Below are positions 1 to 64,000 of a stretch of DNA of 64,000 nucleotides, piece by piece. The stretch lies in contig BPHV01000004.1 of assembly GCA_026003755.1 (NCBI GenBank), positions 1-64,000 of the forward strand. The letters are read 5' to 3'. The notes beneath the pieces are model-generated. The model saw nothing but the letters and a program-made list of their open reading frames with translations, searched no databases and was not told the origin of the DNA. The position numbers and the translations under genes are program-made. The DNA is from Candidatus Roseilinea sp. (GTDB lineage: Bacteria; Chloroflexota; Anaerolineae; J036; Brachytrichaceae). Positions within the stretch are counted from its first letter, which is position 1, and each line of letters starts with the position of its first letter.

Positions 1-779
1 TTGCGTTTGATGACCGAGTTGACCGTTTCGTTCTTCCAAAACAAGCCGTCCAGACGCGCATGCGACACCAACTCAGCCCGCGCCTGGCGTTCAGACTACC
101 ACCGCGCCGAATCGGTGGGATGATGTCACGTGGGCCGATGGCGGCACTGTCAAAGCCGCTGTCGGCCAGTGCCACCCAAACTGGATGACCGCTTTTCTCA
201 CGTTTGCCATACCGCCCTGCGCGCCGCTTGAGCGTGGACAAGTGCGGCGCGTCGTTGCTCGGCCCGACGCCATGCGCCACGGCCAGGATCATCTGGCTGC
301 TGACACCGACGGCATACGCGCCTTTCAACCAGCGTTTGAACGGCTTGCCGCGGCGGGTCTGAAAGTAGGCGCTGGCATTCGTCGGGCGAAAAGAGGGTCG
401 AGTCGAGCGTGATCGCGTCTTCCTGAACCAAACCGCCGTTATCCAGTGCCCTCAGCAGCGCCTCGTTCATCTTGTCCAAGTGACTGGCTCGAAAGCGGTG
501 ATACATCCGATTGAGCGTGCTGTAGTCCGGCACGGCGGTCAGCTCCAAGGCGTCGCGGAGTTCCTGGCTCATCAACAGCAACTCTTCAAAGTCGCGGTAG
601 CTCATCTTGAAGTAGAAGCTCAGCAGCACGCACGTCGCCAACTGCGGCAGGGTGAACTTCTTCGGGCTGAACCGATGGCTGTAGCGCGGGAACGCCGCCT
701 GCGCCTGGGCGTAGATGATCCGCGCCACTTTCACATGCCGACTCTCACGCAGCTGTCTACCTTTGGTTTTGGCATTCAT
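1..779 (-). pseudogene. IS5-type transposase remnant, frameshifted, cut by the window edge
   Basis: A DDE transposase read on the minus strand from an ATG at 777-779. The N-terminal region (helical, with PRYSHRFSPKK and VPDYSTLNRMYHR) is intact to TLDSTLFSP. Near 385 the frame changes by one base, and the protein continues in another frame with YFQTRRGKPFKRWLKGAY and WVALADSGFD. A second shift near 85-90 is needed to reach NETVNSVIKRK. The three acidic residues expected of the family (D of LDST, D of ADSG, E of ETVNSV) are all visible, so this is a recently broken copy. The 3' end lies outside the window. Family placement is by motif recognition; the IS subgroup is not certain. Confidence 0.8.
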
Positions 780-835
780 CGCTTCGCATTATCCGAGGTT
801 TTCAACTGAGCAAGTCGTGATCTAAAAACGGTTCT

Positions 836-917
836 GCCCAACACGCGGCTCAAGCCGACAGCGCCTCCGCTCGCTGCGCTCGCGCCCCGCCGCTGCCGCT
901 AAAACCAACCGTTGGGC
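836..917. other. attC-like recombination site (integron cassette end)
   Basis: The segment begins with GCCCAAC (836-842) and ends with the complementary GTTGGGC (911-917), matching the R'' (RYYYAAC) and R' (GTTRRRY) ends of integron attC sites. Next to R'' comes TCAAGCCGAC, a typical L'' form. Inner arms AGCCGACAGCG (853-863) and CGCTGCCGCT (891-900) pair imperfectly with extra bases, as attC L boxes do, leaving 10-base unpaired spacers on both sides (longer than the usual 5-7). No integron integrase and no further attC site were found, so this is a single-site resemblance, possibly a relic cassette. Confidence 0.4.
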
Positions 918-1366
918 GACCCGCATCCGGACGCCACGTTCGCCGATATCGAAGCCATGCGACGGCGCTGATGGGCCGCAGGTTGTAGATGCCGGCACCG
1001 CGCGGATGCGTTATACAGAAATTCCATGCACAAAGGCTGCCGATTGGCAGCAGCGTGGTGGAGCACGGCTGTAAGACGGTGATACAGCGACGTTTGAATC
1101 GGGGCCGGGAACGGCGGCATGCTGCGGCCATGCCCCGCCACCTTTTGTGAACTGCACAGCAATCGGCTAGACGCTGCAATCCGTCGGCGCCGCCGGTCGA
1201 AACTGTGTGTGCTCGAGGCCATTCGCCGCCCTGCACACTCCGGTCAACCAGTCAAGTGGATGCCCTTTCACAGCACACACTGAAGCGGACGCTGGGTGTG
1301 CGAAGGCGGCACCCCCACCCGCCCGCCCCCGTATCTCCGGTTGTCGTTCGGCGTCTCATAATCGCG
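918..1366. other. gene-free stretch of about 450 bases
   Basis: Open frames here (for example 850-1236 on the minus strand) have no recognisable protein character and overlap one another. A short plus-strand tail reading GDPHPDATFADIEAMRRR then a stop ends at about 974 and could be the last codons of a lost gene. I see no RNA gene or repeat. Confidence 0.4.
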
Positions 1367-1381
1367 TATAGAATTTCTTAC

Positions 1382-2258
1382 ATGCCCGATCGCAACACTC
1401 AACAGACCAGCGCGCCCGTGATTCGCATCGGTCTGGTACAACAGCGATGGCACGCCGATCCGCTGCGGCACGCGCAGGCGCTGCGCCGCGGCGTGCTGAC
1501 GGCTGCCGACCGCGGCGCGCATCTGATCGGTCTGCAAGAGCTGACGCTACACCGTTACTTCGCCGACGCAAAAGACCCCGCTCGCTTCGCCCTGGCCGAG
1601 CCGCTCGGCGACGGGCCGACCAGCGCGCTGTGCAGCCGGCTGGCGCGCGAGTCCGGCGCGTTCGTAGTAGGCTCGCTGTTCGAGCGCGCAGATGGACGCT
1701 ACTTCAACACCGCCGTCATCTTCGACCCGCGCGGCCACCTGTTCGGCTTCACCCGCAAACAACACATCCCACGCGGCAGCGGCTACCACGAGGATTATTA
1801 CTTCGCGCCCGGCGACTCCGATTATCCGGTGCACGACCTGGGCTTCATCAAGATCGCTGTGCCGACTTGCTACGACCAGTGGTTCCCAGAGATGGCGCGC
1901 ATCTGCGCATTGAAAGGCGCGGAACTGATCCTCTATCCCACCGCCATCGGCTCCGAGCCGGACTTCCCAGGCTTCGATACGCAACCGCGATGGCAAACGG
2001 TGATGATCGCTCACGCCATCGCCAACGGCGTATTTGTGGCGGCGGTCAACCGCACCGGCGACGAGGGCCCTCGTCCGATTCTACGGCTCGTCATTCGTGT
2101 GCGACCCGACCGGTCGTGTCATCGCTCGCGCGCCGCGCAGCCGGCCGGCCGTGCTGGTCGCCGATCTGGACTTCGGCGTCATGGCCTTTTGGCGCAACCT
2201 CTTCCCCTTGCTCGAGCAGCGCCAGCCGCAGACTTACCGAGCGCTGATTAGCGCCTAG
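1382..2258 (+). pseudogene. carbon-nitrogen hydrolase, N-carbamoylputrescine amidase-like, one frameshift
   Basis: A nitrilase-superfamily amidohydrolase. From the ATG at 1382 the Glu-Lys-Cys triad is visible: E in GLQELTL, K in RKQHIPRG, C in PTCYDQWFPE. The last motif is characteristic of AguB, which turns N-carbamoylputrescine into putrescine. The frame breaks near 2064-2072 after AVNRTGDEG, and the protein continues one frame over as LVRFYGSSFVCDPTGR to a stop at 2258. Joined length is about 290 residues, normal for the family. The catalytic half is intact, so either the gene is newly broken or the shift is a sequencing error. A longer upstream frame to 1205 lacks family similarity, so the 1382 start is preferred. 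Confidence 0.75.
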
Positions 2259-2341
2259 CAGGCGCAGCTCGGCCACCTGCCAAGGCATCAACAACTTTTG
2301 TGTATCTTTTGTGGTCAAGTTTTATTTTTATGTATAAAAAC

Positions 2342-2370
2342 TTGCATTACGTCAAAAGCTCAGGTATCCT
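2342..2370 (+). promoter_or_regulatory. putative promoter of the MBL-fold gene, leaderless spacing
   Basis: TTGCAT (2342-2347), 17 bases, then TATCCT (2365-2370). The gap to the ATG at 2377 is only six bases, which places the transcription start on or next to the start codon. The preceding 2300-2345 stretch is unusually AT-rich for this genome and contains AAGTTTT/AAAACTT arms (2317-2323, 2337-2343). A second pair, TTGTGG (2309) and TATAAA (2333), is an alternative. Confidence 0.4.
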
Positions 2371-2376
2371 CAAGCC

Positions 2377-3426
2377 ATGCATTGCGAACGGGCTTCGGAG
2401 GACATCTACATCTTCACCAGCGACCGTTATGCACAGGTGACCGCGAGCCTGATCGTCTCCGGCAACACAGGCATCCTGATTGACACACTTCCTTTCCCCA
2501 GCGAAACGGCTCAGATCGCTTTGTTCGCTCGCAAGCGCTGTCCGGACGGCGTGCGCTTCGTGATTTACACCGGCCATGAGGCCGATCACGTCTACGGCGC
2601 CTTTCTCTTCCCCAAGGCCGAGGTCATCGCGCACGAGATGGCGCGCGAAATCCTGATCGAGCGTGGCTTCACTGCCCTGCAACGCGCCAAGGAGCAATCG
2701 CCGGAACTCGCGCCCGTCCAACTTCGCCTGCCGACGTTCACCTTCACGACGAACAGCGTCACGTTACGCATGCCGGGCAAGACGCTGGAGATCATCCACA
2801 CGCCGGGCCATACGGCGGATTGCGTCTCAGTACTGCTGCACGAGGAACGCATCTTGTTCGCCGGCGACACCGTCATGGCCCTGCCGACCATCACCCACGG
2901 CGATCCCGATCAGCTCAAGAAGTCGCTCGAGACCATCGGCGCGATGCAACTGGAGAACATCGTGCAAGGTCACGGGGAAATCATCCTGCGCGGCGAGATC
3001 CGCGACACGCTGCGCCGACAGGCCCACTACCTGGACAACCTGCGCGGCAAGCTGCAAAAGCTGATTGACGCCGGCGGCAGCCGCGATGACGCCAAAGCCA
3101 TCACGATCGAGCAATGCGGCATGCCGCGCGTGCTGCTGAGCGGCGCCGTGGTGCAGCTCCACCTCGCCAATGTGCTGGCGATGTACGATCGGCTGATGGC
3201 GGAGAAGGCGGCCCAAACATCGCGCGCGGCGTCCGCCGCGAAGGCGAAGGCCACCCAGAAGCCGGCTGCTGCGAAGCAAGCGAAGGCCGCGCGCGCCGAG
3301 AAATCCGACGACAAGCCATCGGCGAAGAAGGGCGCGTCGAAGTCGAAGGCGGCGACCCAGAAAGCCGGCAAGCCCGCCAAGCGCAAAGCAAAGGCCGACG
3401 CGCCCAAGCGGGGCAAAGGACGGTGA
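2377..3426 (+). CDS. metallo-beta-lactamase-fold hydrolase with histone-H1-like lysine/alanine tail
   Basis: 349 residues. Residues 1-270 form an MBL-fold domain: IYTGHEADHVYG (about 63-74), HTPGHT (141-146), FAGDT (161-165) and QGHGE (197-201). In the first motif the usual HxHxDH reads G-H-E-A-D-H, so two canonical zinc-binding histidines are replaced by Gly66 and Glu68 while Asp70 and His71 remain; metal content may differ from classic members. Residues about 276-349 are almost only Ala, Lys, Ser, Arg and Pro, like histone H1 or AlgP-type DNA-binding tails, which suggests nucleic-acid or polyanion binding. The substrate is unknown. A promoter-like pair lies directly upstream, and the stop is five bases before the next gene. 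Confidence 0.85.
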   Translation: MHCERASEDIYIFTSDRYAQVTASLIVSGNTGILIDTLPFPSETAQIALFARKRCPDGVRFVIYTGHEADHVYGAFLFPKAEVIAHEMAREILIERGFTALQRAKEQSPELAPVQLRLPTFTFTTNSVTLRMPGKTLEIIHTPGHTADCVSVLLHEERILFAGDTVMALPTITHGDPDQLKKSLETIGAMQLENIVQGHGEIILRGEIRDTLRRQAHYLDNLRGKLQKLIDAGGSRDDAKAITIEQCGMPRVLLSGAVVQLHLANVLAMYDRLMAEKAAQTSRAASAAKAKATQKPAAAKQAKAARAEKSDDKPSAKKGASKSKAATQKAGKPAKRKAKADAPKRGKGR

Positions 3427-3431
3427 GCCGG

Positions 3432-5065
3432 ATGAGCGTCCTGCAAGCCGCGCTCATCGCCCTGTTCTACGCGTTCGCCCCGTTCGGCCTTCAACGCCGG
3501 CTTGGGCGGCTCTGTGCTGGCCCAGCCACTCGTCGCCGGCACGATAGCCGGCGCGCTGCTCGGCGACCCGATCCGCGGCGCGCAAATCGGCGGCGCGCTT
3601 AACTTGGGCACGCTCGCCCTCAGCCAGCTCCGCGTGCAAGTCGGCCCAGATGTCGCGCTCATCGGCTATGTCGGCGTATCGCTCATGCTGCTGAGCGGCC
3701 TGCGCCCCGACGCGCCGGAAACGGCAGCGCTGTTCGGCGCGCTGGTCGTGTTCGGCGTCGCGCTGAACTTCGCCCGCGGCTTGTTCAACACCGTGGTCGC
3801 GCACTGGGCCGATTACTTCGCCGACCAGGGCAACATCAGCGCCGTCGCGCTGCTCAACGTCGTCCCCACGCAGCTCTGGGTCGTGCTCACCTCTTTTCTG
3901 CCGGCGCTGTTCATCCTGCTGTTCGATGCGCCGACCATCGCCGGCATCGCCGCATCCATTCCCGCCTGGGTGCAATTGGCGATGGACTGGAGCCGGCATT
4001 TGTTGGCTGCGCTGGGCATCGCCATGAGCTTGCGATTGGTCATGCAAGGCAGCAGCATCGCCTACTTCCTGCTGGGCTGGCTGAGCGCGCCGCACCTGGG
4101 CTTGGTGCAGGCGACGATCCTCGGCGGCAGCATCGCCATCATTCACGCCTTCCTGGCCCGCCGACGCGCCGACGTCAACACCGAGATGCTCGTCGCCGAC
4201 GTGCTGCCCGCCGATCAAGCCGAAGGCGACCTGGCCGGGCAGCGATTGTCGCCGGTGGAGCTGCAATCTTCATTCGTGCTGTGGATGTTCTTCCACGACG
4301 CCGGTGTGAACTTCGAGCGCTTTCAGAACATGGGGTTCGCTGCGGCGCTCGCGCCGGCCGCCAAGCGACTCTGCGAGACGGCCAGCGAGCGCGTTACGCT
4401 GCTGCGCCGCAGCTTGACGCTGTTCAACAGCGAGTGGTCCTTCGGCGCGTCGCTTGGTCGGCGCGATCATTGCGTTGGAGGAGCGCCGCGCCAACGGCGA
4501 AGCGATCAACGATGCCGAGCCGGTCGGCGCCAAGACAAGCCTCATGGCCGGCCTAGACACCATCGGCAATACAGTCATGCTGAGCGCGGTCGGCTCGCTG
4601 CTCATCGCTGCCGGCGCAGCGTGGGCAGATCGCGGCAGCCTGCTCGGGCCGCTCATGTTCGCAGTCGTCCAATCGGCGCTGGTGCTGGCGGTCGGCTTCA
4701 TCAGCTTTCAACTCGGCTATGCGCAAACGCGCCGCTTCGGCGACTGGGCGCGCGCCAACAATTGGCTGCGCCCGGCCCTATTCGGCGCAATGCGCCTGGG
4801 CGCGTTTGCGCTGGGCGCGCTGGTGATTGCGCTCGCACCGATCACCTTGCCGGGCGACGGCTTGATCCAAATCGGTGCGGCGCAACTGCCCGTGCAAACG
4901 CGCGTGCTGGATGCGATTTTGCCGGGCGGATTGCCCCTGGCCGCCACGCTGACGATGTGGGGGGTGCTGCGCTCCCGTCGGGCCAGCCCGGTCGGTTTGA
5001 TGGGCGGATGTCTGATCGTCGCCACTGCCGGCGCGGTCATCGCGCGCGCGCTCGGCTGGGTGTGA
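3432..5065 (+). pseudogene. PTS mannose/sorbose-family IIC-IID fused membrane component, two frameshifts
   Basis: The first part (about 3432-4240) is an IIC-type membrane protein: after MSVLQAALIALFYAFA the frame shifts near 3477-3490 and continues with FNAGLGGSVLAQPLVAG and LLGDPIRGAQIGGALNLG, the IIC core. The second part, from FHDAGVNFERFQNMGF, is IID: it has the R-x-LTLFNSEW element, then after another one-base shift near 4450 LVGAIIALEERRANGE, GLDTIGNTV and a C-terminal hydrophobic block. The usual phosphotransfer partners (IIA, IIB, HPr, EI) are not in the window. Two shifts in an otherwise well-kept 540-residue frame suggest recent decay or sequence error. Confidence 0.7.
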
Positions 5066-5296
5066 GCTGCGAGAGCCGGTCGAGCAATCATCCGTGCGGT
5101 CATCGGTGCGCGCGACCGGCGAGGTGTGCTGCGATTTGCTGCGCGATGCTCACCCCCGCTGAAGGGTCGCCGCCTTTTATGCGCTCATCCCCCCGCGGCG
5201 ATTTGTGCGCCGGCGCCCGGGGGGCGATCCACGCGCCGGCGACGCCGAATTGTTCACCGTCCCCGGCCTGTTGCGCATGAAGCCTTGAGGCCGCCT

Positions 5297-5302
5297 TACA
5301 AT
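5297..5302 (+). promoter_or_regulatory. -10 element (TACAAT) close to a start codon
   Basis: TACAAT ends eight bases before the ATG at 5311, so a transcript would begin at or beside the start codon. No clear -35 is seen. Confidence 0.3.
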
Positions 5303-5310
5303 TGACCATC

Positions 5311-6084
5311 ATGCGAGTTGCGATCTTCTCCGACATCCACGGCAACGCAGTGGCGCTGGATGCCGTGCTGAGCGACATCGCATCCCTGGGCGCCGACGAG
5401 CACTGGATCCTGGGGGACTTGGCCGCGCTAGGCCCCTCGCCCGTGCCGGTATTGGAGCGGCTGAACGAGCTGCCCAAAGCGCGCTTTGTGCACGGCAACA
5501 CCGACCGCTACGTGTGCAATCTGCTCGACCCGCGCGAAGCGGCGGCGGAGATCGCGCAGAACCCCCAATCTGCACCGGCCGTGGCGACGCGGCTGGCCAT
5601 GCTGTGCTGGGCGCAGGGCGCGCTGGCCGCATCGGGTTGGCTAAGCTGGATGGCAACGCTCCCGCTGGAGCAGCGGCTGGTGCTGCCCAACGGCGCGCGC
5701 GTGCTGCTGGTGCATGCCGCGCCGGGAACCGACGACGGCCCCGGCATCCGGCCCACGATGAGCGATGACCAGATCGCTGCCGTCGTCGAGGGATGCGAGG
5801 CCGACCTGATCTTCACCGGCCATACCCATTGGCAGCTCGACTGCACGGTCGGCGGCGTCCGCGTCGTCAACCTGGGCAGCGTGAGCAACCCGTGGGCGCC
5901 TGATCTGCGCGCCAGCTACTACCTGCTGGAAGCGGACGAAAAGGGCTACCGCCTGGAGCATCGGCGGGTGGACTACGACCGCGAGGCCGTGATCGCGCAG
6001 CTAGCGCGGATGAACCATCCCGGCATCGAGGTGTTGAGCGCGCACTTTCGCGGCGAACGGCAACCGCCCTGGATCACCGGGTAG
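5311..6084 (+). CDS. metallophosphoesterase, YfcE/DevR-type
   Basis: 257 residues from the ATG at 5311 (a TTG at 5302 is an alternative). The calcineurin-like metal-binding motifs appear in order: FSDIHGN (6-12), GDLAALGP (35-42), HGNTD (61-65), a histidine in LLVHAAPG, then FTGHTH and NLGSV. These build the dinuclear site that hydrolyses phosphomono- or diesters. The protein is cytoplasmic, with no signal sequence. The substrate cannot be deduced; close relatives act on cyclic or aryl phosphodiesters in vitro. It stands alone, convergent with the next gene. Confidence 0.88.
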   Translation: MRVAIFSDIHGNAVALDAVLSDIASLGADEHWILGDLAALGPSPVPVLERLNELPKARFVHGNTDRYVCNLLDPREAAAEIAQNPQSAPAVATRLAMLCWAQGALAASGWLSWMATLPLEQRLVLPNGARVLLVHAAPGTDDGPGIRPTMSDDQIAAVVEGCEADLIFTGHTHWQLDCTVGGVRVVNLGSVSNPWAPDLRASYYLLEADEKGYRLEHRRVDYDREAVIAQLARMNHPGIEVLSAHFRGERQPPWITG

Positions 6085-6159
6085 GTGAAGGCCATGCCTT
6101 CCGCCTACCCGGGCCGCGCCCCTGCCCACTTAGGCAGCGCATTCGCCCGCGCTCGGTAT

Positions 6160-9100
6160 TCACGCGCCGCGCTGCACCAGCGGGCGCAAAATCTCGCGCT
6201 CCTGGGGGGCCAGCGCATGGGTCAGCCACAGCATCGCGAGATAGGCTGCCAGGCCAAGCGCCAGCCCGATCAGCACTGCGCCGCCGGCGGCCAATGTGGC
6301 CGTCACCACAGCCATGACCCCTGCTGCGAGGAACGGCTTGGCCAGCACCTCGACCCAATTCACGGGCGCGATGTATTGGCGGACGAAGACGTAGAACGCG
6401 GCGCCCTCGACGATCTCGCTGAAGATAGTCGTCACCGCCGCCGCCACGAACGAGAACAGCGGGATGAAGATGGCGTTAGCGACGACGTTGAACGTCAGCC
6501 CAATGATGAAGGCGCGGGTGAGCGCGCGCTGCTGACCGGCGGCGATCAGCGCGTAGTTGGTCACGCTGTTGATCCAACCGATCGGCATGCTCCAGGCCAT
6601 GATGGCGAGCGCGATAGCGCCGTTCGGCAGGAACTCGCGCCCGCCCAGCACAGCGATCATCGGCTCGGCCAGGAAAGCCACGGCGACCGCCAGCGGCAGC
6701 GCCGTCATCACCAGCAGCTTGAGCGCCAGCGTGTACGAGCGCGCCAGCGAGGCATCGCGCTGCTGCGCCATGCGCGACATGGCCGGGAACAGCGACTGCG
6801 TGAAGAAGGCCGGGATGATGTTGAAGGCGTCCATGAACTTATAGGCCGCGCTATACCAGCCTACCGCCATCGGCCCTTTCAACGCCTGCAGCATCGGCAC
6901 ATCCACCTTGAAGAACAGCGTGGCCAGCAGATGGTTCAGCATCAGCGGAAAGGATTCGCGCAGGATGGCCGATGATTGCTGCGCAGCGGCCGGCCACGAC
7001 GGCGCACCGGCCGGCCACAACCGCAAATGCAACATCCGCCCGGCCAGGAAGAGCAGGAGCGCCAGCGTGATGACGTTAACGATGACGGAGGTGATCCCCA
7101 ACCCCACCACGCCCCAGCCGAGCAACAACAACGTTGCGCCGATCACGGCCTTCAGCAGCGCGCTGACGATGGTGAGCGCAGCAGGCGTCTCGGCCTTCTC
7201 GTAGGCGAAGAACACGGCGCTCAGGCCGGTGGATAGGCTGCCGGGAAGCTGGCTCAGCGCGAGCAGGAGGATGGCGATCTCAGCCTCCGGGGCGAGGTTG
7301 AACGCCGCCCGCCAGATCAGCACGAGCAGCAGGACCAGCGGCGCAATCCCCAGCGCCAGCACCATGCGCAGCCGGCTGGTTTGCCACAGATAGGCCTGCG
7401 CATGAGCGGGATGGCGCGCGACTTCACGGGTGAGGAAGGTGTTCAGGCCGAAGTTCATCACGATCTCGAACCAGCCCACGATCACCACGGCGAAGTAGAA
7501 ATTGCCGGCGCCCTCCGGCCCAAGCACGCGCAGCATCAGCAGCGCAAAGGCGAAGTCAATCAGCCGCGCGGCAATGTTGAGGCCGGTCAGGATCAGGCTG
7601 TTGCGCGCGATCAGGCGCACGCCGGATTGCGCGCGCGCCTCGCGCACCGCGTTGCGCCAGACATACACGCCGCCCAGGAACAGCATCGCCACCAGCGCGA
7701 TGAACGTGGCGAACGCGCCGATGCGGAACGAGTCGGGCGAATAGCGGAAGCGCACGGTGAAGGCCTGTGGAGCATCGGGAGTGGGAAGCGCGCTGCTGTC
7801 GCCCGGCCCCGCGATCCCCAGCAACACGCCGCGGAAGTTGCCGTTGACCTTGAATATGGGTACTTCACGCTCGGCGCCATCCGGCGCGCCCAGTGGCCGG
7901 ACGAAGGCGCGCCAGCCGGGGAAGTAGCTGTCGGCCAGGATCAACCAGCTCGGCCCAGCGACCTGCGCATCTACCCAAACCTCATTGCGGCGATATACCG
8001 TGACGCTGGCCGGTGAAAAGCGCGCCGGCAAGACGTTCGCAGGGGGCAGCAGCGCATCGGCCGACGCGGTTGACTGCACCGCGCGGAGCGCGTCAGGTTC
8101 CACCAAGACGAACCTGCGCGGGTCGTAGCGCCGGATAGCCTGGGCGAAGTCGTCGGCAGCGACGGTGGCGCTGACCGGCAGGGTGAACGCGCGCGGCATC
8201 GTCCGCTCGTTCTGGTAGATGCGCGTTGCGCCATCGTCATAGAAGCGCGAGAAGCCGGGCGCCGTGATCTCCTCTTCCGTCACTACATACTTCACGCCCA
8301 GCAGGTCAAGCAGCGGCGACTCCAGGCTCTGCGCATTCTTGATCGGCGCGATGCGGTTGTAGAGCAGCTCGACCTGCGGCTCGATGGCCTGCATGAAATC
8401 GGTGTACTGTTTGGGGATGATCGAGTCGTAGCCGCGGATGTCCTGAAGGTCGAACAGCCAGGCCGAATTCGCGTTCAGCGGTTTGCCGGCGCGTGGCTCG
8501 TAGGCCGTCAGCCGCCAGAGCGATGTGTCGGCCTGGAGCGCCTGAATCGCTGGCGGCGTAAATCGCAACAGTTTGGGGTCCACCGCCGGGTTGAAGCCGG
8601 CCCAGGCCCAGTTCAAGTCGGCTGCCAGCAACGCGATGGCGAGCGCCGGCGCCGCACGCGCCAGCTTCGCGCCCACGCCAGCGCCCTCGGCCGGCTGCGC
8701 GTGATGCCTGAGCAACAACCACCACACCGCGCCGGCCGCGATGAGCAACAGCCCCAGGCGCACAACGTTGAATGCTTGGTAGCTAAAGAACATCTCGGCG
8801 CTGGTGAACCCCTGCCGCGCAGCCGAATTTTGCACGATGCCCTCGAAGAACGGCCGGAAGACCGGCCAGGCCAGCCGCACGACCACCACCGATGCAATCG
8901 CCAGCGCGCCCAACGCGGCTGCAATCCCGCTCGCGATCCAGTGCGCCCGCGCGATTGGATTTTGGCGGGTTGGCGTGAGCTTGGGGCGATACGCGCCGAC
9001 GACCGGCGTGCTCTTCGGCTCGGTCGCCAACAGGTCGAGGCCGGCGCCGGCCAACGCGGCCAGCGACAAGGTGAGCGGGAAGATCCAACGGAAGGGCGAG

Positions 9101-10404
9101 TGCAACTGATTGAAGCCCGGCACGCCGAAGAACAGGATGGCGTAGGCCGGCGTGCCGAAGATGAACAACAGCGAGAGCGCGCCGAGCGCGACGAAGAACC
9201 AGGTCGGGAACTTCGATTGTCGGCCGGCAGTCGCACGACGGCCCGACGAGGCGCGGATGCGGCCGGCGACGGCCACGCCGGCGAGGATGAGCGTGATTAA
9301 GCCCACGTAGGCTGCACCTTCAACGTAGTTCTTGACGCCCCAAGCCGTGTTGCCGCTGGGCGTGTTCACCGCCTGCCGGCTGAAGGTGAACAGGTCGTCG
9401 TAGGTGTGGTGCGCCGGATTGCCAAAAAAGTCCGGCCCCAACCACTGCACGACATACCGCCACGGGAAGGCGTAGCTCATCACCTCCTGCAGCGAGGCGC
9501 TGCCCTGGCGGAAGTTGCGCGTCACCAACTCCAGCAACGGGATCAACTGCACCGCGCCGATGAGGAGGCCGGCGACGCCCATCGCGACCAGCCATGCCAG
9601 CCGGCCGGCCAGATACGGCCCGTCCACGCGCAGGTTGCTAAAGCCGATGACCGTGCTCACGCGCCATAGACAGAACAGCGCCGTCACGATGAGCGTGTAG
9701 GCCAGGATTTCGACGTGGCCGGCCAGGACGACCATGGCCAAGGCCAGCGCGCCGATCACCACCCAGGGCATGGACGACGGCCGATTGCCCAGCCCAGGCG
9801 ACTGCCGGATCACGCGCTCGCACATGGCCAAAATCAGCGGCAACCACGCTGCACCGGCGATGATCATCTGGAAGACCACCGAGACCACGAAGAAGCCGCT
9901 CAACTGGTAGGCCACGCCGGCAAAGAGCGCGCCGTAGTGCCGGATGCCAAGCGTTTGCATGAAGATAAAGGCGAACACGCCGGCCAGCCCAAGTTGCAGC
10001 ACGGTGAACCAACCATAGGCCTTCTCCAGCGGCAGCACGTAGTACAGCAGGCTGAACGGATACATCGCCGAGTGCTGGCCCGCCGCCAAGAACGGCACGC
10101 CGGCGAAGAGGTAGGGGTTCCACAGCGGCAACTCACCTTCGGCCAGCGACTTGATGATGAAGCGCTTCCAGGGATAGTTCTCCAGGATCAAATCGGAGAG
10201 CAGCTCATTCTGGGGGATGCCGACGCCGAGCGACGCCGCCGCAGATTTGAACGGTTGCCAGGCGAACAAATTGTCGGCAGGGAGCAATGTGTAGCCGCCG
10301 ATGGTCACCGGGAAGAACAGCGCCATCGGCAGCAGCATGAGCAGGGCGATGCACACCGCCGTGGCGGCCTGCGGCCGCTTCAGCCTTGACAGCAACGATT
10401 GCAT
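6160..10404 (-). CDS. YfhO-type membrane protein fused to a Wzx-like polysaccharide flippase
   Basis: 1,414 residues. The N-terminal about 920 residues match the YfhO family: a membrane-embedded GT-C-like region with PADNLFAWQPF, LPLWNPYLFAGVPF and HSPFRWIFPL, then a large outer domain with DSYFPGWRAFV, followed by a final transmembrane helix. From about residue 935 (RNSLILTGLNIAARLIDFAF) a second complete protein begins: a 12-14-helix MATE/MVF-superfamily polysaccharide exporter of the Wzx type, running to the C-terminus. YfhO relatives are implicated in glycosylating lipids or cell-wall polymers, and Wzx moves lipid-linked oligosaccharides across the membrane, so the fusion would join modification to export. 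No frameshift or internal start suggests two separate genes. Confidence 0.85.
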   Translation of the reverse strand: MQSLLSRLKRPQAATAVCIALLMLLPMALFFPVTIGGYTLLPADNLFAWQPFKSAAASLGVGIPQNELLSDLILENYPWKRFIIKSLAEGELPLWNPYLFAGVPFLAAGQHSAMYPFSLLYYVLPLEKAYGWFTVLQLGLAGVFAFIFMQTLGIRHYGALFAGVAYQLSGFFVVSVVFQMIIAGAAWLPLILAMCERVIRQSPGLGNRPSSMPWVVIGALALAMVVLAGHVEILAYTLIVTALFCLWRVSTVIGFSNLRVDGPYLAGRLAWLVAMGVAGLLIGAVQLIPLLELVTRNFRQGSASLQEVMSYAFPWRYVVQWLGPDFFGNPAHHTYDDLFTFSRQAVNTPSGNTAWGVKNYVEGAAYVGLITLILAGVAVAGRIRASSGRRATAGRQSKFPTWFFVALGALSLLFIFGTPAYAILFFGVPGFNQLHSPFRWIFPLTLSLAALAGAGLDLLATEPKSTPVVGAYRPKLTPTRQNPIARAHWIASGIAAALGALAIASVVVVRLAWPVFRPFFEGIVQNSAARQGFTSAEMFFSYQAFNVVRLGLLLIAAGAVWWLLLRHHAQPAEGAGVGAKLARAAPALAIALLAADLNWAWAGFNPAVDPKLLRFTPPAIQALQADTSLWRLTAYEPRAGKPLNANSAWLFDLQDIRGYDSIIPKQYTDFMQAIEPQVELLYNRIAPIKNAQSLESPLLDLLGVKYVVTEEEITAPGFSRFYDDGATRIYQNERTMPRAFTLPVSATVAADDFAQAIRRYDPRRFVLVEPDALRAVQSTASADALLPPANVLPARFSPASVTVYRRNEVWVDAQVAGPSWLILADSYFPGWRAFVRPLGAPDGAEREVPIFKVNGNFRGVLLGIAGPGDSSALPTPDAPQAFTVRFRYSPDSFRIGAFATFIALVAMLFLGGVYVWRNAVREARAQSGVRLIARNSLILTGLNIAARLIDFAFALLMLRVLGPEGAGNFYFAVVIVGWFEIVMNFGLNTFLTREVARHPAHAQAYLWQTSRLRMVLALGIAPLVLLLVLIWRAAFNLAPEAEIAILLLALSQLPGSLSTGLSAVFFAYEKAETPAALTIVSALLKAVIGATLLLLGWGVVGLGITSVIVNVITLALLLFLAGRMLHLRLWPAGAPSWPAAAQQSSAILRESFPLMLNHLLATLFFKVDVPMLQALKGPMAVGWYSAAYKFMDAFNIIPAFFTQSLFPAMSRMAQQRDASLARSYTLALKLLVMTALPLAVAVAFLAEPMIAVLGGREFLPNGAIALAIMAWSMPIGWINSVTNYALIAAGQQRALTRAFIIGLTFNVVANAIFIPLFSFVAAAVTTIFSEIVEGAAFYVFVRQYIAPVNWVEVLAKPFLAAGVMAVVTATLAAGGAVLIGLALGLAAYLAMLWLTHALAPQEREILRPLVQRGA

Positions 10405-11069
10405 AGCCTGAAATGTTACCCTACCGCGACCTCACCGCGTTGTGCGGTGCGCCGGCCCAAAGCTTCTGTAGTGTGAGGGGCGAGGCCGGCGAACCTCGGC
10501 GCGCTGGCCGAAGTTCGAAGCGCTATCTCGTCCTGCGCTTTCGGGGCGAGCATTCATGTTCGCGCCGGCGGCAACCGCTGAACGCTATGGGCGACGACCG
10601 TTTGCCCTGGCAGAACAATGGTCGAGTCGTGGTGAGCGGCGACCTTGGCGGCTCTTGGAGCGTCACGGATACGCCTGGGAGGATGCATCCGGGGTGCGCC
10701 TTTTACATGTTGCGGGGGTGAGGCAAGCGCGCAGGCGCGCGCGCCCGACGGGGGCAAAGCGTTGTATGGTGTGGATGAGCGCATCGTCAGGCCGTTGGCG
10801 CCGGCAGCGCGGGGCGCTGTGGGAGCATGTGCCGGATCGAGGTCGGGCGGGGGCGCCGGCGACGAAACAATCGTGTTGAGCGGATGATTGGGCGACTTCG
10901 GCAGCGCCGGGTGGGGATGCACGGGGTAAGCGCGTGGCGGGACCGGCGCGAGCGATGAGGTCATCGTGAGTGCAACCGGCCGAGATGCCGCCTCGTGCTA
11001 TCAGGGAGGCGTTTGTTCACATTCGCGCCAAAGAGACAGTGAAAGAGACAGTACGCCTGTCCAAGTTGC
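10405..11069. other. 665-base region with no convincing gene
   Basis: G-rich on the plus strand and full of short overlapping frames of low complexity. There is a perfect GGATGCATCC palindrome near 10680-10690 and a tandem AAAGAGACAGT pair near 11030-11052. The signature sequences of RNase P RNA and tmRNA were looked for and not seen. Confidence 0.4.
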
Positions 11070-11099
11070 TTGACGTTAAGTTTCAAAACGTGGTATCAT
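11070..11099 (+). promoter_or_regulatory. sigma-70-type promoter of the heat-shock operon
   Basis: TTGACG (11070-11075), 18-base spacer, TATCAT (11094-11099). The predicted transcription start near 11106 is a few bases before the CIRCE operator, the usual arrangement for HrcA repression. Confidence 0.65.
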
Positions 11100-11112
11100 C
11101 TTCATCGTTACG

Positions 11113-11139
11113 TTAGCACTCTATGTCTATGACTGCTAA
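11113..11139 (+). promoter_or_regulatory. CIRCE operator overlapping the hrcA start codon
   Basis: Left half TTAGCACTC (11113-11121), nine-base spacer, right half GACTGCTAA (11131-11139). The family consensus is TTAGCACTC-N9-GAGTGCTAA, so there is one mismatch. The spacer contains the hrcA ATG (11123) and a second in-frame ATG (11129), so bound HrcA, or the RNA hairpin, would cover the translation start. Confidence 0.9.
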
Positions 11140-12172
11140 TCTAAACACCATAACTACGCAAGAGCTGACCCCGCGACAGCAGAAGATACTTGGGCTGGTG
11201 GTGAGGACCTACATCAACACGGTGACGCCGGTCAGCTCCAAGGCGGTCTTTGAGGCAAGCGACCTGGGCGTGTCCAGCGCGACCATCCGCAACGAGATGG
11301 CCGTGCTGGAAGAGTTGGGCTACCTGACCCATCCACACACTTCGGCGGGTCGCGTGCCCACCGACAAGGGTTACCGCTACTTCGTCGAGCGACTGATCGG
11401 CGATGTGGAGCTGCCCCAAGCCGAGCAAAACATGATTCGCCACCAATTCCACCAGGCCAAGCTAGAGATGAGCCAGTGGATGCAGTTGGCTGCAGCGATC
11501 TTAGCCCGCTCCGCGCGCAGCGCCGCGCTCGTGACGGCGCCCAGGATTGAGCAGCCGCGCCTGCGACACCTGGAGTTAATCTCGACGCAATCCCAGCTCG
11601 TCCTTCTTATAGTGGTGTTTCAGGGCGGCACCGTGCGCCAGCGCTATCTCACGCTCAAGGAGCCTATGGACCAGGCATCCCTCAGCCAGGTCGCGGCGAA
11701 GTTCAACGCGCTTGGGCATGAGCTGGATGTGGCTTCGTTGCGCGCGAAGATCGCCGATCCGACCGACTTCGAAGTATCCGTGCTCGACCTGCTGACGGAG
11801 TTGACCGCCGGCGGCGAAGTAGCGACTAACGAGGTGTATCGCGACGGGTTGACCGAAGTGCTGCAAGAGCCAGAGTTCAACAAGCGCGGCGACGCCAACG
11901 CGCTGGTCAATGCCTTCGAGCAACCCACCTTCCTGAACGAAGTCAGCACCTCGCCGGTCGGCACGGTGCAGGTGGTCATTGGCGGTGAGGGGCGCTGGCG
12001 TGAACTCAGCGCGTGTAGCATGGTGATCGCGCGCTATGGCGTGGAAGGGTTTGCCACCGGCGCGCTCGGTGTGCTCGGCCCAACCCGCATGCCCTATGGG
12101 CGCGCCATCGGCACGGTGCGCTACGTCGCCGACTTGATGAGCGACTTGGTAAGCGACCTATACGCAGACTGA
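11123..12172 (+). CDS. hrcA: heat-inducible transcription repressor HrcA
   Basis: 349 residues. The N-terminal winged helix (about 15-85) has LTPRQQKILGLVVRTYI, SSATIRNEMAVLEELGYL and TSAGRVPTDKGYRYFV, diagnostic for HrcA. The remainder is the GAF-like and dimerisation part ending in ARYGVEGFATGALGVLGPTRMPYGRAI. HrcA binds CIRCE to repress chaperone genes and is stabilised by GroEL in well-studied species. It is the first gene of hrcA-grpE-dnaK-dnaJ and sits directly under a CIRCE, so autoregulation is expected. Starts at 11123 and 11129 are both possible. Confidence 0.95.
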   Translation: MSMTANLNTITTQELTPRQQKILGLVVRTYINTVTPVSSKAVFEASDLGVSSATIRNEMAVLEELGYLTHPHTSAGRVPTDKGYRYFVERLIGDVELPQAEQNMIRHQFHQAKLEMSQWMQLAAAILARSARSAALVTAPRIEQPRLRHLELISTQSQLVLLIVVFQGGTVRQRYLTLKEPMDQASLSQVAAKFNALGHELDVASLRAKIADPTDFEVSVLDLLTELTAGGEVATNEVYRDGLTEVLQEPEFNKRGDANALVNAFEQPTFLNEVSTSPVGTVQVVIGGEGRWRELSACSMVIARYGVEGFATGALGVLGPTRMPYGRAIGTVRYVADLMSDLVSDLYAD

Positions 12173-12327
12173 AGAGGAATACGCACGGCAGATTGCGCAA
12201 AGCGCAACAACGCGACACGCGACACACAACTGGCGATCCGCGCACTGCCGTATCAGCTTGCATTAAGCGTGCACGACTATTCTTGGTCGGGCGTGATTGA
12301 CCGGCCGTTCACTATGGAGTGGTGGAG

Positions 12328-12906
12328 ATGATGACGGAGACAACTGCGCAAGATCAGACCACGACGACGGATGCACCTACCAACCCCGCGGAAGGGGTTA
12401 CCGAAGCGGAAGCAACGGCGCCCGGCGCCGAGGCCGACCCGATCGCGGCTTTGCAAAAGGCCCTGCAAGAGGCGCAAGCAAAGGCCGACGAATATCTTGA
12501 TGGCTGGCAACGCGCCCGCGCCGAGTTCGCCAACTACAAGAAGCGCCAAGAGCAGCAAAACGCCGATCTACGCGCCTTCGCCACGTTAGACCTGATTCGC
12601 AAGTTGCTGCCCATCCAGGATGACTTCGAGCGCGCCGCCAAGACGCTCCCCGAAGGCATCGCACACATGACTTGGATCGAAGGCGTGATGCTCATCCAGC
12701 GCAAACTCAAGTTGATCCTGGAGAGCGAGGGCGTCAAGGAGATCGAAGTGCGCAAGAACGACCCGTTCGATCCCACGTTGCACGAGGCCATCAGTCACGA
12801 CGAAGCCGAAGGCGTGGAGAGCGGGCACATCATCGAGGAGTTGCAAAAAGGCTACAAGATCGGCGACCGCGTGATCCGGCCGACCCTGGTCAGAGTGGCG
12901 AAGTAG
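12328..12906 (+). CDS. grpE: nucleotide exchange factor GrpE
   Basis: 192 residues from the ATG at 12328; GGAG (12316-12319) at suitable distance supports this over GTG codons at 12319 and 12322. An acidic, disordered N-terminus (about 1-35) is followed by a long helix (ALQKALQEAQAKADEYLDGWQRARAEF region), YKKRQEQQN, and the beta domain with GVKEIEVRKNDPFDPTLHEAI, closing with GYKIGDRVIRPTLVRVAK, the classic GrpE end. It releases ADP from DnaK. The 155-base gap from hrcA contains no second CIRCE that I can see. Confidence 0.95.
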   Translation: MMTETTAQDQTTTTDAPTNPAEGVTEAEATAPGAEADPIAALQKALQEAQAKADEYLDGWQRARAEFANYKKRQEQQNADLRAFATLDLIRKLLPIQDDFERAAKTLPEGIAHMTWIEGVMLIQRKLKLILESEGVKEIEVRKNDPFDPTLHEAISHDEAEGVESGHIIEELQKGYKIGDRVIRPTLVRVAK

Positions 12907-12926
12907 ACTTGCAGCGAACATCTCCC

Positions 12927-12980
12927 TGCTTTTCGTCTTCCATCAGGAACGCGCAGGCCCCCGAACGAAGGACGAAAGCA
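12927..12980 (+). other. inverted repeat between grpE and dnaK
   Basis: TGCTTTTCGTC (12927-12937) pairs with GACGAAAGCA (12971-12980), leaving one bulged base and a 33-base loop. No U-run follows, so an mRNA-processing or stability hairpin is more likely than a terminator. It ends 23 bases before the dnaK start. Confidence 0.45.
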
Positions 12981-13003
12981 AGAGATGAAAAGAGGAAGCA
13001 GAC

Positions 13004-14917
13004 ATGGGAAAGATAATTGGCATTGACTTGGGGACGACGAACAGCGTGGTCGCGGTGATGGAAGGCGGCGAGCCAACGGTGATCCCCAGCGCCGAAGGTT
13101 CACGGCTGATTCCCTCGGTCGTGGCCGTGAACCCGAAGAACAACGAACGGCTGGTGGGTCAAGTGGCCAAGCGGCAAGCCGTGACCAACCCCGAGAACAC
13201 AATCTTCTCCATCAAGCGCTTCATGGGGCGCAAGTACAACGACCCGGAAGTGCAACGCGCGATCAAAGTGGTGCCATATAAAGTGGTGCCGGCGCCCAAC
13301 GGCGACTGCCGCGTGATCATGGGCGGCAAGGAATACTCGCCGCAGGAGATCAGCGCGATGATCTTACAAAAGATCAAGACCGACGCCGAGGCATATCTGG
13401 GCGAGCCGGTCACCCAGGCCGTGATTACCGTGCCGGCCTACTTCAACGATGCCCAGCGCCAAGCCACCAAGGACGCTGGCAAGATCGCCGGCCTCGAAGT
13501 GCTCCGGATCATCAACGAGCCGACGGCGTCCTCACTCGCCTACGGCCTGGACAAGAAGAAGGACGAGACGATCGTCGTCTATGACATGGGCGGCGGCACG
13601 TTCGATGTGAGCGTGCTCGAAGTCGGCGATGGCGTGTTCGAGGTGAAAGCCACCAACGGCGACACCTTCCTCGGCGGCGACGACTTCGACAACCGCATCA
13701 TGGAGTATCTGATAGACCTGTTCAAGAAAGAGAACGGCATTGACATTCGCAACGATCGCCAGGCGCTGCAGCGCCTGAAGGAGGCGGCGGAGAAGGCGAA
13801 GATCGAGCTGTCGTCGGTGATGGAGACGGAGATCAACCTGCCCTACCTCACCGCCGACGCGACCGGGCCCAAACACCTGGTCACGCGACTGACGCGCTCG
13901 CGCTTGGAGCAACTGACAGAAGACCTGATTGCGCGCAGCCTGGGGCCGTGTGAGCTGGCGCTAAAGGACGCCGGCATTGACAAGAGCAAGATTGACGAAG
14001 TCGTGCTGGTGGGTGGCATGACCCGCATGCCGGCCGTTCAAGAGGCCGTCCGGCGCGCGTTCGGCAAAGAACCCAACCGCAGCGTCAACCCGGACGAGGT
14101 CGTGGCGATTGGCGCCGCGGTGCAGGCCGGCGTGCTGGGCGGCGAAGTGCGCGATGTGCTCCTGCTCGATGTCACCCCCCTCACCCTGAGCATCGAGACG
14201 CTGGGTGGCGTCGCCACGCCGCTGATCGAACGCAACACGACCATTCCCACCAAGAAGAGCCAAATCTTCAGCACGGCCAGCGACAACCAGACCAGCGTTG
14301 AGATCCACATTGTGCAAGGCGAACGCCCGATGGCCGCCGACAACAAATCGCTCGGCAAGTTCATCCTGGATGGCATCCCACCGGCGCCGCGCGGCGTCCC
14401 GCAGATCGAAGTATCGTTCGACATTGACGCCAACGGCATCCTCAATGTCACCGCCGCCGACAAGGCCACCGGCAAGACGGCGCACATCACCATCCAGCCC
14501 TCATCCGGCCTGGCCAAGGAGGAGATCGAGCGCATGGTGCGCGAGGCGCAGGCGCACGCTGCTGAGGACAAGGCGCGCCGCGAGAAGGTCGAGGCGCACA
14601 ACGAAGGCGATAACGCCGCCTACCAGGCCGAAAAGTTCATCCGCGAAAATGGCGAAAAGATTCCCGCCGACCAAAAAGCGGATCTCGAAGCCAAGATCAC
14701 GGCCGTGCGTCAGGCCATCATGGGCGATGACATTGCCGCCATGCGTAACGCCACACAGGCTCTTAAGAACACCCTTAGCCAGATCGGCGCAGCGATGTAT
14801 CAGAAAGCCGGCACTACCGCCGACAGCGCAGCCAACGCCGCCTCGGCAGATTCGGGCGGCGACCCGAAGCCAACCGAAGGCGACGTCGTCGAGGGCGAAT
14901 TCAGAGAGACGAAATGA
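13004..14917 (+). CDS. dnaK: chaperone DnaK (Hsp70)
   Basis: 637 residues. The ATPase domain starts [16 protein letters not shown] and carries [50 protein letters not shown] and [13 protein letters not shown]. The linker [19 protein letters not shown] leads to the substrate-binding domain, and the helical lid ends in an acidic tail finishing [12 protein letters not shown]. Length and motifs are standard for bacterial DnaK. A purine-rich ribosome site (GAGGAAG) precedes the ATG. It works with GrpE and DnaJ encoded on either side. Confidence 0.97.
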
Positions 14918-14926
14918 GCGTCCGGG

Positions 14927-14968
14927 GTCTCACCGCGCGTCTCTTGCGTGAGGTGCAGGCGGTGAGAC
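14927..14968 (+). other. 10-bp perfect hairpin between dnaK and dnaJ
   Basis: GTCTCACCGC (14927-14936) and GCGGTGAGAC (14959-14968) with a 22-base loop. There is no U-run downstream. It may protect the dnaK mRNA end or reduce dnaJ expression relative to dnaK. Confidence 0.5.
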
Positions 14969-14992
14969 GCGCCACGCGCGCAACACATGCCC

Positions 14993-16120
14993 ATGGCAAC
15001 GACCAAACGCGATTACTACGAAGTGCTCGGCGTGCCGCGCAACGCCAGCAGCGACGAAATCAAAAAAGCGTTTCGCCGGCTTGCGCGCGAGTATCACCCC
15101 GACGTCAACAAGTCGCCGGACGCCGAAAATAAGTTCAAGGAGATCAACGAAGCCTACGAGGTGCTGAGCAACGACCAGAAGCGCGCCGCATACGACCGCT
15201 ACGGTCACGCCGGCGCGCAAGGCGGCTTCGGCGCCGAAGGGTTCGGGGGCTTCAGCGACATCAATGACATCTTCAACGAGTTCTTCGGCGGCTTCGCCCG
15301 AGCCGGCGCCCAGGCGCGCCGTGGGCCGCGACGCGGCGCAGACTTGCGCTACGATCTGAAGATAGACTTCCTCGAGGCGATCTTCGGCGCAGAGAAGGAA
15401 ATCGAAGTCGTCCGCAACGACGTTTGTCCGCGCTGCGACGGCTCCGGCTCCGAGCCGGGCACCAGCCCTACACGTTGTCGCACGTGCAATGGCACCGGGG
15501 AAGTGCGCCGGGTGCAACAGAGCATCCTCGGGTCGTTTGTCAACGTCGCCACCTGCCCCACATGCAACGGCACAGGGGAGGTGATCACCACCCCCTGCCG
15601 GCAATGCGGCGGCCGCAAGCAGGTGCGCGTCACCCGCACGCTCGTAGTCAACATTCCACCCGGCGTGGATACCGGAACACAGATCCGCCTAAACGGGGAG
15701 GGAGAACCCGGCGCAAACGGGGGGCCGCCGGGCAACCTCTACGTCGTCATCCATGTAGCCCCGCATCCCTTCTTCCGCCGCAAGGATGAGGACATCATTG
15801 TTGAAGTCTCGATTAATGTCGCGCAAGCCGCGCTGGGCGATGAGATCGAAGTGCCCACCGTGGACGGCAAGGAGAAGCTGGTGATCCCAGCCGGCACACA
15901 AAGCGGCAGCGTGTTCCGCATCAAAGGCAAAGGGGTGCCGCACCTGCGTCGCAACACGCGCGGCGACCAAATCGTGTTGGTCACCGTACAAGTCCCACAA
16001 TCGCTCACCGCCGAGCAGAAACGCTTGTTCATAGAGCTATCCAAGACATTAGGCCGGGAAGTCGTCCCGCAACAGGAGAAGGGCTTCTTCGACAAGCTGA
16101 AAGATGCGTTCGGCGTCTAG
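14993..16120 (+). CDS. dnaJ: chaperone DnaJ (Hsp40)
   Basis: 375 residues from the ATG at 14993 (an ATG at 14987 is equally in frame). The J domain has YYEVLGV and the HPD triad at 35-37, followed by a Gly/Phe-rich segment ([16 protein letters not shown]). Four CxxC repeats ([30 protein letters not shown]) form the two zinc centres, so this is a type I DnaJ. The C-terminal substrate-binding domains are complete. It stimulates DnaK ATPase and delivers unfolded clients. The stop overlaps the next gene's start by 17 bases. Confidence 0.96.
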
Positions 16121-17444
16121 AGCATCGAGCAAAGAGAACGAAGCACTGCGAAGGGCGCGCCGTCCCGCGCTCCTCTTCTTTCTCGATTTTGCATTCTCAA
16201 TCCTGCTGGCAGCATGTGCCAGCCTGCCCGGCCCGCGCGAGGTGAACGTATTTCCGTCGCCGGTCGCCTACGTGACCGCTGCGCCGCTGCCGGAGCCCAC
16301 GCCCACGCCGACGGCGCCGCCGATCCCTACGCCTACCTCACCGCCGCCGACAGCCGTCCCCAAGCGATTCCCGCAAGAGAGCACCGCAGCTATCGGCCTA
16401 TGGAGTGACACCATCGCATCGGCGCAGTCATTCCCTGGCTTTCTCGACATCGCCGCCGGCAACGCCGCGCGCGATTATCAGCGCGAGCGCAACCCACTGC
16501 TGGTCACGCTCACCAAGAAAAGCGTCAGCGTAGCCAACCGCGACCAACTCGCCGACCTTCAAGCCAACCGGCCCGATTGGCTGCTCTACGATCGCAACAA
16601 GCGCGTCGCGTTCAGTTCAGCCGACAAGAACGCGCCGCTGCTCGACATCCGCAACGAGGCCGTAAAGGATCAACTTGCCGAAGACGTCGCCAGGGCGATC
16701 AACGACGGTGGATTTGAAGGCGTGCTGATTGACGATGTGGGCGTAGACCTGATCCGCCCCACCGCTGCGCCGGTCTACACCGGCACGCAGGCGTTCACCG
16801 AGCAGCAGCGCCGTGGCGCCGTGGAGGGCTTACTGCGCACCATCCGTGCGCGCATCCCCAGCAAGCTCATCATCATCGGCGGTTACGCCTGGAAAGACGG
16901 CCTGGCGTTCGCCGCGCGCAGCGACGAGGCCCAGACGCTCGCCACGCTGGCCGATGGCATTCACATCGCAGAATTCCTGCGCGCCCCGATCAGCAAAACG
17001 ACCGAGTTCAAATCGGAAGCGAACTGGAAGCGCGACGTGGACTACCTCAGCGTCGCCTCGCAGGACAACAAAGTCGTCCTGCTCACCACGCGGCTGATCG
17101 GCGCGCCCGAAGACCTCACGCGCCAATGGCTGAGCTATGCCACGGCATCCTATTTGCTCGGCAAGAACGGCGCACACACCTACTTTCAATTCGACGCCGG
17201 CGACCCAGCCTATTCCAACGACCCCGTCCTGAATGCGCCGATCGGCGCGCCGGTCGAGGCCTACACCAAGCTCAGCAGCGGCATCTACCAGCGTAAATTC
17301 AGCAAAGGATTGGTGCTGGTCAACCCGACCAACGATCAGAAGAAGACCACGTTGGACGGCGCCTATAGGTCGTTGCAGGGCAACCTGGTGGACGCCAGCA
17401 TCACCATGGGGCCGCGAACGGGTATCATCCTGCTCAAACCGTAG
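16104..17444 (+). CDS. lipoprotein with putative glycoside-hydrolase-like TIM barrel
   Basis: 446 residues. A basic N-terminus leads to a hydrophobic helix and a lipobox (LLAAC, Cys near residue 38), so the mature protein is probably lipid-anchored outside the membrane. A Pro/Thr-rich linker (about 55-90) precedes the globular part, which has the look of the GHL-type putative glycosidases: [33 protein letters not shown] (likely acidic active-site strand), [11 protein letters not shown] and [13 protein letters not shown]. Its start lies inside the dnaJ end, so it may be read through from the heat-shock operon. Substrate unknown; the glycosidase role is inferred from fold-like features only. 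Confidence 0.75.
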
Positions 17445-17464
17445 GGCGCGACGAGGACGACACC

Positions 17465-17992
17465 ATGAGATTAAGGGACAAACGCATCGCTTTCTTCGTC
17501 GAAGAAGGCTTTGAGGACTTAGAGTTCTGGGCTGTTTATATGCGCCTGCGCGAAGAAGGCGCGCGTGTCACGGTCGTCGCGCCAAAGGCCGGCGTCACCT
17601 TCCACAGCAAGAGTGGCGGCTTAACCGCGACGAGCGAGGCCGCCGCGGACGCCATCGCCGCACGCGATATAGACGCGGTCATCGTGCCCGGCGGATGGGC
17701 GCCCGACAAGCTGCGCCGATACGAGAGCGTGAAGCATCTGGTGCGCGACGCATACGCGCAGGGCAAGATCATCGGCATGATCTGCCACGCCGGCTGGGTC
17801 GGCATCAGCGCCGGCATCGTCAAAGGACACCGCGCAACCGGCAGCATCGCCATCAAAGACGACCTGGAAAACGCGGGAGCAACCTGGTGCGATGCGCCCG
17901 CCTTTCGCGACGGCAACTTGGTGTGGGGGCGCGTCGTCGCCGACATCCCCGATTTCAACCGCGAGCTTGTTCGCGCCCTTGCCGAGACCTAG
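17465..17992 (+). CDS. DJ-1/PfpI family protein
   Basis: 175 residues, the length of a single-domain PfpI protein. EEGFEDLEF (13-21) supplies the conserved Glu, and the nucleophile elbow reads MICHAGW with Cys107 and His108. VIVPGGWAPDKLR precedes it. Members act as glyoxalase/deglycase-type enzymes or as stress proteases; the exact activity cannot be assigned. Located 20 bases after the lipoprotein gene and co-directional with it. Confidence 0.88.
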   Translation: MRLRDKRIAFFVEEGFEDLEFWAVYMRLREEGARVTVVAPKAGVTFHSKSGGLTATSEAAADAIAARDIDAVIVPGGWAPDKLRRYESVKHLVRDAYAQGKIIGMICHAGWVGISAGIVKGHRATGSIAIKDDLENAGATWCDAPAFRDGNLVWGRVVADIPDFNRELVRALAET

Positions 17993-18019
17993 CTGCGCCT
18001 TGAACTGCCACCTCACATC

Positions 18020-18553
18020 ATGCTCCCCTTCGATCACTACGCCGCTCATGACGACACGCACATGATGGAGTGGGTGGATGGCGTGGTCACGCGCCTCCCG
18101 CCCCTCTCCCCCCGCCAGTCGCACGTGCGCGATCGACTTCTGGCACAGTTCGCCGCTCACGCCGAAATGAACGGCTGGGGGTTAGTGGTTCCTGCGCCGT
18201 TCACCATCCGCATGCCGGAGGAGATGCGACGCGGGCGAGAACCAGATCTGTTGTTCGTCCCCTACGCTTTCATCGAAGCCATGCACGAACGCTATGTGGA
18301 TAGCCACGGCGTCGGCTTGGTAGTCGAGATCACCGACACCCGCAACCGCTACCTGGACTGCTTTGAGAAGTTCCACGATTACGAGCGCGCCGGCATTCCA
18401 GAGTACTGGGTGGCAGACGTAGACCTTCGCGTCGTACGCGTTTTCGTGCTCATCGGTAAGCACTACGTACGCGCCAAGCCCGATCCGCAGGGACATTTAC
18501 ACTCACAAGCGCTGAAAGGGTTTATCCTAGCGCCAGAAACACTTTGGCGTTAG
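18020..18553 (+). CDS. Uma2 family (DUF820) putative endonuclease
   Basis: 177 residues with the restriction-endonuclease-like fold signature of the family: EWVDGVV near the start, GREPDLLFV (the D of a PD-(D/E)xK-like core), VVEITD, and YLDCFEKFHDYERAGIPEYWVADVD split across the core helix and last strand. Such genes are very common in Chloroflexota and Cyanobacteria; function is unproven. The downstream start follows 13 bases after its stop. Confidence 0.85.
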   Translation: MLPFDHYAAHDDTHMMEWVDGVVTRLPPLSPRQSHVRDRLLAQFAAHAEMNGWGLVVPAPFTIRMPEEMRRGREPDLLFVPYAFIEAMHERYVDSHGVGLVVEITDTRNRYLDCFEKFHDYERAGIPEYWVADVDLRVVRVFVLIGKHYVRAKPDPQGHLHSQALKGFILAPETLWR

Positions 18554-18566
18554 GCTTCCTCCTACG

Positions 18567-20096
18567 ATGATGTCCTTACGGTGGATACGCGCGCTCGGCT
18601 GGGGAATTGTCGGGGCACTGTTCGCCTCACAGCTCTGGCTCTTCCAGCACTTTTCGGTGGACGACGCCTTCATCACCTTCCGCTACGTCCGTCAATTCAT
18701 CGCTGGCAACGGCCTGGTTTACAACATCGGCGAACGCGTCGAAGGCTATTCCAACTTTCTGTGGGTGATGCTTCTCGCCCCCGCACATGCACTGGGCATG
18801 GAGCTGCTCACCGCTGCCCGCCTCATCGCCATCATCCTGAGCGCGGGCACACTCCTGATCACCTATCGCCTAGCCGCAGATGGCCCCTCACCCATCCTTG
18901 CACCCACGCTGCTCGCAGCCTGTGCGCCTTTCGCCGCCTGGACCATGGGCGGTCTGGAGACGGCATTGTTCACCTTCCTGCTCACTGCCGCCACGTACAC
19001 ATTCATTCGCGAGGAAGCGTCGGGCAGCGGCAGCGCTTCCGGTCTGATCTTCGGGCTGCTCGCTCTATCCCGCCCAGAGGGAGTGTTGTTCTTCGGCCTG
19101 GCATTGGCCTACCGCTCGTGGCGCCGAGTGATTTGTCGCAGCGCCACTACCGTCAGCCATTTGAGCCATCAGCTATTGCACATGCTACGCCGCGAGTGGC
19201 GCTGGCTGGCCGGCTTTGCCATTGTGTTCGCGCCCCACTTCCTCTGGCGACTGAGCTACTACGGTTGGCCTTTGCCCAACACGGTGTACGCCAAATCCAT
19301 GGGACTGCATCCGCGCGCTTTCGTTGAGGGAGCCTATTACCTATTCGAGGGCATGACTGCCCTTGGCGGGCCGGGATTTGTGCTCTTGCCGGCAGCGCTC
19401 GTCGCGCTGAAAACGCGCACGCCGCGCCACGCTTTTCTGCTCATCAGTTGCGCAGCTTACGCCCTCTTCGTGATCATCGGCGGCGGCGACTGGATGCCGC
19501 TGCACCGATTCTGGGCGCACATCCTGCCACTGTTGGTCGTCCTCGCCCATCGCGGGATGATGACCTTGGCCGGACTGATGGCAACAGGGCACAATGCCCT
19601 GATTGGCATCGGCCTGACGCTGGTGCAGATTGCTGTTCTCCTCTTTAACGCGCTGGATGCGCGTTTAGTGCGGGGCATCGGTCAGCCGATCGCGCCCCAA
19701 GGCCAGACCATGAGCGACTACCTGCGCGCCCATTGGCAACCGGGCGACGTGCTCGCCGTCACCGACGCCGGCGGGCTGGCCTATATCCTGCCGCTTGAGG
19801 CGCGGGTGGTGGACATGTTCGGCCTGACCGACGCGCACATCGCGCATCTCACGCCGCAATTTCCCAGCGGCCTGCTCGGCCGCGGCGACGGGTTCGGGAA
19901 ATGGGATGTAGACTATGTGCTCGCGCAAAATCCACGCTTCATCCAGGTTCACGTGATCGCAAAAACGCCCGATGGAACTTTCATCGCAGACAACACCTCG
20001 AACCGCCTGCTGGTGAACGACCCGCGCTTCAAGGCGCGCTACCGGCAAGTCGCCGACACACCCGAGCTGCGAGGGCTGTTCGAGCGCATCCAGTGA
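18567..20096 (+). CDS. GT-C type membrane glycosyltransferase, AftB-like
   Basis: 509 residues with about 10 hydrophobic segments and a soluble C-terminal domain. The first loop carries VDDAFITFRYVRQF followed by GNGLVYNIGERVEGYSNFLW, closely resembling the DDA-type catalytic loop of mycobacterial terminal arabinofuranosyltransferases and their relatives. SRPEGVLFF and NTVYAKS are also typical. It likely moves a sugar from a polyprenyl-phosphate donor onto an exported glycan or protein. The acceptor is unknown. Its stop is nine bases before hisS. Confidence 0.82.
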   Translation: MMSLRWIRALGWGIVGALFASQLWLFQHFSVDDAFITFRYVRQFIAGNGLVYNIGERVEGYSNFLWVMLLAPAHALGMELLTAARLIAIILSAGTLLITYRLAADGPSPILAPTLLAACAPFAAWTMGGLETALFTFLLTAATYTFIREEASGSGSASGLIFGLLALSRPEGVLFFGLALAYRSWRRVICRSATTVSHLSHQLLHMLRREWRWLAGFAIVFAPHFLWRLSYYGWPLPNTVYAKSMGLHPRAFVEGAYYLFEGMTALGGPGFVLLPAALVALKTRTPRHAFLLISCAAYALFVIIGGGDWMPLHRFWAHILPLLVVLAHRGMMTLAGLMATGHNALIGIGLTLVQIAVLLFNALDARLVRGIGQPIAPQGQTMSDYLRAHWQPGDVLAVTDAGGLAYILPLEARVVDMFGLTDAHIAHLTPQFPSGLLGRGDGFGKWDVDYVLAQNPRFIQVHVIAKTPDGTFIADNTSNRLLVNDPRFKARYRQVADTPELRGLFERIQ

Positions 20097-20105
20097 ACAA
20101 ACGCT

Positions 20106-21473
20106 ATGCCAATCGTCACACCCAAACCGATGAGCGGATTCCCCGAGCTGCTGCCGGAGCAGCAGCTCGTGTTCAACCGCTGTCTGGACATCGTCCGTCG
20201 CACCTTCGAGCGCTACGGCTTCACGCCGATCGAGACGCCGGCCGTGGAGCGCAAAGAGGTGCTCACCTCGAAGGGCGGCAACGAGAAGGAGATCTACGCG
20301 CTCTCGCGCTTGTCTGCCGGTCCGGGCGAAAGCGCCGAGACGGAGTTCGCCCTGCACTTCGACCTGACCGTTCCGCTGGCGCGCTATGTGGCTCAGCACA
20401 AAGACAAGCTGACCTTCCCCTTCCGGCGTTATCAGATTCAAAAAGTTTGGCGCGGTGAACGCCCCCAATCCGGCCGCTACCGCGAGCTGTATCAGTGCGA
20501 CATTGACGTGATCGGCCGCGGTTCGGTCAGCTTGATGACCGACGCCGAAATTCCGAGCGTGATCTACCACGTCTTCCGCGAGATGGACATCGGCCGGTTC
20601 GTCGTGCGCATCAACAATCGCCGACTGTTGCAGGGATTCTTCGACGCCGTCGGCGTGCCGGCGGAAAGCAAGATCGCGGTGTTGCGCGCCGTGGACGCCC
20701 TGGAGAAGATCGGGCGCGACGCCGTGGCGCACACGTTGGTCCACAAGGTGGGTCTGAGCGAGGCAACGACCGGCCGCATCCTCGACTTCCTCAACAGCAG
20801 CCGAGGCCGGCCGGCCGATGACGTGCTGCGCACCCTGCAGTCGCAAATCGAAAGCGGGCAAGTCAACACCGAGGACTTCTCGCGCGGCGTGCATGAGCTG
20901 AAAACCGTCGTCGAGGGCATGCGCAGCCTCGGCGTGCCGGACGACGCCTTCGAAGTGGACCTGAGCATTGCGCGCGGGCTGGACTATTACACCGGCACGG
21001 TCTACGAGACGCGCCTGGTCGCGCACCCCGACCTGGGCAGCATCTGTTCGGGCGGGCGCTACGACGACCTGGCCAGTTACTTCACCCACGAGAAGCTACC
21101 TGGCGTCGGCATCTCGATCGGCCTAAGCCGGCTGGTGCTGCGCTTGTTGGACGCCGGTGTGCTCAAGCCCGGCCCGGCGACGCCCGCGCTCGTGCTGGTC
21201 ACGACAATGGATCCGGCGCACATGCAGGACTACCTGCGGATCGGCGCCGAGCTGCGCGCGCACGGCATCGCCGCCGAGGTCTACCTGGAGAAGGCCCGGC
21301 TGGGCGACCAGTTGAAGTACGCCAGTCGCAAGGGATTCCGTTTCGCGGTGATCGCAGGCGAAACGGAGTTCACTGCCGGTCAGGTGAAGGTCAAGAATCT
21401 GGCCACAGCCGGCGAGCAGACGCTGCCCCGCGATGAAGTTGCAGCAGCGCTGGCCGAGATGGTGCACAGATGA
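20106..21473 (+). CDS. hisS: histidyl-tRNA synthetase
   Basis: 455 residues, class II synthetase. Motif 1 lies around FERYGFTPIETPAVER, motif 2 is FRRYQIQKVWRGERPQSGRYRE split over the active site, and the His-specific signatures are present: FDLTVPLARYV, RGLDYYTGTVYE, and motif 3 in GVGISIGLSRLV. The C-terminal anticodon-binding domain begins near residue 360 (ALVLVTTMD). It charges tRNA-His in the cytoplasm. It overlaps nadK by four bases (ATGA), implying coupled translation. Confidence 0.95.
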   Translation: MPIVTPKPMSGFPELLPEQQLVFNRCLDIVRRTFERYGFTPIETPAVERKEVLTSKGGNEKEIYALSRLSAGPGESAETEFALHFDLTVPLARYVAQHKDKLTFPFRRYQIQKVWRGERPQSGRYRELYQCDIDVIGRGSVSLMTDAEIPSVIYHVFREMDIGRFVVRINNRRLLQGFFDAVGVPAESKIAVLRAVDALEKIGRDAVAHTLVHKVGLSEATTGRILDFLNSSRGRPADDVLRTLQSQIESGQVNTEDFSRGVHELKTVVEGMRSLGVPDDAFEVDLSIARGLDYYTGTVYETRLVAHPDLGSICSGGRYDDLASYFTHEKLPGVGISIGLSRLVLRLLDAGVLKPGPATPALVLVTTMDPAHMQDYLRIGAELRAHGIAAEVYLEKARLGDQLKYASRKGFRFAVIAGETEFTAGQVKVKNLATAGEQTLPRDEVAAALAEMVHR

Positions 21474-22309
21474 TCCAGGCAGTGGGCGTCCTCGATCACC
21501 CCAAGCTGCCGGCGACCGCCGAGGTGGCCGACGAAATCGGCGCGGCGCTGCGCGCCTGGGGTGTGCTGTCCTATCGCGCCAAGACGTGGGACACGGCCGC
21601 GCTGGAAGCGATCATCCCCAAGGTGGATTTGATCGTGGTGCTGGGCGGCGATGGCAGCACGCTGCGCGCCGCCCGCGTGGCTGCGCCGCACGACGTGCCG
21701 GTCGCCTCGGTCAACATGGGTCGGCTGGGCTTCTTGTCCGAGATGACGCCGGCCAACTGGCGCGAAGCACTGCAACGCATGATCGCGGGCGATTACTGGC
21801 GCGAAGAACGCATCATGATCCACGCCGAGGCATACCGCGAGGAGACGATGCTGAGCGCGCACGAAGCGCTGAATGATGTGGTGGTGAGTCGCGGCACGCT
21901 CGCGCGCATCGTGCGCCCGGAAGTACACGTGGACGGCAGCCGTTTGACGACCTTCGCCTGCGACGGCCTGATCGTGGCCACGCCGACCGGCAGCACCGCA
22001 TACGCGCTGGCCGCCGGCGGGCCGATCCTGCCCCCCACCCTACAGAATTTCGTGCTCGTCCCAATCGCGCCACACCTCAGCTTGGACAAGCCCGTCGTGC
22101 TATCACAAGGTTCCACGGTCGAGATCGTCATCCACACCGACCACCAGGCCATCCTGACCGCCGACGGCCAACACGAGACGACGCTCAAGGACGGCGACCG
22201 CGTGCTGGTGCGCGCCAGCGAGCATGTGGCCGTGTTTGCGCGCGTGCAACCGCCTTCATACTTCTACCGCACCTTGATGGCGCGCCTGAAAGGTGAGGGA
22301 TGTGATTGA
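21470..22309 (+). CDS. nadK: NAD kinase
   Basis: 279 residues. The NADK signature VVLGGDGSTLRAAR is near residue 60, VNMGRLGFLSE follows, and the second conserved block TPTGSTAYALAAGGPILPP is near 165-185. It phosphorylates NAD to NADP. It overlaps hisS by ATGA. The stop abuts a heptanucleotide repeat array. Confidence 0.95.
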   Translation: MIQAVGVLDHPKLPATAEVADEIGAALRAWGVLSYRAKTWDTAALEAIIPKVDLIVVLGGDGSTLRAARVAAPHDVPVASVNMGRLGFLSEMTPANWREALQRMIAGDYWREERIMIHAEAYREETMLSAHEALNDVVVSRGTLARIVRPEVHVDGSRLTTFACDGLIVATPTGSTAYALAAGGPILPPTLQNFVLVPIAPHLSLDKPVVLSQGSTVEIVIHTDHQAILTADGQHETTLKDGDRVLVRASEHVAVFARVQPPSYFYRTLMARLKGEGCD

Positions 22310-22446
22310 GAGTCCAGAGTCCAGAGTCCAGAGTCCAGAATCCAGAGTCCAGAGTCCAGAGTCCAGAATCCAGAATCCAGAGTCCAGAGTCCAGAATCCA
22401 GAATCCAGAGTCCAGAGTCCAGAGTCTAGAGTCTAGAGTCTAGAGC
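22309..22446. repeat. heptanucleotide array GAGTCCA (about 19 copies)
   Basis: Near-perfect head-to-tail 7-base units, mostly GAGTCCA with GAATCCA and, at the right end, GAGTCTA variants. It begins at the last base of nadK. A G-rich run (22448-22487, several GGGG tracts) follows and could form a quadruplex. Confidence 0.95.
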
Positions 22447-22528
22447 CTGGGAGTCGGAAGTGGGGAGTGGGGGGTGGGGAGTAGGAAGCGAGAAATCGAA
22501 ACTTGAAACTCTGATCTCCAAATCTCCG

Positions 22529-22600
22529 CTCTGACTTCTGACTTCTGACTTCTGACTTCTGACTTCTGACCTCTGACTTCTGACCCCTGACCCCTGTCCC
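22529..22600. repeat. heptanucleotide array TTCTGAC (about 10 copies)
   Basis: Seven-base units TTCTGAC with CTCTGAC and CCCTGAC variants, ending seven bases before the M20 peptidase start. Read on the other strand the unit is GTCAGAA. The same unit recurs in the leuS leader near 49.04-49.11 kb. Confidence 0.95.
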
Positions 22601-22606
22601 CCGACT

Positions 22607-23728
22607 ATGCACCCACTCATCGCTTATCTCGATGCGCAGCTTCCGGCGATGACCGAGCTGCTGACGCGGATTGTGAGCTGCGAATCGTTCAGCGCCGACA
22701 AAGCCGGCGTGGACGCAGTCGCCCGGCTGATCGCGCACGAGCTGCGGTCGCGCGGCGCCGAGGTGACCGTCTTCCCGCAAACCCAAACCGGCGACCACGT
22801 GCTGGGCGTCTTCAATCGCGGCGCGGGATCGCCAATCGCCATGATCCTGCACATGGACACCGTGCACCCGCCCGGCTCGTTTGCGGCGCGCTACAAGATC
22901 GAAGACGGCAAGATGTACGGCCCCGGCGTATTTGACATGAAGGCCAGCCACGTCATCGCGCTCTACGCCGTGCAGGCGTTGCAGGCGCTGGGCCAAATGC
23001 CCCGGCGCGAGATCCGCATGCTGTTCACCAGCGACGAAGAGATCGGCAGCTTCACATCCGAAGCGCTCATCGTAGAGCAGGCGCGCGGCGCACAACTGGT
23101 AATGGTCATGGAGCCGGCGTTGGCCGACGGACGGCTGAAGTCGTCACGGCGCGGCGTGGGCAACTTCACCGTCGTCGCGCGCGGGCGCGCTTCGCATGCC
23201 GGCGGCGGCCACGAGCGCGGCATCAACGCCATCCAGGAGATGGCCCATCACATCCTCGCCATCCACGCGCTGACCAACTACCAGCGCGGCATCGCGACCA
23301 CGGTGAGCGAGGTCAAGGGCGGCATCGCCCACAACGTCGTGCCCGATCGCTGCGAAATCCACGTGGATGCCCGCGCCAACACGCAGGACGACGCCGACTG
23401 GCTCACCCGACAGATCTACAGCTTACAGCCGGTGTTGCCCGGCGCGCAACTGGAAGTGAGCGGCAAGTTCGAGCGCCCGCCGATGGAATGCAACGCCGAG
23501 CGCCTGGCCATCTTCGAGCGCATGAAGCAGATCGTCGCGCCGATCCTCACGCTGGAACACGGCCCGAGCGGCGCCGGCAGCGACGCAGCCTTCACTGCCC
23601 CGATCGCGCCGACGATGGACGGCCTAGGCGCAGTAGGCGATGGCCTGCACGCCGCCGATGAGCATATCCTCCTCTCATCCCTCGTCGAGCGCGCAGCCAT
23701 GAACGCCCTGATTTTGCAGGCGTGGTAG
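22607..23728 (+). CDS. M20 family metallopeptidase, glutamate carboxypeptidase-like
   Basis: 373 residues. Metal-binding and catalytic motifs occur in order: LHMDTVHPPG, YGPGVFDMKAS, FTSDEEIGS (catalytic Glu), MEPAL, and the late histidine in GDGLHAADE. The dimerisation insert is present (ARGRASHAGGGHERG). This pattern fits the CPG2/PepT-like branch that removes C-terminal amino acids from small peptides or acylated amino acids. No signal peptide is evident. It lies directly after the repeat array, so its promoter or ribosome site is within or next to low-complexity DNA. Confidence 0.88.
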   Translation: MHPLIAYLDAQLPAMTELLTRIVSCESFSADKAGVDAVARLIAHELRSRGAEVTVFPQTQTGDHVLGVFNRGAGSPIAMILHMDTVHPPGSFAARYKIEDGKMYGPGVFDMKASHVIALYAVQALQALGQMPRREIRMLFTSDEEIGSFTSEALIVEQARGAQLVMVMEPALADGRLKSSRRGVGNFTVVARGRASHAGGGHERGINAIQEMAHHILAIHALTNYQRGIATTVSEVKGGIAHNVVPDRCEIHVDARANTQDDADWLTRQIYSLQPVLPGAQLEVSGKFERPPMECNAERLAIFERMKQIVAPILTLEHGPSGAGSDAAFTAPIAPTMDGLGAVGDGLHAADEHILLSSLVERAAMNALILQAW

Positions 23729-23779
23729 AGCGCCATCGGCTCACGCCCAGGGCGCAATCGGACAGCCAAAGGCAGCCTT

Positions 23780-25045
23780 TTATCGGCCCAGGGCTATCAG
23801 CTCAATCGCAGCCTTCACCTGCGGATCGTCCTGCAGCGCATAGCGCCACCATTCAACATCCACCCGCCGGTCAGGCTGCACCCCCCGCCCTTCTAGAAAA
23901 CGGCCTTTCGGATCACGGTAATGCTTTACCGCAGCCCACAGCACCGAGCCATCGGGCAAACGCAGCGCCTGCAACATCTCGACATTGCCGGATGTGGGCA
24001 TACCCACCACGCGCGCCCGTCCGCTTGTCTGCATGACCGCGACGAAGATGTCGCCGGAGCTGTTCGTCCCCGGGCCGGCGAGCACGACTACCGGCACGTC
24101 GTCCAGCGCGGGAATCGTCCTGCCGCGCGGAATGGTGTAAGCGTCCACCTCGCCAGACCGGCTGACGTAGCTGCCGGCCGAGCCGCCGTCAACGAGCAAG
24201 GCGAGCACCTCCACCATTTGCCCGATGACGCCGCCGTCGTTTGCGCGCATATCCACGATCAAGCCGTTCAGCCGACCGTCGCGCAGCAGCCGCAACAGCG
24301 CCTCGCGTGCGCGCATGCTCGTGGTAAACGAGAGGAAGTCATAGATCGCCAGATAGCCGATGTCATCGGGCAGGCGATGGGCAACCACGGACGGCGGGAT
24401 GAGCGCGGTCGAATAGGTCTCGCGCTCAATGGACACCTCGCGCGGCGCGCCGTTAGGCGGCTGCACCGTGACACGCACCATGCCCGCACGGCCGTAGAGC
24501 AGATGCGCGCGATCCTCGCGATCCAGGCGGACGCCCTCAATCGCCACGATGCGATCACCCGGCTTGAGCGCGGCTTCGGCCTTCGAGTTGGGAATGACCT
24601 GCAACACCAGCAAGCTGTGGTCCGGCATCCTGCGCAAGCTGGCCGCCAGGCCGGTGACCGAAGCCGTGCCGCTGCCCAAGCGATAGCTTTGCAACGCGTC
24701 GGCCCGTTGCGGCGGCAGGAAGGTCGAGTGACCGTCGTTCAGCCTGCCGACCATCTCCACCATCAGGCGATAGAACTCCGGCGGGGTCTGCGCCGCGCGC
24801 ACCCGCGGCTCATACTCCATGCGGATAGCGTGCCAGTCCAGGCCGTTGAAATCGGGATACACATAGTGATCGTGGATGAACTGCCACGTGCGCATAAACA
24901 CCTGCCGGGCGTGGTCGAGCTTGAACGGCTGCAGCGGGGCAGCAAAGGGCGACGACGACTGCGCCAGGGCGCCGTCGGTGGACGCTATCCAGCCGGTGAG
25001 CGCAAGGATGAGGGAGAGGGAGACCCTGATACAGGTGTAGGTCAT
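23780..25045 (-). CDS. exported S41 family peptidase with PDZ domain
   Basis: 421 residues from the ATG at 25045, which gives a clean signal peptide (MTYTCIRVSLSLILALTGW... cleaved near ALAQ); an upstream start at 25111 would bury it. An N-terminal helical region is followed by NDGHSTFLP, a PDZ domain (VIPNSKAEAALKPGDRIVAIEG) and the tricorn-like protease core with GYLAIYDFLS, LIVDMRANDGG and VVLAGPGTNSSGD, where a serine of the NSSGD element is the probable nucleophile. It likely degrades proteins outside the membrane. Convergent with the M20 gene. Confidence 0.85.
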   Translation of the reverse strand: MTYTCIRVSLSLILALTGWIASTDGALAQSSSPFAAPLQPFKLDHARQVFMRTWQFIHDHYVYPDFNGLDWHAIRMEYEPRVRAAQTPPEFYRLMVEMVGRLNDGHSTFLPPQRADALQSYRLGSGTASVTGLAASLRRMPDHSLLVLQVIPNSKAEAALKPGDRIVAIEGVRLDREDRAHLLYGRAGMVRVTVQPPNGAPREVSIERETYSTALIPPSVVAHRLPDDIGYLAIYDFLSFTTSMRAREALLRLLRDGRLNGLIVDMRANDGGVIGQMVEVLALLVDGGSAGSYVSRSGEVDAYTIPRGRTIPALDDVPVVVLAGPGTNSSGDIFVAVMQTSGRARVVGMPTSGNVEMLQALRLPDGSVLWAAVKHYRDPKGRFLEGRGVQPDRRVDVEWWRYALQDDPQVKAAIELIALGR

Positions 25046-25237
25046 GGTTGGTTCTGAGTTATGATTTGGCGATTTATTACGTAAGCGCCAACCAGGACAG
25101 GCGCTGACCAAGGCCGTATGTTAACGGATGATCTGAAATACGGCATCTCGGCGCGCGCCTTTACCTGGTCATGGTGACGGAGTCCCCCCCCAAGGCGCGG
25201 GCCGGCGCTTCGCTGTCAACCACGATGCACCTGGCCA

Positions 25238-26362
25238 TCAAAATGGCCGGAGCGTGAAGATGGAGAGAAACAGGATGAACGCGCCAATGAAGGCAGCCTT
25301 GCGCCGCAGGTCAAGTGGTGTGATGTCGTTCAGCGGCTGAGCGTGATTGAGACCGCTGAACACGGCGAAGGCCATCCAGATCAACCACGTCGGCGACGCG
25401 GTGAGGCCGAGCACGGCCATGATCGCGACCGTTACCAGGCCAACTCGGCGCGCCCATTGGCGCCCCAATGCAGCGTAAGCAATGTGGCCGCCGTCAAGCT
25501 GACCGACCGGCAGCAGGTTCAGCGCGGTGATCACCAGGCCGAAGCGCGCCGCCAGCAGCACCGGATTCATGATGATTCCGTAGTCTATGGCTTCTGGCCG
25601 GAACAGCGCGATCAACAGCGTGATCAAATAAGAGCGCGTGGGGGGAGGCGGATCGTTGGTCAGCGTCGCCGCGACCAGGCCCACCACGAACAGCGGCACG
25701 GCGACCAGCAAGCCGGCAATTGGCCCACCCATGCCGACATCGAACAGCGCGCGCCGGTTCTCCACCGCGCCGCGCATCTGGATGAATGCCCCGAACGTGC
25801 CCAGCGTGCCCGGCAGCGGCACCGGGATGAAATAGGGCAGCGTGACCGGCACGCCATGTCGCCGGGCCTGCACATAGTGCCCAAGCTCATGCACGGCCAA
25901 GATGGCCAGCAAGGTGAGCGAGAACGGAACGCCGCTCTCCAGAATCGAGGGCCACGACAAATCGCCGCCCGGCGTGAGCGCCGCTGCGAACATGCCGCCG
26001 AAGAGTGTGGTGGTGAGCACCGTCGCCAGGAACAGCAGCAAATTCACCCACGGTCGCTGGGTCAGCAGCGCTTGCAGGCTCCCTTTGAGCGCCATTACCT
26101 CTTGACGCTCGCCCGAGTCGCTCTCGCGCAGCAGCGGCACGTAGCCCAGGTCGGTGAAGCGCGCCTTGAGCCGCTCGAACGCTTCCTGCGCGCCGATCCG
26201 CAGCCGGCCCTTGAAGGCGACGGCCTGGCCGGCAGCCAGCTCTTGCAACTCTTCGATGGCCATGACTTCGGCAACGCGCGCGCGCAGCAGCATCAGCGCC
26301 TCGCGGCCATTGGGCAGCCGATCGGGGGCCGCGCCGGCAACATAGATTTTGGGCTCATCCAT
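25238..26362 (-). CDS. M50 site-2 protease family membrane protein
   Basis: 374 residues with about seven membrane segments. The zinc motif HELGHY is near residue 158 and the second site NLLPVGQLDGGH near 285, both essential in site-2 proteases. A soluble N-terminal domain of about 100 residues resembles the EGY/Rip-type members of plants, cyanobacteria and Chloroflexota. It would cleave substrates inside the membrane. The neighbouring exported S41 protease is on the same strand, 190 bases downstream, so stepwise proteolysis is conceivable but not shown. Confidence 0.88.
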   Translation of the reverse strand: MDEPKIYVAGAAPDRLPNGREALMLLRARVAEVMAIEELQELAAGQAVAFKGRLRIGAQEAFERLKARFTDLGYVPLLRESDSGERQEVMALKGSLQALLTQRPWVNLLLFLATVLTTTLFGGMFAAALTPGGDLSWPSILESGVPFSLTLLAILAVHELGHYVQARRHGVPVTLPYFIPVPLPGTLGTFGAFIQMRGAVENRRALFDVGMGGPIAGLLVAVPLFVVGLVAATLTNDPPPPTRSYLITLLIALFRPEAIDYGIIMNPVLLAARFGLVITALNLLPVGQLDGGHIAYAALGRQWARRVGLVTVAIMAVLGLTASPTWLIWMAFAVFSGLNHAQPLNDITPLDLRRKAAFIGAFILFLSIFTLRPF

Positions 26363-26495
26363 TCATGGGCAACTTTAGCCCAGGGAGATGAGAAAGGAGT
26401 AAGCACGCCAAGCGACGTGCGCGGACTCAGCGAGGCCAGGGTAAAAACGTTGCCGGTCGGACAGGCAAGGCATAGCCTGCGCTACCCTGCGCACT

Positions 26496-27440
26496 TTACG
26501 CTGCACATGCGGCCAAGCCGGCGCGCAGCATGGCCTCCTGCTGCTTCAGGTTGCGCCCGATGAACTGGATGAAGCACTGACCGCCGGCGGCAGGCAGCCG
26601 CTCCAGCCCAAACCGGCGCGGCACAAAGTTGAACAGCGATAAGCTATCATCGCCGGCCATCCGCACAAAGCCTTTGGCGCGATACACATCGCGCATTGCC
26701 TCGCTGCGCAGGAAGTCCGCCAGCTTGTCCTCGTCAAGCCACTCAGGGGCCGGCAGCGTCAAACTTTCAATTTCATCATGGCGCAGATGGTCATGGTCGG
26801 GCGCGTGGTCATCGGTCCGCGCCGCAAGGTCGCGCGCGGCATGTGCAGCATGCGCCCCAAACAGCACGCCCGGCGGCACATCAGCGTAGCGAGTGGGGAT
26901 GATGGCACATTTGCGATTGAAGCGACGCACCTGCGCCTCGACCTGCGCCAGTTGCTCAGGCGTTACCAGCTCGCGCTTATTCAGCAACACGAAGTCGGCC
27001 ATAGACACCTGCGTCTCCACCGCCGCCGAGTAGCGCATGTATTCGAGGAAGCGCTCGGCGTCAATCACCGTGATGACCGAATCGAGCCGCAGGCGCGGAT
27101 GATGCAGGCCGTGCAGCACGGTTTGTGGGTTAGTCACCCCGCTGCTCTCAACCACGAGCATGTCCGGCGGATGGGCTTCGATGATCTGACGGACGGTCGC
27201 CTCGAACTCCCCCCGAATGGTGCAGCAGATGCAGCCGGACGAGAGGCGCGCCACGATGCCAGCTTCGCCCACTTCTTGCGCAAGCAGTTGGCCGTCCACG
27301 TCCACGTCGGCCAGGTCGTTGACGATGAAGGCGATGCGCCGGCCGGCGGCGAAGTCGCTGCGGATGAGATTTCTCAGCAGCGTAGTTTTGCCCGCGCCGA
27401 GGAAGCCGGTCACCACCACATAGGCAATGCGATGCGCCAT
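26496..27440 (-). CDS. COG0523 (CobW/ZNG1-type) metal-handling GTPase A
   Basis: 314 residues. Walker A GFLGAGKT (12-19), metal motif CICC (70-73), ESSGVTNP, an NKRE version of the NKxD guanine motif, and a His-rich loop (DDHAPDHDHLRHDE, near 215-230). The C-terminal CobW domain is complete. Such GTPases deliver or allocate zinc (or cobalt) to client proteins. Three base pairs separate it from GTPase B upstream, so they share an mRNA. Confidence 0.9.
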   Translation of the reverse strand: MAHRIAYVVVTGFLGAGKTTLLRNLIRSDFAAGRRIAFIVNDLADVDVDGQLLAQEVGEAGIVARLSSGCICCTIRGEFEATVRQIIEAHPPDMLVVESSGVTNPQTVLHGLHHPRLRLDSVITVIDAERFLEYMRYSAAVETQVSMADFVLLNKRELVTPEQLAQVEAQVRRFNRKCAIIPTRYADVPPGVLFGAHAAHAARDLAARTDDHAPDHDHLRHDEIESLTLPAPEWLDEDKLADFLRSEAMRDVYRAKGFVRMAGDDSLSLFNFVPRRFGLERLPAAGGQCFIQFIGRNLKQQEAMLRAGLAACAA

Positions 27441-27443
27441 TCC

Positions 27444-28550
27444 TTATCCGCTCGAAAACGGCTTCGGCCAGTTGCGGCGCACCCATTCGAGCGCGCGTTG
27501 CAGCTTGTCGTCGCCGGCCGCCTCGACGGCGCTGGCGCGACAGGCGTCGAACAGCGTGCGCAGGGCCTCGCCGTCCACGCCGCCGTAGCTGCCGATCACC
27601 ACGATCTGCGTGCGCGGCTTTTGCGTCTGCCAAGGCTCGCCGATGGTCAAGGTGGCGCGCCGGCCAACGACGTGCATCAGCGCTTTGCGATCGGGGGCTT
27701 CCTTCAAATACACGATGCCCTTCGCGCGGTAGATCGTCGTCGGCAGCGCATCTACAGCGTCGCACAGCGCTTCATACATCAGCGGCTCGTCGGTCTTGTA
27801 GTGCCAGGTGCTGAACACCAGCGTGTGATCGTGATGATGGTCGTGGTCATGCGCATGGTCGTGCTCGCCTTCGCTGCCACGCGCATGAACCTCGTGGGTG
27901 TGTATGTCGCGCTGTTCGCGTTGAGCCAGCTTCTCAACGGTGAACTTGCCGACGCCGAGCAGCAATTCCAGCGGTGCCCGGCCGTAGGTCGTCTCCAAGA
28001 TGCGCGCGCGGGGCGTCACTTCGTAAATCCAGTCTTTCACCTTCCGTAATTGATCCGGCGTCACCAGGTCAACCTTGTTCAGCACGACGATGTCGGCAGC
28101 ACTGACTTGATCCACCGCCAGCATTGCGTTATCCTGAGTGAGGTCGCGAATCTGCTCAGCATCCACCACCGTGATGATGCTGTCCACCCGCACGAAGGGA
28201 CGCAGGGCAGGCAGGAAGAACGATTGCGCTACAGCATACGGGTCGGAGACGCCGCTGGTTTCGACGAGGATATATTCCGGCGGCGGCTCGCGTTCGAGCA
28301 GGTTGAGGACAGCGCGCACTAAATCATCGCGGATGGTGCAGCAAATGCAGCCGTTGGCCAGGCTGACGGTTTCGCCTTCGACGCCTACGATCAGCTCGGC
28401 ATCAATGTTCACGGCGCCGAAATCGTTCACCAACACGGCCACGCGCAGGCCGTGGTCGCCTTTCAAGATACGGTTGAGGAGCGTCGTCTTGCCGGCGCCG
28501 AGGAAGCCGGTCAGGATCGTAATTGGGATGGGTTTGAGCTTCTTACTCAT
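27444..28550 (-). CDS. COG0523 (CobW/ZNG1-type) metal-handling GTPase B
   Basis: 368 residues from the ATG at 28550. Walker A GFLGAGKT (15-22), CICC (68-71), ETSGVSDP and NKVD are all canonical. A strongly His-rich insert (HDHAHDHDHHHDH) sits before the C-terminal domain and would bind several zinc ions. It overlaps the FmdB-like gene by eight bases and is followed after three bases by GTPase A, making a three-gene unit. Confidence 0.92.
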   Translation of the reverse strand: MSKKLKPIPITILTGFLGAGKTTLLNRILKGDHGLRVAVLVNDFGAVNIDAELIVGVEGETVSLANGCICCTIRDDLVRAVLNLLEREPPPEYILVETSGVSDPYAVAQSFFLPALRPFVRVDSIITVVDAEQIRDLTQDNAMLAVDQVSAADIVVLNKVDLVTPDQLRKVKDWIYEVTPRARILETTYGRAPLELLLGVGKFTVEKLAQREQRDIHTHEVHARGSEGEHDHAHDHDHHHDHTLVFSTWHYKTDEPLMYEALCDAVDALPTTIYRAKGIVYLKEAPDRKALMHVVGRRATLTIGEPWQTQKPRTQIVVIGSYGGVDGEALRTLFDACRASAVEAAGDDKLQRALEWVRRNWPKPFSSG

Positions 28551-28806
28551 GTAAATTTTTTGTCTGCTCCTTCGTCGCAGGCTTGGGGCGACGGGGGGCA
28601 CAGCACGGGCAACCCGGCGGGTGCGCCGGTTTGCGCACGGTCGGATCTTTCTCCTTCCGCCCTAGGCTGACGAAGAAGTTGGTTACGCCGCGTCTACACA
28701 GGTCACCGCACACCGGGCAGCGCACCGGGTCGTCGGCTCTGCTGGCCGGGCGCAGTTCTTCGACCTCCAGCCCACAGTTGGGGCAAGCATAGACGTAGAT
28801 CGGCAT
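28543..28806 (-). CDS. FmdB-family zinc-ribbon protein
   Basis: 87 residues. It begins MPIYVYACPNCG and continues with RCPVCGD, the paired CxxC zinc ribbon of the FmdB/regulatory family; a third cysteine cluster, GCPCC, lies near the C-terminus before a Lys-rich tail. Function in the family is poorly known. It is the first gene of a unit with COG0523 GTPases A and B, fitting a role as zinc client or sensor, which is inference from position. Confidence 0.8.
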   Translation of the reverse strand: MPIYVYACPNCGLEVEELRPASRADDPVRCPVCGDLCRRGVTNFFVSLGRKEKDPTVRKPAHPPGCPCCAPRRPKPATKEQTKNLHE

Positions 28807-29040
28807 GTCGCTATGATAGCAACAGCGGCTAACGCATCATCCTCATGAGTTAATTAACACGCGCACATCGCGCCGCAACATGAAAGACCGTTAAGGAACA
28901 TATCCACTCAGCCGAAGCCGTTGCTGTTGAATGAGGGCGCGTCGCAAAGACATAGGCTACTTTCATCGTGTGTTGCTCCTCTAGAGACATGCGCCGAAAG
29001 CGCGCCGTCGCTCACGCTCCATGCAACACGGCGCGGCTCA

Positions 29041-30246
<1,206 letters not shown>

Positions 30247-30257
30247 AGCCCCCTTCA

Positions 30258-31391
30258 TCACATGCTGGCAAAGAGCGCGTTGATCAACAGGCCGATAGCC
30301 ATCGTGTAGGCCGCATACCAGGCCACGACCTTCAGCGCACCTCGCCGCGAGAGCAACCGGCTGAGCATCGTCACTTCGGGGATGGAAGAGACTGTGGTGG
30401 CCATCATGGCGCTCACCAGCGCGCCCAACGGCACAAAATTGCGCACAGCCGCCAGGATCGGCGCCGTCGCCGCCGCATTGACGTCGAGCGGCAGGCCGGC
30501 CAACGTGGCGACGATCGGCCCCTACCACTGAAACTGCGCCCGTTGCAACACCTGGACGACCGTAAGGTTAAAGTTCACCAGCAGGGCGGCCAACGCGCCG
30601 CTGATCAACACCGGCACAAACAGGCGCTTGAACAGGGTCAGCGCCTCTTCAAAGGCGCGCTCAATGATGCTGTTGTTGGATGAGGTTTGATGCGAGCAGG
30701 CGCTCTGCTTGATCGCAATGAAGTGTTGAGGGTTCAACCCCAACAGCGGCGAGAGATAAGCCGTTGCGACTGCTGCCAGCACGCCCGCCACCAAGTAAAC
30801 CACCCCACCCCAAAGCCCGCCGAAGACGAACATGAAGATGATGGCAAACTCGTTCAGCGCCGGGCTGGCGAACAAGAAGGCGGCGGACGCTCGCCGACTG
30901 GCGCCGCCGGCGACCAGACCCGCATACAGGTTGGTGACCGTGCAAGAACATACCGGCGTGAACATGCCGAGCGCAGTGCCGCCCAACACGCCGAACAAGT
31001 CATCGCGCCCCAGCGTCTTCTCGATGCGCCGGACTCCCGCCTTTAGCCGCAGCAACGTCATCCCGAATGTCGTCAAAAAGAGCAGGATCGGCAGCTTGAC
31101 CCACTCGTAAATCATGTAGGCAGCGGTGTATCGAACGGAGAGCGGCCCAAGTGGGGTTGGCAGTGACACATCCGGCACCCAGCCGGTCAACGCGGCGCCA
31201 ACCAACTTGCCGAGATCGGCGACCGGCTTTTCAATGACCGGCAGAGCTTGGTTCCACGGCTGACCGCTGAGCAGCGCTCCGGCAAATTGGCCGGCGGCAT
31301 GCGCTAGCACAAAACCGAGCATGGCGAGGGCGGCGTAAGCCAGATGGCGACGCCGCGTCGCATAGTCGGACAGAGTGGTTCTGTTTACCAT
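30258..31391 (-). pseudogene. COG0701 (YraQ/ArsP-like) permease interrupted by an in-frame TAG
   Basis: From the start at 31391 the frame reads 289 residues with about seven membrane helices, including GTALGMFTPVCSCTVTNLYAGL and ASPALNEFAIIFMF, the two conserved blocks of the family. It then meets TAG at 30522-30524 after RAQFQW. The same frame continues without a shift as [22 protein letters not shown] to a stop at 30258-30260, completing the usual second half. A single base change (for example TGG to TAG) therefore explains the break. Other genes here use TAG as a true stop, so general recoding is unlikely. Relatives move metals or metalloids; zinc is suggested by context. Confidence 0.85.
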
Positions 31392-31433
31392 TTAGTAGGT
31401 TGTCCTCTTTTCAGACCGAATCAGGGCTTTTTG

Positions 31434-32281
<848 letters not shown>

Positions 32282-32285
<4 letters not shown>

Positions 32286-33064
32286 ACGGCAACTGCTACG
32301 CGATGGTCGCCAAGCAACGTTTGATGGACGCTCTCGCCGACGGCGCCGAGGCCGCGCGCCACCACCTGGCCATCCATGAGGAACAGCGCGTCGTCGAAGT
32401 CGGCTTGCAGACGGTCGAGCTCGTGCGTGGCGACGATCACTGTCCTGCCCTGGCGCTGCAGGTCGCGCAGCACGGCCGACACTACGTCGCGCGTCGCGGC
32501 ATCCACGGCGTTGAGCGGCTCGTCGAGCAACAGCAGGTCCGCCTCCTGCGCCAGCGCGCGCGCCAACAACGCGCGTTGCTGTTGGCCGCCGGATAGCTCG
32601 CCGATTTGGCGTTCAGCCAAGTCGAGCAGGTGCAACTGCGCCAGCGCCTCATCCGCCCGCCGCCAATCCGCGCGCGTTGGCCAGCGCAACCAGCCCAGAT
32701 GAGGGTAGCGGCCGGTCAACACCAACCGACGCACGCTGACCGGGAAGTTCCAATCCAACTCCCCGCGCTGGGCCAGGTAAGCCACGCGATGACGGAAAGC
32801 GCCGACCGGCGCGCCAAAAACACGCAGGCTGCCCGCGGCAATCGGCAGCAGGCCGGCGATGGCTTTCAGCAAGGTGGACTTGCCGGCGCCGTTCGGGCCG
32901 ACCAGCGCCACGCGCGCGCCGGCAGGCACCACCAAGTCTAGGCCGTCTAGGGCTGCCCGCGCTGCCCCCGGATAGCGCACCACCACACCCTGCGCGGCCA
33001 AGGCCGGCGCATCGGTTGGCGGCTGCTCACGGCAACGTCCGCCGTAGGGCAAGCAAACGCGCAT
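32282..33064 (-). CDS. znuC: zinc/manganese ABC transporter, ATP-binding protein
   Basis: 260 residues. Walker A GPNGAGKST, Q-loop in YLAQRGELDWNFPVSV, signature LSGGQQQR, Walker B DLLLLDEP and the H-loop histidine (VATHELDRL) are all present. The WNFPVSV element is typical of the ABC-3 metal group. It lies 12 bases after znuA and overlaps znuB, so the three are translated together. Confidence 0.92.
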
Positions 33065-33076
33065 CGTTCGCTTCGG

Positions 33077-34150
33077 TCACTGCGTCAATGCGTCGCGGAT
33101 GGCGCGCGCGTTGTAACGCATCATGTCAATGTAGGTTGCGCCCGGCTCGCCCGGCGCGCTCAGCGCATCGGTGAAGAGCGAAGGCCCCACTCGGATGCCG
33201 GCCTCGCGGGCCAAGCGCTCCACCGCCTGGGGATTGGTGACGTTCTCCAAGAAGATCACATCCACGCCCTCGGCTTTGACGGCCTCGGCTAGCTTGGCGA
33301 AGTCTTGCGTGGAAGGCTCGCTCGCCGTCGCCGACAGGGTGCCTAACACTGCGCCGATCATCTCAAACCCGTAACGGTCGGCGAAGTAACCCAGCGCCTC
33401 ATGCGAGGTCACCAACTTGCGCCGCGCTTCGGGGATCTGCTCGATCAGGCTGACGATTTCTTCATCCAGCGCTTCAAGCTGAGCGATGTAGGCTTCGGCA
33501 TTGGCGGCGTAGAAGTCGGCATTCGCAGGGTCAACCTCGCGGAGGGCTTGGGCGATATTGCGCACCATTTGGATGGCGTTGCGCACATCCTGCCACACAT
33601 GCGGGTCGTATTCGCCGTGCTCGTGGGCTTGATCGCCGGCCTTTGCCTCATCGTGGCTATGACCGGCTTCCTTGCTGCCCTCTTTGCCCTCCGCATCGTG
33701 CGCATGGCCGTGCTCATCCTCACCGTGCGTCTCCTCGAACACGCGCGGGTCTATGCCTTCGCTCAACACCACGCGCCTGGCGCGCGAGCCGGCCGCCTCG
33801 TAGAGGCGCTCGAGCCAGGACTCGAACATCAAGCCATTCTCGAAGATCAGTTGGGCGTCAGCGACTTTAGCGACGTCGGACGGCGTCGGTTCATAGTCAT
33901 GGGAGTCGGCGCCTGGGCCGACCAGGGTGACCAGTTCCACTTTGTCGCCGGCCACGTTCTGCACCAAGTCGGCGATGATGCTAAACGTCGCCAGCACCTT
34001 CAGCTTGGGCGCCGCAGCGCTGCTGTTGGGCGTCGGCGTCGCAGCGGGCGCAGCGGGAGTTGGCTGGGCTTGCGGCGCAGCGCATCCCGCCATCAGGAGC
34101 GCTGCTGCTGCAAGCAGCGAACCGGCCTTCATCACAGCGGGGTTCTTCAT
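33077..34150 (-). CDS. znuA: zinc/manganese ABC transporter, lipoprotein substrate-binding protein
   Basis: 357 residues from the ATG at 34150, supported by GGAGGT (34161-34166). A signal peptide with lipobox LMAGC shows a lipid anchor. The cluster A-I metal ligands are visible: His in GADSHDYEPTPSD, His in YDPHVWQD, His in VTSHEALGYFADRYGF, and an Asp/Glu near the C-terminus. A long His/Glu/Asp-rich loop (EETHGEDEHGHAHD... to HEHGEYD) lies between the first two ligands, a mark of zinc-specific ZnuA proteins. A Fur-type box is upstream. Confidence 0.93.
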   Translation of the reverse strand: MKNPAVMKAGSLLAAAALLMAGCAAPQAQPTPAAPAATPTPNSSAAAPKLKVLATFSIIADLVQNVAGDKVELVTLVGPGADSHDYEPTPSDVAKVADAQLIFENGLMFESWLERLYEAAGSRARRVVLSEGIDPRVFEETHGEDEHGHAHDAEGKEGSKEAGHSHDEAKAGDQAHEHGEYDPHVWQDVRNAIQMVRNIAQALREVDPANADFYAANAEAYIAQLEALDEEIVSLIEQIPEARRKLVTSHEALGYFADRYGFEMIGAVLGTLSATASEPSTQDFAKLAEAVKAEGVDVIFLENVTNPQAVERLAREAGIRVGPSLFTDALSAPGEPGATYIDMMRYNARAIRDALTQ

Positions 34151-34191
34151 CGTCTGCGTGACCTCCTCTCCGTCAACGGCTTTCTTCTTAT

Positions 34192-34206
34192 TGAGAATGA
34201 TTCTCA
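34192..34206. promoter_or_regulatory. Zur/Fur box, perfect 7-1-7 palindrome
   Basis: TGAGAAT-G-ATTCTCA is a perfect inverted repeat between znuA and the divergent Fur-family gene. It lies just downstream of the minus-strand -10 (TATACT, 34219-34224) and 42 bases from the znuA start, so a bound repressor would block znu transcription. Confidence 0.85.
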
Positions 34207-34218
34207 TCAGTAATGCGA

Positions 34219-34224
34219 AGTATA
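34219..34224 (-). promoter_or_regulatory. -10 element of the znu operon
   Basis: TATACT on the minus strand; a weak TTGTAG -35 lies about 15 bases upstream. The predicted start is near the right edge of the Zur box. Confidence 0.5.
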
Positions 34225-34240
34225 CCAGATGCAGTTCGGC

Positions 34241-34246
34241 TACAAT
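34241..34246 (+). promoter_or_regulatory. -10 element of the Fur-family regulator
   Basis: TACAAT ends seven bases before the ATG at 34254, again giving a leaderless arrangement. No clear -35 is visible. Confidence 0.4.
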
Positions 34247-34253
34247 CGTGGAC

Positions 34254-34685
34254 ATGCGCAAGCGCACACGCGACATCCAGAAAGCCCTCAGTCAATCGGG
34301 CTATCGCATCACACGGCCTCGCCGGGCGGTGATCGAGGCGATCATGCGCGCTCGCCATTCACTCAGCCCAGAGGAAATCCTGGCACGCGCGCGAAAGATA
34401 GAACCCGGCGTTGGCCTAGCCACGGTGTACCGAACGCTGGACATGTTGCATGCGGAGGGTTACCTTGAGCGTGTGCGCATCGGCAACAAAGGGTACACGC
34501 TGGCGTGCAAGGAGAAGTCGTTGCACCTCCATCTAATCTGCGAGCGCTGCCGGACGGTGATCGAACTGCAACCCGATCGCTTCTCCCACGCGCTGTCGGC
34601 GCAACTGCGCGCTGCCGGTTTCACATCGCACAAGAACGCGATCGAGATCCTCGGCCTGTGCGCCAAATGCCAAGCATCTGAGTGA
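34254..34685 (+). CDS. zur: Fur-family metalloregulator, probably Zur
   Basis: 143 residues from the ATG at 34254; longer frames upstream run through the regulatory region and are rejected. The winged helix has YRITRPRRAVIEAI and GVGLATVYRTLDML. The metal sites are HLHLICERC and LGLCAKC (two CxxC pairs for structural zinc). Position opposite znuA with a 7-1-7 box between them, and three zinc GTPases nearby, makes zinc the likely co-repressor; Fur or Mur cannot be excluded on sequence alone. Confidence 0.85.
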   Translation: MRKRTRDIQKALSQSGYRITRPRRAVIEAIMRARHSLSPEEILARARKIEPGVGLATVYRTLDMLHAEGYLERVRIGNKGYTLACKEKSLHLHLICERCRTVIELQPDRFSHALSAQLRAAGFTSHKNAIEILGLCAKCQASE

Positions 34686-34703
34686 AGTACGATTCGGCAG
34701 GCC

Positions 34704-35639
34704 ATGGCTGAATTGCACACCGTCTTCGGCGCGTCCGGCGCGCTCGGTTCGGCGGTTGTCCATCACCTGGCAGCTGAGGATCTGCCCGTTCGCGCCGTCG
34801 CGCGCGACCCGGCCAAGGCTGCCGAGATGCTGCCGGATGGCGTCGAAATCCTCGCCTGCGACGCGACAGATCCAGAGAGCGTTAGCGCCGCCTGCCAGGG
34901 CGCAAGCGTGATCTACAACTGCATCTACGCGGGCGATGAGTTAGAGCGAGTCACGCGCAACCTGCTCGCCGGCGCGCGGGCCGCCGGCGCCCGACTGGTG
35001 TATCCAAGCAACGGACTGGTGTACGGCCCGTTGCAGCATATACCGGCCAAGGAAGACCACCCACTGGCTGCAAACAGCCGCCGCGGATTGATGCGCAGGG
35101 TCGCCGAATCATTGGTGATGGAAGCGCATGCCCGAGGCGAAGTGCCTGCCGTGATCGTGCGCTTGGCCACGTTCTATGGCGCGCATCTGCGCGGCACATT
35201 CATGAGCATGATCTTCGAGGCGGCCTATCAGGGGCAAAAGGCAATGTGGTTCGGCCGGCTCGACGTGCCGCACGACCTGCTGTACCTGCCCGACGCCGCA
35301 GCCGCGTGCGTTCTGTTGGCGCTCAACGACGAAGCCTACGGCCAAACCTGGCACGTGCCCGGCGCAGGCCCGCTCACCGGCGAGGAATTCATCCGCCGCG
35401 TCTTCACTGCCTGCGGCAACACGCCGAAGATCGGCGCGAGAGGACGCGCCTTCTTTCGATTGGCCAGCCTGGTCGCGCCGCGCATCCGCGAAGTGGCCGA
35501 AGTGCTCTACCAGTTTGAGCAACCGTTCGTGCTGGACGGCGCCAAGTTCGCCGCCGCGTATCCCGACTTCGAGTACACGCCGCACGACGTGGCCATTCAG
35601 GACACGGTGAACTGGTATCGGGCGTATTTCGGCGCGTGA
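34704..35639 (+). CDS. NAD(P)-dependent epimerase/dehydratase (extended SDR)
   Basis: 311 residues. The Rossmann start VFGASGALGSAVVHHL fits the atypical GxxGxxG of extended SDRs, CDATDPESV follows, and a promoter-like YPSNGLVYG stands where the catalytic Tyr region is expected; the usual YxxxK is not obvious (NSRRGLMRRVAES), so activity may be altered. LLYLPDAAAACVLAL-like and WHVPGAGPLTGEEF blocks are typical of the NmrA/epimerase group. Substrate unknown. It begins 18 bases after zur and may be co-transcribed. Confidence 0.75.
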   Translation: MAELHTVFGASGALGSAVVHHLAAEDLPVRAVARDPAKAAEMLPDGVEILACDATDPESVSAACQGASVIYNCIYAGDELERVTRNLLAGARAAGARLVYPSNGLVYGPLQHIPAKEDHPLAANSRRGLMRRVAESLVMEAHARGEVPAVIVRLATFYGAHLRGTFMSMIFEAAYQGQKAMWFGRLDVPHDLLYLPDAAAACVLLALNDEAYGQTWHVPGAGPLTGEEFIRRVFTACGNTPKIGARGRAFFRLASLVAPRIREVAEVLYQFEQPFVLDGAKFAAAYPDFEYTPHDVAIQDTVNWYRAYFGA

Positions 35640-35642
35640 GCG

Positions 35643-36035
35643 TCAGCTCAGCATAGGTTGGGCGCGCATGACGAGCTGCAACGTCATGCCCCACGGATCG
35701 CGCAGGAAGCACAATTTGTCCCCGGCCGGCGTCGTCGTCACCTCACCTTCGGCTGTCGCGCCGGCGGCGATCAGCCGCGCCCGCGTCGCCTCGATGTCAT
35801 CCACAGCGAAGGCGATGTGAAAGGCCACAGGATGCAAGCGCGCGTAGTCGGCCTCGCCCACCGGTTGCTGGTAGAACTCGAACATCATGTTGCGCCCCTG
35901 ATCGGCCAAAAAGGTCATGTAGGGCGGCTCGTTCGTCCTGCGCACCACCACGAGGTCGAGGTTGCCGACATACCAAGCGACCACCTGCTGCGCGTCACTC
36001 ACGTTGATCGCGATGTGCTCAAATCGGATGCTCAT
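35643..36035 (-). CDS. VOC-superfamily (glyoxalase/dioxygenase-fold) protein
   Basis: 130 residues from the ATG at 36035, with AAAGGC upstream as a weak ribosome site. It starts RFEHIAINVSD and shows the paired beta-alpha-beta-beta-beta modules: HIA (first metal His), FEFY, FHIAFAVDDI (second His) and LCFLRDPWGMTLQLV (last acidic position replaced by Gln). Function within this diverse family cannot be set. It converges on the epimerase gene with three bases between stops. Confidence 0.75.
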   Translation of the reverse strand: MSIRFEHIAINVSDAQQVVAWYVGNLDLVVVRRTNEPPYMTFLADQGRNMMFEFYQQPVGEADYARLHPVAFHIAFAVDDIEATRARLIAAGATAEGEVTTTPAGDKLCFLRDPWGMTLQLVMRAQPMLS

Positions 36036-36131
36036 AAGCTTGCCTTTGCAGCGTTTCGCACAAGTCAGTATACTCACGGCGCGCGTGTCACGCATTCCGT
36101 ATCACACGACAAGCGACGCCCGACGCACCTG

Positions 36132-37121
36132 ATGACCAACCGCATCCTGCGCTGGGGACTGCTCAGCACAGCCCGCATCAACCGCTCGCTGATTCCACCG
36201 CTGCGCGCGTCGCCGCGCAATCGGCTGGTCGGCGTCGCCAGCCGCGATCCGGCCAGAGCCGCAGCCTACGCGCGAGAATGGAACATCGAGCGCGCTTTCG
36301 GCAGCTACGAGGCCATGCTGGAAAGCCCAGACATTGACGTCGTTTACATCTCCCTGCCCAACAGCCTGCACGCCCAGTGGACGATCCAGGCGCTGCGCGC
36401 CGGCAAGCACGTGCTGTGCGAGAAGCCCCTTGCCACGCGCGTCGAGGACGTGGACGCCATCATGGCAACGGCAGCAGCCACCGGTCGGGTCGTCGCCGAG
36501 GCATTCATGTACCGCCACCATCCGCAAACGCTCCAGGTAAAGTCACTGATCGAGCGCGGCGCGATCGGCGAGGTGCGCCTGGCACATGGCGCGTTCACCT
36601 TCACCTTGACCGACCGCACCAACGTCCGCATGAACGCCGGCTTGGACGGCGGCAGCGTCTGGGATGTCGGCTGCTACCCGATCAGCTATGCGCGCACGAT
36701 GATCGGCGCCGAGCCGGTGGAGGCGTTCGGCATGCAATTCACCGGCCCGAGCGGTGTAGATGAGACATTCGTGGGGACGCTGCGGTTCGGCGAAGACGTC
36801 CACGCGCAGTTCGACTGCGGCTTCCGCACCCCATTTCGCATGCACATGGAAATCGTCGGCAGCGAGGGGTTGATCGTCGTCCCACGCCCGTTCAAACCCA
36901 CGGCGCGCGAGACGATCTACATCGGCAAAGCCGGCGACCGGCTCGAGCCGCTCACCATCGAGGGGCCAGAGTGGCTCTACCTCGGCGAAGTGGAAGACAT
37001 GGCCGACGCCATCTTGGAGGGCGCAGCGCCGCGCGTCAGCCTGAAGGATAGCCGCGGCAATGTCGCTGCGATCTTGGCGCTGTTGCGTTCGGCGCGCGAG
37101 GGCAGGCCGGTCGCGGTGTGA
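36132..37121 (+). CDS. Gfo/Idh/MocA family oxidoreductase
   Basis: 329 residues from the ATG at 36132. The N-terminal Rossmann fold has LRWGLLSTARINRSLIP, VYISLPNSLHAQWTIQAL and the family motif CEKPLA. The catalytic region includes GSVWDVGCYPISYARTM. Such enzymes oxidise or reduce sugars, inositols or their derivatives with NAD(P). Substrate unknown. Confidence 0.85.
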   Translation: MTNRILRWGLLSTARINRSLIPPLRASPRNRLVGVASRDPARAAAYAREWNIERAFGSYEAMLESPDIDVVYISLPNSLHAQWTIQALRAGKHVLCEKPLATRVEDVDAIMATAAATGRVVAEAFMYRHHPQTLQVKSLIERGAIGEVRLAHGAFTFTLTDRTNVRMNAGLDGGSVWDVGCYPISYARTMIGAEPVEAFGMQFTGPSGVDETFVGTLRFGEDVHAQFDCGFRTPFRMHMEIVGSEGLIVVPRPFKPTARETIYIGKAGDRLEPLTIEGPEWLYLGEVEDMADAILEGAAPRVSLKDSRGNVAAILALLRSAREGRPVAV

Positions 37122-37218
37122 GCCAGCGGTCACCCGTAACTCCCCACGCCTCACTTCCCAACTGAGTCGGACGTGAGGAGTCGAGATAGAAACACGAGCC
37201 ACCGATTGAGGTTCAGCC

Positions 37219-37611
37219 ATGAGCAAGATGATCGAATACGGAGACGCCAGCGACGAAGTGCGCGCGGTGTATGACGACATCCGCGCCACGCGCAAGACCG
37301 AATACATCAACAACTTCTGGAAGGTCCTCGCGCAACATCCCCCCACCCTACGCCGCACCTGGCAGATGGTGAAGGAAGTGATGACCGGCCCGGGCGAACT
37401 CGACCCCTTGACGCGCGAGCTGATCTACGTGGCCGTGAGCGTGACGAACGGCTGCGAATACTGCATCGCTTCACACACGGCCGCCGCGCGCGCCAAGGGC
37501 ATGACCGACGCGATGTTCGGCGAGCTGATGGCCATCGTCGGCGTGGCCAATATGACCAACCGGCTGGCCAACGGCTTTCAAGTCGAGGTAGATGAGGGCT
37601 TCAAACGCTGA
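37219..37611 (+). CDS. carboxymuconolactone decarboxylase / AhpD-like protein
   Basis: 130 residues, all helical. The AhpD active-site pattern CEYCIASH places Cys79, Cys82 and His86, with Glu upstream (LTRELIYVAVS), so a thiol peroxidase or disulfide-reductase role is possible. A ribosome site-like GAGG precedes the ATG. Three bases separate its stop from that of the convergent SDR gene. Confidence 0.85.
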   Translation: MSKMIEYGDASDEVRAVYDDIRATRKTEYINNFWKVLAQHPPTLRRTWQMVKEVMTGPGELDPLTRELIYVAVSVTNGCEYCIASHTAAARAKGMTDAMFGELMAIVGVANMTNRLANGFQVEVDEGFKR

Positions 37612-37614
37612 CTG

Positions 37615-38343
37615 CTAGCGCGCCAGCCACCCACCGTCCACGACCAGCGTGTGGCCATGCACGTAGCGGGAGGCGGCGCTGGCCAGGAAGATCACCGCAC
37701 CGACCAATTCGCTCGGCTCACCCAGCCGGCCGGCAGGAATGCGGCGCAGGATGGCCGGCCCGCGCTCGGGGTCGTTCATCAACGGCGCGACCATCTCGGT
37801 GTTCATGTAGCCCGGCGCGATGGCGTTGACGTTCACCCCCCGGCCTGCCCACTCGTTGGCCAGCGCGCGGACCAGCCCAACCACCGCATGCTTGGCGGCG
37901 CTATAGGCCGGCACGGTGATGCCGCCTTGGAAGCCGAGCACGCTGCTGACGAAGATGATCTTGCCGGAGCCGCGCGGCAGCATATAGTGCGCAGCCTGCT
38001 GACACAGGTCCATGCCGGCGACGACGTGCAATTGATAGATCTCCTCGAATGTGTCCAGCGGGTACTCGGCGGCCGGCCGGCGATGCTGCTGGCCGGCGCA
38101 GTGGACGAGCACGTCAATCGCGCCCAGATCGGCAACGACGCGCTCTATCAATCCCGCGCGCGCGTCGGCATTCATCAAGTCACATGGCAAAAAGTGCAAC
38201 CCCTCAACCGGCGGCGCCGTGCGCGCTGCGACGGCGACTTTCGCTCCGGCAGACGATAGACCTTGGGCGATGGCCAGACCTAACCCGCGCGACCCCCCCG
38301 TGACTAGAGCGGCTTTGCCTTCGACGCTGAACAGATCCTTCAT
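37615..38343 (-). CDS. SDR oxidoreductase, KduD-like
   Basis: 242 residues, classical SDR. TGGSRGLGLAIA is the cofactor motif, VHCAGQ replaces NNAG, Ser of VSSVLG and YSAAKHAVVG (YxxxK) complete the active site, and PGYMNTEM follows. Overall it resembles 2-deoxy-D-gluconate or 5-keto-gluconate reductases. It overlaps the upstream ABC transporter gene by four bases. Confidence 0.85.
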   Translation of the reverse strand: MKDLFSVEGKAALVTGGSRGLGLAIAQGLSSAGAKVAVAARTAPPVEGLHFLPCDLMNADARAGLIERVVADLGAIDVLVHCAGQQHRRPAAEYPLDTFEEIYQLHVVAGMDLCQQAAHYMLPRGSGKIIFVSSVLGFQGGITVPAYSAAKHAVVGLVRALANEWAGRGVNVNAIAPGYMNTEMVAPLMNDPERGPAILRRIPAGRLGEPSELVGAVIFLASAASRYVHGHTLVVDGGWLAR

Positions 38344-40196
38344 GACGCTCCGGCATCCAGCATAGCGAAAGGGTTGAAGCTGCGCCGGCGCGGCCGTGGC
38401 CCAGGGCCATCTTCGCCGGCGGGCTGAGCCGTCACAACCTGCTGCGCCGAATCATCCACGGCCTCGACTTCGAACTGCAAGCTATACAGCTTGTAGTACA
38501 AGCCGCGCGCGGCCAGTAGCTCATCGTGCGTGCCCAGCTCCACCAGCCGTCCCTTCTCCAGAACAGCGATGCGATGGGCCACCTGCACCGTGCTCAGACG
38601 GTGCGCGATGATGATCGTGGTGCGGCCCTGCATCAACCGCCCCAGTGCCTCTTGCACCAAACCTTCGCTTTCGCTGTCCAGCGAGGAAGTGGCCTCGTCG
38701 AGCAGCAAGATGCGCGGGTTCCTCAAAATGGCGCGAGCGATAGCGATGCGCTGGCGCTGGCCGCCGCTCAGTTTTATCCCACGCTCGCCGACGAGCGTAT
38801 CGTATCCTTTGGGCAACGCAAGGATGAACTCGTGCGCGTTGGCCGCCTTGGCCGCGGCGATCATCGCCTCCTCGCCGGCATTCAGGTCGCCGTAAAGGAT
38901 GTTCTCGCGCACCGTGCCGCTGAACAGCGTCGTGTCTTGCGGCACCATAGCGATGGTCGAACGAAGGCTCGCAACCTTCAAGCGGCGCAGATCAACGCCA
39001 TCCAGCAACACCGCCCCTCGGGTCGGGTCGTAGAAGCGCGGGATCAGGTTGAACACGGTGGATTTGCCGGCGCCGCTCGGCCCGACGAGCGCTAGAATCT
39101 CACCGGGGGCAATATCGAGCGAGACATCGCGCAACACCTCGCGATTGTCCTCGTAGGCAAAGGAGACGCCATCAAAGGTGATCTGCCCCCGCACAGCACC
39201 GACATCGCGCGCGTCCGGTGCGTCGCGCACCTCAGGCTGCGTGTCGAGAATCTCGAACAGCCGGCGCGTCGCCCCGACGGCCTCCTGGAACTGCGCAAAG
39301 ATGCTTGCCAGCCCAGAGATGCCGCCGGCAATCACCGCGCCATACAGCAGGAAGGCGACTAAGTCGCCGGCGCGCAACCGCCCGGCGCTCACCTCCTGCG
39401 AACCCAACCACAGCACGCCAACCAGCGCAAAGAAGAACATCAACCCGATCAACGGGCCGAACGTCGCGCGAATGCGCGAGAGCTTGAGCGAGGCCCGAAA
39501 GACCTCCTGCGACGCCTGGTTGAAACGCTGAACTTCATACCGCTCGCGGCCGAAGGCCTTGACCACGCGCACGCCGCTGATGGCTTCCTCGGCGATCGCA
39601 TTCGCCTCGGCCAAACGATCTTGTACCTTTGCCGCCAGCGGGCGCAACGAGCGACTGTAGAGCCGCGCCACGATCGTCGCCAGCGGGAAGATCAACAACA
39701 CAACGCCCGTTAATCGCCAATTGATGGTGACGACGAGCGCTGCCGAGCCGACCACGGTCAGGACGCTGCTGAGCAGGGTGGCGACGTTGTTCACCAGCGC
39801 GACGCGCACGACGGTGACATCGGCCGACAGGCGCGAGGTCAACTCGCCCGTGCGCCGGTTGGCGAAGAACCCCAGGCCCAGATGCTGCAGATGGGCATAG
39901 ACGCTCTGGCGCAAATCGCGTGTGACCGATTCGCCGGCCTCGGCGATCAAAAACTGGCCGCCAATGTCCACCACCGCGCGCGCGACAAAAACGGCGATGA
40001 GAATGCCGATGATCTGCCCGACGCTCAGCCCAACGGGGACGCCGGTCACCGCGTTGACCAACTGGCCGCTCACCAACGGAAAGGCCAGGTTGAGCGCCGT
40101 GCTGATGACAAACAGGACGGCGGCGGCGATGATCACGGCGCGATAAGGTTTGACGTAGCGTATCAGCCGCCATGTGATGTTGCTTGATTTGAACAA
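38340..40196 (-). CDS. ABC exporter, fused membrane and ATPase domains
   Basis: 618 residues, a half-transporter of the ABCB type. Six membrane helices span about 1-310 with the coupling helix EEAISGVRVVKAFGRE. The ATPase has Walker A GPSGAGKST, Q-loop MVPQDTTLF, signature LSGGQRQR, Walker B ILLLDEATSSLD and the H-loop HRLSTV. It works as a dimer to export lipids, drugs or peptides; substrate unknown. Its end overlaps the KduD-like gene (ATGA). Confidence 0.9.
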   Translation of the reverse strand: MFKSSNITWRLIRYVKPYRAVIIAAAVLFVISTALNLAFPLVSGQLVNAVTGVPVGLSVGQIIGILIAVFVARAVVDIGGQFLIAEAGESVTRDLRQSVYAHLQHLGLGFFANRRTGELTSRLSADVTVVRVALVNNVATLLSSVLTVVGSAALVVTINWRLTGVVLLIFPLATIVARLYSRSLRPLAAKVQDRLAEANAIAEEAISGVRVVKAFGRERYEVQRFNQASQEVFRASLKLSRIRATFGPLIGLMFFFALVGVLWLGSQEVSAGRLRAGDLVAFLLYGAVIAGGISGLASIFAQFQEAVGATRRLFEILDTQPEVRDAPDARDVGAVRGQITFDGVSFAYEDNREVLRDVSLDIAPGEILALVGPSGAGKSTVFNLIPRFYDPTRGAVLLDGVDLRRLKVASLRSTIAMVPQDTTLFSGTVRENILYGDLNAGEEAMIAAAKAANAHEFILALPKGYDTLVGERGIKLSGGQRQRIAIARAILRNPRILLLDEATSSLDSESEGLVQEALGRLMQGRTTIIIAHRLSTVQVAHRIAVLEKGRLVELGTHDELLAARGLYYKLYSLQFEVEAVDDSAQQVVTAQPAGEDGPGPRPRRRSFNPFAMLDAGAS

Positions 40197-40271
40197 CGCG
40201 ACGCCTCACTTCTGTTCGGGCACGCAACCGCACTGCGTCGTGGCGGGATGCGCCCGGTGTCCTCCGCACGC

Positions 40272-41459
40272 TCAGCGGCCGCTGCACGCGGCTAGGCCGG
40301 CTTCCACATTGGCGCGGATCTCCTGATCCCCCGGAGCAAGCTCGAGTGACTTCGCCCACATCGCGCGGGCGTTATCGCACTCCTGAATCCAACGGTAAGC
40401 AAAGCCGTAGTATAAGTAATCTATCGCGCTCAGCGATGTGCCGGACTGCTGCGTGATGGTGAGCGCGCGCGTGTAATCTTCGACCGCGCCGAAGTAATTG
40501 CGCACCTGAAAGTTGAGCAGGGCGCGTTCGGTCAACGCGCGCAGCCGCGTCGGCTCCAATTCAATCGCCTTGTCCAGCGCCTCGCGCGCTTTCTGGCGCT
40601 CGCCGATGAACCGATACACCATCCCTAATTGCTGATATGCCTCCGCATGCTGAGGGTCAATCTCGATGATGCGCTGAAACGTTCGGATCGCATCAGCCGT
40701 CCGGCCGGTGACATAGAAGATCCGCCCGATGGCGCTTAACACGTGGGGCATGTTTGGATCACGCTCCAGCGCCCGCTCGTAGTGATAGCGCGCCACATCA
40801 TATCGGCCGAAGACCTCGTACACATAGCCGAGGTTGCGCAGCGCGTCGGGATTATTCGGCTCCAGGTCCACCGCCATCTGCGCAGCGGAGAGCGCCGCGT
40901 TGAAGTCGCCGCTATCGGCCAGAGCTTCGGCCAGATAAGCGTGACCGGTGGCGTAGTTCGGGTCGGCAGCGACGACGGCCTGACACTCGGCCACTGCCTC
41001 AGCAATGCGCTTCTGCCAATCCAGCGCCATGCACAGCACCGCGCGCGAAGGCAGGTGGCCAGGAGCGATTTCCAGCGCTTTGCGAACGCGTTGTTCCGCC
41101 CTCTGCGGCTGGCCGATGAACACCATCAGGCGAGCAGCGCGGCGATGCAGGTCGGGATCGTTAGGCCGGCGGCGACTGGCACGGTCATAGGCGTCAATCG
41201 CTGCGCGATAATCGCCTCGCGCCGCCGCCGCCTCGGCAGCGAGAATAAGAGAGTCCACGCTGCGCGTAGGTGTAGGGGTCAGTGCGGGCGTTGGAGTTCG
41301 CGCATCCCGACCAAGCTGAACTCCGTTATTGAGCCGGACTTGCACCAGCAAGTAGCCGCCAGCGACGAGGATAACGATAGACCAAAAAACCAGCCAAGCG
41401 CAACCGTTGCCGCTGCGCTGGCGGGTGGGCTGGACATATCTTCGATCGCGTAACCGCAC
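40272..41459 (-). CDS. membrane-anchored TPR protein
   Basis: 395 residues. One transmembrane helix (about 22-42) follows a basic N-terminus, then a Thr/Pro linker (RTPTPALTPTPT). From about 70 onwards at least seven tetratricopeptide units can be aligned (for example GDYRAAIDAYDRASRRRPNDPD, split by the consensus W/A-G-Y-A-P positions, and AIRTFQRIIEIDPQHAEAY). It probably scaffolds a protein complex at the outer face of the membrane. No partner is evident nearby. Confidence 0.85.
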   Translation of the reverse strand: MRLRDRRYVQPTRQRSGNGCAWLVFWSIVILVAGGYLLVQVRLNNGVQLGRDARTPTPALTPTPTRSVDSLILAAEAAAARGDYRAAIDAYDRASRRRPNDPDLHRRAARLMVFIGQPQRAEQRVRKALEIAPGHLPSRAVLCMALDWQKRIAEAVAECQAVVAADPNYATGHAYLAEALADSGDFNAALSAAQMAVDLEPNNPDALRNLGYVYEVFGRYDVARYHYERALERDPNMPHVLSAIGRIFYVTGRTADAIRTFQRIIEIDPQHAEAYQQLGMVYRFIGERQKAREALDKAIELEPTRLRALTERALLNFQVRNYFGAVEDYTRALTITQQSGTSLSAIDYLYYGFAYRWIQECDNARAMWAKSLELAPGDQEIRANVEAGLAACSGR

Positions 41460-41500
41460 AGCGTGATGTTAGCACGCGCGCGATTTGTGTGAAGCATCAA

Positions 41501-41521
41501 GGGGGCGCCTGGTGCGCCCCC
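41501..41521 (-). terminator. GC-rich hairpin after the SWIM-like gene
   Basis: GGGGGCGC (41501-41508) pairs with GCGCCCCC (41514-41521) over a five-base loop. The minus-strand downstream sequence (TTGATGCTT) is only weakly U-rich, so termination would be imperfect. Confidence 0.45.
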
Positions 41522-41536
41522 CATCTGCGCTTTGGA

Positions 41537-41782
41537 TCAAGCCTTCTCCGGCTCGTAGAGCATGCCTTCCAACAAACGCTCCACGGCCATCGTATGGCTG
41601 TCTACGCCGTGGTTCTTGAAGTACTCGGAGTTGCAATGCCACTGTCCATGATCGTAGGTGACGAGGTACTCTCCGTTATCCCCGCGCACCATCACCTGGA
41701 AGGTCAAGAATTGAAATCGGTCGCGTTCCTGAGCGTAGCGATGCGCTTTTTCGACCTTACCGATCAAGCTTGAATCCATCAT
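41537..41782 (-). CDS. small degenerate SWIM zinc-finger-like protein
   Basis: 81 residues. Near the centre it reads YDHGQWHCNSEYFKNHG and VDSHTMAVERLL. The spacing fits a SWIM finger (CxC...CxH), but the second and third cysteines appear as Ser and Asp, leaving one Cys and the final His, so zinc binding is doubtful. A strong GGAGGG ribosome site lies seven bases before the ATGATG. It has its own promoter and a structured leader with an intrinsic terminator. I do not recognise a defined family; function unknown. Confidence 0.75.
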   Translation of the reverse strand: MMDSSLIGKVEKAHRYAQERDRFQFLTFQVMVRGDNGEYLVTYDHGQWHCNSEYFKNHGVDSHTMAVERLLEGMLYEPEKA

Positions 41783-41811
41783 GTGCTTTCCCTCCTAAGA
41801 TTGAAGACAAA

Positions 41812-41845
41812 CAAAAAGGCACGCGCTGTAGTCGTATGCGTGCCC
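41812..41845 (-). terminator. intrinsic terminator in the leader of the SWIM-like gene
   Basis: On the minus strand GGCACGC (41838-41844) pairs with GCGTGCC (41818-41824), and TTTTTGTTTG follows directly. It lies between the promoter and the ribosome site of the 81-residue gene, the layout of an attenuator, or of the end of an independent small RNA. Confidence 0.8.
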
Positions 41846-41868
41846 TCTTCTCGTTATTGGACTTACCA

Positions 41869-41917
41869 GTGACGACAGCGAAGGCGCTTCCCTGGCCACT
41901 TTCGCTTCCATTGTCAC
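41869..41917 (-). ncRNA. candidate structured leader RNA (riboswitch-like) or small RNA
   Basis: On the minus strand an outer stem GTGAC/GTCAC (41913-41917 with 41869-41873) encloses an inner stem AGCGAA/TTCGCT (41901-41906 with 41877-41882) and a short GGC/GCC stem around a purine-rich loop. It begins just after a strong promoter and is followed by a terminator hairpin at 41812-41845. No known riboswitch consensus was recognised. Either it controls the downstream gene or it is a roughly 105-base free RNA. Confidence 0.5.
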
Positions 41918-41919
41918 GG

Positions 41920-41947
41920 ATTTTATTAAAACGCCGAGCGATGTCAA
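41920..41947 (-). promoter_or_regulatory. strong sigma-70-type promoter on the minus strand
   Basis: TTGACA (41942-41947) and TAAAAT (41920-41925) with a 16-base spacer, next to an AT-rich TTTAATAAAAT run. It is the best promoter match in this part of the window and drives the leader RNA and SWIM-like gene. Confidence 0.7.
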
Positions 41948-42098
41948 CTCGTACACAGCTTAAACAATCGTGAGAAAAGGGCGAGCAACGCACTCATGGG
42001 CGCCTCCCTGACAGCGCATATACTGTTATCCAAACGCGCCAGTCGGTGAAACGCCGTTGACACAGGCATTCGTGCTCTGTTACGCTTCAACCGTCAAA

Positions 42099-42147
42099 CC
42101 GGTTGGCGCAATGATTGTTCTAACTGCCAACCGGCTCACCGAACAAT
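42099..42147 (+). promoter_or_regulatory. possible mRNA pseudoknot or operator over the crtB start
   Basis: Two interleaved perfect inverted repeats: CCGGTTGGC (42099-42107) with GCCAACCGG (42126-42134), and ATTGTTC (42114-42120) with GAACAAT (42141-42147), the last covering the first bases of the ATG at 42146. The order left-left-right-right is that of an H-type pseudoknot. No Shine-Dalgarno site is visible. As DNA, the 9-bp arms could equally be a regulator site. A TTGACA lies at 42057-42062. Confidence 0.4.
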
Positions 42148-43105
42148 GATGATTCGCTCACTGAAGCTGCGCACTCCCTCGCCTGACCCCGAAAGCAAGC
42201 TCGACCTCGATCGCGCGTTCGCGCTATGCAGCGAGATCACCCGCGATCACTCCAAGTCGTTCTATTTCAGCACCTCGTTTCTCCCAAAAGATAAGCGGCG
42301 CGCCATCCGTGCCTTCTACGCCTTCTGCCGCACCACCGATGACACGGTAGATGTGCTGAGCAAGAGCGACGCCGAAGCGCGTCCCTTCCTCGACGAATGG
42401 CGCCGCGCGTCGCGCCTCTCACCCAGCGAACAAGTCAATCCGGTGTTAGCAGCCTGGACGTCCATTCGCGATCGCTACGCCGTGCCGCAGGTGTACGTCG
42501 AGGAGTTAATTGATGGCTGCGAGATGGATCTAAGCATCAAACGGTATGAAACTTGGCAAGAGTTAGAGCGTTACTGCTACTGCGTCGCAAGCACAGTCGG
42601 CCTGATCTCGATGCACATCATCGGCGTGAACGACGACGACCCCCACCTCTTCGAACGCAGCCGACAGTCGGCGATAGACCTCGGCATTGCGCTGCAGTTG
42701 ACGAACATCCTGCGGGATGTCGGCGAGGACCTGGCCCGCGGGCGAATCTATCTGCCACAGGAAGATTTGCGGCGCTTCGATTACACGGAAGAGGATCTGC
42801 ACAATGGCGTGATTGACGATCGGTTTCGCGCATTGATGCGCTTCGAGATTCAGCGCGCGCATGATTACTACGCGCGCAGCATCCCAGCCATCGCTGCGCT
42901 GAAGTCAGACGGACGCGTGGCGGTTGCCGCAGCCGCCATGCTTTACCGCGGCATCCTGGACAAAATCATCGCCAATGACTTCGACGTGTTTCACAAGCGC
43001 GCGCACCTCGCCTTCTGGGAGAAACTGCAGCACATGCCGGGCGTCATCTGGATGGTGAGGCAACTGCCACGGGAAAGGTCGAAGGAGGGTCGGGCAAGCG
43101 TATGA
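42146..43105 (+). CDS. crtB: phytoene synthase
   Basis: 319 residues, or 318 from the second ATG at 42149. Squalene/phytoene synthase motifs: HSKSFYFST near 35, the first Asp-rich motif DDTVDV near 65, YCYCVASTVG, and the second Asp-rich motif within LTNILRDVGED followed by ARGRIYLP. It joins two geranylgeranyl diphosphates into phytoene, the first carotenoid step. It overlaps the next carotenoid gene by four bases. Desaturases are not in the window. Confidence 0.93.
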   Translation: MMIRSLKLRTPSPDPESKLDLDRAFALCSEITRDHSKSFYFSTSFLPKDKRRAIRAFYAFCRTTDDTVDVLSKSDAEARPFLDEWRRASRLSPSEQVNPVLAAWTSIRDRYAVPQVYVEELIDGCEMDLSIKRYETWQELERYCYCVASTVGLISMHIIGVNDDDPHLFERSRQSAIDLGIALQLTNILRDVGEDLARGRIYLPQEDLRRFDYTEEDLHNGVIDDRFRALMRFEIQRAHDYYARSIPAIAALKSDGRVAVAAAAMLYRGILDKIIANDFDVFHKRAHLAFWEKLQHMPGVIWMVRQLPRERSKEGRASV

Positions 43106-44016
43106 GCAGCGCCAAGACGCAGTCGCTGAGCGGCGCTGATGCTGCGCGCCCGTGGCGCCTTTCGCCGATTCTCTTCGCCCTCTACTTGCTCTCTATGCCG
43201 GTGTACTGCCTGGTGCGCCTCTCCGGACAACAAGCGCTGACCGGGCTGAGCACTGCGTTCACCGCAATTAGCCTGTTTTCCTTCTCGCTGGCGCATTGCA
43301 GCGAGACGCGCGGCATCCGGCATTCGTCGCTCATGCTGCTGGCCAGTTTTGCCATCGCGCTGACGATGGAATATCTGGGCAGCACATACGGCCTGATCTT
43401 CGGCAACTACGACTACACCGATAACCTCGGCCCCAAGGTGCTGGGCAAGGTGCCGATCATCATCCCGGTGGCCTGGTTCATGATGCTATACCCGGCGTGG
43501 AGCGTCGCCGATATACTGGTTGCGCGCCGACGCGATGCGCGACACGCAACAGCCGCCCGGCCGCTCGTCCTGCCTATCGCGCGCATTGTCATCGCTGCGC
43601 TGGCGATGACGGCATGGGACCTCAGCCTTGATCCGCGCATGGTGGCCGACGGGAACTGGGTGTGGCGCGATGAGGGCGCGTATTTCGGCATTCCGCTGAG
43701 CAACTACGCCGGCTGGTTCCTCACATCTGCGCTCGTCTACGGCGTTTGGCACGGCGTCGAGCAGTCCCTTTCGCACACGCCGAAGACCGAGCGCGTCGCA
43801 CAGACGCCACCTGCCTCCCGCCGCTCGCCTCTCGACTTTCGACTGCTGCCGGTATGGGCCTACGCGGTCACTTGGTTGGGCGAAAGCCTGGCCAACGCAC
43901 TTTTCTGGGGCGGGCCGGCCGTCGCCGCAGCAGTGTTTGCAGGGATGGGACTGTTCGGCGGGCCGGCGTTGTGGACTATGCTGCACATGTCGCGCCGCGT
44001 CCCACAGGCCGCCTAG
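43102..44016 (+). CDS. cruF: CruF-type carotenoid 1',2'-hydratase-like membrane protein
   Basis: 304 residues with about seven to eight helices. EYLGSTYGLIFGNYDYTDNLG is split over the conserved family block (DUF422/CruF), followed by VPIIIPVAWFMM and AWDLSLDPRMVADGNWVW. CruF hydrates the psi end of carotenes in cyanobacteria and related pathways. Translational coupling to crtB (ATGA) supports a carotenoid role. The exact substrate (lycopene or gamma-carotene type) is not determined. Its end overlaps the convergent gene by four bases. Confidence 0.8.
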   Translation: MSSAKTQSLSGADAARPWRLSPILFALYLLSMPVYCLVRLSGQQALTGLSTAFTAISLFSFSLAHCSETRGIRHSSLMLLASFAIALTMEYLGSTYGLIFGNYDYTDNLGPKVLGKVPIIIPVAWFMMLYPAWSVADILVARRRDARHATAARPLVLPIARIVIAALAMTAWDLSLDPRMVADGNWVWRDEGAYFGIPLSNYAGWFLTSALVYGVWHGVEQSLSHTPKTERVAQTPPASRRSPLDFRLLPVWAYAVTWLGESLANALFWGGPAVAAAVFAGMGLFGGPALWTMLHMSRRVPQAA

Positions 44017-44552
44017 CCGGCCTGGAACTCGTAGCCGGCTGCCTGAGCAGGTTGAGCAAGGTCCACAACCGCGCCAACGGCGCGATTGATCGCCTCGGCC
44101 CACTTCTCCGGCGCATCCATCTGGAAGCCGGTCAGGTCGCCAACCTTGCGCTGGATGATGAGGAAGGGCTTAGCGCCCCGGCGGCCGTTGAAACGCCTGA
44201 GCAAGAACGCCCGTTCGACATCGCGCAGGGGGATGACGATCTCGCGCTCCGGCGCGACCTGCGCAAAATGGATAGCCGTGTCGCTCAACACCAGCGTGCC
44301 GTTGCCGCCTACCCCAAACGAGCGCGGCTCGTTCAGGAAGTTCGCCTGCACGGGCCCAAGCGCAAACTGCACCCCGCGCGCCTTCCAATCTTTAATCGCC
44401 TGGGCGCGCCGCTTGCGAACGGCCATCGTGACGGATGACACTGCATAGGTGAGCAGGATCATCGCGATCACTAGGCTACCCGCAAAAATCACGATCGGGT
44501 AGATCAGAGGGTTCACACCTGGCGAGCTCATCGTGATGTCATTTTGCACCAT
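44013..44552 (-). CDS. single-pass membrane protein with PH-like domain, unknown function
   Basis: 179 residues from the ATG at 44552; a GTG at 44555 and an ATG at 44531 are alternatives. One N-terminal transmembrane helix (IYPIVIFAGSLVIAMILLTY) is followed by a basic stretch and a domain with GTLVLSDTAIHFAQ and EIVIPLRDVERAFL, which looks like a bacterial PH/GRAM fold where a stored value is compared with membrane lipids. It is not a recognised named family. An IS copy is inserted just upstream, probably removing its original promoter. Confidence 0.65.
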   Translation of the reverse strand: MVQNDITMSSPGVNPLIYPIVIFAGSLVIAMILLTYAVSSVTMAVRKRRAQAIKDWKARGVQFALGPVQANFLNEPRSFGVGGNGTLVLSDTAIHFAQVAPEREIVIPLRDVERAFLLRRFNGRRGAKPFLIIQRKVGDLTGFQMDAPEKWAEAINRAVGAVVDLAQPAQAAGYEFQAG

Positions 44553-44576
44553 CACCGGCGATGTGACAAATCGCGC

Positions 44577-44585
44577 CAGGCGACT
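44577..44585. repeat. 9-bp target-site duplication, left copy
   Basis: CAGGCGACT, identical to 46169-46177, directly flanking the IS ends. Confidence 0.85.
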
Positions 44586-46168
44586 GGGTGCATTTCAGTT
44601 TTGGGGCAGGAGCGCACTCAAAAAGCGCGCAGATTGACCTCGCCCGCGTGAACATCCGAAGATCACGGACGTCGTCGTGGATTGACAGACCGGCATCTCA
44701 GCGAGGGACGACAAGCCGCAGGCCGCTGCGGGCATAATGCGAGGACAGTTATATCCGGGAGGTGTGCCATGAAAGAGACCAGGGCGACGACACAGCGCAA
44801 GTCAGCGTCTTCGCCACGGCGAGGCGAGATGAAAGCGGTGCTGATGCGAGAAGCGGAGGCCGTGATCGATGAATTGCTGGACTGGAATGAACAGGCCGGC
44901 CAGCCGACACTGACGCAGATCGAGGAGGTGATCCTGAAGCTGCGCAAGCGGATGAGCGAGGCGATGGCGGTCACCGTGATCGAGGCGCAAGAGGCGAGCC
45001 GCCCGGTGCCGGGGCCGGTCTGTCCGCAGTGCGGGCGGGAGATGCACTCCAAAGGCCGCAAGCGGAACACGGTCGAGAGCCGCGTGGGCAGCCTGTCCGT
45101 GCAGCGAGGATACTACTACTGTGAAGCCTGCCGCGTCGGGCTTTTCCCCCCTCGATCGGCAGCTGGCGGTGTGGGACAAGCACTGGAGCGAACAGGTGGC
45201 CAAGCAGGCGGTGTGGCTGAGCGGGCTGGTGACGTTTGAGGAAGCGGAGCGCATCCTGGGACAGGTGGGCGGGCTGGTCATGTCCGACAGCAGTGTGTGG
45301 CGGCGGGTGGCGGTATGGGGAGAGCGCTTTCGGGGGGTAGAAGCCACACAACGCGCCCTGGCGGACGGCGGCGGGCGCACCGCCGAGGCGGCGACCGTGC
45401 CGGGCAAGATGGGTGTCGCCCTGGACGGAGCAACGGTTCATGTGCGTGGCGAAGGCTGGAAGGAACTCAAGGTGGGGTGCGTGTTCGATGTCGTGCTACA
45501 GCCGACTTGGGATCGCCAGAGCGAGGAGTGGGTTGACACGGCCCACGCCGTCCGCGCCAGCTACGTCGCCCATCTGGGCGGGCCGGAACGGTTCGGCCAG
45601 GTGTTGTGGACGGCCGCCCAACGTCGCGGCTGGACGCAGGCACGTGACACCATCGCCTTGGGCGATGGCGCCGCGTGGATTTGGAATCTGGTCAGCGAGC
45701 ACTTCTACGACAGCCGACAAGCCGTGGACTGGTATCACGCCAGCCAGCATCTGTGGCAGGTTGCTCACGGCCTGCACGCAGCAGGCAGCCCGGCGGCCCA
45801 GGCTTGGTATCGTGCCCACGAAACCCTCTTGTTCCAGGGCCATGCCGACCGGATTGCGGCTCGACTCCGTCAGGCCGCCCATACCCATCCCCAGCACGCC
45901 GAGATGCTACGGCGTGAAGCGGGCTACTTCGGGGACAACCGGCGACGCATGCAATACCAGAGCCTGCGCGAAGATGGCTGGCCGATCGGCAGCGGCGTGG
46001 TCGAGAGCGCCTGCAAGCAATTCCGTCATCGCTTCGCCGGTAGCGGGATGCGCTGGAGCCGTCCCGGCATCGAGCGTCTGCTCCCGATTCGGGCGGCCGT
46101 CATGGGTCACGCCTTTGACGCGATGTGGTCTGCTGCCTATTCTTCGCCCCCAAACTGAAATAGACCCC
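44586..46168 (+). mobile_element. complete ISKra4-type insertion sequence (1,583 bp)
   Basis: Imperfect 22-bp terminal inverted repeats at 44586-44607 and 46147-46168, both containing ATTTCAGTTT and starting GGGT, with about four mismatches. Identical 9-bp duplications lie outside both ends, so this copy moved in recently relative to sequence decay. The inside carries one transposase gene on the plus strand. It sits between the PH-like gene's upstream side and the end of leuS. Confidence 0.88.
44769..46158 (+). pseudogene. ISKra4-type transposase, single frameshift at a C6 run
   Basis: From the ATG at 44769 (GGAGGT ribosome site at 44759) the first part carries CPQCGREM and YYYCEACRVGLFP, the zinc-binding N-terminus of this family. 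At the TTTTCCCCCC run near 45140-45150 the frame must move by +1 (or two bases are missing) to continue as LDRQLAVWDKHWSEQ through KMGVALDGATVHVRG, ALGDGAAWIWNLVSEHFYD, DWYHASQHLW and GSGVVESACKQFRHRFAGSGM to the stop. All later motifs are intact. It may be programmed slippage, a dead copy, or a homopolymer sequencing error. Confidence 0.8.
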
Positions 46169-46177
46169 AGGCGACTT
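46169..46177. repeat. 9-bp target-site duplication, right copy
   Basis: CAGGCGACT, identical to 44577-44585. Confidence 0.85.
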
Positions 46178-46207
46178 GCGCGAAGCCCGGCGGGTGTGCG
46201 CTAAGCC

Positions 46208-48931
46208 TCAAACGACGATGTTGACCAGTCGCCCTTTCACGTAATGCACCTGTCTGGGCGGCGCGCCGTTGATGAAGCGCCGCGCGCCTTCGCTGGCCAG
46301 CGCCGCCTGGGTGATCGCCTCCTCGCTGGCGTCCGCCGGCACCACAATTCGGTCTCGCACTTTGCCGTTGACCTGGACGACGATGGTGATTTCTTCCGCG
46401 CGCGCTGCGGCCTCGTCAACGACGGGGAAGGGCTGGCGATGGATGCTGTAAGGGCGGCCCAGCCTGTGCCACAGCTCCTCGGCCATATGCGGCGCGATCG
46501 GCGCCAGCAGCCGCAACAGGATATCCACCGCCTCGTGCCATTCTGGCGTGCCGGCCAGCCCGGCGTCGCGCGCCCGATACAGCGCGTTGGTGAATTCCAT
46601 CATCGCCGCGACGACCGTGTTGAAGCTGAACGCCTTCAGATCACGCTCATAGCGCTGGATGGTCTGATGCGCGACGCGGCGCAGTTCACGCGCGCTCATC
46701 TGAATGGGCGCGCCCTTGTCCTCCTCCGGCGCCAGCACGATGCGCCACACGCGATCCAGCCAGCGCCGCACGCCGGGCACACCCTGCGTGCTCCATGGCA
46801 CGGTCTGCTCGAAGTCGCTGATGAACATCTCGTAGCCTCGCAGGGCATCTGCGCCGTGCTCGGCGATGACCTCGTCGGGCGTGATCACGTTGCCCTTCGA
46901 TTTGCTCATCTTCTCGTAGTACTCGCGCCCCTTCTCGTCCACGCGCTTCTGCGGCGAGAGGATCAACCCCTGATTGCGCAAGGCGCTGAACGGCTCTTTG
47001 AATTTCACCACGCCCAGGTCGTACAGCACCTTCGTCCACATGCGCGAATACAGCAGGTGGAGCACCGCATGCTCGGCGCCGCCGACGTACATATCCACCG
47101 GCAGCCAGTAGTCAATCTCCTTCGGGTCGCCGATGGCCTTGTCGTTGTGTGGGTCGGCGAAGCGGATGTAATACCAAGACGAGCACGCCCAGGTGGCCAT
47201 CGTGTCGGTCTCGCGCCGTCCGTTCGGTGCGTTGACGAACTCCGGGATGCTCTCCAGCGGTGATTCCCCGTTGGGCCCAGGTTCGTATTCCTTCACCTTG
47301 GGCAACAGCAACGGCAGCTCATCCTCACGCATGGCCACCGGCCCATCCGGCGTATGCACGATGGGGATCGGCGTGCCCCAGTAGCGCTGGCGGCTGATCA
47401 ACCACGGGCGAATCTTGTAATTCACGCGGCGCTTGCCGAAGCCCATGCGCTGGCAATACTCGGTCGCCGCGCGGATGCATGCCTTGCCGTTGTGCATGCC
47501 GGTAATCGGACCGCTGTTCACCATCACGCCGGCTTTATCTTCGTAGGCAGCGGTCATGCGTGACTCATACTCGGCGATCAGAGCAGGATTGATCTGTTGA
47601 TCGTCCTGAATCCCCTGTCGCTTCAGTTCTGCTTCAGGGAAAACCACCACCTTGATCGGCAGGCCGAACTTGCGGGCGAACTCGAAGTCGCGCTGGTCGT
47701 GCGCCGGCACGGCCATGATCGCCCCTGTGCCGTAGCTCATCAGGACGTAGTCGGCAATCCAGATCGGGATGTGCGCGTCGTTCACCGGGTTGATGGCATA
47801 CGCGCCGGTAAATACGCCGGTCTTCTCCTTGTTCTCGGCGGTGCGCTGCTCCTCGGTCTCGCCTTTGGCGAAGGCGATGTAGCGCTCGACGTCGGCGCGC
47901 TGCTCCGGCGTGGTGATTTCGGGCACCAGCGGGTGTTCGGGCGAAAGCACCATGAACGTCGCGCCCCACAGCGTATCCGGCCGCGTGGTGAAGATGGGAA
48001 TGGGGTGACCGCTGTCGGCGACTCGGAAGACGACCTCGGCGCCTTCGCTCTTGCCGATCCAGTTGCGTTGCATCAGCACGATGCGCTCCGGCCAATCCAC
48101 GCTATCCAGATCGTTGATCAGCCGCTCGGCATACGCAGTGATGCGGAAGAACCATTGCTTTAGGGTGCGCTTGATCACCAGCGCGCCGCTGCGCCAGGCG
48201 CGGCCGTTCTCCACCTCCTCGTCGGCGACGACGACTTTGTCCACCGGATCCCAGTTGACCGTGCTCTCGGCCTGAAAGGCGAGGCGGAAGTTGTTCAGGT
48301 AGTCGTTTTGGGCGCGGCGGCTCATGGCGCGCCACCCTTCCGCTGTGATCACCGGCGCGCCTTTGGTGACGACGCCGATGTGTTCTGGATGCGCGTCAAT
48401 GTAGTCGAAGATGGCCTGCGAGCCGCGCTCGGCCAGCTCGGCCTCTAACTCAGCAATCGGGCACGCTTTGTCCTTGCGCGGGTCGTACCACGCATTGAAC
48501 ATCTGGATGAAAATCCATTGCGTCCATCGGTAATAATCGGGATGGGCGCTGTTGATCAGGCGTGACCAGTCATAGCTCAGCCCCATGAGCTTGTACTGGC
48601 GCACGTAGTTGGCGGAGTATTTTTCGTTCAGCTCGTGGGGATCCACCTTGAGTTTGATCGCAGCGTTCTCGGTCGGCAGGCCGAAGGCGTCGAAGCCCAT
48701 CGGATGCAGGACGTTGTAGCCCTTCATGCGGTAGTAGCGGGCGATCACATCTGTGGGCACATAGTTGCGCGCGTGCCCCACCGACATTCCCTCGCCGGAG
48801 GGATACGGGTAAAAGTCCAGCACGTAGTATTTCGGCTTATCGCAGGCCGGCTCGGTCTTATAAAGTTGATCGTGTTCCCAACGGGCTTGCCACTTCGGCT
48901 CGATCTCTTGCGGCTTGTATCTGTCTACCAT
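46208..48931 (-). CDS. leuS: leucyl-tRNA synthetase
   Basis: 907 residues, class I synthetase. The HIGH-type motif is in YPSGEGMSVGHARNYV, the editing domain (CP1) carries TTRPDTLWGATFMVLSPEHPL split around its Thr-rich site, and KMSKSKGN is near residue 673. The C-terminal anticodon and extension domains are complete, ending VKGRLVNIVV. It charges and proofreads tRNA-Leu. A GAGGAG ribosome site precedes the ATG at 48931, and a T-box leader upstream controls it. The new IS copy begins about 40 bases beyond its stop. Confidence 0.97.
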   Translation of the reverse strand: MVDRYKPQEIEPKWQARWEHDQLYKTEPACDKPKYYVLDFYPYPSGEGMSVGHARNYVPTDVIARYYRMKGYNVLHPMGFDAFGLPTENAAIKLKVDPHELNEKYSANYVRQYKLMGLSYDWSRLINSAHPDYYRWTQWIFIQMFNAWYDPRKDKACPIAELEAELAERGSQAIFDYIDAHPEHIGVVTKGAPVITAEGWRAMSRRAQNDYLNNFRLAFQAESTVNWDPVDKVVVADEEVENGRAWRSGALVIKRTLKQWFFRITAYAERLINDLDSVDWPERIVLMQRNWIGKSEGAEVVFRVADSGHPIPIFTTRPDTLWGATFMVLSPEHPLVPEITTPEQRADVERYIAFAKGETEEQRTAENKEKTGVFTGAYAINPVNDAHIPIWIADYVLMSYGTGAIMAVPAHDQRDFEFARKFGLPIKVVVFPEAELKRQGIQDDQQINPALIAEYESRMTAAYEDKAGVMVNSGPITGMHNGKACIRAATEYCQRMGFGKRRVNYKIRPWLISRQRYWGTPIPIVHTPDGPVAMREDELPLLLPKVKEYEPGPNGESPLESIPEFVNAPNGRRETDTMATWACSSWYYIRFADPHNDKAIGDPKEIDYWLPVDMYVGGAEHAVLHLLYSRMWTKVLYDLGVVKFKEPFSALRNQGLILSPQKRVDEKGREYYEKMSKSKGNVITPDEVIAEHGADALRGYEMFISDFEQTVPWSTQGVPGVRRWLDRVWRIVLAPEEDKGAPIQMSARELRRVAHQTIQRYERDLKAFSFNTVVAAMMEFTNALYRARDAGLAGTPEWHEAVDILLRLLAPIAPHMAEELWHRLGRPYSIHRQPFPVVDEAAARAEEITIVVQVNGKVRDRIVVPADASEEAITQAALASEGARRFINGAPPRQVHYVKGRLVNIVV

Positions 48932-48966
48932 CTTGCACGCTCCTCAACCATGCAACTAAGATGGAT

Positions 48967-49275
48967 GTAAGAAGAAAGCCCACCCGTCCGCTCAGGGACG
49001 AGTGGGCCCCGTGGTACCACCCTGATTCGTCTGGCCCAGAAGTCAGATGTCGGATAACCAGAATTCAGACTACTATCTGATTTCTGATCTCTGACCTTCT
49101 GACTTCTGACACTCAAAGACCTCAATTGCGCAATAACGGGCGCACCCGTGTTGTTCACGCTCGCGGACGAGTTCGGCCTAATGCGCTCCCTGTGGGCGCT
49201 GTGCCGGGCTCTCACCTCGCTCCTCCGACTCGCTGCAGGGATGGTCTACTACTTCCGGTCGTCGCTTTGTGCATG
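48967..49275 (-). promoter_or_regulatory. T-box riboswitch leader of leuS (Leu, CUC specifier)
   Basis: On the minus strand the invariant T-box reads AGGGTGGTACCACGG (in 49007-49023). It is followed by a terminator hairpin, GCCCAC with GTGGGC (arms within 48978-49007), and TTTCTTCTT. Stem I is recognisable by AAGTAGTAGA and GGTGAGAGCCCGG, with GAACTC where the specifier is expected, giving codon CTC (49169-49171) for tRNA-Leu(GAG). Uncharged tRNA-Leu would favour the antiterminator and leuS expression. Between stem I and the T-box lies a block of GTCAGAA heptamers. The 5' limit is approximate. Confidence 0.88.
49043..49110 (-). repeat. heptamer-derived inverted repeat inside the leuS leader
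   Basis: On the minus strand CAGAAGTCAGA near its 5' side can pair perfectly over 11 bases with TCTGACTTCTG near 49040-49050. The units match the TTCTGAC array at 22529-22600. It forms an extra hairpin between stem I and the antiterminator. Confidence 0.7.
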
Positions 49276-49308
49276 AGCGAGCGGCGACCCGCTCACGCAG
49301 GATTGTCA

Positions 49309-49381
49309 TGGACCAGAGGGGACTTGAACCCCTGACCTTCTCAATGCCATTGAGACGCGCTCCCAACTGCGCCACTGGCCC
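49309..49381 (-). tRNA. tRNA-Ala (anticodon GGC)
   Basis: 73 bases. The acceptor arms GGGCCAG and CTGGTCC pair with one G-U, the anticodon arm TCTCA/TGAGA encloses ATGGCAT, the T arm is AGGGG-TTCAAGT-CCCCT, and the discriminator is A. CCA is not encoded. It lies about 30 bases upstream of the leuS T-box leader on the same strand. Confidence 0.95.
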
Positions 49382-49655
49382 TTGGGCGGAAGAAATTATA
49401 CACGAATGCGCATCGCGCCTGGGCGGCGGCGGGATTTGCCAACTCCTCCCCTCAATCCGACGAGCAACGCTTCGCCATCGTCGCCGCTGCCGGCGTGCAC
49501 ACCTCCGATGCGGCGCCGCTCAGCCCGCAGCGCGCAGTGAACGACTCCGAATCACATGGGCGTGATTGACGCGACGTTCTCGCCCAGGGGGAACGCTCGC
49601 TGGCGCGCGCGGCGGTGGAACGTATCCCGCCGCCGTCCGCGGCCGGCACGGACGG

Positions 49656-49799
49656 GCCGCTGTTGCTACTCGACCTGACCGATAAAAGCACGGCTAGGTC
49701 GTCGCTAATTCGCCGGACAGCAGCCTGCGTCGCATCGCTTTTGCACCCGACGGAAAGACCTACGTGACCGTCACAAGCGACGGCACAATCGTGATATGA
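49656..49799 (+). pseudogene. fragment of a WD40-type beta-propeller gene
   Basis: Reads LLLLDLTDKST, then after a frame change NSPDSSLRRIAFAPDGKTYVTVTSDGTIVI split by a stop-flanked start, ending TGA at 49797-49799. AFAPDGK and SDGTIVI are a single WD40 blade. Weak traces such as FSPRGN lie upstream near 49580. The rest of the gene is lost. Confidence 0.45.
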
Positions 49800-49826
49800 A
49801 GCGTGCCGTCGCCCTGAAGCGGTCAC

Positions 49827-50241
49827 CTAGCAGCGCAGGAAGGCAGCGAATAGTGAGCCGAAGAAGAACAAGCCGACAAATGCCCACAACCCCAAGCTGC
49901 GCCGGCCGGCCAACAGTCCAACGGCATCGGCGCCCAACTGTAGCCCTAGTGCCATCACGCCCACGGCCAAGCCTGTGACCATCAGCCGGCGCGCACCATG
50001 GCGAGGATGTCGGCTGTGCTCTTCTCACCGTATAACGCGAATCCTCGACACACGCCTTTGAAGAAAAGGAACTCCAGCGCGACGCCGACGGCTCTGCCGA
50101 TCTACCTCACGCCCCACATTCGTCTCCACCTCGCGCACCCCGCTCTGATGGATGCCGGGTTGCCAACTGCCCGCGCCGACCGATGACCGCGGTGCCGAAC
50201 ACGAGAATAGACACAAGCAAGCCGATGAGTGAAACCACCAT
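49827..50241 (-). pseudogene. degraded small membrane-protein gene
   Basis: From the ATG at 50241 a hydrophobic helix (VVSLIGLLVSILVFGTAVIGRR) is read, but the frame shifts at least twice before two more helices (VTGLAVGVMALGLQLG and LGLWAFVGLFFFGSLFAAFL) and a stop at 49827. The three helices and the cytoplasmic stretch between them suggest one former gene of about 130 residues. Family not recognised. Confidence 0.4.
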
Positions 50242-50358
50242 AAAATGATCCTGCCTCAAGATAACGCGATGACGCATCTAGACCCAATCACACCACAAAC
50301 GAGCGCTTAGGTGGCAAGTAGAGGCTCAATTCCCTCTAACCACCGGCGCCCTGCCCCA

Positions 50359-51585
50359 TCACCACGCGCCGCGCAGGATCTGCTCCAGCCCGGCAACGTC
50401 GAGCGGGCGCGGACTCATCCGCAGCAGCCGCTGATACATCGCCGCTTGCTGCGCCATCGGTCGAAGATGCGCCTCCCCCACCCCAATATCCCGTAGGCGC
50501 ATCGGCAAGCCCACATCTTGCTTCAAGCGCTGAATTGCCTCGACGCATCGCCGGCCGGCCTCGGCCGCGCTCATGCCCTTCACCTCTTCACCCAGCCAGG
50601 CCGCAATCCGAGCAAACCGCCTCGGCGCAGCCGGCAGCAAGTATTCGACGACATACGGCAGAAGCAGACCGGTGCCCAACCCATGCGAGGTGTGCGTCGC
50701 TGCACCGACGGGGTATTGCAGCGCATGGGCAGCACCCAAACCTGCGCTGCTAAATGCCATGCCGGCCAGCAAGGCCGCCAGGTGCATGCCTTCACGCGCA
50801 GCGATGTTCTTGGGCTGATAAACGGCCAGGCGGAGATTTCGGCCGATCAATCGGATGGCCCGCTCGGCCAGCGCGTCGGTGATCGGCTGGCGACCGGTGA
50901 ACTGCGGACGCGCATCAGGCGGTACATCCATCGCATTGTATCCGATCACTGTATAGGCCTCTACGGCATGGACGAGCGCATCCATGCCGCTCTCGGCCGT
51001 AACGTTGGGCGGACAGGTGAGCGTGAGCAATGGGTCCACAACAGCTAAGCGCGGTCGCAAATAGGAGCTAGCCACCGCCAGCTTGAGATGTCGGGCTTCA
51101 TCTTCGATCACAGCCACGGCGGTGACCTCGGATCCCGTGCCGGCCGTGGTCGGCACCGCGATCACCGGCACGGTTGGGCCGGGCACTTTGTTCTCGCCAA
51201 AGTAATCTGCTGCACTGCCCCCGTGCGTGTAAACCGCAGCAGCGACCTTGGCCACATCCATATTGCTGCCGCCGCCCAGGCCAACGATGAAATCGGGCTT
51301 CACGGCGCGCGCAGCATCCGCAGCCGCATTCACGGCCATCGTGCCCGGCTCCGGCGCGCTCCCCTCGAACACGTGACTTTCGACCTGTGACTCATCGAGG
51401 CTTCGCCGCAATGCATCCACCAGACCGGCTTTGACCATGTTCGGGTCGGCGACGATGAGCGCACGGCTGAGATTGCGGTGGCGCGCCTCGACACCAATGC
51501 GCTCGGCCGCGCCACAGCCGAACAGGATTTCATCCGAGGTGCTGAACCGCCAGGTGGCTCGAAGTGCGTTTGCCATACCCGGCAT
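50359..51585 (-). CDS. iron-containing (group III) alcohol dehydrogenase
   Basis: 408 residues, or 405 from the ATG at 51576. NAD-binding GLGGGSNMDVAKVAA and PTTAGTGSEVTAVAVI are standard. The metal ligands appear as D of MDALVHAVEAY with its His, then the His residues of GAAHALQYPVGAATHTSHG. It interconverts alcohols and aldehydes, for example lactaldehyde or glycolaldehyde in sugar breakdown. It diverges from the propeller gene over an 18-bp palindrome, so the two are probably co-controlled. Confidence 0.9.
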   Translation of the reverse strand: MPGMANALRATWRFSTSDEILFGCGAAERIGVEARHRNLSRALIVADPNMVKAGLVDALRRSLDESQVESHVFEGSAPEPGTMAVNAAADAARAVKPDFIVGLGGGSNMDVAKVAAAVYTHGGSAADYFGENKVPGPTVPVIAVPTTAGTGSEVTAVAVIEDEARHLKLAVASSYLRPRLAVVDPLLTLTCPPNVTAESGMDALVHAVEAYTVIGYNAMDVPPDARPQFTGRQPITDALAERAIRLIGRNLRLAVYQPKNIAAREGMHLAALLAGMAFSSAGLGAAHALQYPVGAATHTSHGLGTGLLLPYVVEYLLPAAPRRFARIAAWLGEEVKGMSAAEAGRRCVEAIQRLKQDVGLPMRLRDIGVGEAHLRPMAQQAAMYQRLLRMSPRPLDVAGLEQILRGAW

Positions 51586-51639
51586 AGGGTATACCGAAGG
51601 CGCGATTTGACAATTCGGAAGGTCACACTACACTTGGTT

Positions 51640-51659
51640 ATTGATTATCAATAATCAAT
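51640..51659. promoter_or_regulatory. perfect 20-bp palindrome between two divergent genes
   Basis: ATTGATTATCAATAATCAAT, a complete inverted repeat in a locally AT-rich gap. The end overlaps the ATG at 51658. Likely operator for the GntR-type regulator encoded two genes on, though its true site is unknown. Confidence 0.6.
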
Positions 51660-52857
51660 GATGAAAACACGCTGGCCTTCCACACCGCCTCCGGATTGCC
51701 CCTTCGCGCCATCCGCAGCGTTCGATGGGTTGATCTTCACCGGCCGCCACGCGGAGTACACCCACGCCGACACGTGGTACCCAAGCTGGGCGACGGACAA
51801 CCATCTGTATTCCCCATGGACGGACGGCAACTTTGATCGTCCGCGCACGCGCCCCTTTGAAGAACCGGGCGCGGTGGAGTGCAGTTCCAAACTCGATAAC
51901 CCGGCCAACGCCGGACGCGGCGATAAGTCCGGCACCGGCCAGGCCAGAATCATCGGCGATGACCCTCTGCACCTCACCGTGGAGAACCTGGGCATCCATT
52001 ACGCTACGCCGTTGCCCTACGGCGGGCGCTACCCTTGCGGCAGCCTGGTTTACAACAGCGTGTGGTACTACGGCACCTACTGCCTAGACGAAAGCGACCG
52101 CGGCCTCAACTGGGACATCCTGGGGCCGTTCGTCGGCTTTCGCATCTCGCGGGATTACGGCCGCACCTGGGAAGACTGCCCACACACCCCCGCCCGGCCG
52201 ATCTTCGGCGAATCAGGCAAGGACGGCGCCAAGGTCAAAATCGGCGCACCCCACTTTGTGGACTTCGGCAAAAACATGCAGCATTCGCCCGACGGCAAGG
52301 CCTACCTGGTCGGCCACGGCGCAACGCGGCCGGATGCTGAGCTGGCCTGGATCGCCGGCGATCAGGCCTATTTGATCCGCGTGACGCCCCATCCGGAGAA
52401 CATGAACGACCCAGGGCAATACGAATTCTTCGCCGGCCACGATGCTTCGGGCAAGCCAATCTGGAGTCACAACTTCAGGGACATCCGGCCGTTGCTGGAG
52501 TGGAACGGACGCATCGGCCATGTCACGGTGACCTATAACGCGCCGCTGCGCAAGTACCTCATGTGCGTCACGGACGGTTGGCCCACCATCAGCACGATGA
52601 ACACCTTTCTGCTCGAGGCCGACGCGCTCACCGGCCCCTGGCGCCTGATCACGTTCATGGCGCAGTTCGGCCCACAGGCCTATTTCGTCAACATCCCCTC
52701 TAAGTTCATCAGCCCCGACGGCGAAACCTTCTGGCTGTGCTACTCGGCGAACTTCACCAACCAACCCGGGGCATACGGCACCCAATTCGAGCCTAATCCG
52801 CCGGGCAGCCGCTACGCCATGTGCCTGCAAGAAGTGCGCCTCCACCGCCGCGGATGA
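51658..52857 (+). CDS. predicted beta-propeller protein, glycosidase- or lyase-like, unknown
   Basis: 399 residues, no signal peptide. Repeated short beta motifs suggest a five-bladed propeller: DTWYPSWATDNHLYSPWTDG, FRISRDYGRTWEDC (an Asp-box-like turn), HSPDGKAYLVGHG and SPDGETFWLCYSANF. This resembles DUF4185/GH43-like folds that act on sugars, but I cannot name the enzyme. It overlaps the GntR gene by four bases (ATGA), so both are one unit. Start choice: ATG at 51658 or 51661. Confidence 0.6.
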   Translation: MMKTRWPSTPPPDCPFAPSAAFDGLIFTGRHAEYTHADTWYPSWATDNHLYSPWTDGNFDRPRTRPFEEPGAVECSSKLDNPANAGRGDKSGTGQARIIGDDPLHLTVENLGIHYATPLPYGGRYPCGSLVYNSVWYYGTYCLDESDRGLNWDILGPFVGFRISRDYGRTWEDCPHTPARPIFGESGKDGAKVKIGAPHFVDFGKNMQHSPDGKAYLVGHGATRPDAELAWIAGDQAYLIRVTPHPENMNDPGQYEFFAGHDASGKPIWSHNFRDIRPLLEWNGRIGHVTVTYNAPLRKYLMCVTDGWPTISTMNTFLLEADALTGPWRLITFMAQFGPQAYFVNIPSKFISPDGETFWLCYSANFTNQPGAYGTQFEPNPPGSRYAMCLQEVRLHRRG

Positions 52858-53594
52858 TGCGTATGCCTCCCCCGCCCTCATCCCTGCCGCGACGCCTCTC
52901 CATGAGCCGCTCGCTTGCCCATCAGGTGATGCAGCAACTGCGGAGAGAGATCATCCACGGCAAACTCGCGCCCGGCGAGCGCCTGGTCGAGCTGGACATC
53001 GCGCAACGCATGGGGACGAGCCAGGGGCCGGTGCGCGAGGCGCTGCAGATGCTCGAACGTGATGGCCTGGTTGAGCGACGCGCACATACCGCCACCTTCG
53101 TCGCGCCGATGTCCTTCGACGACATGTATGAGCTGTTCAAGATCCGCAGCTTGGTGGAAAGCTATGCCATCCGACGCGCCGCAAAGCGCATCACCGATGC
53201 TGATTGCGACATGCTCGATGGGTTGATCGCCGACATGCACCACGCCGGCCTCCGCGATGACATGGTCGCGCTCGTCGAGCACGACATGGCCTTTCACCGT
53301 CACCTGTGCGAATGGTCGGGCAGCCCCACCGTGGTGCAGATGTGGATGCCGCTCTATGCACAGATTCAGCGCTTCATCGCTCAGAACCATCCACTCCACT
53401 TCAAGCGGCTGGCCGACATCGCCGACACCCATCATCCGATCGTCGCCGCCTTGCGCAAGCGCAAGCCGGCGGCCGCCGCACGTGCCGTGCGCGAGCACAT
53501 CATGCTGATCTGGTCGCTGATGGAGCGTCGCAACATCCAAAAGAGGACTCCGCCGATGTGCCGGACGGAGAGCAGTATGCGCCTCAAGTCGTGA
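52854..53594 (+). CDS. GntR family (FadR/FCD) transcriptional regulator
   Basis: 246 residues from the ATG at 52854, coupled to the preceding stop; an ATG at 52902 is possible. The winged helix holds LRREIIHGKLAPGERLVELDIAQRMG (over 20 residues in total) with QGPVREALQMLERDGLV. The FCD effector domain includes EHDMAFHRHLCEWSG and HHPIVAALRKRKPAAAARAVREH, with His/Asp metal-binding positions. FCD regulators sense organic acids or sugar acids, fitting this locus. Confidence 0.88.
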   Translation: MMRMPPPPSSLPRRLSMSRSLAHQVMQQLRREIIHGKLAPGERLVELDIAQRMGTSQGPVREALQMLERDGLVERRAHTATFVAPMSFDDMYELFKIRSLVESYAIRRAAKRITDADCDMLDGLIADMHHAGLRDDMVALVEHDMAFHRHLCEWSGSPTVVQMWMPLYAQIQRFIAQNHPLHFKRLADIADTHHPIVAALRKRKPAAAARAVREHIMLIWSLMERRNIQKRTPPMCRTESSMRLKS

Positions 53595-53652
53595 AAGGAG
53601 CGCGGCATGCGTGCAACAGGCCTCGACCACAGTGTCACTTTCACACCATCGC

Positions 53653-53680
53653 TTGACATCACCCCCCGGAACGCTATTAT
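53653..53680 (+). promoter_or_regulatory. promoter of the LacI-type regulator
   Basis: TTGACA (53653-53658), 16 bases, TATTAT (53675-53680). The operator lies two bases downstream. Confidence 0.75.
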
Positions 53681-53682
53681 TG

Positions 53683-53698
53683 CCGGTAGCGCTACCGG
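53683..53698. promoter_or_regulatory. LacI-family operator
   Basis: CCGGTAGCGCTACCGG, a perfect 16-bp palindrome with the central CG and GGTA/TACC half-site pattern of LacI-family operators. It overlaps the expected transcription start, so the regulator should repress itself and perhaps the sugar operon read through from here. Confidence 0.8.
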
Positions 53699-53720
53699 TA
53701 TCGGTTCCGGCCGCCAACCC

Positions 53721-54761
53721 ATGGGCACCTCGACCAACGCCGTCACCATTGCCGACATCGCCCGCGCCGCCGGGGTGTCGGTCTCCACCGTCTCACGCAT
53801 CCTCAACAACAAGCCGGATGTGGCCGAAGCGACGCGTCAGCGCGTGCAAACCATCATCGCCGAGCTGGGCTTCACGCCACACGCCCATGCGCAACGACTG
53901 GCTGCCGGCTGTAGCCGCGCCATCGCCCTGCTCTTCCCCGATGCGCAGCTCAGCCTGATGCGCGAAGAGTTCATCCTAGGCACAGCCAAAGCTGCCAGCG
54001 ATGCCTCATACACGTTCTACCTGATGACGAACGCCCCCTCGCGTCATCAACTCGCGGCGCTCTGCCGCAGCGCACTGACCGATGGCATCATCCTGATGGA
54101 GATTCACCTGCGCGATTGGCGCGTGAGCTACTTGAAACGGGTCGGCTTCCCGTTCGTCATGATCGGCCGCTGCGCGAACAACAATGGGATCAGCTTCATT
54201 GATATGGACTTCGAGCGCGGCATCGCACACGCCGTGGAGCACCTTGTCAACCTGGGACACCGCAAGATTGCCCTACTCGCCTCCCCCGACGACGTATACG
54301 AGCGTGGCTATGGGCCGGCGGTGCGCAGCCGCGACGGCTATGTGCGAATTTGCGCGCAGCTTGGCCTGCCGGCGATCATCGCGCCCGCCAACGACACGCA
54401 AGCGGAGTTGGCCGAAGCGACGCATATGCTGCTCGATCGTCATCCCGATCTCACGGCGATCGTCTCGATGCACGGCGATACGACGATCGCGGTATATCGC
54501 GCGCTCGAAGCGCGCAACCTGCGCATCCCAGAAGATGTGTCGGTGATCGCGTTCATCACCCGCCGCGTGGCGGAGCTATTCACGCCGCCGCTGGCTGCCA
54601 TAGACTTTCCGGCTTACGACTTCGGCTATCAGGCCGGGCGCATGCTCATCGCACAACTGCAGGGCGCCGGCCACGTGGAGCACATTCTCCCTTCACCGCA
54701 GCTCATCCTACGCCGGAGCATCGCCCCACCGCGCACGTCGAGACCAAACGGCTCGGCCTGA
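53721..54761 (+). CDS. LacI family transcriptional regulator
   Basis: 346 residues from the ATG at 53721; a longer frame from 53607 runs through the promoter and operator and is rejected. The helix-turn-helix is VTIADIARAAGVSVSTVSRILN, with the hinge AHAQRLAAG. The periplasmic-binding-like effector domain has RAIALLFPD, GIILMEIH and GHRKIALLAS. Ligand presumably a sugar imported by the adjacent ABC system. Confidence 0.92.
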   Translation: MGTSTNAVTIADIARAAGVSVSTVSRILNNKPDVAEATRQRVQTIIAELGFTPHAHAQRLAAGCSRAIALLFPDAQLSLMREEFILGTAKAASDASYTFYLMTNAPSRHQLAALCRSALTDGIILMEIHLRDWRVSYLKRVGFPFVMIGRCANNNGISFIDMDFERGIAHAVEHLVNLGHRKIALLASPDDVYERGYGPAVRSRDGYVRICAQLGLPAIIAPANDTQAELAEATHMLLDRHPDLTAIVSMHGDTTIAVYRALEARNLRIPEDVSVIAFITRRVAELFTPPLAAIDFPAYDFGYQAGRMLIAQLQGAGHVEHILPSPQLILRRSIAPPRTSRPNGSA

Positions 54762-54774
54762 CAATCGTACGGAT

Positions 54775-54820
54775 CACAAAAGGAGGGATGCCTATCGAGG
54801 ATCGCTATTGCTCTTTTGTG
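54775..54820 (+). other. 8-bp hairpin between the lacI-type and binding-protein genes
   Basis: CACAAAAG (54775-54782) with CTTTTGTG (54813-54820). No U-run follows. A short frame with AGGAGGG next to its ATG (54788-54913, 41 residues) lies in the loop and overlaps the next gene; I do not consider it an established gene. Confidence 0.35.
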
Positions 54821-54896
54821 CAAGACCCAATGCACGCGCTTAATTTCAGCTCAAGATTAGACAGAGACCGTTACTTCAAAAATCCAGGAGGATTCC

Positions 54897-55916
54897 ATGA
54901 CTGTTGTACGTAAACCTGCTTTGTGGGCGTCCGCGCTGCTCGTCGGCGCGCTCGCCGCGACGACGTTTGCCGCTTCTCCCGCACAAGCTGCTGACCCTCA
55001 GCAAGGCGGCGCCAAGTGGTGCCAAGGAGTGCGCATCCGCTTCTTCGTGGGCGGCGACCCCGGCGATGCCTTCGCCTCGATCGTCTACAAAGGCGCGCAG
55101 CAAGCCGAGGCCGATCTCGGCCCGAAGGTGGAATACGTCTTCTCCGGCTGGCAGCCTGAAAAGATGGTCTCGCAGTTGCGCGACGCTATCGCCGCCAAGC
55201 CGGACGGCATCGCGATGATGGGCCACGCCGGCGACGACGCCATCATGCCGTTGGCTGAACAGGCCTCCAAAGCCGGCATCATCATGATGTATCAGAACGT
55301 GGACGTACCGAAGGTGCGCGCCAAATTTGGCGGCGGCTACGTCGGCGCCAACCTGTATCCGCAAGGCGAAGCCTTGGGTCAGGAAGCCATTCGCACGCTT
55401 GGCCTGAAGAAAGGCGACACTGCGCTGGTGTTCGGCGCGTGGGGGCAACCCGGCCGCTTCATCCGCGAACAAGGCACCGCCGACGCCCTGATCAAAGCTG
55501 GGATGAAAGTGATCACCGTGGCCAGCCCACCTGCTGTGGCGACCGACCCCGGATTGCTCATCCCGCAAATCACCGGGGCGTTTGGCAAGAACCCCAACAT
55601 CAAGCTCATCGTGTATGCCGGCGGCCAGACGCTGGGCGCAGCGCCAACCTACATGCGCGCCATCAACAAGAAGCCCGGTGAGGTGTTCAACATCGGCTTC
55701 GACACCAGCCCGGCCATCATCGACGCCTTCGACAAGGGCTACGTGCAGCTCACCTCCGACCAGCAGCCCTTCTTGCAAGGCTACCTGCCGATCCAAAGCA
55801 TATGCTTGACCAAGAAGTTCGGCTTCGCTCCGCTCAACGTGGACACCGGCGCTGGCTTCGTCAACGCCAAGAACTACAAGAGCGTCGCCGACCTGGCCAA
55901 GAAGGGGCTGCGGTGA
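54897..55916 (+). CDS. sugar ABC transporter, substrate-binding protein
   Basis: 339 residues. A signal peptide (cleaved after SPAQA) and type-I periplasmic-binding fold, as in RbsB relatives: FFVGGDPGDAFASIVYKGAQQAEADLG, followed by KPDGIAMMGHAGDDAIMPLAEQA. A strong AGGAGG site precedes the ATG. Despite the lack of a lipobox, secretion is expected. It captures a mono- or oligosaccharide for the ATPase and permease that follow. Confidence 0.9.
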   Translation: MTVVRKPALWASALLVGALAATTFAASPAQAADPQQGGAKWCQGVRIRFFVGGDPGDAFASIVYKGAQQAEADLGPKVEYVFSGWQPEKMVSQLRDAIAAKPDGIAMMGHAGDDAIMPLAEQASKAGIIMMYQNVDVPKVRAKFGGGYVGANLYPQGEALGQEAIRTLGLKKGDTALVFGAWGQPGRFIREQGTADALIKAGMKVITVASPPAVATDPGLLIPQITGAFGKNPNIKLIVYAGGQTLGAAPTYMRAINKKPGEVFNIGFDTSPAIIDAFDKGYVQLTSDQQPFLQGYLPIQSICLTKKFGFAPLNVDTGAGFVNAKNYKSVADLAKKGLR

Positions 55917-55958
55917 TGCAGCGCATCCGGCGCGGCGCATAGCCGTCTATGCATACGA

Positions 55959-56006
55959 CGCGTCGCGCATCCCGTATCTGTGTGCTCGACAGGGGTGCGC
56001 GACGCG
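55959..56006 (+). other. intergenic hairpin after the binding-protein gene
   Basis: CGCGTCGCGCA (55959-55969) pairs perfectly with TGCGCGACGCG (55996-56006). Such stems after binding-protein genes usually protect the upstream mRNA and make more of that protein than of the transporter subunits. Confidence 0.55.
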
Positions 56007-56030
56007 CGATATGCGATATGGGATACACCC

Positions 56031-56798
56031 ATGGCCAGTCCATTCATCGAACTGAAGAACATCTACAAGTCGTATGGCAACGTCAACGCCCTAAACGGCG
56101 TCAACCTCACCATTGAGGAAGGCCGCGTGCTGGGGCTGATCGGCGACAATGGCGCAGGCAAGTCCACGCTCATCAAGCTGATCGCCGGCGTGCACGGCCC
56201 CGACCGCGGCGAGATGTGGGTGCGGGGTAAGAAGGTGACGCACTGGTCCGTTGCCCAAGCGCGCGCCGCCGGCATCGAGACCGTGTTCCAGGACCGCGCG
56301 CTGGCCGAACAACAAAGCATCGCGCGCAACATCTTCATGGGCCGCGAACTGACCAACGCGCTGGGATTGATTGATGTGAAGCGCCAACGCGAAGAGGCGG
56401 AGCGGCTGATGCGCGATATCGGCTTCACCTCGAAGGTGTTCTCGCCGGATTCGCGGGTCCTGACGCTCTCCGGCGGTGAACGCCAAGGCGTGGCCATCGC
56501 ACGCGCCATCTACTTCAAAGCGCAACTGGTCATCTTGGACGAACCTACGACGGCGCTATCGCTGACCGAATCCGAAAAGGTGTTTGCGTTCATCCGCGAA
56601 CTGCGCGCTCGCGGCGCGGCCAGCATCTTCATCAGCCACAACATTTATCACAGCTACGACGTCTCCGACTACTTCGCCATCCTCGACCGCGGCACCATCG
56701 TCTACACGGCGGACAAATCAGAGGTGCCTGCGGCCGAGGTATTGATTCGCAAGCTGCAGACGGTCGCACGGCATGGGACGCTCGACGTCGCGCATTGA
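56031..56798 (+). CDS. sugar ABC transporter, ATP-binding protein
   Basis: 255 residues from the ATG at 56031. One ATPase domain only, unlike tandem RbsA: Walker A GDNGAGKST, Q-loop VFQDRALAEQQ, signature LSGGERQG, Walker B LVILDEPTTALS, H-loop FISHNIYHSY. It would act as a homodimer (FrcA type). 12 bases before the permease. Confidence 0.9.
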   Translation: MASPFIELKNIYKSYGNVNALNGVNLTIEEGRVLGLIGDNGAGKSTLIKLIAGVHGPDRGEMWVRGKKVTHWSVAQARAAGIETVFQDRALAEQQSIARNIFMGRELTNALGLIDVKRQREEAERLMRDIGFTSKVFSPDSRVLTLSGGERQGVAIARAIYFKAQLVILDEPTTALSLTESEKVFAFIRELRARGAASIFISHNIYHSYDVSDYFAILDRGTIVYTADKSEVPAAEVLIRKLQTVARHGTLDVAH

Positions 56799-56810
56799 CC
56801 GAGGTGATGC

Positions 56811-57809
56811 ATGGAAGCAACTGCCGTTTCTCCTAAAACTCACGATCGCAGCGCCGTTCGCGCGTGGCTGGACCAAAATCGCCGCGGCCTGAGCGCGTTC
56901 GCCATCTTCCTCGGGCTGTGGGCCTTTTTCTTGATCACGGCGCCCGGCACGTTCACCGATCCACAAGCCTACCGCGCGATCTTCACCACCCTCCCCATCG
57001 ACATCATCCTGGCAGCCTCGCTGGTCTTCGTCATCACCTCCGGTGAGAGCGACCTTTCCTTCCCCTCAGTCTTTGGCTTAGCCTCGTATGTGTTCGCCCT
57101 GCTGGTATCGAATGAGGTCTCGCCGGTGATCGCCTTGATCGCTGCGCTGATCGCCGGCATCATCTGCGGACTGCTCAACGGGCTGCTGATCACGCGCATC
57201 GGCCTCTCCTCGCTGGTAGCCACCTTGGGCATGAACTTCTTCCTGCGCGGCCTGATCAACGTGCTCACCCAAGGCATCGGCATTCCGTTGACGATGATGG
57301 TGGACACGCCGTTTTACAACGTCCTGGTCGGTCAGATCGGCGAGATCCCGATCATGGTCATCTGGGCTGCATTGGTGTTAGCGATCTGCGTCGTGCTGTT
57401 CAATCGTCACAAGCTGGGCGCCCATGTCGCCATCGTGGGCGATAACCCGGAAAGCGCCAAGGAGATGGGCATCAGCGTCGCGCGCACAAAGACCCTCGCC
57501 TACGTCATCGTCGGCCTGTGCGCCGCCTTCGCCGGCGTGCTGTCGTCGCTGGTCAACAACACCTGGTGGCCGACGGCCGGCGACGGTTACTTGCTGCGCA
57601 CGCTGGCCGCAGTGTTCATCGGCGGCACCCCCACTTGGGGCGGCGTTGGCACCGTGATCGGCGCAATGTTTGGCGCCATGTCGGTCGGCTTTATCGAGAC
57701 CGGGCTGATCGGTGCCGGCCTCACCGCCTTCTGGACGCAGTTCGCCTACGGCCTGGTGATCATCCTCGCCCTCATCGGCCACCGCTTCAACCAGGGACGT
57801 TATCGCTAA
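56811..57809 (+). CDS. sugar ABC transporter, permease
   Basis: 332 residues, about nine helices, of the RbsC/FrcC group: ESDLSFPSVFGLASYV, LLNGLLITRIGLSSLVATLGMNFFLRGL and VGDNPESAKEMGISV, where the EAA-like loop contacts the ATPase. Forms a homodimeric channel in the inner membrane. Located between the ATPase and the GH31 gene. Confidence 0.9.
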   Translation: MEATAVSPKTHDRSAVRAWLDQNRRGLSAFAIFLGLWAFFLITAPGTFTDPQAYRAIFTTLPIDIILAASLVFVITSGESDLSFPSVFGLASYVFALLVSNEVSPVIALIAALIAGIICGLLNGLLITRIGLSSLVATLGMNFFLRGLINVLTQGIGIPLTMMVDTPFYNVLVGQIGEIPIMVIWAALVLAICVVLFNRHKLGAHVAIVGDNPESAKEMGISVARTKTLAYVIVGLCAAFAGVLSSLVNNTWWPTAGDGYLLRTLAAVFIGGTPTWGGVGTVIGAMFGAMSVGFIETGLIGAGLTAFWTQFAYGLVIILALIGHRFNQGRYR

Positions 57810-57827
57810 ACAACGGACTCACGCTCA

Positions 57828-59840
57828 ATGGACACTTTCTCCCGAGACGGGCAAGCGCTCGTCGTGCGCTTTGCCGAAGAAACCGTGCGCATCGAACCGT
57901 GGGGGGCAAACGCTCTGCGCGTGCGCGCCACGCCGAACTCATCTTTCACCAGCGATCAGCTCTCCGCGCTGTTGCCGCCGATGCCCACATCCGTGGACGT
58001 GCGCATCGAGGGCAATCGCGCCGTCGTGCGCAACGGCCGCATCGCGGCCGAGGTTATCGTGCGCAAGCCGCTGGATTGGGTAGATGCCAGCGGCATGGAC
58101 ATCGGCCTGCGCTTCCTGAACGCCGAGACAGGGGAGGAGCTGCTGGCCGAGGCCTCCTACCATCCCTCCTGGCCGCCGCCGCGCTACTTCCGCTCAGTGG
58201 GCGATGACCTCTGGCGATTAGAGGCGCGCTTCCGCGCCTACGCAGGCGAGCGCTTCTACGGATTGGGCCAGCACCAACACGGCTTACTCAACCAGAAAGG
58301 CGCAGTCGTCGAGCTGCTTCAACAGAACGGCGAGGTCAGCATCCCCTTCTTGCTCAGCAGCCGTGGCTACGGCTTTCTGTGGAACAACCCGGCAGTGGGA
58401 CGCGTTGAACTGGGCACCAACGGCACCCGTTGGACTGCCGAAGCAACGGCGCAACTCGACTATTGGATCACCGCCGGCGCCACCCCCGCCGAGATCGTGC
58501 GCAACTACACCGCGGTGACGGGTCGCGCACCGATGCTGCCGGAATTCGCATCCGGCTTCTGGCAGTGCAAGCTGCGCTATCGCACCCAGGATGAGCTGCT
58601 CCGCGTCGCCCGTGGCTACAAAGAGCGTGGCTTGCCGCTTTCGGTCATCGTGATTGATTTCTTTCACTGGACCAAATACGGCGACTGGCGGTTCGACCCG
58701 AACTGCTGGCCCGACCCCGCCGGCATGGTGCGCGAGCTGGAACAGATGGGGGTGAAGACGATGGTGAGCGTTTGGCCGGCGCTCAACCCTGACAGCGAGA
58801 ATTTCCAGCGCGCCATGCGCGCCGGATGGCTGCTGCGCACCCTGCGCGGCCAACCTGCCCACATGAACTTCCGCGACCAATACACCGATGCCCGCGTGTA
58901 CCTCGCCTACTACGACGCCACCCACCCTGAAGCACGTCGTTTCATCTGGGAGCAGGTCAAACAAGGCTACTACGATCACGGCATCAAGGTGTACTGGCTG
59001 GATGCCTGCGAGCCGGAAATGTATCCGGTGCAATACGACAACCTGCGCTACTACGTCGGCGATGGGCGCGCGGTGGCCAACCTCTACCCCCTCTGCCACG
59101 CGCAGGCCTTCTATGAAGGGATGCGCGCACAAAACGAAACCGACATCATCTTCTTGGCGCGCTCCGCATGGGCCGGCAGTCAACGCTACGGCGCCGCCGT
59201 GTGGAGCGGCGACATTCAATCCACCTGGGACGCCCTGCAAGCCCAGGTGCGCGCCGGGCTGAACATCGGCCTCAGCGGCATCCCGTGGTGGACGACCGAC
59301 ATCGGCGGTTTCTACGGCGGCGACGTGACATCCGACTACTTCCGCGAGCTGATCGTGCGCTGGTTTCAGTATGGGGCGTTTTGCCCGCTCTTTCGGCTTC
59401 ACGGTTACCGCCTGCCCTACAGCGACATCACCGCCAGCGGCGGCCCGAACGAAGTGTGGGAGTTCGGCGAGCGCGCCTACCGCATCGTCCGCGACGTGAT
59501 GTTCATGCGCGAGCGACTGCGCCCATACGTGATGCGCCTGATGCGCGAGGCCCACGAACACGGCGACCCGCCCATGCGCCCGCTGTTCTACGACTTTCCG
59601 GCAGACGCCGACGCCTGGGCCGTGGAGGATGCTTACATGTTCGGCCCCGATCTACTGGTCGCGCCGGTGCTGCATCCCAGCACCGCGCAGCGCGAGGTGT
59701 ATCTGCCGGACGGCGCGCACTGGACCGACGCTTGGAACGGCCAAACGTTCGCCGGCGGCCAAGCGGTCCGCGTTGACGCGCCGCTGGAGCGCATTCCGCT
59801 TTTCCTGCGCGACGATGCCCGCTTACCCATCCGGACGTGA
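57828..59840 (+). CDS. GH31 glycoside hydrolase, alpha-xylosidase/alpha-glucosidase type
   Basis: 670 residues, cytoplasmic. The beta-domain leads to FYGLGQHQHG, then the barrel with SVIVIDFFHW, the nucleophile Asp392 in VYWLDACEPEMYP and the acid/base Asp462 in AAVWSGDIQSTWDAL, plus GIPWWTTDIGGFYGG. The WLDACEPE element places it with xylosidase-like or sulfoquinovosidase-adjacent branches rather than classic maltases, but exact specificity is open. It would split an imported oligosaccharide. It sits 19 bases after the permease. Confidence 0.9.
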   Translation: MDTFSRDGQALVVRFAEETVRIEPWGANALRVRATPNSSFTSDQLSALLPPMPTSVDVRIEGNRAVVRNGRIAAEVIVRKPLDWVDASGMDIGLRFLNAETGEELLAEASYHPSWPPPRYFRSVGDDLWRLEARFRAYAGERFYGLGQHQHGLLNQKGAVVELLQQNGEVSIPFLLSSRGYGFLWNNPAVGRVELGTNGTRWTAEATAQLDYWITAGATPAEIVRNYTAVTGRAPMLPEFASGFWQCKLRYRTQDELLRVARGYKERGLPLSVIVIDFFHWTKYGDWRFDPNCWPDPAGMVRELEQMGVKTMVSVWPALNPDSENFQRAMRAGWLLRTLRGQPAHMNFRDQYTDARVYLAYYDATHPEARRFIWEQVKQGYYDHGIKVYWLDACEPEMYPVQYDNLRYYVGDGRAVANLYPLCHAQAFYEGMRAQNETDIIFLARSAWAGSQRYGAAVWSGDIQSTWDALQAQVRAGLNIGLSGIPWWTTDIGGFYGGDVTSDYFRELIVRWFQYGAFCPLFRLHGYRLPYSDITASGGPNEVWEFGERAYRIVRDVMFMRERLRPYVMRLMREAHEHGDPPMRPLFYDFPADADAWAVEDAYMFGPDLLVAPVLHPSTAQREVYLPDGAHWTDAWNGQTFAGGQAVRVDAPLERIPLFLRDDARLPIRT

Positions 59841-59878
59841 CACCATCACCACCAGCCATTCACCCAAGCGCCCCAACT

Positions 59879-61057
59879 ATGAAAATCACCGCCATCAAAA
59901 CCTGCGTGGTCAACGCCGAGATGCGCAACTGGGTATTCGTCAAAGTGGAGACCGATCAGCCTGGCCTCTTCGGTTGGGGCGAAGCGTCGCTAGAATGGAA
60001 GACGCGCGCGGTCGTCGGCGCCATTGAAGACTTCGCCCCGATGCTGATCGGCGAGGACCCCCAGCGCATCGAGTTCCTCTATCAGAAGATGTATCGCCAG
60101 AGCTTCTGGCGCGTCGGCGTGATCGGCCTGAGCGCGATCAGCGGGATCGAGCAGGCTTTGTGGGACATTCGCGGCAAGATGCTCGGCGTGCCGGTCTATC
60201 AACTGTTGGGTGGCCGGGTGCGCGACAAGGTGCGCATGTACACCCACCTCGGCGGCGGGGACATGCGCGCCGTGTATGAAACACAATACAGCGCCGACCC
60301 CCAACCGTTCATAGACCTGGCCCTGGAAGTCGTAGCGCGCGGCTACACTGCCGTGAAAGTGCTGATCACGCCGCCAACCGAGACGCTCAATAGCATCGCT
60401 GCATATCGCTACGCCGAGCGCATGATGGCCGCCATCCGCGAAGCCGTGGGCGAAGGGGTGGACATCATGATTGACTGCCACGGCCGGCACAGCGTGGCCA
60501 ACGCCATCGAGTTCTGCCGCGTGCTCGCACCGTATCGTCCCCTTTTCATCGAGGAGCCGGTGCCGCCGGAGAACGTGGATGCCTTGGCCGAGGTGCGCCG
60601 CGCATCACCCGTGCCCATCGCCACCGGCGAGCGGCGCGTGACGCGCTTCGAGTTCCGCGAGCTGTTCGAGAAGCAAGCGTGCCACGTGATCCAGCCCGAC
60701 TTGTGCCACTGCGGTGGGCTGTGGGAAGCCAAGAAGATCGCCGCGATGGCTGAGGCGTATTACATCGGCGTCGCGCCGCATAACCCGCTCGGGCCGGTGG
60801 CAAACGCTGCAGCGTTGCATTTCGCGCTCAGCACACCGAACTTCCTGATTCAAGAAGACATGCTCACCGATGTGCCATGGCGGTTCGACGTGGTGAAGCA
60901 TACGCTCAGGACGGAGAACGGTTACTGGCTGCCCACCGACGCACCGGGCCTTGGCATTGAGGTTGATGAAGAAGCGGCTAAGAAACATCCGTTCAAGCAG
61001 GAGATCATCCACGCGACCACCGTGCGCGCACACGACGGCGCAATCCTGGACTGGTAG
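59879..61057 (+). CDS. mandelate-racemase/enolase-superfamily sugar-acid dehydratase
   Basis: 392 residues from the ATG at 59879. Three metal ligands are visible: D in MIDCHGRHS, E in FIEEPVPPEN and E in ATGERRVTR. The D-x-H of DCHGR and the later His of APHNPLGPV are the pattern of galactonate/xylonate-type dehydratases (DgoD group). It would dehydrate a sugar acid to a 2-keto-3-deoxy acid. The sugar is not determined by sequence. Confidence 0.85.
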   Translation: MKITAIKTCVVNAEMRNWVFVKVETDQPGLFGWGEASLEWKTRAVVGAIEDFAPMLIGEDPQRIEFLYQKMYRQSFWRVGVIGLSAISGIEQALWDIRGKMLGVPVYQLLGGRVRDKVRMYTHLGGGDMRAVYETQYSADPQPFIDLALEVVARGYTAVKVLITPPTETLNSIAAYRYAERMMAAIREAVGEGVDIMIDCHGRHSVANAIEFCRVLAPYRPLFIEEPVPPENVDALAEVRRASPVPIATGERRVTRFEFRELFEKQACHVIQPDLCHCGGLWEAKKIAAMAEAYYIGVAPHNPLGPVANAAALHFALSTPNFLIQEDMLTDVPWRFDVVKHTLRTENGYWLPTDAPGLGIEVDEEAAKKHPFKQEIIHATTVRAHDGAILDW

Positions 61058-61087
61058 CGCATGGCGGGCGCATAGGAGAAGCGATTC

Positions 61088-61852
61088 ATGAGCAACCTGA
61101 ACTTATCGAACAAGGTCATTCTGATCACCGGCGGCGCCGGCGCAATCGGTCAAGTGATCGTGCGCAAGCTGCTGGAGCACGGCGCGACGGTGGCCGTTAA
61201 CGACATACTGTCGCAAGAAGAGGCCGAGGCCGTCCTGCCCAAGTCTGAGCACCTGCGCTACTTCCAGGCCGACGCTGCTCACGCCGCGTCGGTGGCGGCG
61301 ATGTTCGATGCTGTCGAATCGGCACTGGGCCTGCCCAACGTGGTATGTTGTCACGCCGGCATGGTAGCCGCCCATCCGGTCACTGCGTACCCGCTGAGCG
61401 AATATGACAAACTGATGGAGGTCAACGTGCGCGCAGCATTCGTAGTAGCACAGGAAGCAGCGCGACGCTGGATCCCGCGCGGCGTGGCCGGCCACCTGAT
61501 CTTCACCACTTCGTGGGTGCAAGACGTCCCCTGGCCGGAGATCACGCCCTACACCATGAGCAAAAGCGCCATGAAAGCCATGATGCGCGGCTTCGCGCGC
61601 GAACTGGCCGACAAGGGCATCCGCGCCAACGCCGTCGCGCCGGGCATCGTCGGCGTGGGCCTGGCCAAGCGACAGTGGGACACCGACCCCAGCTACCGCG
61701 CGCGCGCCTCAAAGGCCATTCCGTTGGGCTATTTGCAGACGCCGGAAAGCGTAGCCGATGCGTTCGTCTTCCTATGCTCCGACATGGCCAGTTATATGAC
61801 CGGCGCGACGCTGCTGGTGGACGGCGGATGTAGCCTATATCCGATGGATTGA
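61088..61852 (+). CDS. SDR sugar dehydrogenase-like oxidoreductase
   Basis: 254 residues. Cofactor motif TGGAGAIGQVI, CCHAGMVA at the NNAG position, catalytic TTSWVQD with YTMSKSAMKAM (YxxxK) and PGIVGVGLA. It could oxidise the pathway sugar to its lactone or act on a later intermediate. AGGAGAAG serves as ribosome site. Third of four catabolic enzymes in a row. Confidence 0.88.
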   Translation: MSNLNLSNKVILITGGAGAIGQVIVRKLLEHGATVAVNDILSQEEAEAVLPKSEHLRYFQADAAHAASVAAMFDAVESALGLPNVVCCHAGMVAAHPVTAYPLSEYDKLMEVNVRAAFVVAQEAARRWIPRGVAGHLIFTTSWVQDVPWPEITPYTMSKSAMKAMMRGFARELADKGIRANAVAPGIVGVGLAKRQWDTDPSYRARASKAIPLGYLQTPESVADAFVFLCSDMASYMTGATLLVDGGCSLYPMD

Positions 61853-61871
61853 GGATGAATTGAAATTAACG

Positions 61872-62693
61872 ATGAAGAAACTCTCTCGACATGCGACGAA
61901 CGCCGGGCCGCGATGGATGCTGGATGGTCAACCGCTCGTTGCGAGCTTTACGCTTGCCGAGTTGCTCCGACAGCCGGCTAGCACACTTTCCGACTGGCTG
62001 GCGCAACGACGAGACGCCACGGGGGGCATCCACGCACACACGGCGCTCCCCCCCATCGAGCCGCTGCAGGAAGTCTGGGCCAGCGGCGTCACCTACCTGC
62101 GCAGCCGCGACGCGCGCAAGGCGGAATCGTCGGTCGCCGATGTGTATCAAAAAGTCTACGAAGCCGAGCGGCCCGAATTGTTCATGAAAGCCGTCGGCTG
62201 GCGCGTCGTGACCGGCGGGCAACCGGTGCGCATCCGCAAGGACAGCCGGTGGAACGTGCCAGAGCCGGAGCTGACCCTGGTCATCAACACGCATGGGGAG
62301 ATCGTCGGCTATACGGCCGGCAACGACATGTCGTCACGCGACATCGAGGGCGAGAACCCGCTCTATCTGCCGCAGGCCAAAATCTACACCGGGGCGTGCG
62401 CGCTGGGGCCGGAGATCGTGTTGGTGGACGCCGAGGCAATGCGGGCGCTGACTGTGACGTTGGAGATTCGGCGGAACGGCGCGGTCGTCTTCAGCGGCGA
62501 GACCAACATCGCGCGCATGAAGAGGCGCCTCGAGGAATTGGTGAGCTATCTTTACCGCGAGCTGGACTTCCCCGACGGCGCGTTTCTGATGACCGGCACC
62601 GGCATCGTGCCGCCGGAGAGCTTCTCGCTTCAACCAGGCGATCGGGTCAAGATCAGCGTCGGCGCGGTGACGTTAGAGAACGACGTCGCTTAA
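61872..62693 (+). CDS. fumarylacetoacetase-fold 2-keto-3-deoxy-sugar-acid dehydratase-like
   Basis: 273 residues from the ATG at 61872; a TTG at 61860 with GAGG upstream is an alternative. FAH-fold motifs: WASGVTYLRSRDAR, ELFMKAVGWR, metal ligands in VPEPELTLVIN and GNDMSSRDIEGEN, then GACALGPEIVL. This form is close to 2-keto-3-deoxy-D-arabinonate or -xylonate dehydratases, which make 2-oxoglutarate semialdehyde. The expected next enzyme, an aldehyde dehydrogenase, is not in this window. Confidence 0.82.
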   Translation: MKKLSRHATNAGPRWMLDGQPLVASFTLAELLRQPASTLSDWLAQRRDATGGIHAHTALPPIEPLQEVWASGVTYLRSRDARKAESSVADVYQKVYEAERPELFMKAVGWRVVTGGQPVRIRKDSRWNVPEPELTLVINTHGEIVGYTAGNDMSSRDIEGENPLYLPQAKIYTGACALGPEIVLVDAEAMRALTVTLEIRRNGAVVFSGETNIARMKRRLEELVSYLYRELDFPDGAFLMTGTGIVPPESFSLQPGDRVKISVGAVTLENDVA

Positions 62694-62747
62694 TCTCCCA
62701 GGCGGCAGACCAGCAGGACTGAGCGCACGCCCGGTCGGCGCGCCATT

Positions 62748-64000
62748 TCACCACGCGCTCAGTTCCAGCAGACGGTCCTCGTAGAACCACAAGATGGCAC
62801 GATAGAAATCTTCCGCGTCGGCCTGGGAGAGGAGCAGGTCACAGATGTCCGGTTCAAGCGCGGTCAGCTCGTGGATGAGCGCCTTCTTCTGCGCGCCGCT
62901 CGGCACCGTGTCACACACGCTAAGCATCGCGCGCCAGTCGTGATGGAAGGCGCCGGCCCACACCATCAGCAGGCGTTGATGATTAAACGTGTAACGCTCT
63001 TCCTCGCCGGTGTTGGGATTGACGCGAATGAAGATCGGCTCGCCGCCCAACGGCGGCGGGCGGCGGATCAGGTTGAGCTTGCGCTTGCCGCTCAGCAGGC
63101 GCGCGCATGCGCTGCGCACCTCGTCGCGCGTCTCTTTCAAGATGCGTCCGCGCTCAAACAAACGCTCGTAGAGCCAGCACACACACTGCGCCGAGCTGCG
63201 CCGTCGTTCCAACGACCAGCGCTCATCGTAGTGTTCTTCCACAAATTGCGAAACCAACTCGCTCAAGTGGTAGCCGCAAAAGTCATCGAGCGACTGCACC
63301 TCATGCCGTCGCACCGTCACAAAGGACAGAAAGATCTCCACGCCGGCCTGCGCCAATTCTGGGTCAAAACCGGATTGACTCAGATGACGGACAAAGTCTT
63401 CCGCATCCTCGCGTTCGAGTGGCGGTTGCCAATTCAGGAAGTTGTAGACATCGTAGTAATCATCCAGATGCGATAGCGCTTCCTGGATCGCCTGCTCATG
63501 TTTGCTGGCCATTTGGGCAAGCACCAGCTCTTCTTCGTGGCAAACGGGCAACTTCTCGAAGATCATTCGCAGCAAGTTGCGAAGGTCGCGGGGCACAACA
63601 GCGACTTTGAACATCCTGCGCCCGGCCCGACCCTCTCGGGTGAGCGATGAGCGACCGATGAAAACCAGGCCACGGCAACGCAGCTCGCCCAGACACGACG
63701 TCGGCGGACGCTGATGCCAAGACCAGCCATCGCCATCGGTTGAGCCAAACTCGCGCGCTAGCTCGGCCAAGTGCATCCACCCCCCGCTGTGGATCAAACA
63801 GCGCAGGGCGACGCGTGCGCGCGGCGATAGCGTGAGGACGCATTGCCGCAGTGCAACCGGCTCGGTCAGGTGCGCCACCAGCGCCGCGACGCGCGCAGCG
63901 CGCCCGCTCCGTCGCCCTGACGCCGGGCACACGCAATTCGCCTGGCAGATCGCTTCGAGCCAGACATTGGGAATCCGGCTCAGCGCGGCGCTCAGCGAGA
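62748..64000 (-). CDS. uncharacterised protein, 5' end beyond the window
   Basis: At least 417 residues; the frame is open to the right edge (SLSAALSRIPNVWLEAI precedes the first internal start at 63932). The visible N-terminal part has TLSPRARVALRCLIHSGGW and a W-x-L-type wing, like the winged-helix repeats in XPB-associated helicase domains. The remainder is helical with paired acidic and aromatic residues and DAEDFYRAILWFYEDRLLEL at the end. No catalytic motif is evident. It converges on the FAH-fold gene. Confidence 0.6.
   Translation of the reverse strand, partial: SLSAALSRIPNVWLEAICQANCVCPASGRRSGRAARVAALVAHLTEPVALRQCVLTLSPRARVALRCLIHSGGWMHLAELAREFGSTDGDGWSWHQRPPTSCLGELRCRGLVFIGRSSLTREGRAGRRMFKVAVVPRDLRNLLRMIFEKLPVCHEEELVLAQMASKHEQAIQEALSHLDDYYDVYNFLNWQPPLEREDAEDFVRHLSQSGFDPELAQAGVEIFLSFVTVRRHEVQSLDDFCGYHLSELVSQFVEEHYDERWSLERRRSSAQCVCWLYERLFERGRILKETRDEVRSACARLLSGKRKLNLIRRPPPLGGEPIFIRVNPNTGEEERYTFNHQRLLMVWAGAFHHDWRAMLSVCDTVPSGAQKKALIHELTALEPDICDLLLSQADAEDFYRAILWFYEDRLLELSAW

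Follow-up and report, generated by a model that had tools for sequence, protein, structure and literature searches.

On the minus strand of the window, by which we mean the whole 64,000-nt stretch of Candidatus Roseilinea DNA analysed here, a promoter is followed by a leader of about 60–65 nt, an intrinsic terminator, an AGGAGGG ribosome site and an 81-codon gene starting with ATG at 41782 (table 1). Named close relatives place the genome in the Candidatus Roseilinea group within the Anaerolineae (Chloroflexota). The promoter matches the consensus at 11 of 12 positions and has the top score within 4 kb, while the terminator combines a GGCACGC/GCGTGCC stem with an A-U extension and a subsequent T tract (z = -3.48). 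The near-consensus promoter, the two nested stems within the leader, the intrinsic terminator and the ribosome site reported in the initial annotation of this DNA are thus all present on this strand.

Table 1. Predicted features of the SWIM locus in the window
Feature	Coordinates	Strand	Basis or remark
-35 hexamer TTGACA	41942..41947	-	promoter scan
-10 hexamer TAAAAT	41920..41925	-	16-nt spacer to -35
Predicted transcription start, 6-9 nt past the -10 hexamer	41911..41914	-	deduced from spacing
Leader ORF, 38 codons, predicted leaderless, MEAKVAREAPSLSSLVSPITRRGHAYDYSACLFVCLQS then stop	41795..41911	-	ATG at predicted transcript start
Leader hairpin (the nested stems of the initial annotation)	41868..41900	-	genus-specific, no covariation
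Intrinsic terminator hairpin GGCACGC...GCGTGCC, A-U extension, T tract	41813..41849	-	fold and family covariation
Shine-Dalgarno AGGAGGG of the SWIM gene	41790..41796	-	sequence; SD also in relatives
81-aa SWIM-zinc-finger-like protein, degenerate zinc ligands	41537..41782	-	homology; AlphaFold model

The 81-codon gene, hereafter called the SWIM gene, is present in all 28 genomes of the family, in 247 of the 298 genomes sampled from the class and in 117 of the 151 sampled from the phylum. Its relatives in other families carry CxC...CxH ligands, and 23 of 30 aligned proteins match Pfam SWIM; the window protein is 40–67% identical to members of this alignment, and its predicted product is SWIM-type by homology to these SWIM-containing proteins. 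The window protein itself gave no match to the SWIM zinc finger (PF04434) and lacks its ligands, having CNS...DSH in place of CxC...CxH. Aligned members of the window's family show C(N/D)S...DSH in an otherwise highly conserved protein, a pattern indicating family-wide loss of the metal site. Because the ligands are replaced by CNS...DSH or CDS...DSH, zinc binding is doubtful in this family. The AlphaFold model of the window protein has a pLDDT of 92, and no relatives were found in the PDB by fold or by sequence. Gene neighbourhood offers no functional hint either, since neighbours differ between families. Our literature search found no paper linking the SWIM zinc finger with Chloroflexi, and the element is absent from the main text of a 2024 noncoding-RNA survey that includes Dehalococcoides motifs.

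To compare loci, the upstream regions of orthologues were first inspected by eye and then scored by one fixed procedure requiring, in this order, a high-score promoter, a leader of 20–200 nt and a strong terminator ahead of the gene; the thresholds for promoter, terminator and start site, as well as the terminator finder, were our own. The full layout was found before 124 of 152 SWIM orthologues and before only 1 of 577 neighbouring control genes, and it occurs in many families of the class as well as in other classes of the phylum. These results support the assignment made in the initial annotation, namely that the elements preceding the SWIM gene have the layout of a putative transcription attenuator, which would be class-wide and extend beyond the class. 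Among 137 non-redundant relatives, from which redundancy was removed by leader k-mers only, a near-consensus promoter with a 17-nt spacer predominates (98/137), TTGACA is exact in 92, and a Shine-Dalgarno match of at least 4 precedes the SWIM gene in 136. The gap between hairpin and gene has a median of 46 nt and usually spans 25–100 nt, being mostly below 45 nt in the window's family. Only 2 of the 137 gaps contain a promoter, so the SWIM gene must be reached by readthrough. We found no paralogous leader copies in the window's own genome, where the layout is single copy. Some lineages are without the whole device: in relatives L025 and L026 the SWIM gene starts directly at the promoter. The attenuator is absent from the genus comprising L024, L025 and L026, and in the latter two the -10 box abuts the SWIM start codon, as in a leaderless gene. 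In one family member, L028 (1501–1692), the SWIM gene is truncated or frame-shifted and the leader is disrupted, gene and attenuator having been lost together.

Within the leaders lies a short ORF, mostly 9–25 codons long and either led by a Shine-Dalgarno sequence or leaderless, a feature missing from the initial annotation. By our criteria such an ATG ORF is found in 100 of the 137 leaders and not in the other 37. Its end falls at the hairpin edge in 37 of these 100 leaders, within the hairpin in 26 and beyond it in 26, so that the ORF extends to the hairpin in 89 and ends before it in 11 (off-frames: 69 and 23 ending before it). Counting all ATG ORFs, 40 of the 137 leaders have a stop at most 4 nt from the hairpin edge, compared with 12.9 ± 3.0 (z = 9) in shuffles that held the last 9 nt fixed and preserve dinucleotides, not phylogeny. 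The identical ATGs read in the +1 and +2 frames give 7 and 16 edge stops, and a prior test with 110 leaders had given z = 10.3. Examples of ORFs ending at the edge, with a Shine-Dalgarno sequence or an ATG placed at the start, are MRVVVQYPGLFF, MRVLIFYQIGSLSD and MKTCVTTWLRGV, each followed by its stop codon. Among close relatives, ATG and GTG starts and TGA and TAA stops interchange with their position held in L207 and L215–217, and so do TGA and TAA in L070, L076 and L119; all three types of stop codon are used. The base following the stop is U in 0 of 37 cases, which is only suggestive.

No amino acid constraint was detected on the leader peptides, for which pN/pS is 0.80, equal to that of the off-frames, and their coding status therefore rests on the position of the ORF. 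In the same peptides no regulatory residue stands out, none being enriched more than 1.55-fold, and W, H and C are depleted. In the window the ORF reads through the terminator and its TAG stop lies within the ribosome site of the SWIM gene. Most leader ORFs of the window's genus likewise run through the hairpin, those of L004 and L005 stopping at its edge. The leader ATG lies 6–10 nt past the -10 hexamer in all nine members of the genus that we examined, and translation of these leaders probably starts leaderless; predictions of leaderless genes exist for some Chloroflexi (PMC3160421).

Within the window's genus the terminator is invariant, and in the family it covaries, with 4 of 7 pairs changed on both sides (0 of 500 shuffles). 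In the form RCAC...GTGY (CAC/GTG) the hairpin is found in 90 of 137 SWIM-gene terminators versus 7 of 78 control terminators with GC above 0.5, and the exact GGCACG pattern is nearly confined to the SWIM locus in the genomes of the family. The conservation of RCAC/GTGY exceeds what a terminator needs, and the preference could reflect descent, a preference of polymerase pausing or recognition by a protein. Under an autoregulatory model based on such recognition, binding of SWIM or another protein to the hairpin would determine termination, whether or not the leader ribosome takes part. The enrichment of the motif and its near confinement to the locus favour this possibility, but the similarity of the hairpins may reflect descent, a third of them miss the motif and the register of the leader ORF would be left unexplained, all of which makes autoregulation, taken as the explanation of the locus, highly improbable.

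The strong promoter, together with a leader RNA that would be a defined transcript of ~100 nt, could also belong to an independent tiny gene encoding a small RNA or a small protein, with the SWIM gene expressed through leaky readthrough. However, the layout precedes the SWIM gene with the frequency given above and is single copy in its own genome, the peptide is unconstrained and the RNA structure unconserved, a second promoter is hardly ever present before the SWIM gene, and L025 and L026 have the latter directly behind the promoter, with leader and terminator missing. We consider this alternative very unlikely. The small RNA suggested in the initial annotation survives to the extent that the OFF state should yield a terminated transcript of ~100 nt; there is no sign that it has a separate function.

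The initial annotation had further proposed a new structured cis-regulatory RNA, which as a ligand-binding riboswitch would use its 5' hairpins as an aptamer choosing between terminator and antiterminator. Two observations are in line with this proposal: leader and terminator of the window fold beyond shuffles (-40 kcal/mol, z = -2.66), and the leader stem AGCGAA/UUCGCU is retained in 8 members of the genus. The leader alone, however, reaches a z of only -1.86, and across the class the fold of 123 leaders taken without terminator is close to that of shuffles (mean z -0.49). Pairing between the leader and the terminator's 5' arm is below chance (0.377 vs 0.42 in shuffles), and no antiterminator pairing to this arm was found in the class-wide test of leader pairing. 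Near-chance folding and pairing below chance make a riboswitch with antiterminator unlikely class-wide. Searches with Rfam covariance models, at gathering as well as E-value thresholds, gave no useful match, which agrees with the initial annotation that no known riboswitch class fits and offers no support to a riboswitch. Conservation of the stems, which the annotation had named as a check, holds for the terminator, with its invariance in the genus and covariation in the family, but the leader stems are confined to the genus, where pairing is retained through one-sided changes only, with no covariation, and other genera have different sequence in their place. Because the leaders are folded near chance, free of antiterminators and variable between genera, the structured-RNA reading is unsupported; what is conserved instead is the ORF in register with the terminator. 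A riboswitch thus appears extremely improbable. On the comparative data, the conserved element of the leaders is an ORF whose stop lies at the terminator, inside it or past it, not an RNA fold.

The locus is probably best explained by transcription attenuation through ribosome occlusion, similar to that of pyrBI and pil1 and without regulatory codons. The strong promoter would produce a short leader RNA containing the small ORF. If no ribosome were near the end of this ORF as the polymerase passes, the hairpin would fold and an RNA of ~100 nt would be released. A ribosome following closely, or lingering at the leader stop, would instead cover the 5' arm of the hairpin and block the terminator, so that the polymerase would continue into the SWIM gene, to be translated from its own ribosome site. 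Since neither regulatory codons nor an antiterminator are found, the switch would read translation itself, the signal being initiation on the leader, the coupling of ribosome and polymerase or a slow termination step, not a particular amino acid. We infer from the direct-occlusion geometry of the loci that a ribosome on the leader ORF would shield the terminator; in the window, where the ORF is predicted to be leaderless and spans the hairpin, gating would be exerted by the following ribosome, as in pyrBI. Termination in E. coli fell from ~90% to <10% when a stop codon was placed 5 nt ahead of an intrinsic terminator, an effect that vanished once translation was uncoupled (PMC4824070). In S. 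gallolyticus the pil1 operon is switched on by leader ORFs whose stop lies within the hairpin or downstream of it (PMC3894217). It is from the layout and its conservation, the register of ORF and terminator, the covariation of the latter and the absence of an antiterminator, all evident from sequence comparison, that we infer leader translation, occlusion-caused readthrough and the nature of the signal. Counting against this explanation are the 37 leaders in which no ORF was recognised, the absence of constraint on the peptides and, in the window's genus, the predominance of ORFs that run through the hairpin from starts predicted to be leaderless.

The pyrBI attenuator senses UTP via polymerase pausing and controls pyrimidine genes. 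Its leader ORF in E. coli overlaps the intrinsic terminator, and a close ribosome prevents the hairpin from forming, with no antiterminator involved (summarised in PMC4824070). The window locus most resembles pyrBI, as its ORF runs through the hairpin, whereas in most relatives the stop of the leader ORF falls on the hairpin edge or within the hairpin; SWIM loci also differ in that we identified no U-rich pause and in that the downstream gene encodes an orphan SWIM protein. The likeness to pil1 lies in a leader stop in or beyond the hairpin, which permits transcription in that system, and in the lack of regulatory codons; pil1, however, switches by repeat-length phase variation (PMC3894217), whereas in nearly all species SWIM loci keep the register of ORF and hairpin in the absence of repeats. 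Only the leaders of L020 and L021 were seen to contain repeat-like insertions, ggccagaaggcgttt and ccgagaactcttgg, ahead of the terminator; these recall the repeat-based switch of pil1.

Antibiotic-sensing uORF attenuators (e.g. msrD, yxjB, lmo0919) depend on stalling peptides and alternative hairpins. They resemble the SWIM loci in combining a short uORF with a terminator that senses the state of the ribosome, but SWIM leader peptides are free to vary. Attenuators of the trp, his and ilv type share the order of promoter, leader peptide, intrinsic terminator and gene; an amino acid attenuator of the trp/his type was rejected for the SWIM loci, as they have no run of regulatory or cognate codons (W, H and C being depleted) and no antiterminator, and their leader stop lies at the hairpin, not >20 nt before it. 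The terminators of amino acid attenuators stay >20 bp from the leader stop, thereby avoiding a direct effect of the ribosome (PMC4824070).

Direct ribosome-occlusion attenuation has so far been known from few cases, namely pyrBI and pil1. Here it appears to be conserved over a deep bacterial lineage and on a widespread gene, with a leader that varies while the register with the terminator is kept. The loci amount to well over 100 natural variants in which the effect of the distance from stop codon to terminator on readthrough could be tested, and the putative attenuator gives a way into the function of a neglected small Chloroflexota protein. A wider proposition, which we advance tentatively and regard as rather unlikely, is that a phylum-wide, codon-independent attenuator reports general translation status and drives a SWIM mini-protein acting in translation or transcription stress, possibly looping back through binding of the RCAC/GUGY hairpin.

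Elsewhere in the window, a 345-codon ORF on the plus strand (45121–46158) resembles a transposase and adjoins a leucyl-tRNA synthetase-like gene (46208–48931), both likenesses being based on reading only.
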